Source: Myrmaecium sp. VS I D KN 1 (taxonomy: Eukaryota > Ascomycota > Dothideomycetes > Valsariales > Valsariaceae). Taken from it: a stretch of 64,000 nt of DNA. The notes below the pieces were generated by a model, which saw nothing but the letters and a program-made list of their open reading frames with translations, searched no databases and was not told the DNA's origin. The stretch's first letter is position 1, and each line of letters starts with the position of its first letter. Location of the stretch: NCBI GenBank assembly GCA_019775845.1, contig JADQAV010000031.1, forward strand, positions 186,138 through 250,137, read 5' to 3'. A program made the translations under genes and the position numbers. Shown here in pieces: positions 1 to 64,000 of this stretch.

Positions 1-1347
1 GAAGGCAAGATGTTTAGGAAGCCTATAGCCTTCTTGTAGGTTCGGTGCCGCACTTCCTCGGCTACAAGTTGCCGTCTTCCTGCAGCATTCTGCTTGAAGA
101 AGAGTTCAAGATCATAACTGGAGCTCGCCAATGAGTGAGCGGAATGATCGACTCCCGCCAGCTGGAAGGGAGCGGTAGTCGTTTGACAACATGGCAGCGG
201 TGTATAGATGACTTTACCCACTGTTGGGGCGTGGGGAGTTCGGCAGTTGAGGCTCGGGAAGGGAGAGGGGACGGAGCGTTGTGTGAGGGACGGAGCCGGT
301 AAGAAGGTGAGTGGTGGTGGTGATGGTGATGATTGTCGTCGGCTTGGAAGGCTGGCACAATTGCCGGACCGAGGCTGGTACAACCCCACCTCCTCAGTCT
401 TTGTATTAGATTTACCCCAGGTCTCCCCGCCTGCATTTTAAATAGATATGCAAGGGTGTGACCTAAGACAGATTATCTAAGTGACGTACATCGGCATATA
501 CAGCACGGTACAGTATAGAGCACGGCACCGTCGGCAGTTCTTCAATTCGGCCTTCTGACGCACCACTCCTAGCAGGTGGTCACGTATAAACTACCCAGCC
601 CACCTAAATTGATATTCGGTCTGCGCTTAGTTGAATGATCCTTGTGCCAATTGTGTCAAAGTTCTGGCGGGGACCACTCCTGTGCCCACCGTGGACTTCG
701 GCAGTTGCAGCTCGGGTATCCCAGGATGTCGATTTGAGCTTTCTGCGGCGGCAGCAGCTGTGCTACATCGAGATCATCTGCGTTCTGAAGAGAGCCCCGT
801 CACAAACCCCGCTCCTCTTCCTCGGATATACTCTGTGTAGCACATACTGTACATACTCCAGTGAGTCCCCGAGAGCCTGGCACAGTCGCGGACGGTGAAG
901 CTTCCACGATCAGCCAGTCGAATCGCTCCCAAAGAGAGTGACGGAGACTTAGGGAGCAGGAGATGAAGTGTGATCAGCGGCATGGGAAAGGAAAAGAAAA
1001 AGACGCATTCTCCTTGGGATTGCCCCGCCGGTTCAACTATCCGGCAACACATTGTAGGTGAATGGGTGTGCCATAACAGTAGATGTCTGTCCAGACCACA
1101 GAAAGCCAAGCCATATCCCCATTGCCAATTTCCCATATGCATTCCATGCCCAATATCCATGCAGCTTTCCAAACCCGTCCGTCCTCCCTTTGCAAAACAC
1201 CCGTTCCAAACGCCATGCGATCGCTCTGCATAAGAGGTATGGAAATAAGGAAAGGTAAATAAAAAAAACCGACACCTCGCTCTGGGTGTCGCTGCCACTC
1301 CCGTCATTCCAAAGCTTCTGGCCTCCCAACAACTGACTCACTGTACG
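1..1347. other. No supported gene; left-edge intergenic sequence
   Basis: I see no conserved protein here. Open frames of up to about 177 codons exist on the minus strand, but their translations are cysteine- and histidine-rich without domain character, and overlapping frames on both strands are similarly open. The stretch directly before position 1348 is the 3' flank of the ING-family gene. The left end could hold regulatory sequence of a gene outside the window. Confidence 0.5.
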
Positions 1348-4288
1348 TCATCCTCTTCCACGACCCCCTCTCCCTGACCGCTCCGCGGCCCCAGTCGATG
1401 CTCCCCTCCCGTTTTCTTTGCCCTCAGCTTGACTTTCAATCCCCAACTTCTTCTTGCAGTCCTCGCAATACCACTTCTGGCGGCGTGGCGGGATGTCGGT
1501 CAGGCCCACGCATTCGAGATGGAACCACTCGCGCTCGCACTGGGTGATAGGCCGGCGTGTTAGTCTCAGCTTCTGTCTCGCAGACGACTTGGATCGCCTC
1601 CTGGGGTTGCGCAACATGGACGGGGGCAATGACGCGAGATATTCTTCGTCATCGGAGACCTAGAAAAGAAAAAAACCGAAAGGAAAAAAGGTTTTCGGAA
1701 AAGATGTGAGATTTGCTGACTTTTGAACTTTTGACTCTATACGGAATTGACTGAAGGGAAAGAACGGAAAAGAGAGCCCGCAGCAGGAAGCTGCAGCCAC
1801 CGCCAATGCAAAGGGGAGTTTCAGCCTTGCTTACCTCGGCATTCTCACACGCGATCATCGTCCCATAGCTCACATCGTTGCAATAGCAGTACCGCTGCTC
1901 GTTCGGGTCAACTATTTCATCCAGTGGCTCGGCCGCTTTACCATCTGGGACTCCCTTCCTGTTAGCAGCAGCGACAGCCGAAGCAGCAGTGCCAGTAGCT
2001 TTTCGAGGTCTCGCACTTCGCTTTGTCCGTGCGAACTTAGGCTTGCCATCTTCCCCAGCTTCCACTGCTCCTCCTGGTGCGGGCTTGCGCGTAGTGCGAC
2101 CAGATGTCCGGACGACCGGCATCGTCGCTGGCACAGAAGTCGGAGCAGGCGCAGAGCCTTCGGGCAGCGTAGGCAATGATGCATTGCTGCCGCGACGGAG
2201 GTTGTGCGAACGCGTTGCAGGAGGCTCTGCGGAAGAGGCCTTGGCAGAAGAAGCAGCGATACTGGCGGCACTGGCGGCTCGTGAGGACCGGGGGCGAGTG
2301 GCAATGACAGCTGTTCCTGTTGGCGCCGGAGCTGGCGTTGACGCCTTGGGCGGCGGTTGAGCAGCCAGCTCGTCCTGTGCTGGTCCCCTGGCTGGTACTT
2401 GTCTAGACTCGGCTTCAGATTCTGGGGCAACCCCCGGAGCTGGGTCAGGAGTTATGGTAAGAGCCGGGACTGACGCCGGTTCCGCAGACGTTGCAACTGA
2501 AGCTGTTGAAATTTCTGGGGATGCAGTAACGGGGTTGACGTTGGATGGGAGGGGAACAGTAGACGTGCGGCGAGTTCGGCTTGCCGCTGTCGTGACAGCA
2601 GGGGTAGGCGTCTGCGCGGGCAGGATGGCATTTGCAGGGACCGGTATTGGGGTGCGTTTGGTTTCAGTCGGGGAGACCGGCTGGGGAGCGGCCTGCACAT
2701 TTTCTGTGGCAGGCGTAGATGGGCCAGCTGGTGCAAGTGGAACCTGCATAGTGGTTCCCTTGGACATATGTGGTGTAGTTTCGCGGGAAGGTTCCGGAGG
2801 AGGTATGGAGGTCCTGGTCGCAGTTGTGGGGGGAGGAACCTGCGTATGCTGAGGAGGCACCGGCGGCGCGATTTTCAGTTTCTTCGGCCCTGTGTGTGGC
2901 ATCGATTCTCCCTCCGCAGCTATGGTGTCTTTATGATCGCCCAGCGAAGGCTCAGGGGATGGGTCACGCTTGCGCTTTTTGGTGAACCTAGCTGCGTCCT
3001 TCTTTGGTGTAACCGTAACGACGTCCCTTGTTTCCACCTTGTTGAAGAGGGTCTTCATAACATTGCCAGCTTCCGCGATGCGTCGACTAGCCTCTTCGAT
3101 CTCCATCGCATCGCGGATAGCCTGTTCTCGTGCCATAGTCTCCTTTTTTAACTTCTTCGCTTCGTTCAACTTCATCCCCCTGTTAATGAGCTGGGAATCG
3201 TCTTTGCCCCAGGGGTCTGAGCTGGTTTCGCCAGGACCAAGGACCTTTTTCCCAGGGTCTACCGGATCCTCGTCTATGAAGGGTTCTCCCGTTGCCTCAG
3301 AATGTGCCTTTGCCTTTTCATAATTCTCTCGGCCCCTCCCCTTCTTGGTCAGCTCTCTGCGGATCATGGTATCGCTCGGATTCCAGATGGCGTTCTTTTT
3401 CATGGTCTTACGCAACACTGCCATCTCGTACTCCGTTAACTTGAACCATGGAGCCCATTTGCTCCCAGGCTGCGCGTCAGCTGGAGGCGGCGAAAGCTTA
3501 GCCAGCGCATTGCTTGTGGATATCCCGGCAACGGCGCTATGAACGTTGGTGCCCATACCAGGTATTCGTTGCCGAGGAACCTTTGGTGTCTTCATCTTCG
3601 GTGTCTTTGGGATCTTGATCGTTCCCAACTTCCCTCGTTTCCTCGCGCTTGTCGGCTCCGGTGTGCCGCGTGGAGATTCATAGTCGTCTTCCCAATCCGA
3701 CATACCCTCTTGATATGGCGAATATCCTCCATGCCCCACATCCCCCGGGATAGTGTCAGCTCTCCCCCCGGAAGGCCGGCTGCTCTCCGGATGTAAGGTA
3801 ATTCGCGGGGTACGCTCTAATTCCGCCTTTCGACGTGCCGTTTGGGGCGATATCGGCGGAGGTGTCGGGTCGCGCGATGGTGGTTGCGGAAGAAGCTGCA
3901 GCTTCCTCTTGATAATAGCAATACGTTGACTGTGGCGATGTGCGACCTCCGAGAGGCGCGAGGCTTCGGCCAGCGCCGCGTCGCGGCAATGGATGGCAGA
4001 GTTGAGCGCATCGGAGATCTGCTTGCGGAGGACGCCAGGGTTTGGTCGCTCATTGACTGGTATCTCCGGAAGCGAGCCATAGAGCTTGGTAAGCTCATGA
4101 ACCTCTTGGGTTTTGCTCAGGTATTTCTCGTCGAGCTGCCGAATCAGAGTGAGAGAGCGGACAAGATCGGAGGGGAAGTATTCGGTATAATCGAGAAAGT
4201 CGGTCACTGTCGCCTGCGCATCGGGATGTGAGGTAGGTCGATTGGAAAGATCAGGGAGACCGTCTCCCACAACATCATCGTCAGACAT
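1348..4288 (-). CDS. ING-family PHD-finger chromatin protein (Pho23/Yng-like)
   Basis: Two exons, 4288-1835 and 1539-1348, joined by a 295-nt GT-AG intron in phase 0, give 881 residues. Residues about 25-135 resemble the ING N-terminal helical domain (FLDYTEYFPSDLVRSLTLI, then a heptad-rich stretch). A very long Pro/Ala/Ser/Thr-rich low-complexity middle follows. The C-terminus is a C4HC3 PHD finger at about 801-846 (YCYCNDVSYG ... EWFHLECVGL ... WYCEDC), which the intron splits after the fourth zinc ligand region. ING proteins read H3K4 methylation inside histone acetyltransferase (NuA4, NuA3) or deacetylase (Rpd3L) complexes. Which complex this one joins cannot be told from sequence. It is much longer than yeast Yng1, Yng2 or Pho23 because of the disordered middle. 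The splice join is supported because it restores an intact PHD finger. Confidence 0.88.
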
Positions 4289-5352
4289 GGCGCATATCGC
4301 GGCGAGCGCAGATAGCTAAGCGGGTAAGCTAGACAGCGGTCGAGCGCGCGCAGAGCCGCGGTTCCGGTGGGCAGTATAGACTAAGGACGCGATCGAAGGG
4401 TTAAGCATGCGATCTGAGAAAATCGGAAGCGGTTCGATGAGTTGTCTGCTCGTAGCCTTGAGACGCGGAGACGATGGTGGTGTATCTATCCTACTCTAGA
4501 GCGGAGGTCAAGCTGTGGCGGTAAAACTTCGGGAAACCCTGAGAAGCGCGGCCGTATGTATGCCTAAGGTACTAATAAGTCTATTAGTCACTTTATAGTA
4601 CTACGAGTACATAAGGAGTAAGAACAGCTGTAATACTTAAAATGTTTATTCGATACCTATATTACTCTTGTCTCAAGGTCAGTTTGTCTAAGTAGCTTAC
4701 GAAAGAATGACCCGGTTGGGCTGCACCACGTTTTCACGTGAACGCGTGAAGTTGAGCTCGGACCCTGAAGCCTGACCGCCTGACACCGGGTGACCGTACG
4801 TTTAAGGCACCAAGGTACCAAGGTATCCATCGAGATGGAGCACCTACCTATACGAAGTACAGCCCAGTACATGTCTTAAAAGTAGACAAGTACCTGGTAG
4901 ACGACGTGGACGGTACGCTTCTAGGTAGGGAAAACAGGGAAGGGAGGACCTTGGCTCGCATCTTGTCCCTCTGTGAGACAGCAAGACTCTGCTCAAAGCT
5001 CCCGTAGGTACTTTGGACACAGCAATCACCAATCGCTTAGCTGCAAAGTCACGGTAATGAGCACTTCCTCTTCACTGGCAGTACCTCATCTTCTCGGTCG
5101 TCCACCTGTTCTGGTCACAAGTCGCCCGCACCTGGTCGGTCAGCCTGCAGCCCTACACGGGTACCTCCCAGCTACCTCCTGCCTTTAAGATCGTCAGCCG
5201 CCCGTTGTCCTCTGTGCTCTTTTGCACCCGTCATTCCTTCCGTTTGTCGCCGTCACCGTCACCGTCACCGTTACCGTCATTCCCTTTGCATCTCTTTGTC
5301 CCCGCCTTCAAGGTTCTCATATTCTCAAGCTCACCTCTTGGCGAATGGTATC
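4289..5352. other. Intergenic region between divergent genes
   Basis: This 1.06 kb stretch separates the divergently transcribed ING-family and exonuclease genes and must contain both promoters. It holds an AT-rich patch at about 4560-4670, several TAGGTA/GTACCT words around 4800-4930, and a short hexamer repeat of CACCGT units at about 5249-5280 just upstream of the exonuclease start. No coding sequence is evident. Confidence 0.6.
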
Positions 5353-7397
5353 ATGGCCCCGTCCCGGATTCACCGCCTTAAGAAGCTCAACCATGCCGAT
5401 TCCGTGGCGTTGCCCGAAACGCTTGCCCGCTCGGCCCGGAATGACAACGATGCCAGCAGTACTGCTCCAGCTTCTATATACAACCATCCTCCTCTCCAGA
5501 AAAGCAGTCGTCGCCCGATCAAAGAAGCTCAAAGCGAAGAGCCGATCGCCTTGACTGAGCGTCTTGGGCAGCTTGATATCCACTCTTGGACCGACTCTGC
5601 GGCGCCTCCCAGTCTTGAACGTGAACACCTGGCGGACGACAAGCTGAACGGCAACGCATCAGACACCTCCGACGAGCCGGCAACCCTGCGGGGCCATCTT
5701 GCGCCTCCTGGCCTTGCTTTCTGTCCCATCTTGCCTCTCAGTAAATACCCTTACAAGTTCATCAGCAAATCCTACTCTGAAAGGGTGGCCGAGAAGTTTT
5801 TTAACGCTGGGAAATTCTGGGAGAGGACGTGGGATCTGTAAGCACTTCTGTACTGACGTGTCGAGAGGCTCAAGATGCTGACCTTCGAAGATATTACGTG
5901 TGGCCCCCCGGAAATTTTGGTATCAACCCGCTCATCCTTGTCACCGAGGATCAAGCGCAAGCTCTTCTTAACGAGATCAACCATTTTTTCCGGGACCTGG
6001 ACATACGCTTTGATACCTATCAGCGCGAGCTTGGACTAGTTATTAACTTTCCAGATCATCCTGCATTGTGGCCCCGCTACCTAGGCAAATCCACCTCCAA
6101 AAGAAAGTTTACGAACATGGAGAGGAAGGTGCCGCAAGCGGGCTTCAGTGCTCCTGGGGAGCCTCAGTCGGGTCCACCGGAAGACAGGTCTCTAGCTGCC
6201 TTCAAAAAGGTGATAGACGATGCGATTGACCTCAATAAGAGCCGTAACAGGGCCTCCAGGGCCAAGAAGAAGGAGGAGCGTGTAGTCAAACAGCAGAATA
6301 TGGGCAACCAACTCAAGCGGTGCCAGCGTTATCTCGGACTCCGTAACAGGCGCGGGCCCGAAGATACTGCCCCTGTCCCTGCGATTGATGTGTCTCAACC
6401 TGCACCATATCAATTCGATTCCTCAGTTGTGTTCATTTGCGTTGACGTTGAGGCCAATGAACGCAACCACAATGAAATCACGGAGATCGGGCTCGCAACA
6501 TTAGACACCCGAGACCTTGTCGGCATCCCTCCTGGACCCGATGGAAAGGACTGGTTCTCTAAGATTCGCGCTCATCACATACGCATTTGGGAGAGCCGCA
6601 ATGTGCGCAATTCCGAGTTCGTCAATGGGTGTCCAGACCGCTTTGAGTTTGGGAAGAGCGAATTCGTCCGCCTCCAGGAAGCCCCGGCCGCGATCGCTAC
6701 CTGCTTTCGTCCCCCATACTCCGGGGATATGGACCTTGGCGTGGATAGTGACAACTCTGCTGCAGCCTCTGGGTCTCTCACGGGTGGCATCAAGCTCAGT
6801 AATAGCGCTCCGGGGCACGCTAATGATCCGAACGAAAAGCGTAACATCATCTTGGTCGGCCACGACGCAGCCATGGACATCAACTACCTCCAAAAGCTCG
6901 GTTATAACCCACTCAACCTTTCCAATCTCATGGAAGTCCTCGACACCGCCCTGATGTACCGCGCTTGGAAGCGCGACCCCAACCCCCGCTCACTCGGCCG
7001 CATCCTCTACGACTTCGACATTACCGCATGGAATCTCCACAATGCCGGCAACGACGCCGTGTACACTTTGACCGCGATGATTGCTACTGCTGTTCGCGAA
7101 GCGTCTATGCGTGGGACAAGCGAGATTGTGAACCTGCGCAAGGCGACACTTGCCAACCACCTCAAAGAGTTAACCGAGGAGGCCGCCCGCCGTGCGCAAG
7201 AAGACGCCGAAGGGTGGTCTTCTGCCGAAGGGGAAGACGGCGGAGAGGCTGAGAGGGTGCAGAAGAGCGGCTTTGCTTCGTCTGCTTCTTCCGGGCCTGC
7301 TGGTGGTCGTACAGCGTACAAGAAAAATGAATCCAGCAAAACCAGGAGCGAGGCTGCAAAGGGTAAGAGGCCGGTTCATCCAAGATATGATGAGTAG
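5353..7397 (+). CDS. Gfd2/YDR514C-like DEDDh 3'-5' exonuclease-domain protein
   Basis: Exons 5353-5837 and 5891-7397 with a 53-nt GT-AG intron give 663 residues; the join restores WDLYYVWPP. The C-terminal half has an RNase H-like exonuclease fold with all catalytic positions visible: D347 and E349 in CVDVEANE, D491 in VGHDAAMDINYL, and the H545-x4-D550 pair in HNAGND. The arrangement matches the fungal Gfd2/YDR514C family. Residues about 215-245 are basic (KSRNRASRAKKKEERVVKQ) and could bind nucleic acid. The N-terminal region and the Ser/Glu-rich last 60 residues look disordered. The intact active site suggests a working nuclease, but its substrate is unknown. The start is the ATG opening MAPSRIHRLKKLNHAD; another in-frame ATG lies 57 nt upstream. 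Confidence 0.82.
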
Positions 7398-8017
7398 CTC
7401 TCACTTGCAGATTTCAGGTACTCTCATGGTGAGTAACGGCATAACGAGCCCAATCTCAGACGCCGATATCGTGGAAGGAAGGGGTGAGATTGTTCGATCT
7501 TGGAGCTCACACCACCCTTGTAGAAACCTTGCTCCTGAAGCTTGCTACCCCATATGAGCATTTTCTTTGGCACTGAGCTTTGCCCTTGCTCACCCTACGG
7601 ACATTTAATGGCTTACATGTTTGCTGATGTACGAGGACACGGGGTGCTTACGAGGCCTTCTCGAAACACCTCTCCACCTATATACCTTTGACCTTTAGCA
7701 AAAATACGAACCTGTTATGAATCTATGCTATTGTGCGTGAGGTCAAGTTCCGATAGCCTGAGGCACCAAGGGCAGCCTTGCTGACAGGAACGGGTGACCC
7801 ACTCAAAAACCGTCCCACCCCACGAGGACCCCTCTTTCGACATCCATGACCTTCTTCCCCTCCACAAATAAAATAAACAGTGCGCGCCCTGTTGAAGGAT
7901 CCCTCCTTTCAAAGGAAGAAGAAGAAGATTCGCAACAGCTTCCCAAACCCCCTCAACTCCGCCGCCAACAGAGCGACCAACCCGGGCAGCCAAAACACAC
8001 ACACCTACCAAAAGACA
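7398..8017. other. Intergenic, no supported gene
   Basis: This is the 3' flank of the exonuclease gene and the promoter/5' leader of the methyltransferase gene. The last 100 bases are A/C-rich (CAAAACACACACACC), typical of a fungal leader. No conserved frame is present. Confidence 0.5.
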
Positions 8018-9165
8018 ATGCTCCTCGACTCCCTCATCCGGCCCATCCCCAAGGACCCGACCGCCGCGCCGGACCCGGAGGACATCTTCACCTGCTCCCT
8101 CGGCCTGATCTTCACCGACGACCTGCGCAACCAGCACGGCGACCCGAGCCACCTGCTCGCGTACACGAGCCGGACGTACGGCCGGGAGCTGACGTTCACG
8201 GTCGCGGACCCGCGCGGCGAGGAGGCCCGGCGCAAGTTCGCGCACTACCTGTGGAACGCGGGCGTGCTGATGGGGGAGCTGGTGGGTGGGAGGCCGGCGG
8301 AAGGGGTCGTGGTCAGGGATTTGGTGGAGGGGAGGGAGGTGGGGTGGTGGGTTGGCGCTGGGGATGAGGAGGAGGAGGAGGAGGGGAGGTGGAGCGTGAG
8401 GGGGGAGCGGGTCTTGGAGGTTGGGGCAGGTGTGTGATTTGTTTTTTTACGTGTGCTTGCAAGCGATGAGAAGGGTGGTGTTGGCTGATTGCGTTTCATT
8501 TTTCTTTTCGATTTGGGATATAGGCGTGGGTCTGGCGGGCATTGTGAGCGCGATGGCGGGGGCGGAGGAGGTAAGTGAAGTTCTTTTTTTCCTTTTGTCT
8601 GGCGTTTCACGTTCTTCCCTCCCTTGCTGGGGAGGGACGTCAGATTTGTCTTGATGAAATGCTAAGGTAGCGTATTGTCGCACTTGATCTGAAGGTTGTT
8701 ATCTCGGACTACCCTGCTCCGGAACTCCTCGCCAATATCAAGGAGAACGTCAAGAAAAATCTTCCCGAGGACCTCCAAAGGAAGGTCACGGTGCAAGGAC
8801 ATTTATGGGGAAAGTTGGACGATGACTTCTCCGTCGCCAACGCCGAGAGCTTCACGCGCATACTGTGTGCAGACTGCCTCTGGATGCCGCAAGAGCACGA
8901 AAACTTGGCCAAGTCGATCCGGCACTTCCTCTCCCCTGATCCCAAGGCACGTGCATTTGTGATCGCGGGATTCCATACCGGACGGGCGAAGCTCGCGCCG
9001 TTCTTCGAGGAGACCGTGGGCGCGGAGGGCCTGGAAGTCGCGGAGATCTATGAGATGGATGCGGATGGGAAGCGACGGGAGTGGCTGCCGGAAAGAGATG
9101 GAGGGCGAGAGGACCATGGGGAGCGCAAAAAATGGCTTGTCATTGCGCAGCTGAGACGGCGATGA
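8018..9165 (+). CDS. Class I SAM methyltransferase, MTF16 (nicotinamide N-methyltransferase-like) family
   Basis: Three exons (8018-8429, 8524-8570, 8695-9165) give 309 residues, with phases agreeing at both introns. The joined sequence restores a classical SAM-binding motif I, LEVGAGVGLAGIVSAM, at about residues 133-148, followed by the acidic motif II region VVISDYPAPELL. The later motif ILCADCLWMPQEHENL matches the D-x-x-Y/W substrate region of family 16 methyltransferases, whose fungal members mostly act on lysines or N-termini of proteins despite the NNMT name. Exon 1 ends in a Gly/Glu/Arg-rich linker unlikely to be structured. The gene is convergent with the Efm4 gene, their stop codons only 62 bp apart. 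The substrate is not predictable; yeast Efm7 is a relative but the N-terminus differs. Confidence 0.82.
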
Positions 9166-9227
9166 TAGAAGCGCAGGATGTGGAACGGTCGAGATAGATA
9201 CCACAGAGTTTTTTTCTTCTCTCAGAC

Positions 9228-9995
9228 TCAGGGATTCCGTCTTTTCCTGAAGCATATGGTGCAGACTTGCTGCCCAGTCTTCCCTCCAAAGGTAAACCGC
9301 GGGTATTCCACCTCGCTTTCGAACTCGAAGCCACTCCCCTCGCCAGTGAACCACCCCTTGATCTCATCATTCGTCCAGTTGCAGCTGGTGATCAGAAACC
9401 TGCCGCCCTCCTTCACCAGCGGCTCGACTCTCTCCCGATACCCCTCCACCACTCTCCTTCCCCGATCATCCGTCTCCGCAGACAGACTGATCGCGTCAAA
9501 CGTCCCCTTATCCAGCACGACATCAAACCCATCCTGCAGCCACTCATCCCTCGGGGGATTCCTAAGCAGATCCCAGACCTCAAAATCGCACTCCCGATAC
9601 GCCTGCGCCATCTCCGCGCCATCCTCCTGCTCCCCCTCCTCCTCCGCCGCCTCCCTCGCCCTCGTCTCCCGTATCGTCCGACACAGCCGCACGCTCGTCT
9701 CAGAGTAATCCACGCCGACCTTCCTGCCCCTCCAGCCCTCCTCCACCAAGGAAAAAATCAGGTGTCCGTTGCCGGTGCCGAGGTCCAGGAAGGAGGAGGC
9801 GTCGCCGTCGGCGAGCTCCCCGCCGTCGGCCAGCGCGCGCAGGTGCGACAGCATGCGCTCCTCCGCGCTCGCGTCCGCGAACCAGATCGTGCCCTCGTCC
9901 GAGGGTTGCGAGGCGTGGTTCTGCAGCTCGACCGTGTACGCTTCGTCCCAGTGGGATTTCGTGCCGAGTGAGGAGGGGTCGAGGTGCTCGGGCAT
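9228..9995 (-). CDS. EFM4: Efm4-like EF1A lysine methyltransferase
   Basis: A single-exon gene of 255 residues. The start (MPEHLDPSSLGTKSHWDEAY) has the family signature LGTKxxWDxxY. Motif I is SFLDLGTGNGHLIF at about 95-108. The post-motif DVVLDKGTFDAISLS and the late ITSCNWTNDEI match fungal Efm4 and animal METTL10/EEF1AKMT2, which methylate a lysine of elongation factor 1A in the cytosol. Length is that expected. An Arg/Glu-rich insertion (about 140-155) follows the helix after motif I. It runs tail to tail with another methyltransferase of a different subfamily. Confidence 0.93.
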   Translation of the reverse strand: MPEHLDPSSLGTKSHWDEAYTVELQNHASQPSDEGTIWFADASAEERMLSHLRALADGGELADGDASSFLDLGTGNGHLIFSLVEEGWRGRKVGVDYSETSVRLCRTIRETRAREAAEEEGEQEDGAEMAQAYRECDFEVWDLLRNPPRDEWLQDGFDVVLDKGTFDAISLSAETDDRGRRVVEGYRERVEPLVKEGGRFLITSCNWTNDEIKGWFTGEGSGFEFESEVEYPRFTFGGKTGQQVCTICFRKRRNP

Positions 9996-10189
9996 CGTTC
10001 TGGACAGAGGTCTGATTTACTCCTGGTTGGTATTGGCGTGAGAGACTGAGAGGGAAATCCGCGAGAGGTCAGCTAGTTATTGTGTAGGAGCTGCGAAAAG
10101 TGACAGGCGGAGAGCGGAGAACTTGAAAACCCGGCGGTTTTCATGGACCGTTGACGTAGCTCTTCGCTTAACAGGGTCCATCGCCTTTT

Positions 10190-10420
10190 AGGAAAGAAAA
10201 TCATATACGGTGTATCTATTTGATATAAAACACTTAGAGTAACTCTGCTACCTTTATAAAGATATAAGTATAAAAGGGTATTATAAGGGATTTCGAATTC
10301 TTTTTCTAATCATATACAAGTACTAGGAATTATTCAAACTTATATATTACTAGTAATTATTATTAAATTCCAAATGACGATTAGATACTTTTAAGAGGCT
10401 CAAAAGAAATTACACAGCAG
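10190..10420. other. AT-rich island, possibly a decayed (RIP-like) repeat
   Basis: This roughly 230-base block is strikingly AT-rich (runs such as TATATATTACTAGTAATTAT), while the flanks are near or above 50 percent GC. It has no open frame, no clear terminal repeats and no identifiable family. In filamentous ascomycetes such blocks often remain after repeat-induced point mutation of a repeated element, but I cannot show that here. Confidence 0.35.
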
Positions 10421-12974
10421 TCTATGCCGGCCTTTACTACAGGTCCTATCAGCTGGCATTACTTTATGCGCCTCTGTATCCGTAGTGTAGAGAAAGAACA
10501 AAAGCAGTGTGAATGCCAACCACTAGGTAGCCCTGCGAGCCTGATGAAGAACATCGGTCGCATCATCCGGCGTTCTGATTGGCCAACACACATGCAGGGT
10601 TATGCAGGTCCTCAAGAAAACCGTGGGTCGGCTCTTGAACCCTGCTGAAGGGAAGGGAGTCGTCTTCCCCCGGTTAGCCATAACGAGGCATTGAGGGCGA
10701 GAGAAGGCGAAAGTGGTCGGTCAATGACGGGATACCAAAAGGTCGAGTTCGCGCGATGCGAGCTAGTCACCGTAGCTGGGGGTGGAGATCTTTTTAGCCC
10801 TGGATACAGTAAATACTGGGAATCGCGGAGCGAGTGTTTCACTTGCGGGTATCGCGTTAGGTTCGGATAATGGGAGGTTGGTAGCGGGAAGCAGGTTAGT
10901 GTGGGGGTCTTCTTTTTTTCATGACGATACTTCGGCTCCGGATGCGAGGGAGGGTGTAGGCTCAGGATCCGAGCCAACGTTCGTGCCCTTGCTGATGGAT
11001 GGATCGTTTCATTAATTGTGAGCAGTGGCGAAGATTCCCGTGGCACAGCAACTCTGCGGTCAGTCATCCTGCCAATGTTCCGGACAAGTAACAAATGTGA
11101 GTATACATAGGTATACATAATGCTTTTCCGCTGTTCTGTTGCGGTGGGAGGTCATGCGGGCCACAGTTAACCCGAGAGTCGGACGGTGATAGCAACGGCT
11201 AGGATGGAGGGAGTTAGCGGCCGCGATGCGAGATCAAAACCCCGGCGATTATGACGTGCCTCCTGACGCTCCGTCTGTCCCAGGGAAGCGTCTCGGGAGG
11301 AGCGAGCGCGAGCGAACGGTCAAAGGGTCAGAGCGTGATGCGAAAAGGGCGAGGGAAGGCTCAAGCGGCCCGCCTTACGGCCTATTCTTAGACCTCGCTT
11401 GCCCACCGACCGCACTTTTTTAGCGGATCCAAGGCTTTCGCTTCCACACGCCCAGCAAACGGGGGTTTGTCAAGGTGGTCGGAGTAGTTTAGTAGTCTCG
11501 AGATGTCGTCGGGGTAAGTCATGGTGTGTTCGCAGCAGAGCTGAAAATAGCTTTATCGTCGAGAAGGGGCAGACGGCAGCCAAAATACGACCGTATCGAT
11601 TACTGCAACATCAGATGCGAACACGGCTGCTGCTGGGAGGCGAAGAGCGAGCGTTCACGCAGGGGCGGGAGCCGACAAGATGGTAAGGAGTACCAGCCAC
11701 GTTGGGTGGAACACGAGGCTTTGTTGGTATGGGAAGGAAGCATTAGGTAGTAGAGATGAGCAGGATCGTATCACTGGAGAGTCAGCGAAGACCCAACGTG
11801 GTGTAGTAGTATCTACCTAGCAGAGCTCTCCAAAAGGTGACAGGTTGGAGATGGGTGAAGTTCGGGTAAGGCAGCCACGGACCCTGAACGATCCTCGCTC
11901 GGCAAGTTTCAGGTTTCTATTTTTATGTGGGCTCGGATGGCCCGTTCCGACCTCAATATCTGCCGCCCTCAGGCTGCCATCATGGTATGGTGGTCTTCAC
12001 CTTGGGACAGAGTGCTACTATGCAGCCGTTTCATCGAGGACCTGTGAGGGACTGAGGCATCGTCCTTCCGCCGAGATGCCACCGTCTCTGCCCTACCTAA
12101 CTATTGCACCACAATCCGAGTCCGGCTGCCGAGCTCATGCAGGTCCACTCCTCTCGTCCTCGGAGAGCCATGGTCAACCGGTTCACTCAGGTCTGCGTGC
12201 GGAGCGTGCTGGGTGTGCATGGTGCCGGACCGCACTTCAAGCTGACTCCAGGTGTACCCGCTCATCCCCAGCCGTCACCACGAAACAGGAAAACTTGCCC
12301 GAATCGGCATGATCCTCGCCGCCGGCTTTGCTTGTTTCGACTTTGCTCGCCCCGTGCCGAGTTGGCGATCGAATCCTTCAGCGACCTTGACATCCTCCCG
12401 CCCACCTGCGCTCGTTCCTATCTAGCCTGACGGACCGGGGGAGGGCGGATGGGCTGTGACGGGGATACAGTACTGGGAGGGTAGGCAAAAGGCAAAGTGA
12501 TCATGCCCTCAGGGTCCCGAACGGAGAATCGAAGGTGATATCAATGGGAGTAAGAGAGAGGTTGCATCGACTGACGACCGACAGCGCCGTATCTTCGCCA
12601 TCAGATCAGGATGACTGTTTTCGATGCGCGTGTGCCGAAGATGGTGGCCCTCCGTTGCCCCCACACGTCCAAGGCCTGTGTGATCCGGAGCGGTGCCGTC
12701 CAGCGGCCTTCGTATCCCCTCTAGCAGACAGAACCTGCCCACCTACTACCGGAAAAAGCATATACCCTAAACATCTCTTCCCCCCGTCTCCCCCCGTCTT
12801 TCTCTCAACTCCAATCAATGCGTTTAGCCGCGGTCCATGAGTTCGCATTCCTTTCCAATCACGTTTCCCCGAGTTGATGGTTACATTCACGCACCGCGCT
12901 TTGGCCCGAACCGTTCGCGATGGCTTTCACCATGCTCCCCATCGCTATCCGCCGACTCTGGCCGTTTCGCGATG

Positions 12975-12980
12975 TATAAA
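12975..12980 (+). promoter_or_regulatory. TATA box candidate for the borosin gene
   Basis: TATAAA lies in GCGATGTATAAAGCTATC, 212 bases upstream of the ATG at 13192, and a pyrimidine-rich stretch follows. This spacing would allow a transcription start near 13010 and a leader of roughly 180 nt. Clear TATA boxes usually mark regulated rather than housekeeping genes in fungi; the assignment is by position and sequence only. Confidence 0.45.
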
Positions 12981-13191
12981 GCTATCGTCGTCCGGCCCCT
13001 CAGTCAGTCAAGAAGTCTTCAGAGCATCTCTCTTCCGTCACATTCGCTGATTCTCGTTCGCTTTCCTCTTCGTTATTCACACTCGCTACAGACTCCCACA
13101 TCCATTCGCTACCCGCCTTCGCGCACCGTTCCATTCGCTATAACCATCGGTTGCACACTCAGCCTTGCGGTTCGACACGCGCTAGCCCGAT

Positions 13192-15312
13192 ATGTCCGTC
13201 TCACCCGCATCCGCCATGAAACCAACGACGTCCGGCCCTGCAGACGGCCTCAGGCAGCCTGACGGCCATGCCCGCACCGGGACCGGTTCCTTAGTCATCG
13301 CCGGCTCCGGGATTGCCAGCGTGGCCCACATGACGCTGGAAACGCTGCAGCATATCAAGCAGGCCGACAAGGTCTTCTACCTCGTCTGTGATCCCGTCAC
13401 CGAGGCCTTCCTGCAGGAGCATAGCAAAGAACACCATGACCTCAACATCCTCTACGACACCCACAAGCCGCGGATGGAGACCTACGTGCAGATGGCCGAG
13501 GTCATGCTCAAGGAAGTCCGCCGCGGCTTCTCCGTCGTCGGTGTCTTCTACGGCCATCCGACAGTCTTCGTCTATCCGACTCGTCGTGCCATTGCAATTG
13601 CCTTGGAAGAAGGCTATCCGGCCAAGATCCTCCCCGGAATCTCTGCCGAAGACTGCATGTTTGCCGACCTAAACATCGATCCCAGCGACCCTGGCTGTGT
13701 CACTTACGAAGCCACCGACTTCCTCGCCCGCGATCGCGCGCTGGATGTGAACAGCCACTTGATCCTGTGGCAGGTCGGTTGCGTCGGTGTTCGGGACCTG
13801 AACTTCCAGAATGAGCATTTCAACTCTCTTGTCGCCAGGCTGGAAGCCGAGTATGGCCCGGACCACTCGATCATCCATTACATGGCTCCTGTGCTCCCGC
13901 AGGACAAGACCGTCATGGACCGCTTCTCCGTGAAGGAGTTGCGCAGCCCTGAGGTCCAGCGCCAAGTTACCTCTTGCTCGACTTTTTATATTGCTCCAAA
14001 GGGCCCAGCGCCCTTGAAACGCGATATAGCTATCGCTCTGGGTATCATCAAAGACTCCCAGCAGCCTACTCCCACGATGTCCCAACTGCCCTACAACTCC
14101 TCTTTCCGCCACTCCAACCTCGATCTCCCTACGCGACCTGCCTACGGAACCTTCGAACGCCGCGCTGTCGAAGAGTTGGGGAACCACACTACCCCCTCCA
14201 TCTACCGCGGTCTTCACGCAACCCCTGCCATGAAGCGCTTGACTATCGCTCTTTCAACTGATCCTTCCCTTTCGCGCAACTACATGCAGGATCCGTCCCA
14301 CATCATCAAGAACACCCCCGGCTTGTCAGCCAAGGAAGCTCTTGCTCTTCTCCGCCGTGACCCCGGATTAGTCCGCGCAGTCATGCGCGACGATGTCTCC
14401 ACCGAGACCCCTTCATCCTCTAACACCTCAGACCACGCCGTCAACACCGAGAACCCCGACGCACCAACCCCTCCCGCTTCCGCCATCTCCAAGCGCCGCA
14501 GCGATATCGTTGTCGTCCCATCCGGCACGGACGATTTCCTCGAGTCTCCCCCATCCTCCCCACGCACCCCGCAGCGTAAATCGGCGATTCTCGTCGTCGA
14601 TGCTCTCGAAGCGACTACGGGCCAAGAACGTGGTGTTGCTAGCTCGCAAGGTTCTCGCGAAGCCGGCATTGAAACATCTGCCGGCTTCCTGCGCGAGTCG
14701 CCGATTATCGTGTACCCGAATGCTCCGGAGACTGCGGATGACGGTGAAACGTCTGCTGGCTTCCTTCGCGAGTCGCCGATTATCGTGTATCCGAACGCTC
14801 CGGAGACTGTGGATGACGGTGAACCATCTGCTGGCTTCCTTCGCGAGTCGCCGATTATCGTTTACCCGAACGCTCCTGAGACTGTGGACGACAGTGAAAC
14901 AACTACTGGCTTCCTTCGCGAGTCGCCCATCATCGTTTACCCCAACGCTCCAGAGACTCCCGACGATGACTCCGACAGTCGGGACCAGCACGCTTATCGC
15001 AACTCCGCCATTGTCGTCGTGCCCTCCTCTCCAGAGAGCCCCGACGGCGATGACGGCAAAAAGAACGCCGACGCAGCGTCGGGGGTCCCGGGAAAAACCA
15101 GCTCCCCTTCCCCCATTGCCTGCCAGCGCACCTCCTCCATCGTAGTCTCCGCAGCCACGCTCGGTCCCTTCGACGACAACAACAACAACGAGGCCAACCC
15201 CACCCACAGCCACCGAAACACCGCCATCGTGGTCGTCGCAGCCGAACTCACCGGCGGCGCGACCGGCATGCCAGGTATGACCTCGGGCCGCGCTGCCATC
15301 GCAGTCGCCTAA
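13192..15312 (+). CDS. Borosin precursor: OphMA-like alpha-N-methyltransferase fused to a multi-core peptide tail
   Basis: An intronless 706-residue frame. Residues about 30-285 are a tetrapyrrole-methylase (SAM) fold closely resembling the omphalotin precursor OphMA: GSLVIAGSGIASV, VFYLVCDPVTEAF, VVGVFYGHPTVFV, LPGISAEDCMFADL, PGCVTYEATDFL, HLILWQVGCVGV. By alignment from memory, OphMA catalytic R72 and Y76 correspond to R94 and Y98 here, Y66 to Y88, and Y98 to Y120; OphMA Y63 is Asn85. Residues about 341-399 match the OphMA clasp (MKRLTIALSTDPSL ... RRDPGLVRAVM). After a Pro/Ser linker, residues 435-706 hold nine or ten hydrophobic units beginning Arg-x-[Ser/Thr]-x-Ile. Borosins methylate backbone amides of their own C-terminal core, which is then released as a peptide. 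There is no signal peptide. The first in-frame ATG is used; M9 is an alternative. No peptidase gene is adjacent. The enzyme assignment is strong; which residues are methylated is inference. Confidence 0.93.
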   Translation: MSVSPASAMKPTTSGPADGLRQPDGHARTGTGSLVIAGSGIASVAHMTLETLQHIKQADKVFYLVCDPVTEAFLQEHSKEHHDLNILYDTHKPRMETYVQMAEVMLKEVRRGFSVVGVFYGHPTVFVYPTRRAIAIALEEGYPAKILPGISAEDCMFADLNIDPSDPGCVTYEATDFLARDRALDVNSHLILWQVGCVGVRDLNFQNEHFNSLVARLEAEYGPDHSIIHYMAPVLPQDKTVMDRFSVKELRSPEVQRQVTSCSTFYIAPKGPAPLKRDIAIALGIIKDSQQPTPTMSQLPYNSSFRHSNLDLPTRPAYGTFERRAVEELGNHTTPSIYRGLHATPAMKRLTIALSTDPSLSRNYMQDPSHIIKNTPGLSAKEALALLRRDPGLVRAVMRDDVSTETPSSSNTSDHAVNTENPDAPTPPASAISKRRSDIVVVPSGTDDFLESPPSSPRTPQRKSAILVVDALEATTGQERGVASSQGSREAGIETSAGFLRESPIIVYPNAPETADDGETSAGFLRESPIIVYPNAPETVDDGEPSAGFLRESPIIVYPNAPETVDDSETTTGFLRESPIIVYPNAPETPDDDSDSRDQHAYRNSAIVVVPSSPESPDGDDGKKNADAASGVPGKTSSPSPIACQRTSSIVVSAATLGPFDDNNNNEANPTHSHRNTAIVVVAAELTGGATGMPGMTSGRAAIAVA
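14494..15309 (+). other. Multi-core region of the borosin precursor
   Basis: Residues 435-706 of the precursor. An arginine sits exactly four residues before the Ile of an Ile-aliphatic-Val run nine times: R435 (SDIVVVPSG), R462 (SAILVVDAL), R501, R526, R551 and R576 (all SPIIVYPNAPE), R603 (SAIVVVPSSPE), R646 (SSIVVSAAT) and R675 (TAIVVVAAE). A degenerate tenth copy, RAAIAVA at R700, forms the exact C-terminus. Arginine codons start at 14494, 14575, 14692, 14767, 14842, 14917, 14998, 15127, 15214 and 15289. Segments between cores are rich in Asp, Glu, Ser, Thr, Pro and Gly. The first two cores are preceded by dibasic pairs (KRR, RK); the rest by a single Arg. Confidence 0.8.
14674..14973 (+). 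repeat. Four 75-bp in-frame tandem repeats encoding identical cores
   Basis: Four consecutive 25-codon units encode residues 495-519, 520-544, 545-569 and 570-594. Each reads roughly TSAGFLRESPIIVYPNAPET followed by an acidic D-rich end. The RESPIIVYPNAPET part is identical at protein level in all four, while changes are confined to the linker and to a few third codon positions. This indicates recent duplication or homogenisation by unequal exchange, in contrast to the outer, diverged cores of the same tail. Confidence 0.95.
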
Positions 15313-16242
15313 AACCCTCCTTCGCCATTTCACACAAGCGTTTTTTCCCGGATCTCCCTCTCCCCCCCTTCCTCGGTCCTTGTCTTTCATTCATTCATCC
15401 CCCCTTTTTTTCCGTTGTGGAGGAGCTAATCGTTATTCCCCCCTTTTTTTCTCCTTTTCCTCTCTGCGGAGAGCGAGAGGGGAAAAAAAATTTCGGTTTG
15501 GTTTTTTGGTGGTCTTTTAGGATCTCAGTTCTATCATCGTTTTTCCAGTGCTGAGCACAACGCTGTCGCTCGAGAGGCTGGGGATAAGGGTACGGAAAGG
15601 AGGAAGTAGTGTTGATCGGCTTCGCGGACTGGTTGCTCTGTGCAGTCCATCGACAGCGGGAGCATTCTCTATCACCGGCTCAGACGGGACGTCCATGGCC
15701 ACTCCTCCTCTCACGCCTTCCTATCTCCCTCCACCCTTCCCTTCAAAGTGGCACGCCTCTCATCGGTCACCACTCCTTCCACAACCACAGTGGACACGCG
15801 CGCGTGCGCATCATCCAACATTCTTTCCTCTTCTACCCCCGGGGTCCCCTCGATTGTCCTTCCTTTCCTGCTTCCCATCGCATGATACCCCGGAAACCTC
15901 TTCTTTCTTTTCGTTCGTACGTTCCTTTTTCGCCCTTTGTTTTTTCTTTTTCCCCCCACCATTGTCTTCCAGGATCTGAGCAAACTCCTGTTTTCAGGGG
16001 TGTGTGGGGGATCCTGGTGGATGGCTAGGGAAGGGAAACATTGTACGCGTCTTTTTTACTGCTATAGCGTTTCATGCCTATTCTGCGCCTTCACTAGGGA
16101 GGACGGATGGGTGCAAAAATTTCAGACGCTCTTTATACGCTATGCTATCCTTCTTGCCTTTACTCTAGTGCTAATTATCTGATGGCAGGGGGTTTATTAA
16201 TCTTCCAAAGCCCTCTAGAACATCTAACTTTCCCTTTCTATA
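15313..16242. other. Intergenic between convergent borosin and BOR1 genes
   Basis: The first 250 bases after the borosin stop are very pyrimidine-rich with T runs (CCCCTTTTTTTCC), as in many fungal 3' untranslated regions. The remainder is mixed sequence with overlapping short frames and no protein similarity that I recognise. Confidence 0.5.
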
Positions 16243-18617
16243 CTAACGTTCCGCTTTCTCCCCTCCCTCGCCGCGGTCCTTTGCCCTCCCTTCGTTCCCC
16301 AGCCCATGTTCCACCGTAACCTCATCTCCCCGCCCACCACCGCTTCTCCTCCGCTCCTCCCTCTCACAATCCCTCACCCTCCACTCCTCATCCCCACCAC
16401 CCCCCTCCCTCCCACCACCAACACCATGCGCACCCCCCACACTCTCCATCACAAACGCCCCCGCCGTCGGCTCATCCAGCACCGCCAAAGCCTCGGGCCG
16501 CCAAAAAAAGCGAGGCATGAGCCAGGTGCGGACGGGGATGAGAGCGAGGATGACGACAGGGAAGCCGATGGCGGCGACGGTCTGGGTGAGGGCGAAGGTG
16601 GCGGCGAAGCCGAGGAGCGCGAAGGCGACGAAGGCGGCGGTTTCGCGGCGGCCGCGGGGGGTGGCGGTGAGGCGGGTGAGCGGGTCGTCGTCGTGGCGGT
16701 GACGCAGTAGCAGTAGGGTTGGGTCGGTGAAGAGGTGCAGGAGCTTGTGGGTGAGGCCGTTGGCTTCGAGGGCTTGGATGCCCATGACGAAGAAGAGGCC
16801 GGCGAGCACGGCTTGGGGGATCAGGTGGAGGACGATGAGGAGGGGGCCGGTCATGGTGCCGAGGGTCAGGAGGCCCTGCGCGAGGTTGGAGACGCGCTGC
16901 TCGACGACGTGGGAGATGGTGCGGTGGGGTCGGGTGGGGGGTGTTTGTTGTTGTTTTTCGGGGTCTGCTGGGGAGTCGGCGACGGCGGTCGAGGAGGATG
17001 ATGTGGAGGCGTCGATGACGGTGTGTGTTACGCAAAGTGAGGTAGTGTGGAAGGGGGCTTGAGGGATGAGGCCGTTGGGAAAGGGAAGTCCGAGGAGGCC
17101 TGCGACGCCGGTGGTGATGCCGAGAAGGAAGAGGTCCCAGTGGAAGCCAGCGGGTTTGCGGAGGGGAAATTCGCTCCCTTGGGCGATCAGAGACGAGACT
17201 ATGGATGAAGCTTAGTATAGGTACTCGAGGGCGGTCATAGACAACATACCATTGTGATCAAAATAGAAAAGGATGGTCAACAGGACCGCAAACGGGATGG
17301 CAAGGAAAACATCGCCGACGTCAATCTTCCAGAAGTCGACGAACCAGCCGCGATCGGTGGTGGGAAAGAAGGCCTTGCCCGTCGGCAAAGTCTGCAGATC
17401 TACACTACGCATCTTGCCGATATGAACAAAGCCGGTGAAGAACACCACGCACAGAGGAGTGCCGTAGTCCTCGATGAACTTGCGGATGTGGCGCGGGAAC
17501 AGTTTCGAGTGTCCGATGACTCCACAGCCATAGGCGGCCATAAGGAAAAGCAAAGAAACCATGATACTGAGGTAAGCCGCGGTGTCTGGATTCGACCCAT
17601 CCGATACGTCCCATTGCCGGGTCAGCACCTGAACGCCTTTTTGGAGATAGATGAAAGCGACGTAGAAGCCGAAGATGTCGCAGCTGAAGCGTGTCACATA
17701 TCTGAGGCCAATGCAAGCATTGGAGATGGCGAGGATCCAGTGGAAAAGAAGGGACCAACTACGCCGGTTAGCATATCCGTCGGTCTCATCTACGAGGGGT
17801 CATATCTCACAGTCCGATCCAGCACATGAATGCAAAATAATTAGTCCCTCTCGGGGTGATGATATCGTACACCGTGTAATTGAACACCGTTATCGGACCT
17901 GGACGAGTCAGCACCGGTACACACATTTCTCCACAGGAAGAAAAGAACTGTCCATACTCACCAGTAACACCCACAATGACCAGCGGTTGCGCCGCAAAAA
18001 TGGAAAACACCACCGCGCCCAGAACGGACGATAACAACACCTCGTTAACGCCAAAGCTCATATCCGTCTTCGAGAACATATCAAGCGAGAAGGCAAGGGC
18101 CGGCATGATACTAGAGTAAATTCCAAGCAAATCAGCAAACCAAAATCCGCCGCACACGCTTACGAAAGGAAAACGGCACTCAACACAACGCCGCACAGGA
18201 ACTCTCGACGGGAAGACCAAGACCAAGACGACAACCTACGTACTTAGCAAAATACATATACACCGTCGCCGGCACGACCCGATAATCCCACGCGTCCGTC
18301 CAGTCGCTCGCGTAGTACGGCAGTCGACGTCGCACGTCCGCGACCATGCCCCGGAAGACATGGATCCGCCACCATGCCTCCGGCTCTTCACCTTCTCGCG
18401 TCTGCCCGTGCTCGTGCTCGCGGGGTGTCGGACTCGAGGCGCGGCGCGCGGCAGGTTGTACGTCGCCCACCGGCTCGTCGTCTTGTGCATCGTGGATGTG
18501 GCGCGCGCGGGAGGAGTCGAAGGGGATGCGGTGACGCAGCGGCCTTTGGTGTATTGGTGATGTGGCGGAGGGGTTGTTGTTGTCGTCGTCGGCGGCGGCG
18601 GCGGCGGTGGTTGTCAT
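16243..18617 (-). CDS. BOR1: Bor1-type HCO3-/borate transporter family membrane protein
   Basis: Five exons (18617-18244, 18110-17962, 17898-17811, 17758-17250, 17198-16243) with consistent phases give 691 residues. After a polar N-terminal tail, the SLC4-like transporter core is clear: YYASDWTDAWDYRVVPATVYMYFAN, IMPALAFSLDMFSKTDMSFGVNEVL, QPLVIVGVTG, PITVFNYTVYDII, YVTRFSCDIFGFYVAFIYLQKG and LGLPFPNGLIPQAPFHT. Multiple hydrophobic segments run through exons 2-5. Yeast Bor1 exports borate across the plasma membrane; plant and fungal relatives act similarly, but anion specificity is not readable here. The last 60 residues are a Gly/Arg/Glu-rich cytosolic tail. The acceptor of exon 2 was chosen because it restores YFAN-IMPALAF. 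Nothing links it to borosin chemistry, where boro- is unrelated to boron. Confidence 0.9.
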
Positions 18618-19471
18618 GGTTTTTGTCTTGTCTTCGTGCGGCGTCGAGTCGGTGTGAGGGAGCGGAGGGATTGATGATGTCAGGGGAAGGAGAAACAGCG
18701 ATTGAACGACTCGGAGTGAGCAGCCGCCATCGGCGAGGGTATCGGAATGAGACTTTAGGGAGGGAAGGATTGTGCGATTGGCATGGTGAGGGTAGGAATT
18801 GCGGTTTCTATACAGGAGTACTACTGTAGGTAGGACGTCGGCCTGTCGGGATAACAAGCCGTCTGGACCCTGGCCGGGCGGCAAGCGAAAGGCGGAAGCG
18901 GAGGCGGAGGCGGAGGCGGAAGCGGAGGCGGGACGGACTTGGCATGTGTAGTTCACCTAAATATCACCGCAATGACAAGGACATCATCTATACTCAAGAT
19001 GCAAAATCACACGCATAGAACCGGAAGTATTACATTTTCATAACCTTTTCCCTTAACGTCCGTCACCTCTGGAAAAAAAGAAAGCATCATTTGATAAAGA
19101 AACTAGAGAAGCACGAGCGAGCAACAACCCAGGCGCATTATCCCTCAATCCATACGCGTCATTGCGCGATCCTCAAAGATCTCCACCATCGAGATATTCC
19201 AGACAAGTCGTCAAATCCATGAACGCCTTTCCTGCCCAAACCTCAATCGGCTCAAGCATATTCTCAGGCATGGAACTCCAGATGTTGGATAGCTAGATCG
19301 CAATCGCTGAACCGAAAGCAACGTGAAAGTCGACGGACCAGCTTCTCAGGAGGGGAACGCCGAGATCCGACACGAATCCTCAAGTGTAGAAGATCAGACG
19401 GCTGCCCACGGAGAAAGGGAGGGGAGAGATCGGTAGCCATGATCAAGAGGCAGCATCACACGCCGGTCCAC
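18618..19471. other. Intergenic; BOR1 leader and SPP1 3' flank
   Basis: The stretch holds a purine-rich hexamer tract (GGAGGC/GGAAGC units) at about 18891-18932. No conserved protein is visible; a 60-codon minus-strand frame at 19264-19446 could at most be an extra 3' exon of the neighbouring PHD gene, but nothing supports this beyond a GTGAGT near that gene's stop codon. Confidence 0.45.
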
Positions 19472-21955
19472 TCACAAAACCCCCACAACCTCCACCCACC
19501 CCTCCCGATCCTTCTTCCCCTTCTCCTTCTTCTCCATCCTCTCCATCCTCTCCCCATCCCCTCCACCATCCACCCCCATCTCCTCACCTCTCCTCCCTCC
19601 CTCCTCCCCCTCCAGCTCCCCCGCCACGACCTCCTTCCGCCACCGCACCGTGGCGCGCTCGCGGATCTCCCGCTCCTCCGCCTCCAGCTTCCGCACCTGT
19701 TCGATCGCCAACGCCTGCTCGAACCGGCAGTCGTTCACGTGCACCTGCGGCCACATGGGATGTTTCTGACAGCGCTTCTTCGTGCAGACCGTCGGCGCCG
19801 CCGCCGCATCCCCCTCCTCCTCCCTCTCCCTCTCTTGCTCCTCCCCATCAACATCCATCCGATCCCCCTCACCCTCCACCCCATCCACCCCCTCCCCCTC
19901 CAACCCCCCCACCCTCAACGCCCTCCGCCCCACCTCACTCCGCCGCCACGCATCAAACACCTCATCCGGCCAGGCGAGCCGGGCATCGAACCCGCACGGC
20001 TCCGTCGGCTTCATCCCCTCCCGCGCCGCCACCCGCGGGATCCGCCCCACCGCCAGCTCCGCGAACCGCACCCGGTCCCGCAGCAGCCCGTGCCGCGCCC
20101 GGAGCGCCTCCTTCTCCCGCCCGATCGCCGCGATCCGGGCCGCTTCCGCGGGCGTCAGGCGGGCGGTGTCGCGGTCGCCCTCGCTGTCCTTGGCGTCGGC
20201 ATCGGCCGGCTTGCTGGGCGAGAGCGTGGCGGACCCCGGCGACAGCACGCCTGTTCCTAAGGCGCGGAACTCGTTGATCCCATCTTCCGGCACGGCGGCG
20301 ATGAGCGCTTTGAGCTCGGCCGGGCGCAGGGGACCCCCGCGCGAAGGGAGGAAGTCATCCTCGTCTTGCTCGTCCTCGATCGTATGGTCCACCGCAGCAG
20401 CACTGCTCTTCTTCCGCGAGCGCTTCTTCAGCTGGCCCCCCTTCTCCAACAACCCACCCTTCCCGCCACTCTGCGCGGCCAGAATCTCCTTGAAAAACAG
20501 CTGCCCACACTCATCGCTACAATACTTGCTCGGCTTCTCCCGGCCCAGCCGCGCCGGTTTCCTGCAGCCCAGCCGGCGGCACATCCGCTTCCACAACGTC
20601 GTCGTGCCCTTGCCCCCTTCCCGCTCGCAGTTCGGGCAGATGTACCGCTCGATCAGCCGCTCGTGCTCCTCCTTGTTCAGCCCCACGCACCGGCCGTGGA
20701 ACCAGTCGTCGCACCCGCCGTCGCACCCGATCATCCACGTGTGGTCGTCCGGCCCCCGGCAGATGCAGAACACCCCGCCTTCCGTGCCGGACTCGCCCTC
20801 GCCCGCGCCCTCGTCGTCCGAGTAGTCGTCGTGCGCGCCGGGCGAGGAGCCGTGGTAGTAGGGCCCCGGAGAGCTGCCCGTGGCGGGTGTGGCCGAATGT
20901 GACTTCTTGCTCGTGCCCTTGACCGTCGATGTGGACCCGCGACGCGCGCCCGCCGCACCCTCGGCGTTCGTCTTGCGCCGTTTGGTCGCGGTGGCGGGCT
21001 TCTTGGCGACGCCTTTCTTCGCCGCACGCTTCTTCGGCGGTGCGGTTGTTGTCTTGGTCTCTGTTGTGTGCTCGGTATGCACAGAAGCAGCGGCGGTGCT
21101 GTCACGCCGTGCGCTGCGCAGGCCGTGCTCGTTTTGCAGTGATTCGAGGGCTCGTAAGGTCTCCTCGTCGGTGGTACCGCTGACGGAGTGGTCGTGTTTG
21201 CGCATGGCGGCGTCGGAGCCGGGCGAGATCGCACGCGGGGTGCCGACGGGCTCGGACTTGATCTGCGGCAAGGGCGATCGGTGTCCGTCATATTGTAGGG
21301 AGAGCGGTTCCGCCGCAGCCAGTGCCGATGCGGTGGAGGAAGGTTGTCGGATCTGCGAGGTGGTCGGTTCATCGCGGACGAAGTCTGGTTCACGCGCGGG
21401 AAGGTCTGCATCGGTGCTTTGCAGTCCGTTTGCCTGTGTTTGTAGATCGGAGATCATGTGTGAATCATCGTGGCCGTGGCCCAGAGGTTGCTCGTTAGCG
21501 TGCTCTCCTTCCATCGCGGCGGTGGAAACAGCAGCAAGCGTCCGGATCGGTGGCAAGCGGGTATCGGACGAGACGCTGTCGTACTGCGATCGCCTCCGCT
21601 GTTCCTCGGGCGACGTCGGCCGGTGGTGGTACCGCTCGAGCGTGGGTGCGCATGTGTGTTGTCGTTCTTCGGATGGCGGCAAGGGTTCGACGGGCATCGC
21701 GGCGAAGCTACGGTTACTTTGGCGACGCGCTTGCGTCAAGTGCGGAGCCGGAGCGTCGTCGCCGCGCCGTGACCAATGCTCCGACGCTCCATCGCCGTGC
21801 GCCTGCGCCAGCGCCGTGGACATGTCGACTGCGGCGCTGAACGTCGACGGCGCGGATGCACGACAATCCTCAGCTGCGCCCTGATGGGATGGAGAGGAGA
21901 GGCGCGCGTGAGGGCTGAGAGCTGGGTTCAGCAGTTCGGACAGGCTGAAGGGCAT
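19472..21955 (-). CDS. SPP1: Spp1/CXXC1-like PHD-finger subunit of the COMPASS (Set1) complex
   Basis: A single long frame of 827 residues. The PHD finger at about residues 393-443 (VFCICRGPDDHTWMIGCDGG ... DDWFHGRCVGL ... ERYICPNCE) is followed directly by the Spp1-specific zinc region WKRMCRRLGCRKPARLG ... SKYCSDECGQLFF. This order is diagnostic of fungal Spp1 and animal CFP1, the subunit that recognises H3K4me3 and helps target Set1 methyltransferase. A late Cys/His cluster (CTKKRCQKHPMW, about 725) also fits the family. The N-terminal half is disordered, Ser/Thr/Ala-rich and contains a basic stretch (KKRAAKKGVAKKPATATKRRK) that could be a nuclear localisation signal. It is far longer than yeast Spp1 (about 350 residues), as is usual in filamentous fungi. 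The C-terminus may be altered by an unrecognised 3' intron. Confidence 0.88.
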   Translation of the reverse strand: MPFSLSELLNPALSPHARLSSPSHQGAAEDCRASAPSTFSAAVDMSTALAQAHGDGASEHWSRRGDDAPAPHLTQARRQSNRSFAAMPVEPLPPSEERQHTCAPTLERYHHRPTSPEEQRRRSQYDSVSSDTRLPPIRTLAAVSTAAMEGEHANEQPLGHGHDDSHMISDLQTQANGLQSTDADLPAREPDFVRDEPTTSQIRQPSSTASALAAAEPLSLQYDGHRSPLPQIKSEPVGTPRAISPGSDAAMRKHDHSVSGTTDEETLRALESLQNEHGLRSARRDSTAAASVHTEHTTETKTTTAPPKKRAAKKGVAKKPATATKRRKTNAEGAAGARRGSTSTVKGTSKKSHSATPATGSSPGPYYHGSSPGAHDDYSDDEGAGEGESGTEGGVFCICRGPDDHTWMIGCDGGCDDWFHGRCVGLNKEEHERLIERYICPNCEREGGKGTTTLWKRMCRRLGCRKPARLGREKPSKYCSDECGQLFFKEILAAQSGGKGGLLEKGGQLKKRSRKKSSAAAVDHTIEDEQDEDDFLPSRGGPLRPAELKALIAAVPEDGINEFRALGTGVLSPGSATLSPSKPADADAKDSEGDRDTARLTPAEAARIAAIGREKEALRARHGLLRDRVRFAELAVGRIPRVAAREGMKPTEPCGFDARLAWPDEVFDAWRRSEVGRRALRVGGLEGEGVDGVEGEGDRMDVDGEEQEREREEEGDAAAAPTVCTKKRCQKHPMWPQVHVNDCRFEQALAIEQVRKLEAEEREIRERATVRWRKEVVAGELEGEEGGRRGEEMGVDGGGDGERMERMEKKEKGKKDREGWVEVVGVL

Positions 21956-22662
21956 GGCGGCGACTTCGACACGGGATTATGGCGGAACTTGATGGATCAG
22001 AGGAGTTATTGCGCGCGACGATGATCCGAAGCAGCCATGGCGCATGGATCTGGATGATTTAGCTGAGGGGGGAGAGGAAGTTGGAAGGGAGCGGAGGAGG
22101 AGAATGGGTAAGGGAGTGATGGAGGGGCAGGAGGAGTCAGCAAGCACAACCTGGAGAGAGAGAGAGAGGAAGAGCGCGCACGGCGAAAGAGGAAGAGAGT
22201 ATGTGAGTGTGTGCCTGGTGAGGGCAGAGGGCAGAGGTCAGGTATAAAGGAAGCTGTTAACGTTGAAGTAGCGCAGGAGGCGATGCGGGAAGCGGAAAGG
22301 TGGTTTGGTCGTCCTCGCGGCTGTTTCACGTTGCCGGTTGCTCAGCTCTCTCAGCTGGCTCAGCTTCCCGTTCCTTACATACATGGTACTGTACTCTTTT
22401 GAAGCGATAGCTCCAAAGCTTACATCACGTAGGCTATCTAGATATCCTCATGTTCCTGATGTGCTGGCAGATAGCATTCATCACGCTCATCCATCTTACA
22501 ACCAGGCTCACAACTTGCTCTGATCTTTGCCGACAAAGTGATTGCCCTCTTCCGAATTGGCAACCAGCCGCCATGTGTGCACCATTGCAGGCCCCTCTAA
22601 ATACAACTCCGAACTCGCCAGTATCATCCCTCCTTGTAGCCATATGACAAATAGCCGGGTAT
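21956..22662. other. Intergenic; SPP1 promoter side
   Basis: The sequence upstream of the SPP1 start is purine-rich (GAGAGAGAGAGAGG at about 22155-22170, that is CT-rich on the SPP1 coding strand), a usual fungal promoter or leader feature. No conserved frame is seen. Confidence 0.5.
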
Positions 22663-23833
22663 CTATTCTTCATCGTCTTCATCATCGTCCGTCGCCTGCT
22701 CATCTCGGTCCTCTTGGGTCTGCTTCCGGGGCCTGCCAGGTCCCCTTCTCTCCCCCTGGGTGGCAGCAGTGCCATTGGGCATCTGCGTGCCCTGCGATCC
22801 ATTCACACCCAAGCTGCGCTCGATCCGTCTTTCCAGATCGGCCATGTTGCCTTGCCCGTACACGGATCGCACCACCCCCGCGACGCCTTCTTCGCCGATC
22901 TCCATCTTGCCCCGCGGTCCGACCATGTACTCCACCACTTCGTCTCCGGAGTTCGGGTCTCGGTGCTTGACGATGTATTCTTCCTTCTCCATGCGCTTCA
23001 GCAGCTTGTCCGTGCTGTCCACCGGCGTCGAGTGGTCGGTGTTCGTCCGCTTGAGGTAGCGCTCCAGCTTCGCCTCCGGCAGCACTCCGCCGGAAATGTA
23101 GATAAGAGACACCACGAAGGTGTAGAGGCCGATGTAAGCGCTTTCCGTCTCGACCGTGGGCACTTTGGGCGGCGCGATGATGTCGGGGTTGCGCAGTTTC
23201 GGTGGGAGGGTGCTAACCACGATCCACTTGTTGCTGTTGACGCTCTGTTTCTCACTCTTCTGTGCGGCTGCATGCCCAAGCGGCGATCAGTAGGAGCCCT
23301 TGACCAGAATGTTTGGCGTTGACTGCTTACCCCGCCGCTGTTGTATAGTCACCTTCTCTCGCATCGGAAGCTCCACCATCCGCATGCCGAAGACGTACTC
23401 CAACTCACGTTGTGCCTGCTCGAACACGGGGCGGAACTGGCGGGAGTTCGCTCCAAGGACTACAACGACCGTGTCAGAAGCGATGCGACGGCAATGCAGG
23501 GGAGCGATGGGCCGAACAGACCTTTCTGGCTAATCTCGGTGCGTCGGATCGGTGTCCGTGAATACTCGCACGCCAGAGCCAGCCTGACCATCTTCTTGAC
23601 CAGCTGGGCCTGCGAGCTTGAGGCGGACTGCGTGTCCTGCCAGTCCGCATATTCACCGTCGGCCTCGGGCTCCTCCGACGCTGGGCGATGGCGGCGCGGC
23701 GTGTGCATGGAGCTCTCGTCCTCGTCCTCCGCCAGTGCGTGGATCGGCTGCGAGGAGTTTGTTAGATATAGTAGGCGGGTATGGGTGGTGAAAAGAGGAT
23801 ACTCACCGCTCTACATTTTCGCGCCGGAGCCAT
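22663..23833 (-). CDS. NSE3: Nse3/MAGE-domain subunit of the SMC5/6 complex
   Basis: Four exons (23833-23807, 23747-23522, 23459-23331, 23267-22663) with matching phases give 328 residues. The first exon has only nine codons (MAPARKCRA). The MAGE homology domain covers about residues 40-260: QAQLVKKMVRLALACEYSRTPIRR, EYVFGMRMVELP, TESAYIGLYTFVVSLIYISGG, and YLKRTNTD followed by a winged-helix-like KLLKRMEKEEYIV. A short disordered tail ends in PGRPRK (AT-hook-like) and an acidic run. Nse3 binds Nse1 and Nse4 and helps the SMC5/6 complex engage DNA during repair. It is divergent from AIM18 with 249 bp between starts. Confidence 0.9.
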
Positions 23834-24082
23834 CGCAGTAGGACCTCAAGTGGCCGAGAAGTGCACGGTGAGGGTATGCGGAGAATCTGGCGCGAAACGC
23901 GTCCGGTTGTGAGAACTTCGGTAGTTGTACACTAGTGAACGCCGAAGGTAGTTTGATCGATAAGAAGCTCATCATTCAATGGAACATCCCGCCCGTCCTT
24001 GGCCTCACCAGAGTCACCACCGCTTGATTCCCAGAAGACCGCCAGAACCTGTATATCACACGCCAATGCATCTGTCCTAACC
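23834..24082. promoter_or_regulatory. Shared divergent promoter of NSE3 and AIM18
   Basis: Only 249 bp separate the two start codons on opposite strands, so both core promoters must fit here or overlap the leaders. No TATA box is obvious. An ATG at 23999, in frame with AIM18, falls inside this interval and could be an alternative start. Confidence 0.5.
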
Positions 24083-25531
24083 ATGTCGTCGCAGCCCATC
24101 CTCCACCTCTTCTCGCGCGCCGTCGCTCGCACTGCGCCGCGCAACCTCAACCTCCATCTCCCCCTCCACCGTCCTTCCCCGCGCCTCGTCCGCACCACCG
24201 ACATTGCCCGTCCGTACGCTCGCTCCCTCACCACAAGACATGGCGGCCGCTCCGGCGCCGTGGCTGCGCGAGCGCGCCGACTTCCTCTGGCTGCCGAACC
24301 GGCATTCGATCCGGAGAAGCCGCTGAACCCCGAGACCGACCGCATCGATCCGCGGCTGCTCCACCACCGCCTGCAGGAGGAGAAGGCCTACTACGTGCGC
24401 CGGATGAAGGTGGCCGGCGCCGGATTGCTCGTCTGCATCGGCCTCACCCTGGCTATCGTCCTCAACGTTGAGATCCCCGAGAAGCCTCGAGTCAAGACCA
24501 GCTCAGGCACATCCTCCTCCTCCTTCCTCGGCACGCCCGAGCAAGCCGACGCCTCCAACGAAAGCAACCACACCTTCCAGGGCAAGCCGGTCGTCATCGC
24601 ACACGGCGGAAGCACCGTCGTGGCCCACGACCCCAGCGGCCGCGTCTCCGACATCGAGCTCGTCCCCACCGGCACCAGCAGCGTGCCGCACTTCCCCAAG
24701 ACCATCGCCATCCCCACGCCCACCGGTGACGGCGAGGAGTCCTACACCCTCCTCGGCCTCGGCATCCGCACCGTCTCCTTCCTCTCAATCCAAGTCTACG
24801 TCGTCGGGCTCTACGTCGCCACCGCCACCCTCCCCGCCCTGCAAGCCCAGCTCATCCACCAAATCAACCCGACGGCCTCCACCCTCATCGCCGACGAAAA
24901 GGACGCCCTCAGACAAAAGCTCCTCGACCCCGAAACCTCCACCGAGCTCTGGGACACCATCCTCTCCTCCTCCGCCGACCCGACCAGCAGCACCCCCATC
25001 TCCTTCGCCCTGCGCGTCGTGCCCGTCCGCGACACCAACTTCCAGCACCTCCGCGACGGCTGGGTCCGCGGCATCACGCAGCGCACCCAAGAAGCCGCGC
25101 AGCGCAGCAAACTCCAACCCCCACCCCCATCGCAGCAGGACCCCTCCGCCGCCTCATCATCATCACCATCCCCCGTCGTCCCCTACCAAGACGACCCCTT
25201 CCGCGCCGCCATGGACGCCTTCCGCGCCCTCTTCGGCGGCAAGGGCAAAGCCCCCAAAGCCTCCGTCCTGCTCCTCACCCGCGATGCCCCCGGCGGTGGC
25301 GCCCTGCGCGTACTCTACCAGGCCCACCCGCCCGCCGGCCGGTTGGATCTGCTCGGCGCCGTGCCCGACGAGCGCGTCTCCCGCTTGATTTGGGAGCTTT
25401 ACCTCGCGGGCAAGAATGTGAGCTCCCCTGGGGCACGCCAGAGCGTTGTGGATGGGTGTGTGGCGTTGTGTGAGCGCCCCGTGGGCACCGTCGGGACGGA
25501 TCCGTCGGCTGCGGTGGCGGGGGTGCTGTAG
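24083..25531 (+). CDS. AIM18: Aim18-like mitochondrial chalcone-isomerase-fold protein
   Basis: A single-exon gene of 482 residues from the chosen ATG (MSSQPILHLFSRAVARTAPR). The first 50 residues are rich in Arg, Ser and Leu without acids until position 40, as in mitochondrial presequences. One membrane helix lies at about 109-129 (KVAGAGLLVCIGLTLAIVL). The chalcone-isomerase domain starts near 205 (YTLLGLGIRTVSFLSIQVYVVGLYVA) and runs to the C-terminus (LWELYLAGKNVSSPGARQS appears as IWELYLAGKNVSS). Yeast Aim18 and Aim46 are inner-membrane or intermembrane-space haem-binding proteins of this fold, with no proven isomerase activity. A Pro/Ser-rich insertion interrupts the domain at about 355-385. 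An upstream in-frame ATG at 23999 would add 28 residues lacking targeting character. Confidence 0.88.
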   Translation: MSSQPILHLFSRAVARTAPRNLNLHLPLHRPSPRLVRTTDIARPYARSLTTRHGGRSGAVAARARRLPLAAEPAFDPEKPLNPETDRIDPRLLHHRLQEEKAYYVRRMKVAGAGLLVCIGLTLAIVLNVEIPEKPRVKTSSGTSSSSFLGTPEQADASNESNHTFQGKPVVIAHGGSTVVAHDPSGRVSDIELVPTGTSSVPHFPKTIAIPTPTGDGEESYTLLGLGIRTVSFLSIQVYVVGLYVATATLPALQAQLIHQINPTASTLIADEKDALRQKLLDPETSTELWDTILSSSADPTSSTPISFALRVVPVRDTNFQHLRDGWVRGITQRTQEAAQRSKLQPPPPSQQDPSAASSSSPSPVVPYQDDPFRAAMDAFRALFGGKGKAPKASVLLLTRDAPGGGALRVLYQAHPPAGRLDLLGAVPDERVSRLIWELYLAGKNVSSPGARQSVVDGCVALCERPVGTVGTDPSAAVAGVL

Positions 25532-27039
25532 AGGACTGGGGGGGGACCTTGATGCTTGATGGAGTTGGGGGTATGTAGGGTAGTGTAGGAATATATGGAC
25601 GCTGTTGATATGCGGAAAAGGTGTGTAATTGGAATGGACCTTGGGATGGCGAAAATCAGGGAGATCATGACGTTCACGTCTTACCAAATTTCGTAGGGGG
25701 GGATAGGTAATGATACATATCAACCCAGGCACCAGGCTTCGATGCAAAGAATCCTATACACGCTTTCGAGCCTTCCCAGAGCGTTCTTAGGGGAGATTTA
25801 AGACCATATATCACACCCCGTCGCCTCGTTACACCCCCCTCCCTTCCCATCATCTTCTTGGGATCATAGGTAGTATCTTGTATCTACTCCGTATCCATAC
25901 GCAATGAGTTGAATGAAATATATATTTATGTATATACGCAGCAAAGGGTCAGCAGAGTACTACAAGAGTAGACTTCATCGTAATCCATCGATGGGATCCG
26001 AAAGACGCGGCCGCAAGCCATAATACGGTGTCGTGGGCCAGGCGTGATCTTTTCATGCATCCGTAAGAGCAGAGGAAGAAAAAGAACGAAAAAAGGAAAA
26101 GAACATTATAATAAAGAATGAAGGAAAACCTACTTGTGCGCCATTCCTATCAAAAACACGGACCGAATGAACATAGGTTCGACATAGATTATAATACCGA
26201 TATATACAGTACATATATGTGTATATCAACAGTAGAACGACGGCACCACGAAAAACCCAAGCACCGCCACACAAGAAAACAAAGAACTTCTTATATTCCC
26301 TCTTCATTTTACTCTCTAAGAGGGCTAAAATAAAATCATCTAGACGAAGCCCCTCCCAACCCATCGACAATGACTGTACGGTGCAATTGTGGTGGTGGTG
26401 ATGGTGGCGCCAGCATGTGAATCCCCTCCTCTCAGCGTTCCACCCCATCGGCCAGTGGTGATCGGCTCGTTAGTAAGAAGGATGCCAAAACGGATCGAGA
26501 GAGGCGTGGGTTACTCCCCCGTGGGGAAAGCGGAAGAGGAGAAGGATCGCGGGAGGAACGTGAATCTGGGGGGGGATCATTACGTATACGGTGACTGCGG
26601 GTCATCCTCACCGACTCGCCGCATTGACATCCATTGTCGTAGATAGCAGCACTGTTCATGAAAGTGAAAATGACCTCGTTGCTCTATTTCGTGCTCCAAC
26701 CCAACTGACTCCGAACCTAGAAGCATCTGATATCAGATGAACATGAGGAAAAGAGAGAGGAAGGATCAGCAAAACGCATGATAAGTGTGCGAACCCGTGC
26801 AGAAAAGAAATCAAGAGATGTAGGCCAGAAGAAGTACATAAGAGCAGATAAAGTACAAGGTCTGTAAAAAGCTCGTGAGCCTAGAACAACCCAATCCACC
26901 CTTCATGAGGAGTTCAGGCTTGGTATTGTTCTATCCAGTTTTCTCCCAACACCGCCCACGACCGCATCTCATTTTGTTCATTTAACCCCGATCCCCACTG
27001 TGGTATTCTTCATCAACGGGGAGTTTTTGCTTCAGGCGC
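25532..27039. other. Intergenic between convergent AIM18 and ADP/ATP carrier genes
   Basis: This 1.5 kb stretch contains the 3' flanks of both genes. It includes AT-rich parts at about 25900-25950 and 26080-26340 (TATATATTTATGTATATACG) and no frame with protein-family character. I see no RNA gene. Confidence 0.5.
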
Positions 27040-28541
27040 TTAACCGGAACCACCCTTGAACTTCTTGCCGAACATGATGACCTGGAGCTGGTCGTAGATG
27101 GACAAGACACCAGCACCGGCAACACCACGGAGGATGTTAGCACCGGCACCCTTGAAGAGGGACATGAAGCCCTCAGCGGCGATGATCTTGCGGGCAGCAT
27201 CGAGAGTACCGTTGTACTTGACGGCCTGTAGTTGTGCGTTAGAATGTGCGTTTGCATCGGGAAAGCTCATATGTCTACTTACCTCACCGGAGGTCATCAT
27301 CATACGACGACGGATGGTGTCAAGAGGGTAGGAAGCGATACCGGCACCAGTGGTGACAGTCCAGCCGAGAAGGAAGGAGGCAAGGAAGGAGCCCTCAAGA
27401 GGACCCTGGAGGACAACGGGCTTGATGGAGTCGTACATGCCGAAGTAGAGACCACGGTAGACGATGATACCAGCGACGGAGGGCATGAAACCACGGTAGA
27501 GACCGGCAATACCGTCGGAAGCGAGGGTCTTCTTGTAGACATCAACGAGACCGTTGAACTGGCGCTCACCGGTACCCTTGGCGGACTTGGCGTCGTTGGC
27601 GAGACGAGTACGGGCGTAGTCGAGGGAGTAGACGAAGAGGAGGGAAGTGGCACCAGCGGCACCACCGGAGGCCAAGTTACCGGCCATCCACTTCCAGTAA
27701 CCGTCGCGGTCCTTCTTGTAGGCGAACATGGACTTGTAGGTGTCACGGAAAGCGAAGTTGAGGGCCTGGGTAGGGAAGTAACGGATGACGTTGGCGGTGT
27801 TACCTCTCCACAGGGAGACGGTACCCTCAGCGGCGATGGTACGGCGGAAGCAGTCCATGATACCGTTGTACTTGCGGTCGAGACGACCGGCGCGGAGCAT
27901 CTCATCCTGTAGGAGCATTTGTGTCAGCGGACGGTGTCGTCGAAAAACGACTTATTCAACATACCTGGTTCTGGATAAGAAGCTTGACACGCTCGATGGG
28001 AGCGGCAGCGGTCTTCGAGACGGCGGCGGAGACACCACCCACTTAAAGATGTTAGTACGTGAAGCGATGAAATCGAAATTTTCTTGTCGCCGTCCGGAAT
28101 CAACTGCGAAAGCCAATGGCCTTCGGAAACCGGTGGTAGCGGTGAACAATTGCAAAGGGAGACATACTCAAGAAGTCGACCACGAAGCCCTGTGAATGAA
28201 GTTGTTAGCAAGCGTTTCCGAGAAATGCATGTAGGCTCATGTGGATGGCTTCCTTCCGACAAGCACCGCCCGACGTCAGCCCGTCGTCATCAAACGCTTT
28301 CACATCTCAAACCGATTCCATCAAGTGAAGCACCCAATGCGCGAGGACCCATTGAGATGACTGCAGGCGAAGAACGGCTGCGAAAGGGAGGCGTTGTTGA
28401 TGACGGACGAAGACGACACGGAGCAGCGGAAGGAATTGCGCGGAAGTTGGCAGGAAGAAGATAGGTGGAAGTGGGAAAGCTTACGGGCATGCCCATGAAG
28501 GACTTGTCGGCCTGCACGACCTCACCCTTCCTGTCAGACAT
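27040..28541 (-). CDS. Mitochondrial ADP/ATP carrier
   Basis: Five exons (28541-28485, 28189-28168, 28041-27965, 27906-27283, 27225-27040) give 321 residues; exon 2 is only 22 nt. The three mitochondrial-carrier repeats are clear, with signatures [23 protein letters not shown] and [12 protein letters not shown]. The RRRMMM hexapeptide is the specific mark of ADP/ATP translocases. The protein exchanges cytosolic ADP for matrix ATP across the inner membrane. The many introns concentrated near the 5' end are typical of this gene in filamentous fungi. Codon use in the exons strongly favours C-ending codons (alternate frames read as Val/Thr/Ser-rich), consistent with high expression. Confidence 0.97.
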
Positions 28542-30480
28542 TGTGAACGGTGGGGATGAACAACAAGAAGAAAAGAAAGAAGTGAGAGGAGATGGGGAGA
28601 AGTTGGACAGAGATGGGGGAGGAGGAAGTCGAGGTGGAAGGTGCAGCTGTCGATGGATCTTAAATGAGAAATTTGTCGCTTAGGCCCGGAAGGGTTTAGC
28701 GGCGCCAAGCGAGAGCAAGAAAACCGCTGGACGGGAATACTCGGGATAACTTTTTGGGAGGGGGGAAGAGAGGAATGGGGGAAGCGGAACGGTCGTCCTC
28801 GGTTCCATGATAAGTTACAGAGTATGCCTCACCAACAAGTGCTGCAGTCAGCACGTACTGTAACTTGACGTACCATGATGATTCCGAGACTTACGGTATC
28901 CATCTTCTCCCGTATCTCTGCATATGTTTCATCTTTCACCTTTCATTTCGCCTCTCTTCTTTCCATCTCTTGACGTTCCGCATTGCCAACAGTGTCAGTT
29001 CCTACCTACTACCCGTCCGCCCGCGTGCCCGCCTGCCTTGTTTCTGCCTGCCTGCCACTTGCTCCGGGAGTTGTCCTGCTCTGCTCGCATTCTTCGCCTC
29101 CGGCTGATTGGCTGGTTCAGGCTGGTCCGCTGGGCAAAACTCGCCGCCTCCACACACTGGGCAGCTTTTCCAATGCGCCGCCCCCACTCGCGCTAAACCG
29201 CCCGCCCCCTATCGGCTTCCATTCGCCGCTTTCCGTACATCGGTATCGGGCGGGTGCCACTCCCTCCAGAGAGAAGTCCCACCATGGATGTCGTCCCGCG
29301 CCCGCCGCCGCATGCATCTCCCTAGCAACTTCGATGCGTTTTCGTTTTTCTCCCTGCTCCCTAAAGAAAAATAAGGAGGGAAAGGCGAGAAAAAAAAGCC
29401 GCAAAGAAAAAAAAATAGAGACATGCAGTGAGAGCAGGTCCGACTGCGGCAGCTCTCTGGCGATGTCTCTCCCCTCTGTTCCTATACACAGATCGAACTG
29501 TCCTCTCTTTTCTCCTTTTCTTTTTCCTGCCTCTTGGTATTTTTCTTTTGCTGCCCTTCCGCGGTAGGTATTGCTTTTGCAAGGCTGTGAACCTGGTAGG
29601 ATGACGCCGGCCGAGGGACGCGATGTTTCGCGGTATGTTCCCGTCCATCCGTGGGTTTGGCCAACCTCATCAAGCCATTCCGGAGCTAAAAATGACCCAC
29701 GAAAAAACGCTGGGGCCAACTCGGCTCCTCGACGATGGCTCTGTGGCCAGGTACAGGATAGAAGTGAATAGTTGCCCGCATGTGATCGGCTTCTTTCTAG
29801 GACGTTGTTATGGGAACAAATGGAGCAGATACTTGTGATGATGGAGTATGTACGACAGTAAGAAAAGAATAGAAAAGAAAGGACGGTCAAGTGAACCAAT
29901 CCACGGAGACGACACAGGCGAAGAGACAGTGACAGAATCGAATACTTATTTCTCGCACGCGAGGTACCTACCTAGTACACATTGTACTGATGTTGAAGCG
30001 TAGTACATACATACCATCGTGCTCCCAGTAGCGAAAGAGAAAGAGCAAAGAAAGTAGAAGGAGAAGGGGAAGAACAAGAGGAGAGAAGCCCCTTATATAT
30101 CCTTCCCTGGAAAAAAAGATCATCCCATTCCCTCCAAAGCACACATATTAGAAGTCCCATGCAAAAGGGGGTTGGTTGGTTGGTTGTTCCAGATGTCTGT
30201 TGAGAAAGAGAAAGAGCGAAGAGGGTTCCACTTTCCCACGACGCTCACACCACTATACTACAGATTCTCGTACCACTCCCGAGGATTTGCTCCCAACACT
30301 CCTTGCCTGCCTGCCTGCTTCGTGCTTTCCTTAGGCATCAGTTGCCTTATTCTATATTACAAGGCACCTCATGTGTACATATGTAGACACACACAGCCCT
30401 CTCCGCACACATACATACATACATCCTCATGATCGTACATAGCCCATGCACAAATATCATGCCTACGTGAATCACCCTTC
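28542..30480. other. Long intergenic region upstream of the ADP/ATP carrier
   Basis: This 1.9 kb lies between the start of the carrier gene and the 3' end of ERG24 and mixes CT-rich and A-rich stretches. Frames of up to 260 codons on the minus strand (29117-29899) and 194 on the plus strand overlap one another, are compositionally odd and show no family motif, so I do not call genes. A highly expressed carrier gene could use a long promoter here. Confidence 0.45.
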
Positions 30481-31999
30481 CTAAAAGACCCCCGGAATCA
30501 ACCGATACGGCACCAACTCACAATACCTCTCCCAATCCGCCCCATACTTACGCCGACACTTCTCCTCATCCCGCATCTCCCGATGCACCAGCAGCACCCC
30601 AAAGTAAACGATGTAAAAGTACGTGAAGACGATGCCCCAGCCGCGCGCCAACCCTTGCACGACCTCCACCACCTCACCGCCATCGGCTACGCTGGACCGG
30701 TTGATCACGTACCCAGCCACGCCCGTGGGTAGGCAGTACGCCCAGGCCATGATCCAGTCGCCGAGGTAGTTGATGTGGCGGGCGCGGCCCCACCAGCCGG
30801 AGACGAGCAGCTTGCTCCCGGTGCGGGTGGTCATGTAGCGGAGGTGGCGGACGCGGGGGTCCTGGGGGTTCTTGCGGAAGCGGTCCTTCTCATTGTTGGT
30901 CGAGCGGAAGATGTACTGGCCGAGCAGGAAGCAGGCGACGACGCAGGCGACGTGGACGGGGCGCAGGTGGACGGGGTGGGTGGCCAGGTAGCGGGCCTGG
31001 GTGGTGTAGAGGAAGGGCACCCAGCAGAGGTCGCCGAAGGAGAGCATGAAGCCGAAGCCGTCGGTGACGATGTCCATGGTGGTGAACACGGCGGGCTCCA
31101 TGTAGAGGCCGTCGAGGACGTAGAAGCCCTGCGCGAGCACGACGAGCAGCATGCTCGTGCTGACGGAGCCGTAGGTCTGGTATTGCTTGACCATGAACGC
31201 GAGGTCGATGATCAGGTAGCCGATCAGGCCCGGGCGGAGCTCGCAGAAGGATTTGATGTCGATCTCGCCCAGGAGGGGGAGGGTGATACGGGGGTTCAGC
31301 TCCCGGCCGATGAACCAGTCGTAGAGCATGTTGCCGGTGTGGCCACCGGCGGCGAGCTCGCGCAGGTCCGGATTGCCGGGCTTCACGCTGAAGGAGCGGA
31401 CGTAGGTGAACGTGGCCAAGGCGAAGGAAATGACAAGATTACAAGTAAACAGCGGGATGAAGTTGCGCCAGATGAAGGGCCATACGGGGAAGTCGGGGCC
31501 CTTGGCGATGGTTCCCGCAGCAAGAATGGAGAGGGTGAAAATGGCAGAGCTGAAGACTGATGCGTATCAGTGAAATGTTCTTGTTATACTTGGCGGATAC
31601 ATACCATTGACTCTATATTTCAGTTTTCCGCCGCAACGAAGTTCAGTGCCTTCGACGATCTTGGCAGGAAGTGCGGCATGGAGGATCAGACACCAGAGAT
31701 GGTATCCCGCAGTTGCCAGGATAGCCTCTGCATTGATCAAGCTGGAGATGCCGTGCCAGCCAACCTCTTGCTTGAGTTTGTCAAGGGTGAGGGTAGACGG
31801 GCTCAGCAATGAAGGGGCAGGACAGCCAGAGATGTCGTTGCAGGCAAATGCGAAGACATAGAGGAGCGTGGGGAGGCCAAAGGTGATGGCAAACACACCC
31901 CAGCTACACGATTGGGTCAGGAGGCGCGAATTGCGAGCTGTAGACGGCTGTGTATGTCACTTACGGTCCACCGAACTCATAATGGGTTCCTGCAGCCAT
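30481..31999 (-). CDS. ERG24: Delta(14)-sterol reductase (C-14 sterol reductase)
   Basis: Three exons (31999-31965, 31903-31605, 31556-30481) give 469 residues. The protein is strongly hydrophobic with many membrane helices. Sterol reductase signatures are visible: GNMLYDWFIGRELNP, GDLCWVPFLYTTQARYL, LLVSGWWGRARHINYLGDW, and the terminal DEEKCRRKYGADWERYC followed by VPYRLIPGVF. The SGWWGRARHINY form matches Erg24 rather than the Erg4 C-24(28) reductase. Erg24 reduces the C14-C15 double bond left by Cyp51 in ergosterol synthesis, using NADPH in the endoplasmic reticulum, and is the target of morpholine fungicides. The first exon has only 11 full codons (MAAGTHYEFGG). It is divergent from the MRH-domain gene, with 600 bp between starts. 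Confidence 0.93.
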
Positions 32000-32599
32000 T
32001 TGCACCGAGGAGGCTTCAGGATCGTGGCACCAGGATGGTCGGCCAAAGGGAGAGAGGAGGCAGAGGAGAGGTGAGTGAGGAGGTTTAGCTACAGAAGTCA
32101 AGCAGCATCTACTCCGTATGACGAAGGGGAGTTCTTCCTCGCTACTTATGTTGTAGTCTGCAGCTCGAAGTCGTGCCAGCAAAGTCGCGTCGGAAGGGCA
32201 GCCATCCGTGCTTCGACGAGCTCCAGGTCGGGTGGATGTGGCTCAATAGAACGGTGGCACAGTCGCTTGCTTGTCAGCCACTCGCAGCTCAAAAGCTATG
32301 GCCCTCTGGCGTGCGTGGCTTCAGGCTGGACTGCACCTCTGCCGACCTTGCATACCGGTAGCGATAGGTATACATCCATACAATACTGTTACCTTTGCAT
32401 TCTTCCCCAGATCAACAACGCTCGACTGCGCAGCCAGTTCGCGGCGTGAGAGACAATCACCGTCAATCGCCTACCCGCCTCTGCTATCCTACCAATCCAT
32501 CGCCTCTCCACCACGCTCTGCTTCCTCGCCGCTCTCGCCCGGTCGATCATCTGCTCGCACGAGCCTCATCCTCCATCCATCGGTTCAAGCGCTCTCACC
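32000..32599. promoter_or_regulatory. Divergent promoter region of ERG24 and the MRH-domain receptor gene
   Basis: This 600-bp region lies between two opposite start codons. The half near 32600 is rich in pyrimidines (CTCTCCACCACGCTCTGCTTCC), as expected for a leader. I did not find a convincing sterol-response element by eye. Confidence 0.4.
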
Positions 32600-33858
32600 A
32601 TGAAGCTCTCCTACTTCTATGCCGCTGTCGCCGCCCTTCTCCAGTCCTCCTCCGTATGCGCTGCTTCGGACAAGAAGTCCAAACCCCAAAAACCATGTAC
32701 CATTCGCTCCCCGACCACGGACCGATTCTTCGACCTCAATCCCATCTGGATCACGGCCGACAACAAGAGGAGTAAGGAGGACAAGGTGCCGCAGAGCTGG
32801 CACGCGCGGGGCCATGATTACGGCGTCAATTTCACGATCAACTTCTGCGGGCCGGTGGTGGAGCCGCTGGAAGATGTAGTGGGAGTAGATAAGGCCAATT
32901 GGGGGAATGTCAGCGCATTCTACAAGAAGGACGGCGAGATATACTCTATTGGGTAGGTCGAGGATCGCAAAGAAGCAGTCTGCGACCCAGACGCCTCTGT
33001 CCACCTCGTCGGGTTCCAGACAACCTCAGCATCGTCCTGCCAACAAGGATGCTAACCCTCTCCTTCCACAGCCAGCAAAACGCCGCCCCAGTCTTCCGCG
33101 GACGCAAGCTCGTCCTAAACTACACCGACGGCTCCCCCTGCGATTCCATCGTGCGCCGCCGCAAAACACGAAATGTCCTCCCGGATGACGACGACGAAGA
33201 CGACGACCACCACCACCACAAAGACAAGCCCGACGATGACGACGACGACAACGACGACTACAAAACCCCAAACTCCCCCAAAAAGCCCGCCTCCGGCGAC
33301 CGCCGCCGCAAAGCCACCATCATCTCGCTGCTCTGCGAAAAGGACCCCTTGGCCGACAAAGCCACGCTCTCCTTCGTCGCCGCCAGCGAGGACGAGTGCA
33401 CGTATTTCTTCGAGGCGCGCTCCTCGGCCGCCTGCGGCGGCATCGAGGAGGCTACCCAGACGCTCAGCCCCGGCGGCGTCTTCGGCGTCATCGCCCTCAT
33501 CGCCATCCTGGTTTACCTGGCCGGTGGCTGCGTCTACCAGCGCACGGTCATGCATCAGCGCGGATGGCGGCAGCTGCCGAATTACAGTTTGTGGGCGGGC
33601 ATCGGGGGTTTCTTTAAGGTACGTGATTTCCAACCATCTTGGTCATTGCATATGATGTAATTGAGCGGAGTGCTAATGTATGGTATGGGGATGTAGGATA
33701 TGATCGTCATCCTGGGCTCGTCGTGCTTGCGCTTGCTCCCCAGGACGAGGGGGTACAGTCGGGTTTCCTCGCTCGGCGGGAACCGGGGAGGTCGCGATCG
33801 GCATTCGGACGATGAGAATCGGTTGATCGATCAGTTGGATGAGGAGTGGGAGGATTGA
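32600..33858 (+). CDS. Type I membrane protein with MRH (mannose-6-phosphate receptor-like) lumenal domain, Mrl1/Atg27-like
   Basis: Three exons (32600-32952, 33072-33618, 33697-33858) give 353 residues. A signal peptide (MKLSYFYAAVAALLQSSSVCA) precedes a lumenal domain starting CTIRSPTTDRFFDLNPIWI and DYGVNFTINFCGPV, with later cysteines in the pattern of MRH folds. An acidic/His linker (DDDDEDDDHHHH, about 178-200) splits the domain. One transmembrane helix (GGVFGVIALIAILVYLAGG, about 275-294) is followed by a cytosolic tail NYSLWAGIGGFFKDMIVIL ending in LIDQLDEEWED. This layout is that of fungal Mrl1-type sorting receptors between Golgi and endosome, with Atg27 as the alternative. The acidic tail end could be a trafficking signal. 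Confidence 0.78.
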
Positions 33859-34681
33859 AGTGGGATTGTTTTTTACCGTCTTTTTCTTTTCTCCTTACGT
33901 TTCGCATGTTGTTGTTTTTTTCTCTTTCTGTGTTGGCTCTTGGGCGTGGAAAGAAAATGACAGGTCTGAGCCTCTCTTGTTTTTCCCTTATACAATCCAT
34001 TCTCGAAAAATGTTTATTTCCCAATACATCGCGCGTCCTCCTTTTTCCCGCTTCCATATTCTTCCGCAATCTGGGTACTTAGGCTATGCCTTCGCGGGAC
34101 TTCCACATTGCCCCGTCGACTTTACGTCTTCATCTTCATTTTGTCATCTTTCCGATCAGGTTGGTGGTGGGGGAAGATGACGGAAAGCTCAGCTGTTTCT
34201 ATCCATGCCGGGACGGGCGGCTTGTATGATGTGCTTTTGAACGCACTTATGGGCATGATGTTGAGCGGGTTAGACGATGCGTGTGGGGGAGGAGGGGTCC
34301 ATGGACTACAAGGGAAGAGGGAAAGGGAAAGGAGAAGGGAGAAGGTGCAGGGAGCTGATCATGCATCCGTCAGATGCGAGATGGGATTAAACGCAACCTC
34401 GATGGGCAGATGAGGTCGATTGACGCGTGAGACAGCGAGGCAGGAAAACAGGAAAGAAGCACGAGTATGGGACGGATGGGTGGGTGGATGGATGACACAC
34501 AGGGCCGCACAGCGGAGATAACACATTACATCCAGTGGCTAACATGTCGAGAGCGGGGCATGGACCAGATTTCGTATCAATCACTTCAGATTTGCGATTC
34601 ATGTCTAATGATCTACTTTTATATCTTCATCTTCTTTCCCAATTGCATCATCTCCCCATAATAGCCTCTCACCCGCCGGAT
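33859..34681. other. Intergenic between convergent genes
   Basis: This 0.8 kb between the MRH-domain gene and the Phe-tRNA synthetase gene begins T-rich (TTGTTTTTTACCG), as expected for a 3' untranslated region. No conserved coding or RNA feature is seen. Confidence 0.5.
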
Positions 34682-36821
34682 CTACAAGAAAACCTCAAGG
34701 TTGAGTTCAAGCGTGCTGACGGGCATGCTGGTGAAACGTCAGTCAGACTGAACAGCGATGCGCGGAAGCGGTGGTGGGGAACGACTTACGGGAGCTCATA
34801 GTGCTTCAGCACGGTGGGATGCAGGATGCCGAAGACGCCGATGGTGTGGTGTTGGCCGTTCACGCGGACGTGGACGGAGGCGGAGTGGCCCTTGAAGAAG
34901 GTTGGGTCTGTGCGGAATGGAATGCATCAGCGGTGCCTTTTTCTACGCAGCTGGGATATGGATCCGGGAAACTTACCATCGACCTCCTCTATCCAGTACC
35001 CGTCGATCGTCTCGTTCTTCAATCCCTTCTCCTTGGTCATATATGCGCTCTTGAGCATCAACATGATGCGATCGAGCAAGCCGTGCACGACCTCGAACCC
35101 ACTCGTCTTGCCGTACCACGCCGCGGCGAAGTGGCGCTCATTTCTGCTCTTGCGCTCCAGGCGCAGGTCCTTGAACGCCACGTCGCTGACCTCGAAGATC
35201 TTGATGGGCACGCTGTGGTGCTTGTTCTCGCGGATCGTCTTGAGCAGGCCCGGCAGCAGGCTCGTCCGCACGATCTGGTACTCCTGCGTCTTGGGGTTCT
35301 GCAGCCGCACCGCCGTGGCGCCGTCGTCCGTGCGGTTCAGCCAGGCGAAGTTCTCGTCGTGCGAGCACAGGATGAGCGGCATGACCTCTGTCCAGCCGGC
35401 CATGGCCGTCTCCATGCGCACGATGTCGCCCAGCTTGTTGATGAGCAGCGGCGCGGCGACGGCGGCGGATTTGTTCGGGTAGAAGCGGGGGAGCTTGTTG
35501 AAGCCGTAGGCGATGCCGTAGTCCTCCATGATGTCGCACTGGTGGAGAACGTCGGCGCGGGTGATGGGTACGCTGACGTCGAGATGCGCCTTGGAGGTCT
35601 CGGAGGGCTTCGCTGTGTAACCCATGCGCTCGAGGTATTTGCAGATCTGCTCCGGAGACAGGTCGAGCCCGCAGACCTGGTTCAGATACTCAACCTCAGC
35701 CTGCATCTCGCGAGGGGTAAGATCTGGCGCTTCCCGCGTCTCATTGTTGTGGGGAGAGATGATCTTGACGGGCTCGATGGCCTCAGCGTATTCGGAGAAC
35801 ATGGCCACCAGCATGTGGTTGACAATCTCAACCTTTGTCTTGTCAACAGCGGTGATCTCGATGAAAACATTCTTGGTGTCCAAGGTAATCTTAGAGTGGT
35901 TTCCGTTGATGATTGGAGGGAGGGAAAGAACCGTCCGGTTGGCATCGTAGATTACGGGGTAGACCGGAGAGTCACGGATGATGTGGAGGTATTTTCCAAG
36001 GTTCTTGTCCTTGTCGTAGAACTCCATGAGCTCCTTACCGTTCATCTTCTTCGACTGGTTCAAGGGGACGAACTCGATCTGCTCCGGGGGAAGAGCCTCG
36101 TACGTGAAAGGGCCCTGGATCGTGTCCAAGTCGTGAGTGCCGATGGCTACCAGCGTCCGCTGGCGTGCAAGGTTCTGATGAAGCTTGTCTTGGAGGGCGA
36201 TGAAGGAGGCATATCTGGCGGGAGTGAACTGGATGTTGCGGAGGATGGCGCCGGAAATGAGAGGACGGATTTGCGTGGTCTAGCATGTTCAGCGATAATT
36301 CGAAGCGTGCCGTACTTGTCTACACACCTCTTCCTTCACGATGATCTGCTGAAGCTCGCCGCCGGCCGGCGGGGTAAGAACGTACTTGGGCAGTTTCCTC
36401 TGCTCCAAGAAGACCTGGAGGTTGAGGGCAATGCCCTCGAAGCAAAGCATATCATATCTGTTGGCGGGGATTTCGATCTTCAGCTGAGGAGGCTCTTCCA
36501 CGCCGTCTACTATCGGCCGCTTTTGGTTCGTGGTCTATGATCTCTCAGTCCTTGCGCTCTCGTGCATACGGTTGTCGCTGTGCGGTGCGCTTACATCCTC
36601 ATCGAGCTCGATACCTGCAGCGTTGGACGTCAGCTCTGCGACAAACACATGCGCGCACGACAGCACTCACCGAATTCGAAGCACAACTCATCAAACTCCT
36701 CCGTGGTGTACCTGCGCGCCTGATTAGATCCGTCTCGGGGCCATGTATGATGTCTGTCTGCCTCTTACTCCTTGCCCAGAGCCTTGTAGAGCTCGGCCTT
36801 GTCCACGGAAATGGTCGGCAT
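34682..36821 (-). CDS. FRS1: Cytosolic phenylalanyl-tRNA synthetase beta subunit
   Basis: Seven exons (36821-36769, 36711-36671, 36614-36595, 36534-36328, 36279-34977, 34907-34790, 34727-34682) join with consistent phases to 595 residues, the size of the yeast enzyme. It starts [20 protein letters not shown], as in eukaryotic beta subunits. Also seen are [13 protein letters not shown], the B5 region (YLERMGYTA ... [19 protein letters not shown]), and the catalytic-like core GFNKLPRF ... [15 protein letters not shown]. The last two short exons give [31 protein letters not shown], the usual C-terminus. With the alpha subunit it forms an alpha2-beta2 enzyme that charges tRNA-Phe in the cytosol. 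The 5' end has four tiny exons. It is divergent from the PP2A scaffold gene. Confidence 0.95.
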
Positions 36822-37614
36822 GATGCAGCTGGCGACGGCGCCCTCTCCGTAGCAAGATCTCCGTGTCTGTGTGAAAGCTCCGCGGCGGTGGGGGTGGTGA
36901 AGGCTGAGAGTGTGAGTGGAAGAGGAAGTGCGCAGTGACCGGGGAATGCAGCAGAATGGAGGCTGTAGAGGCGGTGCACACGAGACTTACCGGTCACAGA
37001 GGAGCGATTGAGGTGGTGGGCGAGGGGAGTGGTGTTGTGTGAGATTCTCGATTCAAGTTTGTCTGAGAAGTGACCGTGGCCGGCGCTCGAGTCATCCCGC
37101 ATCGGAATTTTGGCGGTTGGATTCCCTCCGAAAGGGCCCCCTCCCCTCCCTCTGTTCTGCCCCGCCCATCCATGATTGCTCGCAGGCAGACCAACCCACC
37201 AGCCACACCGAGCACACACACGCCACAGGTCTGGCGCCGTCTCCCATCGGCCGCCCGCCATACGAAAACCTCCCACAACATCCCCACGCTCGACAGCAAC
37301 CATCACCACCAACACCACCAACCACCCTCAACCACCGAGCGCGTATGCACATCACCGCGTCCACCTCCACACCTCGATTCCATCCCGCCCTCTAATCCTG
37401 CTGCTGCCATCCCCTTCAGCTCCCCCTTCACCGACACGTCACCCGCCCGCCGTCACCAATCACACCCTGCTTGCCCGCCCTCAGTCACCAAGGTTGAGCT
37501 ACATCATCCACCGGCGGAGCGGACTCTCGATTGCGCCAAAGACCACCTCCAGCCCGACTTCGTTCGTTCCTTACCACACCCAGCAAAGCATCCCGCTGCG
37601 AGAACACTGCCATC
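36822..37614. promoter_or_regulatory. Divergent promoter region of FRS1 and TPD3
   Basis: A 793-bp interval between two start codons. The TPD3-proximal part is C/A-rich (CACCACCAACCACCC), typical of fungal leaders. Frames through it (up to 269 codons on the plus strand) are His/Pro/Thr-rich and lack family features, so they are treated as leader sequence. Confidence 0.45.
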
Positions 37615-39911
37615 ATGGAGGCTGCCAATCAAAATGACGAGCTATACCCGATTGCGGTGCTCATCGACGAACTCAAGGTTCGTGCGTTCGCGGGCATGCA
37701 TCCCCTTTCTTCGCCGGCTGACATGTTTCCAGCACGACGATGTGCTCCTACGATTGAACGCCATCCATCGACTTTCCACCATCGCTCTGGCCTTAGGGGC
37801 CGAACGGACCAGAGATGAATTGATACCCTTCCTTGACGGTCCGCCCATCTATGCCTCCATCTGTAGGCGACTCGGCTGATGAAAATTCAACAGAATCCGT
37901 GGAAGACGAGGACGAGGTTCTCACCGCGCTGAGCGAGGAGCTTGGTAACTTCGTTGAATACGTCGGGGGGGCAGAGTACGCACATGTTTTGCTCTCGCCA
38001 TTGGAGAATTTGGCCGCGATAGAGGAGCCCCTCGTCCGCGAGAAGGCGCGTTCACCGAGCGAACATCGGTTGGCGAAGATAAGCTAACGGATGCAGTAGG
38101 CCGTCGAGTCCTTGAACAAGATATGCGAGCAGTTGTCGCAGGAGCAGATCGAACAATACTTCATTCCTTTGGTGATCCGCCTGTCAAAAGCCGACTGGTT
38201 CACCTCGAAGATCTCCGCGACCGGGTTGTACTACACCCCTTACACCAGGGCATCGCCCCAAGAGCAGCAGACGCTGCGGGCGCAATTCAGCGCCCTGGTG
38301 CATGATGAGACCCCCATGGTCAGGAGGCAGGCAGCAAACAATCTGGCCAAGTTCGTCAAGGCGATGCCGGCGGCCATCGTCATTGAAGAAATGATCCCTT
38401 TGTTCCAACACCTTGCCTCCGATGACCAGGACAGCGTGAGGCTGTTGACTGTGGACATCCTCATCGCGATCGCCGAGGTTGTGCCGAAGGAGCAGCAGTC
38501 GAGTCACGGCGTGCTTCTTACCGCCCTACGCAACCTGTTCGAGGACAAGAGCTGGAGGGTGCGGTACATGGTCGCGGACCGCTTTGAGAAGGTGAGCCGA
38601 TCCGTCCCGGAAGTCCGATGGAGTCGTACTGACCGACCCTCGCCTGCAGATCGCCAAGGCTGTCGATGAGGAGGTTGTGAGCCGGGATCTCGTCCCTGCC
38701 TTCGTCAAGCTCCTCAAAGACACCGAGGCTGAGGTCCGCACCGCCATTGCTGGCCAAATCCCAGGTAGACCGCTCCCTTGTTACCCCGTTCTCCTCTCGG
38801 TCGTCAGCCTTTCCTAACGCTGCCACAGGCTTCTGCCAGTTGCTCGAGCGCGAGACTCTGCTCAATGATGTCATGCCAAGTATCGAGGAGTTGGCTTCGG
38901 ACCAATCCCAACATGTCCGCGCTGCCCTCGGTACCCAGATCAGTGGCCTCGCCCCTATCCTCGGCAAGGATGAGTATGTGCTCTCGACATTCCTGCGCTC
39001 TTCGCATGGCTAAACTCTGGCAGGACCATTACACATCTCCTCCCTATGTTCCTTCAGATGCTCAAGGATGAGTTCCCGGATGTCCGCCTGAACATCATTT
39101 CGAAGCTCGAGTTGGTTAACAAGGGTAAGTTGGCATCAATTCCCAAACCGTGGTCCATCCGCCTAACATGCCATAGTCATCGGTATCGACCTTCTTTCCC
39201 AGTCCCTTCTTCCTGCCATCGTCCAGCTCGCCGAGGACAAGCAATGGCGCGTGCGCCTCGCCATCATCGAATACGTTCCTCTCTTGGCGAGCCAGCTCGG
39301 CGTCAAGTTCTTCGATGAAAAGCTTAGCGACCTTTGCATGAGCTGGCTCGGTGACACCGTCTTCTCTATCCGTGAGGCATCAACGCAAAACCTTAAGAAG
39401 CTCACCGAGGTTTTCGGTGTGGAATGGGCGAAGGTGGCTATTGTTCCGAGGGTCATGGCCATGGGACAACATCCGAACTACCTCTACCGAATGACGACTT
39501 GCTTCGCTGTTTCTGTAAGTGACCAGGTTCCTCGGCCGTCCCGTTCATGACTAACGTTGACCTTTCTAGACTCTTGCCCCTGCCCTCGACCTCGACACCA
39601 TTGCATCGTCAATCATTCCTATGCTCCAGACTCTCACCAACGACGACATCCCGAATATCCGCTTTAACGTCGCCAAATCCTTCGCCGTCGTCATCGACGT
39701 CCTCAAGCGCCTTCCGGAGAAGGGCACTCTCGCTGACCTCAGCGAAGGTGCGCAGGGCGGCACTCAGCGCGGGCAGGAGCTCATCCAACGCGAGATCCTC
39801 CCCAACCTCGAGAAGCTGCAGCAAGATGACGACGTTGACGTGCGTTATTTCGCCACGACCGCCGCGCAAAGCTACACGGAAGGGTTAGACGCCATGCACA
39901 CGACGCCTTAA
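37615..39911 (+). CDS. TPD3: Protein phosphatase 2A scaffold (A) subunit, HEAT-repeat protein
   Basis: Nine exons (37615-37677, 37733-37838, 37894-38045, 38100-38591, 38650-38764, 38829-38973, 39024-39124, 39177-39514, 39570-39911) give 617 residues. HEAT repeats fill the whole length; clear helices include [61 protein letters not shown] and [19 protein letters not shown], as in the 15-repeat PR65 family. The A subunit bridges the catalytic C subunit to regulatory B subunits. The intron at 38046-38099 must begin GC (AAG|GCGCGT) and end CAGTAG to preserve [14 protein letters not shown]; no GT donor keeps the frame. All other introns are GT-AG. Confidence 0.95.
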
Positions 39912-40562
39912 AAACGGGTTACGGGAAGGGGATTTCACTGTTGTTGGAAGACTATAGTGTGTGTATGGGATGGGTTGAAACTGGTTTAGAGCAAGAGGGG
40001 AAAGGCACAGGCACGAAAGAGAAAGAAAAAAACAATTTACACCACCAGGCAGAATTAGCCCATGCAGTCCGTCGTCCGTCTCCAGCAAGCAGCAGCCGCA
40101 GCAGTTACTGAATCGTAGCGCAGCTTGTGTTTCTTCTTTTACACGGTGTGAGGGAATGATCATGTTGTTGTTGTTAACCTGTTGTCATGTTCTGGTGGAC
40201 AGGGGTGTGTGTGTCCTATAGAAAGCGGACGGGATGGTTCCCCCCGGCTCCCCACCCATATGTTGATTGAAGAGGGACATGTGGGGGACAAACGGGGAAG
40301 ACGGGGAAAGATGAAAGCAGGGACTTAGTTGAGGTACGGTTTGAGGAGTGTGAATATCGGTTGTGCCAGCTTTTTTTCTTTCTTTCTGTGTTTCTCGTCC
40401 CCCTTCTTCTTCTATATAGCGTAATTGATGATTTTTTTGACGTGGCTACGGTTTTCTTAGTTGTACAGTTCCGCAAGTCCTCAGCTTGCTTTTTTCTACC
40501 AGTAAACCGGAGATCCTTTACGTAGCATAACATCTCCGCCCTCTACCACTAATCCACTACCC
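39912..40562. other. Intergenic between convergent TPD3 and TPT1
   Basis: It consists of the 3' flanks of both genes. It contains A-rich (AAAGAGAAAGAAAAAAAC) and T-rich (TTTTTTTCTTTCTTTC) tracts in the orientation expected near polyadenylation regions. No gene is evident. Confidence 0.5.
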
Positions 40563-41810
40563 CTACCCCTCGATCTGTCCCTCCTTCTCAACATTCACCC
40601 TCGGCCTCTCCTTCCCCTTCCCCCTTCCCCCCTTTTTCCCTCCGCCACCACCACCGGCCCTCTGACCCTCCCTCTCCGTCCCCGGAATCAGCTCACCGAC
40701 CACCTCCCCATCCCTCACCAGCACCCGGCCCCCACCCGTCCGCTGCTCCACGCGTTTAAAAAACCGCAGCGGAATCACACCACGCTCGTCGCCCTCGCAG
40801 AGGATGACGCCGTTATCGCTCTTCCAAAACGTCAACCCGCCCTCCGTCATTGCCTTCGCGGCGTCGAGGAAGATGAGCACGCTGGAGGAGGCGCGCATGC
40901 CGGAGATGACGGGGGGGCGGGTGGTGGCGGCGGAGGGATCCTGGGAGGAGGTGGCGGTGCCGGCGGCGTTGTAGTCGGCGTCCTCGACGGATTTGTAGGA
41001 GGCGGGTAGGCCCGGGGCGAAGTGGACGTGCGTGCGGGTCATCTTTTTGAGACCGCCGGTGGCAAGGATTTGGGGCCAGGCGGCGGTGGTGGTGCCGTGG
41101 ACGACGAGGGGGGGCAGGTCGGCTGGGGTTGCGATGGGGTGGAGGAGTTCTTCGGAGGCGACTTTGAGGGAGTGGCCTTGGTTGGCGCGGATGAGGTACT
41201 GAGATGGGTCGGAGGGGTCTGGGGGAGTGGTTGGGCTTGGGTTGGAGGCGTGATCGCCATCGTCGTGTGAGGCGGTGGCGATGTCGTTCGTGGGTGGGTT
41301 GGAGGGAGAGGTGGGTTGGGCTGTGTCGGGTCCTTCGCTGATGGGGATGAGGTTGAAGCGTTGCTTGTCGTTGTTCTCGACGACGGACCGGACTTCGTCG
41401 AAGGTGACGTGGAGAGATTTCAGAGCGCGTGTGTTCAACTGGGTTTGCTGTTAGGGGATGTCGAAGCAAGAGAAACGGAGTCATCGCTCATGACCGAGAA
41501 ACCCGTGAACGTGACTGTCATGAAAAAACGACTCCGACCGCGAAAGAATAGGATCAGGAGAAGTCATTGCAAAGAGAACCCAAAGCCACAACATCAAAAG
41601 AAAGAGAACACTCACAGCATCCCGCACATTCACATACCCGCCCTGCCCTAACTTCAGCCCTTCCTTCTCCGCCCCGTGCCGCAGCAGCCAACTGATCTTC
41701 TTGGATACCAGCACCTCCCTCGGCGGGCCGCCACTGGCGCCGCCAGGCTTCCTTCCTTCGCCTTTCCCGCCGCGTTTGCTGGACATGCTGCTGCTGCTGC
41801 TGATACTCAC
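40563..41810 (-). CDS. TPT1: tRNA 2'-phosphotransferase
   Basis: Exons 41810-41616 and 41438-40563 with a GT-AG phase-0 intron give 356 residues. The KptA/Tpt1 signatures are in order: ISWLLRHGAEKEGLKL, GYVNVRDALNTRALK, FDEVRSVVENNDKQRFNL, YLIRANQGHSL, VVHGTTTAAWPQI and GGLKKMTRTHVHFAPGLP. The active-site Arg and His of LRHG, the Arg of IRANQGHS and the Arg of RTHVHFAP are present. The enzyme removes the 2'-phosphate left by fungal tRNA ligase, using NAD. Compared with yeast Tpt1 (about 230 residues) there is a low-complexity insertion at about 100-140 and a Gly/Lys/Arg-rich tail. A second in-frame ATG at 41786 is an equally possible start. Confidence 0.93.
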
Positions 41811-42585
41811 GATAGGTGCGGAGCGAGCGGCGAGGGTGCGTGCGCTGAAGGTGCTTGGAGGACGGATGGTGGCGAGTGCGGTGGGGTGGTGGTTACTCCC
41901 AGCAGGGAAAAAGAAGACGGATTGAGGATGAAGAAGTGGATGGAAGAAAGGGATGTTGAGTTCGCACCGGACACCCTTTGCTGTGCTTGATATGTCCTAA
42001 ATATCCGCTGTGTCGTTGTGTCGCTTCTGGACACCGAGCAGTGGTGATAGTCCAATCGCGTGCGCTAAGTACTGGTCGTACTTCTTTTGTGGCAGGTTGC
42101 TCAGAAACGTAAAGTATGTATCAATGTAAACTTCCAATGTTCGCTTTACCGTGAAGTCAGCGGGTTTGCGCGCCGACAGTGGGACGTTGGACCTTTTCCG
42201 ACCTGTGAGTCCGTGAGTCCCGACCAATACCCGACCGCGGATGAGCAAATTTTAGCGAGCGGAACTCACCTCCCCCGACGTCAGGCCTTCCGTCAGGCTG
42301 AGCGGCCGGGGAAATAAGAACTAGGGATCTCTGCGGTTCTTTCAATGTCTCTCCATTCGTACATTGATATGTGTACACTTGGATATTCGTCGAAATTCAA
42401 ATCATATGGATACATATGTACATGAGCTGATTGGATGCCAACAGAAAATAATGAAGCAATAAAATGATAAAATCAGATCACAATACTTGAACACGATGCC
42501 TCCGCCTACAGCATAACCACAACCATATAGCATACCAAACGCCTCGCCAAAACCGTACAAACACATGACCCCAGCCCACCCAACT
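41811..42585. other. Intergenic; TPT1 promoter and SEA4 3' flank
   Basis: This 0.78 kb begins as the TPT1 upstream region and ends AT-rich (ATCATATGGATACATATGTAC at about 42402-42422). No conserved frame is seen. Confidence 0.5.
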
Positions 42586-45529
42586 TCACCTCAGTAAGCC
42601 GCACATACACTGACAATCCGGCACAGGACACATCTGATGCTTCGCAAACCAATCGCGCGCATGATGGCCATGAAATCCATGCGTGCAGCGCATGCAAAAC
42701 ACCATCTGCCGCGCCAGCGGGTCCTCCGCCTTGAGCTGCTCGGCCACGGTCCGCAAGCCCGGATCCGGGCTGCCAACCGGCATCATGCAGAGTCCGCAGC
42801 GGGGCATCTGAGCCCCGCACTTGGGGCAGCAGAGCCCGGCGCCGCGGCCGGGGCCGAAGCCGCGGGGCTTCCGCGCTTGCACGGGGGCCACGGAGGGGGG
42901 CGCGGCGTCCGCGAGGGAGACGAGCTGGTCCCCGCGCTGGGCGAGCGAGAGTTGGCAGTTGGTGCAGCGGATGGTGACTTGGGGGGAGATCGGGGCTTTG
43001 TTTAGCGGTCGCCCTTGCCGGCTGACGGAGCGCATGTTGTGCTGTGCGATGAAGCGGGTGCGTTCGTGGAAGGCGCGCCAGACCTGCATCTGGAAGAAGT
43101 AGGTCGTCTTCCAGCACTCCCACCGGGGGTCGGAGATGTAGAGCGGGTTCGTGCGAGCCATGGCTAACACCGCGGTTTGGAGGTCGCCAAATTTGGCGAT
43201 GTAATGTTCGAAGAGGGTCATGGCCGGCTCCGTGAGGCCGGTGAGAAGGATGCCTTCGATGTCGCCTTCGAAAACCACATCCGCTTGAGCGGCTTTGAGG
43301 AAGCTGGTCAGGGTTTCATCATCGAGGTAACGGAGAGCAACGCCGACACGGTCGTTCAGACAGAGTTCGCTCATGCTAGTTACGCTTGTCCATGTCCCGC
43401 TGATGAAATACGCAAGCAGGCTTTTGAGGTAAGGGTCTTCTGTCTCTTCGGCCATCCAGGAGCACATCTCACGCTGCTGCTCGTTTACAGAATCGCACGC
43501 GATGACCGCTCCGAGGCCGACGTTGGAGAGGAACTTGTTCTGAACACACCATCGCAAGAGGTCCAAAGCAAGGTCCTTGTGGCCCATGAACACGGCCAAG
43601 ACAATTGCCTTATAATACTCTTTTCGGTCCATCAGCTCCATGCATTGCTCGCGCAGGCGTGATTTGGCGAGATTCCACTTGCAAATCGTAAGACATAGCT
43701 GTCGATGCTCTGGGTATTTGGTATTGACTCCTCGGAAGGCCGGAAGCTCCTTCGCGAAGCCAATGGTTTTGACTGCATTGACAATCCTGGCTTCCGTTGC
43801 CGGCTCCTTGCTGAGTAATCTGCGCTCGTTTCGCTTCGGCCCTATGTTGTTAAGCCAGATTGAGGCCACGCCGAGATAGCTTAAGTCCAGCGCTTCCGCG
43901 ATCATGCCGCCATCTTGGGCGAGTGATTCAAGCCTAGAGATGAGGTCCCACAGTTCCACCAGCCAATGATCATTCGCAACCACTTCCTTGTTTCTTCGGC
44001 AATCCAGATTGTATCCCTCTTGACACCGCCTCTTCTGTACACCAAGCAGTTTCAAGGTGTCCGGTAATTGCAGCTTGATCTCCGGGAAGCCCATTGTCAA
44101 CAGCCTTTCGTGCGCTTGCCGACTGGTCAATGGCGTCCGATCTATCACGCCCGATTCTTCCCCGGGGGTTTCCACATTAATCTTCCCAAATTTCAACGTC
44201 ATATGCGTTAGATCCTTCACCACAGACTTCAACTCATCCAGGTCCTCGGCGACGGAACCATGGTGCGGTGAGGGTTTGGCTACAGCAAACTGATTCTTGT
44301 AGAGCTCATCCCATGCATTGAACCGAATCTGGGGGGCTCGCGATGGAATCTTTAGCAGCTCTATCTCCCGATTTGTGTGGAGCCCCAAAGCACACTGGTC
44401 TCCTCCCGCGAACGCACTTGGCATGAAGTCAAACGCTACTATGCGCGCAGATTCGTCCGGGTTTTCATGTGCATACCACGGCTTCTGTAGCGTATGCGTA
44501 GCCTTCGTATAGTGATGCGAATTCCAGGCATATCCACCATGCTGGTTGCTGGGGCCGGTAGGAATCGTGGTCTTCATGGTATGTTGTGCCATCTCTACGA
44601 TCTTTACCTCCCCGGAATTGGCCAAGATCCCGAACGCTCCTCGTTTGGACCCGGTAAATCGAAGTGTCCATATCGTCGAGTTCTGGCTGTTGTCCATTGC
44701 TGGCTTGAACTCCAGGACGGGCCCATTCGGCGGAGGACCGTCATAGGGCGTTCCAGGACTGGACCTTGCTGCAAAGCGGCGATCCCAGACACTGACTACG
44801 GGATCTCCAGCAGGTCCGGCGGAGACAAAGTAATTCTCGTCTAATGGATCAATTGCCAAGTTATGAACTTGGCGGGTGTTGTATTGCGCGACATTACCAC
44901 CATTGGAATCTCGATAAGCCGGCCGAGTCAGCTTCGGGGAATATTAATCGAGGACTGGATATCCCTCGGAAGGAGCTGAACATACCGCGAAGATCATATA
45001 GCCTTATACATTGCCTGGAGACACCCGCAATGAGCGTATCAGGCTGACTGGAAAAGAACTTGATACTACTAATAGCCTCTGAGCTTGCGAGCTTTTTATA
45101 TGGTTCCTGAGAACTGGGAGAGGTTTGAGAGTTGAGATCGTAGATATTCATGCAGAAATCGTTGCGGACTCGGTCCAAGCCAGTGGCCAAGTAGTCCTTC
45201 GTGCTGAAAGCGATGGAATTGCATTTTCTTTGATGTTTGATGTTGAAGGAGTGAATGAAATCTAACTGGGGTCGTTCTGCATCGATATGGACAAGGCTCG
45301 CCTCACCAGAAGCAGTGCCCAGTGCCACGAGATGCTCCTGTGTCTTTGACCAGTCGAACGCGGTATAGCTAGGCAGCTTATCCCGCTGAGTCAATTGCTT
45401 ATACCGCACTTTTCGCTGTTCTACGGCTTCAACTTGACAAAGCCGCAGTCGATTGCCAGCAACATCAAGAATCAAGAAGCGCGGATTGTCCTGGGTCGCA
45501 TGAGGCGACCATCGAATGGCTGTTTCCAT
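42586..45529 (-). CDS. SEA4: Sea4/Mios-like WD40 and zinc-finger subunit of the SEA (GATOR2-type) complex
   Basis: Exons 45529-44986 and 44909-42586 with a 76-nt intron give 955 residues. An N-terminal WD40 propeller starts METAIRWSPH and includes LVALGTASGEASLVHIDAE, FSTKDYLATGLDR, AVWDRR-type blades such as VVSVWDRRFAA. A central helical region follows. The C-terminal RING-like zinc cluster is rich in Cys and His: IRCTNCQLSLAQ, CPKCGAQMPRCGLCMMPVG, CMRCTHGFHGHHARDWF and MCPVPDCQCMCGL. This architecture defines yeast Sea4 and human MIOS, which act at the vacuole/lysosome upstream of TORC1 in amino-acid signalling. The intron join restores LYDLRDSNGGNVAQYNTRQ. It is divergent from EFG1, 370 bp apart. 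Confidence 0.92.
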
Positions 45530-45899
45530 TGTGCTCGCGGGTGCTGTTCAGTACCGATATGTGGTATCAAGACAGAGGATATGGAAGTTCCTCCTCCCAA
45601 TGAACAAGGTACACTCTCACCTCACTCATGTGCCTCCATTTTGCGCAGAAGCAAAATACCAAACGGCCGGAGAAAGGGCGGCGCGGTACCAATATATATA
45701 CCTTAGGAGTAGGTACCTTCGGAGGTGGTGCCGCGTGCGAGGCTTGAGATGATCGGGCGGGACCCCGGACTTGGCGTCGTGCCGGCAGATAATCCGTCCC
45801 CGAGAACTTTTTAGTGGGGCCGGTGTTTCTTCTGGAGCTGCCCTGCCTGTCAGGCTTGGAGCGTCAATCAATTCGTCGTTCCTTTCACAACTGTTGAAG
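45530..45899. promoter_or_regulatory. Shared divergent promoter of SEA4 and EFG1
   Basis: A 370-bp interval between opposite start codons. It includes a TATATATA-like stretch (CAATATATATACC, about 45688-45700) that could serve either gene, and a TAGGTACC word just beyond it. In-frame upstream ATGs for EFG1 exist (45771) but the added sequence lacks family similarity. Confidence 0.45.
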
Positions 45900-46872
45900 A
45901 TGCCAAAGCGACCGAGGGACGAGGATTTTCGACAGATGGGGGATATTGAAGGGGGTGTGGAAGGCCATTCCACGAAGCGGTTCAAGCATCAAAGCAAAAA
46001 GGGCAAGAGCGGTACAAGAGACTCGGAGCAGAAAGAGAGGGAGTCAATAAACAGGATCAAGACGCGCATACGAGACGTCGAGAGGCTGTTGAAAAAGAAG
46101 CTTGATGTTCTGCCTGCGAATGTCCGCGTGGACCGTGAGCGAGAGCTGGTCGCTCTGCGCCATGATCTTGCAGTTGCGGAGGCGCGAAAGAAACGCTCGG
46201 CCATGATTAGCAAGTACCATAAGGTCCGATTCTTTGGTAGGTGTCTTGATTGCTGGCCCATTACTTCGACTCTCAACTCACATACCGCGCCTAGAACGTC
46301 AAAAGGCGACCCGCCAACTCAAGAAGATAACGAAGCAATTGAACGAGAACGACGACCCGAGCAAAACCGAAGAACTGCAGCGCCAGCGCCATATCGCCGA
46401 AGTAGACCTCAACTACACCATCTATTACCCTTTGGTCCGCACCTACGTCTCCCTGTACCCCAAGAAGAAGGAAGAGGAAGACGGCAAAACGTCCGCAGAT
46501 AGCGAAGAGGCGCGTAGCGGTCCTCGTGGCGACATTGAGATGTGGAAGACTGTAGAGAAAGCCATGGAAGAGGGCACGCTTGAGGCTCTCCGGAACAGCA
46601 TGCCTGTTGAGCTGTCCCGCAAGGAGGATAATCCAGCCGCGCAAAATGAAGGCAGGAATGGCAAGGCCAGAAGAAAGGCAGATGATACGGCAGCAATTGA
46701 AGATGTTGTCATGGAAAAGTCCGACGCGAGGAAGAGAGATAGAAGGGAAAATCCCAGCAGCGGCAAGGAAAGGAGTAGCAGAGGCGCCGACACGAGCAGC
46801 AAGCAGCAGGAGGTTGAAGCGGAAGACGACGAAGGCGATGCGAGCGACGGTGGCTTCTTTGAGGAGGCTTAA
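45900..46872 (+). CDS. EFG1: rRNA-processing protein Efg1
   Basis: Exons 45900-46236 and 46295-46872 with a 58-nt intron give 304 residues. The start MPKRPRDEDF is followed by a long charged coiled coil (INRIKTRIRDVERLLKKK, DRERELVALRHDLAVAEAR, MISKYHKVRFFERQKATRQL). Then comes the family block VDLNYTIYYPLVRTYVSLYP. Efg1 is a nucleolar factor needed for 18S rRNA maturation in the 90S pre-ribosome. The C-terminal third is Glu/Lys/Ser-rich and disordered. The intron falls inside the most conserved region, and its removal restores KVRFFERQKATRQLKK. Confidence 0.92.
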
Positions 46873-47550
46873 AGCTATGATACCTTCTTCCCTCCAGTTT
46901 CGGAGAAGCGGCGTATGGGTTCTACCTCACAGCTTGGAGTTTGATATGATCAGGAGACGACATGCATTTTTCGGCGTCTTGGGGCACTTTATTCCATACA
47001 TAAGCAACCAATAGCTCTTATTTGTCCAGGGCACAATCAAAATTCCGTGCTTGCGGATTCTATCTGTGGAATTCGAGGTTCCTCCGTTAATGCGCTAAAT
47101 CCGTGCTATTAATGCTGATCCCAGGCAGCTTGTGTAGTCGGTTCTTTCTTTAGAAAGCTCATCTATGTGAATGCTGATTATGGGCAGCATGGGCTAAACT
47201 TTGCGTAGAAGAACACAGATTCGTGCACAGATAGATCCCCAGCCATATAAAAGGCCAGCAAATAGTATCTGCCCTGTATCTTTAACATCATCTATGGAAC
47301 AGATAAATAATGTGTAAACGGCAGAAAACCAGACGGGATGCCGCAATATCTACTGCCTGAATTTCAAGGCCAAAAGACGTTGTGCCTCGCTAGGCCAAGA
47401 CGCTAGCCGTGCTGGGTAAAGACCCATGCTCGAAGCGCAACCGAGCGGGTGCTTTTTCGACGCACACTTCCTCCAAAATCTCAGACGCTTCAACGACAAC
47501 CAGCGACGAGACAACGAGCCTTTCGACAACCCGCCGTCAACACCGCCAAA
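46873..47550. other. Intergenic; EFG1 3' flank and RPS7 promoter
   Basis: No coding frame is supported. The part before 47551 is C/A-rich (CAACGACAACCAGCGACGAGACAACG), as in leaders of fungal ribosomal protein genes. The section around 47060-47300 is relatively AT-rich without recognisable structure. Confidence 0.5.
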
Positions 47551-48406
47551 ATGTCGTCGCCTGCCCTCAACAAGATCGCCCCTAACAGCCCCTCGAGGCA
47601 GAACCCCTCCGAGGTTGAGCAGAGCGTCGCCAATGCTCTCTTCGACCTTGAGTCCAACATCCCCGACATGAGGGCTTCTTTGAGGCCTCTCCAGTTCGTC
47701 TCCGCTCGCGAGGTAAGATGAGCCTCCAGCACTGCCGCGGTCCGCGCAAGAAAGCATTCTTCTGCAAGCACGCTCCGACAACCTTTACCGGTCTCCCGCG
47801 AGAGGTCTATACAAGGGACGGGCATATATTGGGAAGAAATCGAAGAGGCGGTGGGCACTGGGCAGCAACAATACGCTGACACCAGGACTCTTATAGATCG
47901 AGGTCGGCCACGGCAGGAAGGCTATTGTCATCTTCGTCCCTGTTCCTCTCCTTTCCGGCTGGCACAAGGTTCAGCAGAGGTATGTCTTTCTAAGCTCTCC
48001 ATGAGCGATTCTAGTAACACAAGCTAATTCGATCTGCTTTAGGCTCACCCGTGAGCTCGAGAAGAAGTTCTCTGACCGCCACGTGCTCTTCATCGCCTCC
48101 CGCCGCATCCTTCCTCGCCCCAAGCGCTCCAACCGCAGCCGCAACGCCCAGACCCAGAAGCGTCCCAGGTCCCGCACTTTGACTGCTGTCCACGACGCTA
48201 TCCTCCACGACCTCGTCTACCCCGTCGAGATTGTCGGCAAGCGTGTCCGCACCAAGGAGGACGGCCAGAAGGTCCTTAAGATCATCCTCGATGAGAAGGA
48301 GCGTGGCGGTGTTGACTACAGGCTCGACACCTACTCCGAGGTCTACAAGCGCCTCACTGGCAAGGGTGTCAACTTCGAGTTCCCCCAGGTTTCCACCGAC
48401 TACTAG
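47551..48406 (+). CDS. RPS7: 40S ribosomal protein eS7
   Basis: Three exons (47551-47712, 47897-47979, 48043-48406) give 202 residues, the usual length. The start [13 protein letters not shown] and the blocks [63 protein letters not shown] and [17 protein letters not shown] are those of eS7. Intron 1 is 184 nt, long for this window, as often seen in ribosomal protein genes. The second intron splits the codon between QQ and RLTRE. Codon use is strongly biased to C-ending codons, consistent with very high expression. Confidence 0.97.
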
Positions 48407-48646
48407 GCGACTTAAGTGAACGGATCTCGGGAGACGGGGCGCATTGGGTTTTCCATGTCCGATAGGCTCGTTTGTACTTGATGCAAGCAACAAAAGGGAA
48501 TTACATACCCCTTCTCTTAGCGGGCGATTTGTCCGGGCACTAAAAGATTTTTCTATGATGATTTGAACATGATACCAACTTCTCTTTCATTTCCCTTCCT
48601 CGTCATGATCTTTGGTGATTCAGATTGCTTTCGGATTCTTCATTAT
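48407..48646. other. Short intergenic between convergent RPS7 and GST genes
   Basis: A 240-bp interval holds both 3' untranslated regions. AT content rises towards 48600 (TTCATTATTTATTGCC lies just inside the GST stop). No separate feature is seen. Confidence 0.5.
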
Positions 48647-49605
48647 TTATTGCCTGTCCAACTCAGGATAATGTCTGAACAGACCCATCCCGTACGGCTT
48701 CCTTCTATCACTGGCCAGGTACTCCTTGATACCCTTTTCTTCCTTGATGGCAGGGTAGAACGTATCGAAGAGAAGAGGGAAATCCTGCTTTCTCGCCTCG
48801 AGCTCCTTAGGATACGCGAACTTCAATCTGTTGAGGTTGTCAGCCTTGCCACATGGCCAGCGGTAACCCACAGCAGATACATACCCATCCAGAACCTGCC
48901 ACACCGTGAGGTCGGCGTACGTCAGACTGTCGCCGACTAGGTACTTGCCCTTACCGTTCTTCTCGTTGCCTTTGAGCACGCGCTCGAAGTAGGAGAAGAA
49001 CTTGGGGATGCGATTTTCCCGGAAGTCTTTGGCGCGGCGGAGAGCCTCGTCTTTCTGGTCTGTGACGGCAAGTTAGGGATTTGATCGTGCTCAACTGGCG
49101 GGAGGTCATTCCCGTCTAGAGGGGTAAGGAAGGGGGAATACGCATGGCATCTTTCTCTCTTACCTTCATAGTACAAGCCGACTGCGATTGGATGGTGGGT
49201 GTCATGCGCCTCGTTGCTGAGGTCCAGTGCTGTGAGGGTAAGGCCGCTGACATGCCACTTATCCTGCTCTCCGGATCCTTTCAGCAGACCTGTCTCCTCG
49301 GCCAGGTAGGCGAGGATGTTGGGGGTCTGCCAGATGAGCAGGTTCCCGCCATCCGGGCCGCCGCCGGGAACCTTGAGCGCGGGAGGAGCGAAGGCGGGTG
49401 GGTTGCCGGGCTCCGACTCCAGCGCCTTGGGGTCACAGGCAGCAAGGACGGCGTTGTAGCCTTCCTTGCTCGCGTTGGCGACGTCGTGGTAGGAGAGTCC
49501 GGCGGCTTCGAGGAAGAGTCGGACATACTCGCCTCGGCCCGGAATGACCGGATGGTAGAGGAGGTCGAATGTGGGGTGGGTGCGCTGCTTCTTTGCGGGG
49601 GACAT
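48647..49605 (-). CDS. Glutathione S-transferase family protein
   Basis: Exons 49605-49164 and 49059-48647 give 284 residues from MSPAKKQRTHPTFDLLYHP. The N-terminal thioredoxin-like half (DLLYHPVIPGRGEYVRLFLEAAGLSY) and the helical C-terminal half (YLVGDSLTYADLTVWQVLDGY) have the GST layout. The linking motif LLIWQTPNILAYLAEETGL corresponds to the conserved glutathione-site loop (usually Q-[ST]-x-x-I-x-x-Y-L). It is similar to fungal GSTs of the sigma/alpha-like type; the substrate is unknown. An upstream in-frame ATG at 49833 would add 76 residues that are basic and Ser-rich, resembling a mitochondrial presequence, so two products are possible. Confidence 0.87.
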
Positions 49606-50536
49606 GGCAACGGGAGCGTGGTACGAATGTGATGAGAAGTGAGTGGATATATGGATTGGTTTGGAGGAAAAGGGAAAGGAATTCTTCAACGAGGGGAATG
49701 CGGCGTTATTAGCAATTGATGGCGAGGCGGGGAAGCTCTTGCTGGAAGTCGGGCGAAGAGTATCGCCAGACGGTACCGTGTTGAGGGGGGAGTGGAGTCG
49801 CCGAACAAGGGCCAGCCTGCGGTCAAGCTTCATAAGGATGGGTAGAAGGATCTCTTAAATATGACGTGCTCTGTAACTCTTCCGTCCCAACTCCTCTGCA
49901 TCTCAGGACGTATAGGAGCTCTCCCGGTACATCGATTAATACTAGTGCTCTATGACCGTTCGAGGCGTTACATGCTTACGATATAGCGCATGACGTGATA
50001 AGATCATGCTATAAAAGCTTCTATTATGGCGTGGAGCGGGGACTATGTGCGCAACTTCGGGATACCAGAAAAAAATCGTGTTTCGTTCGTCGCTTCACTC
50101 AAGTACAGTCCTCTCTACATTCCCAGACAACTAACAACACTTATAGAACGTGGAATATATATAATGACGAATCTGCAAACCCGAACAATCAGGTATCAAC
50201 CGTATCATCTGTACTTGATGTAAAGAGTTGATTTCAGTTGCTTTATACCGTCTATATCTCATGGCCCTACCTTATCGAAATGAGCACTAACAATCATTCA
50301 AGATCATTAGTGGAGTACCTAGTAGGTACGTGAGTACGTACCTAGACGATTTATCGCTTAAGAAAATCTTGGCATACTGTAGATTTGTTCTGCCAACCAC
50401 CCACCCACCCACGCCACCGACTACCTGTTATACAATATCTAAAAGTGTCAAGCTACAGTAACCCCCAGGTGATCTAAAAAAACCGTTTCTTGAGTACCTT
50501 CACTACGCGGCGTAATCCGCCCCCATCAAGTCAGCC
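49606..50536. other. Intergenic, partly AT-rich
   Basis: Apart from the possible N-terminal extension of the GST (49606-49833), the stretch from 49850 to 50500 is AT-rich with several GTACCTAG/TAGGTACG words at about 50310-50345. No protein-like frame is seen. It serves as the promoter side for genes on both strands. Confidence 0.5.
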
Positions 50537-52382
50537 ATGGCGATACCTAGCGGTATAGCAGATATAAACGCGATTAAAGCCCAGGTTGAAGCGTTTCAGA
50601 AATCGGACGAACAGAGGAATGAGCTTGTGTTTGTATGCTCTCCTTTGTTTTCCCTATATTTGATCTCTCGGCGTACTGTACCTGCAGTATCAACTACTGA
50701 CCACCAACGTGCCGGAAGAACCTCGTGCGGCAACTTCAAGACCTTAGTGAATCTTACTCAGTACTATGTAAAGACCTCCAGAGTGAGCAGCAGATGCGCC
50801 GGCACCTTCAGGATGCCATCGGCGAGGCCAATAACGCTGTGAAGAGGATGGAAGGCAGCCCTTTCGTTCTAGCACTGGTGGACGGCGATGGCGCCATGGT
50901 AAGTATATTGTCCCCTTTTTCCGCAGATATGCTAACTGAGATGCAGTTTCACGACGCTTTACTCAGGGCCGGTAATGCGGGTGGCTCGGATGCTGCCCAT
51001 AAGCTTATGAGCGAAATTAGGACCTCCCTGCAAGAGAAGCACGAACACTCAGGCCAGTGGCCGGTGATGGTGCACATCTATGCAAATCTGGAGGGATTGG
51101 GCCGTAAGCTCTGCTCTGTTGGCATTATCAAGTCTCCGCAAACCCTCCAAGACTTTACTCGAGCTTTCAATCACCACCAAGCTTTATTTAACTTCATTGA
51201 TGTGGGCGTTGGCAAGGAAAGAGCCGACCACAAGATTAAAGGTTTGCCGACAGTATGATGCCCCCGCGGTTATGGCGCTGCTAATATGGTAGGGCGGCAC
51301 AGAAATGTTCCGCTTGTTTATCAACAATCCGTCCTGCAAGCACATCATGTTTATCGGCTGTCATGATTCCGGTTATCTTCCAAACCTAGACCCGTATAGG
51401 CACGACCAAGAGGCCGCCCGGCGCATTACGCTGGTCGAGACAACCCCAGCACACGCTGTCTTCAGGTCTCTCAACCTCAAAGTTGCCAGATTCGAGTCGG
51501 TGTTCAGGTCTGACCCGCTCCCGGAATATCTAGCACGTACAGAGTACGAGTCTACGTCCCCTGTCCTGCAACAACGAGAAAGTACTAGGCAGACTAGAAG
51601 CTCCGTGGTTCCTGCTCCTGACGCTGCCCCTGCTCCTGCGCCTGCTTCTGCTCCTGCTCCTGCGTCTTCTCCTAAAAAACCATCAACCCCGGATCCAGCC
51701 ACCGTGCGGTCTCCGAGCGCTGATTCCTCCAAAGCAACCTGGGCCACGGTGGGGAAGAGCGGTGCCACGGAGAAGACCATCTCGATAGGCCGCACGAAGA
51801 TGACGCCCCGGAAGTATGTGCTGCTCAACGCGCTCGATCAAAGGCTCGACGAACCCATCCTCAACTTCACCCGCGAGGCGATGAGCAGGCTGGATGCCAA
51901 GATAGCCAAACAGAAGCCTTGCAACTCCTACTACCTGGCTGGCAAGTGCGACCGGGAGCAGACCTGCCCGTTCAGCCACGAGATGCGCTTCACGCCATCC
52001 GAGATCGCCGCTCTTCGCCACAAAGTCCGGGCGACCTTCCGATGTCTCAGGGGGAGCAACTGTACGGACCCGGACTGCAACTTTGGCCACCACTGCTTGT
52101 TTCCCAATAGCTGCGCCTATAAGTCAGACTGCAGGTTTGCCTCCACTCACGGCTTAGATACGGTGCGTTGATCATTTCTTACCTCCTCTTCCCCCCCCCC
52201 CTGTGCACAGCTATCATACCATCAGCGTTTTATTGGCCTTACCCCTAATTCACGCCTTTCCCCTCGCTACCTTCCCTTCTCATCCCAAGCACTAACATGT
52301 CTCGATCTCTTGGCAGACGCCGGCCATGAAATTATATGAAGATGGCTATATTGAGATCTTAGAAAACGCTGCGCAGCATTAA
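50537..52382 (+). CDS. CCCH zinc-finger protein with an N-terminal conserved fungal domain (possible NYN-like fold)
   Basis: Five exons (50537-50632, 50719-50898, 50947-51241, 51303-52162, 52317-52382) give 498 residues. After a coiled coil (about 10-65) comes FVLALVDGDGAMFHDALLRAG, then VMVHIYANLEGLGRKL and IMFIGCHDSGYLPNL. These acidic motifs in a beta-alpha pattern recall NYN/PIN-type nucleases, though that is inference. A (Ala-Pro)n linker is followed by a canonical CCCH finger, CNSYYLAGKCDREQTCPFSH (C-x8-C-x5-C-x3-H), and a second Cys/His cluster (CLRGSNCTDPDCNFGHHC). I recognise the family as a common fungal one of unknown function, probably RNA-binding. The splice into exon 4 uses the CACAG acceptor, giving KIKEMFRLFINN. 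The tiny last exon ends LENAAQH. Confidence 0.83.
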
Positions 52383-54292
52383 GCGACCGCAGCGGATTCG
52401 GGGGAGGTTTCGTGATTTGCTCCTCCGGATCATCCCATGAAACCCCTTTTTAGGGGCGTTAACAACAAGGAACTTATTAATCGACAAACTACCTTTTAAA
52501 GTGATTGTCTGATGATATAAGAATGTTCGATTAATCAAATTGCTTCAGGCGGAGATTTGTTTTACCTGGCTGGATATTCACCAATGGGGATTTCGGGGAT
52601 AGAAGAGGATTGGAGAGATGCTGCTTCGATCAATACAGAGGGTCAAGCATGGCATGTGCTCAAGCAGCGATTACTAAAATTGGTATGTTCTACTAGTTCT
52701 GGAAGAATCTTGCTACCTTATCCGGCATCTATCGGGACAAAGGACGACGAGGAGAGGGAAGCGTGGTTTATTATATATAGTATGCGAGAGTGTATTGTCT
52801 CCTTCAGCCATCCGTGTCTCTTGAATCATACTGTATCTTTCTTATCCGTCAAACTGTGAGACGGAAGATAGGCATCAAACCCGCCAAACTATCAAATTTC
52901 CAAAAAAGAGAAAAAAAGAAGAAATCTGAAACATAGCCGGAGGAAGCCATTCAAAGAACACCCTCCCCACTTCCCCCCCAACCCACACAAACCAAAGGGC
53001 ATACCGTCAGGAGGGTCGTGCCCACTCTTTTTCCTCCCATTTTTTCCCCATCTTTTCTTTGTTTATGTCCAGGCTTTTGTTTGGATGGATTTTCCGGATT
53101 GCCGGGGCAAGGGCAGGGCAGGGCAGGGGTCCTGCTTCGAGAAAGGAAGACGGGAAGGGACGGTTTCGAAACCGGCGCGGTGGGGAAGATGGGGTGGATG
53201 GGGACGTGAGGGTCCTTTCTTGTGCTATAACTACCTATCGTGCTATGGTGTTTGTATGGTTGGAGATAGGGATGTGAGGTTTTGGGGGGTGGAAGAGAAC
53301 GCAGTGTGTCTCTGTGGGGGATGTGACTGGGTGTGTGCAGAACGTTGACCGCGGGAAGGATTCACGGTTTGAGGGGGTGGACGGAAGCCAAAGACGATCG
53401 TCGATTGTCGATGACCCCCCGTGCCGGTGGTGTTCGCCACCCGTTGTTGAGAGGTGAGGAGGGGGGCACGTGCGCGAGGGAATAACGCTCCCTATCATCT
53501 TTTCTCCCTTCTGCCTTCATAAACCTGAGGTATCATCCCATCTATTCTTCCAATGACGATGAGCCGTTGGGTGGGGGGGAGGAAGGAATGCAGCGGGGTG
53601 ACCTCCACATTTTTGTTGCCTTAGTGCCTTCCTTTGCCGTGTCAGGACAACAACCGTTCCCCGTGACTGGAAACGGCAGAGGGAGGTGGCCCTAGTGGGG
53701 ATCGTCGAGTGGTTGGTTCGTGTTGGCTGGTTGGGTCAGGACCGGATGCGCATCCCCTTGATCCATGCCGCGCCTCACGTCAAGCCGCCCGCCCACGCCC
53801 GCCCACAGGCTGCCACCACCACCTACCAGAGGCTGCCACCACCTGCCACAAAGGAGCTGCCACAACCAGCTGGCACCGCCCACACGCGTCCATGCGTTCA
53901 CAGGAAAGTGCGATCGGGCGATTAGCGACTTTGGCGATCTCGCATGTTTGTCAACCCTCGGACTTTCCAACTTTGCCATCTTCCCTTTCCCGCGTCCTGG
54001 CCTGATCGCCTTAACTTACATCCTACTCTACTACTGTACCTAACTATTAGCACCCTTACCACGGACTCCAGCACGGTCACTACTGTACCGTACCTAAATC
54101 TACACCTACACCTTAACTTCGACCTCCACATTCCACTTCCACTTCCACTTCCGCTCCGACCTCGACCTCGACCTGGACTTGATGATCCTCTTCATGCTTC
54201 ACCCGCCGCGGCCTCTTGAGCATCACCCCTCTCAACCCCGCGGATCTCATCCGCACTGATCCCGTCGCCTCTAGGCGACTCCAGGCACCGCC
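52383..54292. other. Long intergenic, promoter/leader of the hybrid histidine kinase
   Basis: This 1.9 kb holds no supported gene. Two low-complexity patches are visible: GGCTGCCACC repeats at about 53807-53865, and a CTTCCA/CTCGAC hexamer tract at about 54127-54179 just upstream of the kinase start. A run of 10 or more C residues occurs near 52190. Several frames of 60-100 codons have no family features. Confidence 0.5.
54127..54179 (+). repeat. Hexamer microsatellite in the kinase leader
   Basis: The tract runs CTTCCA-like units and then CTCGAC-like units over about 50 bases, ending some 115 bases before the kinase ATG. It is pyrimidine-rich on the coding strand and probably transcribed as part of the leader. 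Confidence 0.6.
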
Positions 54293-57200
54293 ATGCCTCA
54301 CTCTGCCGCTGGTGGCGGCCCTTCATCCTCTTCCTCATCCTCCGCCGCCTACTGTTCAGCAGCCACGCCGGATGCTGATGCAGGCTCGACTGCTGCTCGC
54401 TCTCTCCCCGCCGCCGAGCGTGAGCGACAAAGAGAGATAGCCAGGTATGACCCTTGGACCACTCCCATGAGCCCTTCTGTCCGGCCAGACCCCTTACGAA
54501 CCGTTTCCCTCTAGCTACTTCGCCGCCTGCTCCGTCAATCCCAATCGCACCACCCCTTCCACCGCCAAACTGTCCCCGGATTCAACGCTGATTGCACTTG
54601 CCCAGCTCGGAGCTCTGCGGCTCGACTGTGATCGAGCCTTTGTCTCTCTCATCGACGGGAGGCGCCAGTACATCATTACCGAGGTCACCCGCACCCACTC
54701 CCTCTACGAACCGAACCGATGTGCTCCGGGCGATGAGCTCTTCCTTGGGCCGCACACGCTGGATGTGGCACTGGGCATCTGTCCGAAGGCCATCGGCGCC
54801 TTCACTGATGCCACCGGCCAAACCGTCCTCGAGACGCCCACCATGTCGGCAACAAAGGAGCGGTTCGTGATCCGGGACTTCCGCGCGGATCCGACATACG
54901 CCGACAGGACGTACGTGACCGGTTGGCCTTATTTCCGCAGCTACGTGGAGGTGCCGTTGATCTGCCCTCGCGGCTTCGTCATCGGCACTTACTGCGTGGT
55001 CGACAACAAGCTTCGTCCGGATCTGGAGCACGATCAGTCCATCACCATCATGATTGAGGTGGCTTCGACGATCATGAATCATCTCGATCTGATGAAAATT
55101 AGGGAGAATCATTCCTTGACCGAGAAGCGGCTGAAGGTTTTGGGGAAGTTCTCGGAAGGAAACTCCAGTATCAGCGCGTGGGCCATGAAAGATGGCTCAC
55201 AGCCTGCTATGTCCAGAAGCAACTCTCAGCGAGATTATATCGGCCATATGGTGAAAGATGCAGGGGCGCGGCCCACGTACCAGAGCCGGTCCGGTTCCAG
55301 CTGTGGTTCCGCAGATGGCGTGTCGCCACTAGACTCTGCTACCGAGTGCTCCGTGGGTGAGGAATGCACTCCGTTGACTTCGCCTAGCGAGAGCACCGTC
55401 ACAGAGGCTGGCACTTTTGGCCAGCTGCATACCTTGCAAGATACTCAGGTTATTGCCTCGCCGGACGACAAACCCGCAGCATTCACTGCGACCTCGCAAG
55501 AATCCTTCCTCTCCGCTAGCATCAGAGACGTATTCACCCGCGCTAGCTGTCTGATCCGAGAGTCCATCGGCGTGTCCGGTGTCGTGTTCTTGGACGCTTC
55601 CTTGAGCGGCAGCCACCTCCGCAAATCGCCCTCTCCGTCACCCCCTGCTTTTGAGCCTGGCGATCCATTCCAGACGCTCACTGCGGAAGGTGATGGCGAC
55701 GGAGGCGCAATGTGCCCCAGACTTGGTGTCTCCACATCGGATTCATCCGACGTCACGATTGATCAGCTCAGCGACGAGCAATGGACCATGAGCGAAGCCC
55801 TTCTCCAGCGAATGGTGCAGAGATACCCGCGGGGTTACATCTTCACTGCTGATGAATATGGCCCTTTGCTTGTCGAGGATGACCGCCGAAATTCGATCTC
55901 GGGAGAGAGCTCACCACGCGCCAAGCGATCAATCAGCGGCCAGTCGAAGAGGAAGCAAGACATCGCCACGATGTTTGAACATTTCGAGGGCGCGCGCTCG
56001 ATTATTTTCCTGCCGCTCTGGGACTATCAGAAAGAGCGCTGGTACGCTGCAACATTCATGTGGTCGACCGATCCGAGCCAGTCCTTCGAGTTCGTCGACC
56101 TCACATACGTCTCCACCTTTTGCAACTCCATCATGGCCGAAATCACGAGATTCAACGCCTTAGAAATCAGCCGAGCCAAGTCGGACTTCATCTCATCCAT
56201 CAGTCACGAACTTCGTTCTCCTCTCCATGGCATCCTGGCTGGAGCCGAATTACTTCGCGAAATGCTAACGCCGGAGGGATCCATGCCCAGCCATGACATG
56301 CTCAACATCATCGTCAACTGTGGCAATACTCTCTTGGACACGATGAATCAGCTGCTCGACTTCGCAAAGATCAACAGCCTCGCAAAGCCGTGCTCAAATA
56401 TTGCTTCCTCCGTGCCCATTCCGCATAGTGCTCATGCCAATGCTATAGGATTGATTTCTCCTACAGATCTGGGCGCTCTCGTGCAAGACGTGACGGAGAG
56501 CGTGTATCTGGGTCACTTTTCAACCAAGACATTTCATCAAGGCCTGTCGGGCGACGGCAAACTACCGCGAGAGTTTCAGTCAAAGAGTGCTCAGCCGTTG
56601 GTTCTGATGAATATTGAGAACAGACCTTGGGAGATGGATCTTGATGCCGGCGCATGGAAGCGTATCGGTCTGAATCTTATCGGTAACGCCTTGAAATACA
56701 CTCCTTCTGGACACGTTAAGGTCTCGTTGCGAGTGATCGAAAGGAAGGACCCTGCTGGAAAAGCCCGCGAAGAGATCTGCTTTGAGGTGAAGGACACCGG
56801 CATCGGAATGGGCGAGGAATACATGAAGCATCGACTGTTCACACCGTTCGCACAGGAAAACTCGCTCTCCGTGGGAACGGGTTTGGGGCTCAGCATTGTG
56901 AGGCAGATCTGTCGGAGCATCGGTGGAGAACTCATGGTCCGTAGTCAGCTTGGCGTAGGGACATGCGTGAGGGTTATAGTTCCTCTTCCCGAGGCTATCA
57001 ACAGCGCACAGCTTTCTGGATCCGAGGCTGTCAAGACGGAGGCCAGATCCCAGCTGCAAGGCCGAACCCTGTGCTTGACGTTGCCTGAGTCCACGGCTTC
57101 CGCCAATGGAACTTCGGGGAAGCAAGACGAGTTGCTGAAGTCGTCGCTCAGTCGTCTTGCATCGGATTGGTTCGGCATGAATGTCGTGTCGGCAAGCGGT

Positions 57201-58043
57201 GTGGATGCGGTCGAAGCTGATATCTACCTTACGGAGAGCTCTTCGATGGCCAAGGTCTTGAACAAGGACATGCCGATGAAGGGCGCCCCAATTGTGGTCC
57301 TTACAAGTGATATCACTCCCAATCGCATCCGTAAGATCTCTGGCAGAATCTTGACTCTTCTGCGACATCCGTAAGTGTCCCTGCTGCCCATCTCTTTCAG
57401 CGCACCTTACGCTAACTATGTTTACAGCATCGGCCCGAGGAAGTTTGCCTCCGTCCTGCTCAGCGCTTTGACCCTCAACGCTATGCCCAGTAGAGCTCCA
57501 AGCCCTGAACCTGCATCAAAAACGCCTGCCGTTCAAGACGCGCAGCCTCTCCAACCCCCTGAGATCACGACCACCGCTCCGACGCCGACCGATGAGCTTC
57601 CCCCCGCCCCTGCGCAGGCTCCCACCGTACCGCCAAACGGATTGCAGCTTCTCTTAGTCGAAGACAACGCGATCAACCTCAAGATTCTCGTCACGCACGT
57701 CCGCAAGCTGAAGTACGAGTACGCGACGGCGACGAACGGGCAGGAAGCCGTGGACGCATACAAGCGCTCGCCATCGCCCTTCCACGTCATCTTCATGGAC
57801 GTCTCGATGCCGGTCATGGACGGCTTCGCGGCGACGCGAGAGATCCGCGCATACGAGCGGGCCCGGCAGCTCCCGCCTTGCAACATCGTCGCCCTGACCG
57901 GGCTCGGCTCGGCCGCGAGTCAGCAGGAGGCCGCCGAGAGCGGCGTGGACCTCTTCCTCACCAAGCCGGTGCCTCTGAAGGATCTGAAAGAGCTTTTGGC
58001 ACAGTACCAAGAGCGATACCATCAGGGTGAAAAAGCTAGCTGA
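54293..58043 (+). CDS. Soluble hybrid histidine kinase (GAF, HisKA, HATPase, receiver)
   Basis: Three exons (54293-54444, 54515-57370, 57428-58043) give 1207 residues. A GAF-like sensor region spans about 70-240 (STLIALAQLGALRLDCDRAF to YCVVDNKLRPDL). The H-box FISSISHELRSPLHGILAG carries phospho-acceptor H615. The N-box NLIGNALKYTPSG, G1 DTGIGMG and G2 GTGLGLSIV define the ATPase domain at about 730-880. The C-terminal receiver (LLLVEDNAINLKIL ... IFMDVSMPVMDG ... LTKPVPLKDL) has acceptor D1127. No membrane helix is visible, so it is probably cytosolic. Such kinases signal through a Ypd1-type phosphotransfer protein to response regulators. A Ser/Thr/Pro-rich stretch lies between the GAF and kinase parts. 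The joins restore EIARSYFAAC and LRHPIGPRKFAS. I cannot assign the fungal class with certainty. Confidence 0.93.
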
Positions 58044-59217
58044 ATGCTGGCCAAATAGAAAAAGAAAACGAAGGTGGCAGAGATGTATGATGTGTGTATG
58101 TGTGAACTGGGGCACGGGGATCCAAGGCGTTCTGACTGGGTGGCTTTTCGCTTCTTTTCTTTTCTTTTCTTCCTTCCGTCCTCCCTTTCTCGTTTTCTTT
58201 TCTCTTTTCAACTTTACTTGGATGATACCCTGTGGGACGGCCGGGAAACAACGCAAAAAGTTCCTCAACATCACACTTTCTGTTCTTCTACGCCCTTGAT
58301 GACAGGCTCCGGGGATGGAGCCATTGCAGGGCGGGCACGCACACGATTTTTTTTTTTGCATCGCTATTTACATACACGCGCATACGTTTTCTGTTTTTTG
58401 GATGGGCTGGGAATGAATGTCCCATGGACCGGGAAACCAAGCTAGGAAACAAGCAACACGAGCAAGCAATACGAGCAAGATTAGGCAGGTGTTTCACACA
58501 CCTTTTCTTTATCATGTCACCATTACCAAGCAATACATGTCACACGTCCCCGTGTCATCTTTCCTGTTTCCCAACGCTTGTCTGAGCAACCTAAGAAGTC
58601 CATTCACATCTCCACACCATCCACAACCCCCGAAACAACCGCAACCCCCCTCCCAACTTCTCCGACAGATCATTAGAAACCGGGCCTGCCATCGCTAGGT
58701 CCGTCCCAGGGCCTCGAGGGGCCTTGGGCTCCCCATCGGCATCCCGATCGAGGCACGCACGCACGTCCGCGACCGCCCGTTCTCCTCGATCCGATCCCAT
58801 CCGGGTGACTGGGACTTGGGTGTTATCTGTAGCAGTAAGCGGGAGTTGTTAAGCGTCGGAGCAGAGTCGCGGTGAAACATGAATTCGTCATCGTGCAAAT
58901 CGACAGTCCGACCCCGGTCGGCCGATGACGTTCGGGTAGGGTTGAGGTCATCCCATCCCATCCCATGTTGGTCAAGGCAAGGCGGGGCAAGGCTCGGGAC
59001 GGGAGCTACCAGCCAGCCAGCCTTGCCCCGCCCCGCTTCCGGGCCGTTAGGGGGTTCGGTCAGTGCTTTCGGCCGGATATCAATCTCCATCGCCATCCCA
59101 GCGACAATCACCTCACAGTACTAATCACTCGAGTCAAGCAAGACGATAGTAGCAGCACTCAAACAGCGTATAGCATTCCTAAGAACCTTAGCAACCTCGC
59201 CCGTAAGAAACTCTTAT
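58044..59217. other. Intergenic between convergent kinase and glucanase genes
   Basis: The 1.2 kb contains T-rich 3' flank of the kinase (TTCTTTTCTTTTCTTTTCTT), a run of T at about 58348-58358, and an inverted repeat near 59000 listed separately. No gene is supported. Confidence 0.5.
58981..59032. repeat. GC-rich inverted repeat (14-bp arms, 24-nt loop)
   Basis: GGCGGGGCAAGGCT at 58981-58994 is matched perfectly by its reverse complement AGCCTTGCCCCGCC at 59019-59032. The transcribed form would fold into a stable hairpin. It lies between two converging genes, downstream of both stop codons (about 940 bp past the kinase stop and 190 bp past the glucanase stop), so it could lie in the 3' region of the glucanase transcript. 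Fungi do not use hairpin terminators of bacterial type, so its role is open. Confidence 0.6.
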
Positions 59218-61296
59218 TTAACGCACCAAGCCAACCGCAGTTTCAAAATCGCGAATACCCCTCCGTAACCCATGCTCAAACTCCCACCGAAGCGCTCCAT
59301 CAGCCATCCCGCCGCGAGACCGGGCTTCCCTCAGTCGTTTCAGGACCCAAAGCTCCAGTTTGCCAATGAAGTTTCCACCCCAGAAGTTGCAGCTGCCGCC
59401 GCCACTGCTGCTGCTATAAAAAGCCTCTGCATCCTTCCATCCGATATGCCAGCCTTGCTTGTATCGCCAGTGCTCGAATGGTTGCCCAGGACACGTGTGA
59501 TCCCAATACGAGCAATGTTCGGAGATTGAAGAGTGCGCAAGCTCCTCCCTCCTCTGCCCAGCTTCACTTAACTTTGTACGAACATCTTCGGCGCTGAGTA
59601 GAAGGGACGGTGGAGTTGTAATGGCAGAGCCAGCCTGCGCCCTGAATCCCCATTCGCCCCCGGGCATCCAATCCATCTTATAGGTCCAGAAGAATGCCCC
59701 GCCGGCCTTTTGCTGGTAATGATGCGACTGCGCCTGACCAAACTTCCGCACCAAGTCCTCGCGAGTCTCTCCGCCTGACTTGGCCCAACTATCCTCGGTT
59801 AACACGCAGCTGTACTCACCGATGATGACCTGAGCTGTTCCTTTGTCGACAACGCTGCCAGATGCGGCATTCAACTCGCCAAGCTTGCTAGGCACTTCGT
59901 CGATAATCTGTTGAGGCGACTTGGCCTTGTCGGCATCGCTGAAAGCCCAGTAAAGATGAGTATCGATGACGATTGGGTTTGCCGACAAGTCGATAGAGTT
60001 CCTCTTTGCAGACCATTGGACCGCGGCACCAAGATTCCACCCATCGGAGATGTAAATTGGAATGGTGCGGTTGATGCAGGAAAGGCTATTGACGACACGA
60101 TTGTAGAACTCGTACATTCCCTTTGACAAGGTTAGCAAGGTCGGTACGGCGTGTTAGGGTACTAAGAGAATCACTGCTGAGGACGAGGAGGCTTACAGGG
60201 GCGTTCCAAGCAGCCTCATTGAGGATCTGGATTCCAAGCACGCCAGAAAGACTTGGGTCTGTGCTGACTTCACGCGCTATGAAGTGGAGGCATTTCTCGG
60301 TGAGCTTCCTGTTGCTGGAATGGTCCCAGAGCTCAGCTTTTCCTTGATTAGTGCCACTATGCTCCTCGCCATTAGCGCCCCCTGGAACAGCATGGAGATC
60401 GATCAGGACATCGATCCCATGATTACGCGCAGCGGCAATAATATTCTTAACGGCAGACCATGCATTAGTGTAAACGGAACTGTACTCCTGGAAAGGCGTG
60501 TGCTTGCAGAAAGAAGGCCCAAGAGTGAAGTACCCAATCGGCAAACGGATCGCGTTGCCTAATCCTGGATCAGTACAGCCCATCGAACCGCGAGGTGCCA
60601 TTGCTCAGCAAACCGTGAAAGTCCCCGTCAGCGCCCGTACAGGGAGATCACAACCAACAGCACGTTGAGCAGCCCGAGAGCAAGGGGTCCGTACGTACAA
60701 CCCACGCTGACGAGCCATTTCCAATCGTCCTCGGACATGGCGGTGCTCCACCAGCTCTCGAATTTCTGCGCCGTGGCCTCCACGCCCCCGGCCTCGACCC
60801 ACGCTTTGACGGCCTCCAGCTCACTGGTCTGGCCTTCCGAAGCATCGGGCGGGAACATGGAGGGCGTCAACCACTTCTCGAGCACGAAGGTGGAGCCCAG
60901 GTTTGTCCCATGGTGGTACCTGTAACGAGTGATGTCCTCGTCCGTCACGGGCGGGACGGAAGCTTCCGCTCCCGCGCTGGCCCCAGACTGCTGCTGTGCA
61001 GTCTGCAGGCCACCTTGGATCGCCTGGATAGGGTCGGTCAGTTGCTTGACTTGATGGTGGTAACGATGAGCAAATGGCAGCTGAGGCGGATGATAGAGTG
61101 TGGCGGCGGCGGCCATGACCGGCCGCGGCTGATAGTGAGCGTAACGGTGCGGGTAGGGTTGCGGGATCGGATATGCGAATCGTGAAGGATGAAACTGGCG
61201 GTTTACCGTGTTGGACGGGCTTTGGGGTTGCTCGTCGGTGTTGAGGACTTTTTGGAAGTCGTCCTTGACTCCCTTGAGGAAGCTACGCATTGTCAT
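59218..61296 (-). CDS. GH5 exo-1,3-beta-glucanase-like protein without signal peptide
   Basis: Exons 61296-60699, 60558-60197 and 60120-59218 give 620 residues from MTMRSFLKGVKDDFQKVL; M3 (61290) or an upstream ATG at 61410 are alternatives. The catalytic domain begins about residue 140 (YHHGTNLGSTFVLEKWLTPSMF) and includes AIRLPIGYFTLGP, VLIDLHAVPGGANG, the acid/base Glu in LGIQILNEAAW, and the nucleophile Glu in QVIIGEYSCVL. These are GH5 exo-beta-1,3-glucanase signatures. The N-terminal 130 residues are Pro/His/Tyr/Gln-rich with no hydrophobic signal, and a C-terminal extension of about 100 residues (YWDHTCPGQPFEHW onward) follows the barrel. The lack of a signal suggests an intracellular role. 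The exon 1-2 join uses the GATTAG acceptor, because the nearer CCAG acceptor gives an immediate stop. Confidence 0.87.
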
Positions 61297-61713
61297 ATGC
61301 TGATTGATGTGAGGGATTATTGATGGATAGGCAGTGAGGTCTGAGGAAGCAGGCAAATGGATAAGGCTTTTAGGTGTGTGCGAGGTAGAAATGAGGTTCT
61401 TGAACGGCAATTGAGAGAGAAAGAAGATGCACTATGTAGGTGAGTGAGGTTAAGGAATTTCGAAGCACACAGTCTGTCGCTCCTGTCTCGCCTGTCTGTG
61501 ACGTTACGGCCTTCCGAGCGGGGCGGGGAAGGAACTAAGCGAGGGGGCGGAGGGGGCGGAAGGAACGCCAACCGCTTGTGCGCCTCAGGCCCTCAGCCTT
61601 ACAGCCTTCCATACGTGCCAGTTGGAGACAATAAGTATTTCCTTCAGTTCATCTAGAAAAGATGACACACATGTTATACCGCATAGTAAAGGTTCCCAAA
61701 AACAAGAGCCATC
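61297..61713. other. Intergenic; glucanase promoter and lipase 3' flank
   Basis: About 420 bp. Part may be coding if the upstream glucanase ATG at 61410 is used. The rest shows no gene; a Gly/Arg-encoding purine-rich patch (GGGGCGGAGGGGGCGG) sits near 61545. Confidence 0.45.
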
Positions 61714-62794
61714 TCAACTACACCCAGCCAACTCCATAATGACCCCATAGCTCGTTAGGTGCCCGAGAGTCGGGCCTACCAGGCCATTGCCAGCAGAGCA
61801 CTCCGGATCCGTCTCCCCATCACAGACCAGCGTCGTAGCCGCCGTGCCGTTCGTGTAGTACTCCGTGCCATAATGCGTGAAGATACCCTGCCACATATTC
61901 TTCTTCACTTAGCTCGGACATCCCTGCTTCAATTCAAAGGTAAACATATACTTACCGGCACGCCATCCCCCGCATTATTCCCCCTCCGCAACGTGCCGCT
62001 CTGGCTGGTCCCAAAATCCGCAAAGACATCATTGCCGATGGGGAACGCGGCCATGGCGTTGCTCGTCACGCTCTTATCGGGGAAGTTCTGCGCCAGCGCG
62101 ATGTAGGAGAGGTAGGTCAAGGATCCGCCGAGGGAGTGGCCGGTGGATTCCAAGGTGTAGGAGGGATAGAGGTCGATGAGGCGGCTGACTTCGGTGATGA
62201 TCGCGTCGTGCACGGAGGACCAGGGGCTGAAGACGCCTTGCATGACTTCGGTGCCGTCCGGGAAGGTGACGCCGGAGAGCGTGGGGGTGACGGGCTCGAT
62301 GTCGATGTCGTTGATGAAATCCTCGACTGGAAGTTTGTAAGCTGAATATGTACGCTGTAGTCGTTCACCCTCGACGACATACCAGCCGTTGAGCCGCGCA
62401 TGACCACCGTGATCCGCTCGTACGACGTGGAGTAGCCCACATAACCCTGTGGAAATCGTCATTATGTTTCTTCCGGCAAACATAATGGAACAGAACAAAG
62501 GAAGAACCATATATACCTGGGTATCAGTGGACGTATCGTCGATCTGAAGGGTGATGGTCACATCGAAGGCGGTGCCCTGGCAGTCCGAATACGCCGCCGA
62601 AGACAACTGCGCGGCGCGGTGAAGCTCATCGAAGTCCGCCGTGGACGCTGGAGTAACCGTCAACACTTGCCTTGCAGGAGCCAGAGTGATCTCGGAAGCT
62701 GCGCACCAATAGAGGCTCTCTTGTTGACAAGAGGAGCTGCTGAAACAACAGCGGCGAATGCTGCTAAAGCAGCGAGTATGCGGACGAAATACAT
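61714..62794 (-). CDS. Secreted class 3 lipase (lipase/feruloyl esterase family)
   Basis: Five exons (62794-62707, 62647-62517, 62446-62383, 62326-61956, 61887-61714) with consistent phases give 275 residues. A signal peptide (MYFVRILAALAAFAAVVSAA) is followed by LVNKR, a possible Kex2-type propeptide site. The alpha/beta-hydrolase domain shows ITVVMRGSTAVEDFINDIDIE, the nucleophile elbow STGHSLGGSL with the catalytic Ser, and late SGTLRRGNNAGDGVP followed by FTHYGTEYYTN, where the Asp and His fit the triad. The family includes fungal triacylglycerol lipases and feruloyl esterases, so the substrate stays open. Exon 1 uses the TTG|GTGCGC donor, because only that restores the frame into STADFDELHRAAQLSSAAY. 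Confidence 0.92.
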
Positions 62795-64000
62795 ATTCTG
62801 AAGCCTGCTCATCCAAATACTTCACCGGCTGAACTCGAAACCTGTAAGCTCCGGCTGCTGCTGAAGCTGAAGTAGAGGGAACTGAAGGCCAAACTGAACG
62901 TTGGAAAGTCCTGTATTTATATTCGACTGTGTAACATCCTCACGGTGAATTCCACTTCCATTTCCAAAAATGCATATAAACCCGTACCTAGCATACCCCC
63001 AGCCAAGGGCATAGATATAGTCAATACACCCACTCCGGCAATGCGTACCCAATCCCTTCATCAACGCGCGAAGTCCACATTCCGAGAGCGCCTGGCTAGA
63101 TACACTTGGGAAGGTCGGCTTCGGGAGGACCCTTCGAAAGGACGACCGTGAACAGGCCTCCCCGAGTATTTGCGGGGAACATTCAGCCCTCCACCTCCAC
63201 GTTCCGCTGGGATGCAGCATACACGGGGCCTTTTGATTCGTTCTCCCAGGCGCCGAACGGGAACTGGCAAGCCAGAAGAAACGGGAACCAGGAAGGACCT
63301 CCGGAGAAACATAAGCATGCGTGATGTCCAGCGACCTATCATGGTCAGCCATGGCTCTGGGGTAGGTAGCCTCGTGGTCAGGCGCCGGGGTGACGGCGCG
63401 ATGGGTCTACCCCGCAATCGGCAGCGTTGCATCGTCGGTAGGTACTGGTAGGTATCGACCTTAAATACTAGTACTTTGACTAACTCGATTAGGTATCACT
63501 CATCCAACGTACATCGGTGAGGAAAGGCCTGCAAGGGATGGTTGCAGCCGGATGTCTGACTACTGTGAGCATAGGAGGGCGACACTAAGACGTGAAGTCC
63601 ATGCCGCCAGTGCAGTTGCCGAGGCAGAGGATCATCGAGTGCCAAACGGAAAGCTCGTGAAGGGCCGTGGAGAAGCGCGAGCATAGGATCGCATGAAGTG
63701 CAGAGCAATGGAGCATGCAGACAAGGAGAGGGAACGCTTGAGAGAGAGGTGCGCATTGCTTCTTTGCTTGGACTGCCTTTAGACCCTGCAACCACCTTCG
63801 GAGACCAGGCCCATCGTGATCCCAACCCGAGCCATGATGCCCGCGTCCCATCGTACATAGAGGCTCATTGATTCGTGAACATCGACGAGAAAGATATGTG
63901 ACAAGAGAGCGAATATAGTGAGAGAGCGGAGGGAATGCCGGTGCCTCTCAAAGAGGTCCCGCTGACATTTCCATCCCAACCTCCTCTCGTGCTTGTCTTG
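62795..64000. other. Right-edge intergenic, lipase promoter side
   Basis: No gene is supported in the last 1.2 kb. Frames of up to 176 codons (minus, 62822-63352) overlap one another and lack family motifs. The stretch just upstream of the lipase start (62820-63000) presumably carries its promoter; TAGGTA words cluster at about 63435-63460. Confidence 0.5.

Follow-up and report, generated by a model that had tools for sequence, protein, structure and literature searches.

A candidate fused borosin with a tail of reiterated core-like units in a filamentous ascomycete

The borosin-type gene described here is found on the plus strand of the window (the whole stretch of 64,000 nucleotides that was analysed). 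It runs from ATG to TAA without an internal stop, at exactly the position given in the original prediction, and is the single match of its kind in the 25.66-Mb genome. Its features are listed in Table 1. Several neighbours of the gene are also long uninterrupted frames. The Prp8 protein of the host supports its placement among the filamentous ascomycetes, in agreement with the ascomycete setting first proposed: a segment of 1327 aa from the Prp8 frame matches Prp8 of Chaetomium thermophilum (9l5r) with 2759.5 bits and spp42 of fission yeast with 2257.6 bits.

Table 1. Features of the borosin-type gene, with positions in the window
Feature	Amino acids	Position	Strand	Basis or remark
Borosin-type fused precursor gene, whole	706 aa	13192..15312	+	One uninterrupted frame
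TP_methylase-type alpha-N-methyltransferase domain	about 30-270	13279..14001	+	Pfam, PDB alignments, residue columns
Clasp-equivalent region	about 271-401	14002..14394	+	phmmer alignment to dbOphMA, reaching aa 401-413
Putative core-array tail	425-706	14464..15309	+	Acidic (pI 4.4), Ser/Pro/Ala-rich; composition, GC3
Core-like unit 1, RRSDIVVVPSGTDD...	435-461	14494..14574	+	
Core-like unit 2, RKSAILVVDALE...	462-500	14575..14691	+	
Core-like units 3-6, four near-identical copies of RESPIIVYPNAPET	501-602	14692..14997	+	Period 25 aa / 75 bp
Core-like unit 7, RNSAIVVVPSSPESPDGDD...	603-645	14998..15126	+	
Core-like unit 8, RTSSIVVSAATLGPFDD...	646-674	15127..15213	+	
Core-like unit 9, RNTAIVVVAAELTGG...	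675-699	15214..15288	+	
Terminal core-like unit 10, RAAIAVA-COOH	700-706	15289..15309	+	Outside the strict motif

Pfam identifies a TP_methylase domain (PF00590) at aa 34-187 (E 5.6e-17). In a PDB sequence search, dbOphMA aligns over aa 26-413 (E 3.8e-107), MroMA1 over aa 30-403 (E 3.3e-103), and OphMA over aa 28-408 (E about 1e-100). These alignments span both domains, so that the methyltransferase and the clasp are both covered by homology. The OphMA-like SAM methyltransferase that had been predicted is thus confirmed with E-values of about 1e-100 to 1e-107, and for the predicted clasp the homology to a solved clasp, which is one of sequence, extends to aa 401-413. The clasp bounds in Table 1 are our reading of the dbOphMA alignment; for comparison we used the OphMA clasp bounds given in an excerpt of PMC6108569. 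The closest domain match is of the OphMA kind, and a profile made from six ascomycete sequences also supports the homology across methyltransferase and clasp.

An ordinary siroheme- or diphthine-type TP_methylase followed by a low-complexity tail would have the PF00590 domain in common with this protein. Siroheme synthase, however, matches aa 31-154 only, with an E-value of 0.004 as opposed to 3.8e-107 for dbOphMA, and no better match of the siroheme or diphthine type was found. The siroheme, uroporphyrinogen, and precorrin models reach at most 21 bits (cut-offs of at least 163), and YabN, the best of the NCBIfam models, reaches 40.8 bits where 525 would be required. Other TP_methylase loci also exist in the genome: one further match is on contig C64 and two are close together on C5, the latter probably representing one gene. 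These scores refute the siroheme/diphthine synthase reading at the sequence level and make it extremely improbable.

The residues singled out in the original prediction are conserved: Arg94 and Tyr98 in 27 of 28 alignment rows (the remaining row has a gap) and Tyr120 in all 28. By position in dbOphMA (P0004), they are the equivalents of R72, Y76, and Y98, and methylation is undetectable when these residues are mutated in purified OphMA (PMC6108569, excerpt). Y88 and Q194 of the methyltransferase domain are also conserved. The position of OphMA Y63, where the Y63F mutation reduces methylation, is occupied by N85; this column is variable, with Y in 11 of the 28 rows. In the YGHPG motif, T124 stands at a position that is G in all 27 other rows of the 28-row alignment, and this substitution could mean lower or altered activity. 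The match to methyltransferase and clasp, together with the essential residues, supports the assignment of the protein as a fused borosin. Hydropathy gives no sign of a secretory signal in the N-terminal region (the best of the 15-residue windows starting at residues 1-25 averages 0.25), in line with the cytoplasmic processing of borosins (PMC9769878, excerpt).

Along the tail, core-like units of the form R-x-S-x-I-V-V-V/Y-(P) recur about ten times, at a spacing of 25-43 residues. A hydrophobic core region had been expected at the C-terminus. The Ile/Val-rich sequence is indeed found after the clasp, but it forms about ten units and not one core. The strict motif R-x-[STA]-x-I-[VILA]-[VS] occurs nine times in the tail, whereas 20,000 shuffles average 0.016 occurrences and never exceed 2; six motifs are left when three of the four tandem copies are deleted. 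A chance origin of the array is ruled out by the shuffles, also when these three copies are removed. A single Arg precedes eight of the ten units; dibasic pairs are found at unit 1 (aa 434) and unit 2 (aa 462), and a third, at aa 623, is not part of any core. The tail was also considered as a transposable element or a widespread element of low complexity, and this was rejected: the genome has no second copy of it (the next best match has E 0.47), and a tail-only protein search found no relative among the 8000 scored candidates sharing most words with it.

When the four 25-aa copies are compared (six copy pairs), codon differences are 38 synonymous versus 19 non-synonymous, and base differences number 16, 7, and 43 at codon positions 1, 2, and 3, respectively. 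GFLRESPIIVYPNAPET is invariant across the four copies. The codon-position bias and this invariant stretch indicate that the protein sequence has been kept in the repeats. These data bear on whether the methyltransferase is impaired and the locus decaying or repurposed, as T124, unique among the 28 aligned rows, might suggest. Such decay is very unlikely with a 706-aa frame free of stops, R94, Y98, and Y120 all kept, GC3 of 0.74 in the methyltransferase, 0.69 in the clasp, and 0.68 in the tail, and repeat differences biased to silent sites.

A different function of the tail is suggested by the units themselves. The core of a SUMO-interacting motif (SIM) spans four residues, three or more of them of the Val/Ile/Leu type, and acidic and phosphorylatable flanks contribute (PMC12751080, excerpt). 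A hydrophobic tetrad with Ser/acidic flanks fits such motifs as well (e.g., RRSDIVVVPSGTDD and RNSAIVVVPSSPESPDGDD), and by eye units 1-8 agree with a loose SIM pattern (four-residue hydrophobic core, acidic/Ser flank). The tail may then be an array of docking motifs, most simply SIMs, and the protein may be a backbone methyltransferase with a regulatory role, brought to SUMO chains, instead of a precursor. The borosin-array reading, for its part, has to accommodate cores that are short, 4-5 hydrophobic residues as opposed to runs of 7-13 in six ascomycete relatives, which counts against it. The SUMO alternative is nevertheless unlikely. The methyltransferase and clasp are of the self-substrate enzyme type, single-core relatives carry their core at the same place, and units 9 and 10 have only one and no acidic residue, respectively. 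A comparable repeat tail is also found in P0042, which is named as a Pseudomonadota MAG. To our knowledge, SUMO is not expected in Pseudomonadota.

Around the gene, 35 flanking frames were scanned with Pfam (34 of at least 180 aa, from 69 listed, and one of 142 aa), and 20 of them have a Pfam family (10/10, 7/10, 2/10, and 1/5 by batch). The recognised neighbours look like housekeeping genes, as originally described. No protease, P450, or tailoring enzyme was recognised in these frames, although intron-split genes could be missed. An omphalotin-like cluster was rejected on the absence of protease and P450 domains from the same frames, and a Methyltransf_31 frame (9231-10016, minus strand) was weighed as a candidate tailoring gene and then left aside. 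Tail similarity reveals no separate precursor in the genome that might be acted on in trans; a dissimilar precursor could escape this search. The prolyl-oligopeptidase N-domain (PF02897) has no match in the genome; the same search gave matches in 5 of 14 control genomes, all bacterial, so that an intron-split fungal gene might escape it. Four matches to other S9 loci (PF00326) are found on contigs C2 and C20 and none on the contig of the window (C23). Borosins are processed by S9-family oligopeptidases (PMC9769878, excerpt), and a member of this family in which no S9A N-domain is detected could therefore still act, which counts against a maturation that dispenses with an OphP-type enzyme.

The lack of an OphP-type N-domain in the genome and of a recognised peptidase in the scanned neighbouring frames is also what would be seen if the tail were methylated and never excised, the methylated protein being functional itself, for example as a protease-resistant or self-associating surface. 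The regular arginines might then be incidental, and 5 of the 15 tail arginines do stand outside unit starts. A missing local peptidase is weak evidence, however, given that, even for omphalotin, an unidentified protease of the host is held responsible for the first cut, and preliminary data implicate the proteasome (PMC12235650, excerpt). We regard a permanently uncut tail as quite unlikely.

Ascomycete borosin-like proteins are present in public databases from Whalleya, Nemania, Xylariaceae sp., Aspergillus tamarii, Dactylella, and Xylaria. Ascomycete borosins as such are already known, so the host is not what makes this one new. The abstract of Quijano 2019 (JACS), the founding work on borosin types, reportedly mentions ascomycete as well as basidiomycete pathways. 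What appears to be new here is the fused form with reiterated cores. No comparable array was found among the other fungal relatives examined. One of the protein searches covered the best 120 of 216 matches; tail repeats were scanned in the 21 proteins that have 380 aa or more and a tail of 40 residues or more, and shorter tails were judged by eye. Scoring was limited to the 8000 candidates sharing most words, so that an array elsewhere might be missed. The literature covered, partly excerpts and with Quijano 2019 (JACS) and Imani 2022 outside its scope, yielded no description of a borosin with repeated or multiple cores.

In a tree of 42 rows (our choice out of 129 proteins, with long rows trimmed to 430 or 470 aa), the protein groups with a basidiomycete clade and not with all ascomycete borosins. 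A single clade of the six ascomycete borosins and this protein is rejected (p-AU 0.0016). A clade of this protein and the three xylarialean proteins of the tested group is not rejected (p-AU 0.086).

From these data we infer a probable fused borosin whose array of about ten units would give many alpha-N-methylated peptides, to be released by a general protease. The OphMA-type methyltransferase and clasp would form an interlocked (catenane-like) homodimer, and each active site would methylate backbone amides of the partner's C-terminal tail. This tail would be a flexible acidic chain of about ten short hydrophobic cores, each led by an arginine. In this way a single precursor may give rise to numerous Ile/Val-rich, alpha-N-methylated peptides, chiefly ESPIIVYPNAP and those of the IVVVP type. 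Since the genome has no detected prolyl-oligopeptidase N-domain, a general protease of the host, and not an OphP-type macrocyclase, would have to release the peptides, perhaps by cutting after the leading arginine of each unit, and these peptides may be linear. Two observations make a long tail in which cores are spaced out plausible in terms of mechanism: the side chains of the substrate are not specifically contacted by OphMA (PMC6108569, excerpt), and as many as 11 modifications were found on residues 742-796 of the bacterial type III borosin KchMA (PMC11395268, excerpt). In ascomycete relatives, too, the clasp is followed at this position by an Ile/Val-rich core. The full scheme, in which about ten internal cores are methylated in the dimer partner and a mixed peptide library (four copies of one sequence and six variants) is freed when a general protease cuts behind the leading arginines, with no OphP-type macrocyclase involved, is tentative, and we hold it a little short of evenly balanced.

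An array of cores would lower a cost, as multi-core precursors do in dikaritins. It also raises the question of how one active site handles cores that lie about 10 to 280 residues past the start of the tail. As a natural template, the protein would show how one chain can encode several N-methylated peptides, and borosin maturation in a genome with no detected prolyl oligopeptidase could be tested on it. An ascomycete borosin branching apart from the other six bears on the spread of the family in fungi.

Compared with known systems, the protein is most similar to OphMA, dbOphMA, and MroMA1 in its methyltransferase and clasp (over about 380 residues, with about 45% identity to dbOphMA), in the equivalents of R72/Y76/Y98, and in having a hydrophobic substrate after the clasp. 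Proteins of the OphMA kind have a single terminal core, about 12 residues long, while the tail here is 282 residues long and has about ten core-like units. The SVMSTE-type follower of the OphMA kind is absent, and the NCBIfam model of the omphalotin tail (NF038374) gives 86.7 bits for dbOphMA and does not list this protein at E up to 1. Systems of the OphMA kind also differ in the prolyl oligopeptidase N-domain, of which none was found in this genome.

The ascomycete borosin-like proteins share the two-domain layout and an Ile/Val-rich C-terminal core (the Xylaria arbuscula record is partial). The terminal RAAIAVA resembles the C-termini RHSVLVA and RKLILVS (R-x-x-[IV]-L-V-[AS]) of two xylarialean borosin-like proteins. 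Unlike the array described here, the proteins of Whalleya, Nemania, Xylariaceae sp. FL1019, Aspergillus tamarii, Dactylella, and Xylaria arbuscula have one main hydrophobic run of 7-13 residues. Type III borosins (AboMA and KchMA) are similar in having a long precursor with a long substrate region interrupted by acidic residues. This comparison was made with look-alike relatives and not with the AboMA and KchMA sequences themselves; in these relatives (P0019, P0022, P0026, P0027, and P0035) a region of several hundred residues follows the clasp, whereas here the array follows it directly. The metagenomic borosin-like proteins P0038 and P0042 also have a methyltransferase followed by a tandem-repeat tail, but their unit is of the SDTDIAVTPD type with an acidic residue inside, and they belong to a distant branch of the tree. 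Many near-identical short cores, each preceded by a basic residue, are likewise found in dikaritins and other KEX2-processed precursors. Those precursors carry a signal peptide, and their KEX2 sites are dibasic (PMC9769878, excerpt), while this protein has no apparent signal and mostly single arginines before its units, and its modifying enzyme, unlike theirs, is fused to the precursor.

Myrmaecium borosin, the predicted 706-aa fused borosin-type precursor, has a TP_methylase domain (Pfam, aa 34-187, E 5.6e-17) and is single-copy, matching only itself in the whole 25.66-Mb genome. In a PDB sequence search its top match is dbOphMA (6mjg, E 3.8e-107, aa 26-413), with MroMA1/MroMA2 at E ~3e-103 and OphMA at E ~1e-100. 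SonM, a split bacterial enzyme, falls below these fused borosins (E 1e-32). Siroheme synthase follows (E 0.004, aa 31-154 only), and the better match to it that the original prediction named as refuting is absent. A profile search with Myrmaecium borosin and five ascomycete relatives also ranks fused borosins first and SonM second, which upholds the proposed OphMA-like methyltransferase. Since the alignments to fused borosins extend through aa 401-413, the protein appears to include the clasp expected after the methyltransferase.

The residues predicted to be conserved, Arg94, Tyr98 and Tyr120, align with OphMA R72, Y76 and Y98. It is reported that methylation is undetectable in purified OphMA R72A, R72K, Y76F, Y98F and Y98A, and that after 12 days with SAM, Y98A has a single methylation and R72A is at the detection limit (PMC6108569). 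T124 replaces the G of YGHPG that is carried by each of the remaining 27 rows in a 28-row alignment, and N85 occupies the position of OphMA Y63, a variable column. These two departures, as read from the alignment, speak against full confidence.

From aa 425 onward the tail has an acidic pI of 4.4 and a high content of Ser, Ala and Pro. It holds nine copies of a strict motif, R-x-[STA]-x-I-[VILA]-[VS]; a less strict tenth copy, RAAIAVA-COOH, forms the extreme C-terminus. In 20,000 shuffles of the tail the mean is 0.016 strict motifs and the maximum 2. Deleting three of the four near-identical tandem copies (units 3-6) leaves six motifs, and shuffles then reach at most 2. Hydrophobic core-like sequence does follow the clasp as predicted, but as an array of about ten units, not one core. 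The four tandem copies (75-bp period) have 38 synonymous versus 19 non-synonymous codon differences, summed over six pairwise comparisons; third positions hold 43 of their 66 base differences, and GFLRESPIIVYPNAPET is invariant across all four. GC3 is 0.68 in the tail, 0.69 in the clasp and 0.74 in the methyltransferase. Because the copy differences are biased to silent sites, GFLRESPIIVYPNAPET is invariant and the tail GC3 is near that of the other two regions, the array is most likely coding, with its protein sequence conserved. The main rival explanation is that the tail is an array of SUMO-interacting motifs. An open frame on the strand opposite the repeats is probably a side effect of the repeated codons.

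Features of the Myrmaecium borosin locus (window positions unless marked aa)
Feature	Position	Strand	Remarks
Myrmaecium borosin gene	13192-15312	+	ATG to TAA, 706 codons, open throughout
T124 codon	13561-13563		
Core unit starts	aa 435, 462, 501, 526, 551, 576, 603, 646, 675, 700		spacings in order 27, 39, 25, 25, 25, 27, 43, 29, 25 residues
Antisense open frame	14428-15390	-	320 aa
HCO3_cotransp gene	16246-18956	-	borate/bicarbonate transporter-like; several frames; adjoins borosin gene, convergent

A whole-protein search gives 45 matches, the best by E-value with 49% identity over half of the query (methyltransferase and clasp). The tail alone (aa 425-706) has no match. The 45 matches and the best 120 of 216 protein profile matches include six named relatives from ascomycete fungi: Whalleya microplaca, Nemania sp., Xylariaceae sp., Aspergillus tamarii, Dactylella cylindrospora and Xylaria arbuscula. 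Among 129 related proteins, the strict motif occurs nine times in Myrmaecium borosin, and once each in P0111 (282 aa) and P0112 (283 aa); the remaining 126 lack it. Of 21 tails long enough for a repeat scan, repeats are found in Myrmaecium borosin and in two metagenomic proteins, P0038 and P0042; the signal of P0022 is Thr/Asp low complexity, and P0027 has 2 weak pairs. In P0038 and P0042 (the latter named as a Pseudomonadota MAG) the methyltransferase is followed by tandem SDTDIAVTPD-type units, an independent-looking repeat-tail form that seems borosin-like.

Other relatives vary in form. P0041 (Mya arenaria) and P0053 (Oscarella lobularis), both named as animal, have the borosin-type methyltransferase and share one tree branch with long metagenomic forms; the clam protein terminates in hydrophobic VVVVAVVIIMA. 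P0016 (545 aa) and P0029 (515 aa) each have, by eye, two tandem TP_methylase-like halves. P0050 (Xylaria arbuscula, partial) ends in an eight-valine run after the clasp, an extreme borosin core.

A filamentous ascomycete host, in line with the ascomycete originally named, is well supported by Prp8 and ADP/ATP carrier scores and by several long uninterrupted frames in the window. Against chain 9l5r, from Chaetomium thermophilum (PMC11958768), a 1327-aa portion of the Prp8 frame in this genome reaches 2759.5 bits. Human and fission yeast score 2280.2 and 2257.6 bits, and the nominally top 9r8v (2916.7) is a sum of two overlapping stretches, the better being 2279.0. What is presumably budding yeast scores ~1924 bits. 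The carrier frame matches 6gci best (484.7 bits), which we take to be a filamentous ascomycete carrier; carriers 2 and 3, presumably of budding yeast, score 438.4 and 431.5.

In a 42-row tree, Myrmaecium borosin is sister to a basidiomycete and metagenome clade (Serendipita, Ceratobasidium, Astraeus and others; support 97/92). The next branch out holds three xylarialean proteins (94/88); the other three from ascomycetes are more distant. Constraining Myrmaecium borosin with the xylarialean three is 5.7 log-likelihood units worse and not rejected (p-AU 0.086). A topology that unites every ascomycete row in a single clade is rejected (p-AU 0.0016). The placement outside one ascomycete clade may reflect either old paralogy or transfer.

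Pfam families are matched by 20 of the 35 flanking frames scanned. These are ING-like, DEDDh_C, a general methyltransferase domain, PHD, chalcone-isomerase-like, mitochondrial carrier, ERG4/ERG24, mannose-6-phosphate-receptor/ATG27-like, HEAT, TPT1, Efg1, histidine kinase and lipase (one frame each), HCO3_cotransp (three frames), MIOS (two) and DUF7923 with CCCH fingers (two). None of the 35 frames is recognised as a protease or P450 such as those of omphalotin-like loci. PF02897 (prolyl oligopeptidase N-domain) has no match genome-wide, in a search whose control is positive in bacterial genomes only and which an intron-split gene could escape. PF00326 has four matches in the genome, none on the window's contig; two lie side by side and are probably exons of a single gene. 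There is one P_proprotein (kexin-type) locus.

By homology, Myrmaecium borosin would methylate backbone amides with SAM across a clasped dimer and with little side-chain specificity, as described for OphMA (PMC6108569). The ten units would be the methylation substrate, reached one after another through the long flexible tail. This step has precedent, because up to 11 modifications are reported in the type III borosin KchMA, spread over residues 742-796 (PMC11395268). A host protease may then free the units, perhaps cutting after each starting arginine. In omphalotin the first cut is also ascribed to a host protease, not identified, and the macrocyclase OphP acts on the released peptide (PMC12235650). 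The apparent absence of OphP therefore suggests that the products are linear or that another macrocyclase acts, rather than that no product is made. S9-family oligopeptidases are reported to process borosins (PMC9769878), and the genome's other S9 loci (PF00326) could take part.

Fungal fused borosins and ascomycete borosin-like proteins are already known. A fungal fused borosin with a core array directly after the clasp is not found in the protein databases or in the portions of literature searched, outside of which the borosin typing papers lie. While the six ascomycete relatives have one main terminal Ile/Val-rich run of 7-13 residues, Myrmaecium borosin has an array of units, and two of the six have the C-terminus R-x-x-[IV]-L-V-[AS], resembling its RAAIAVA.
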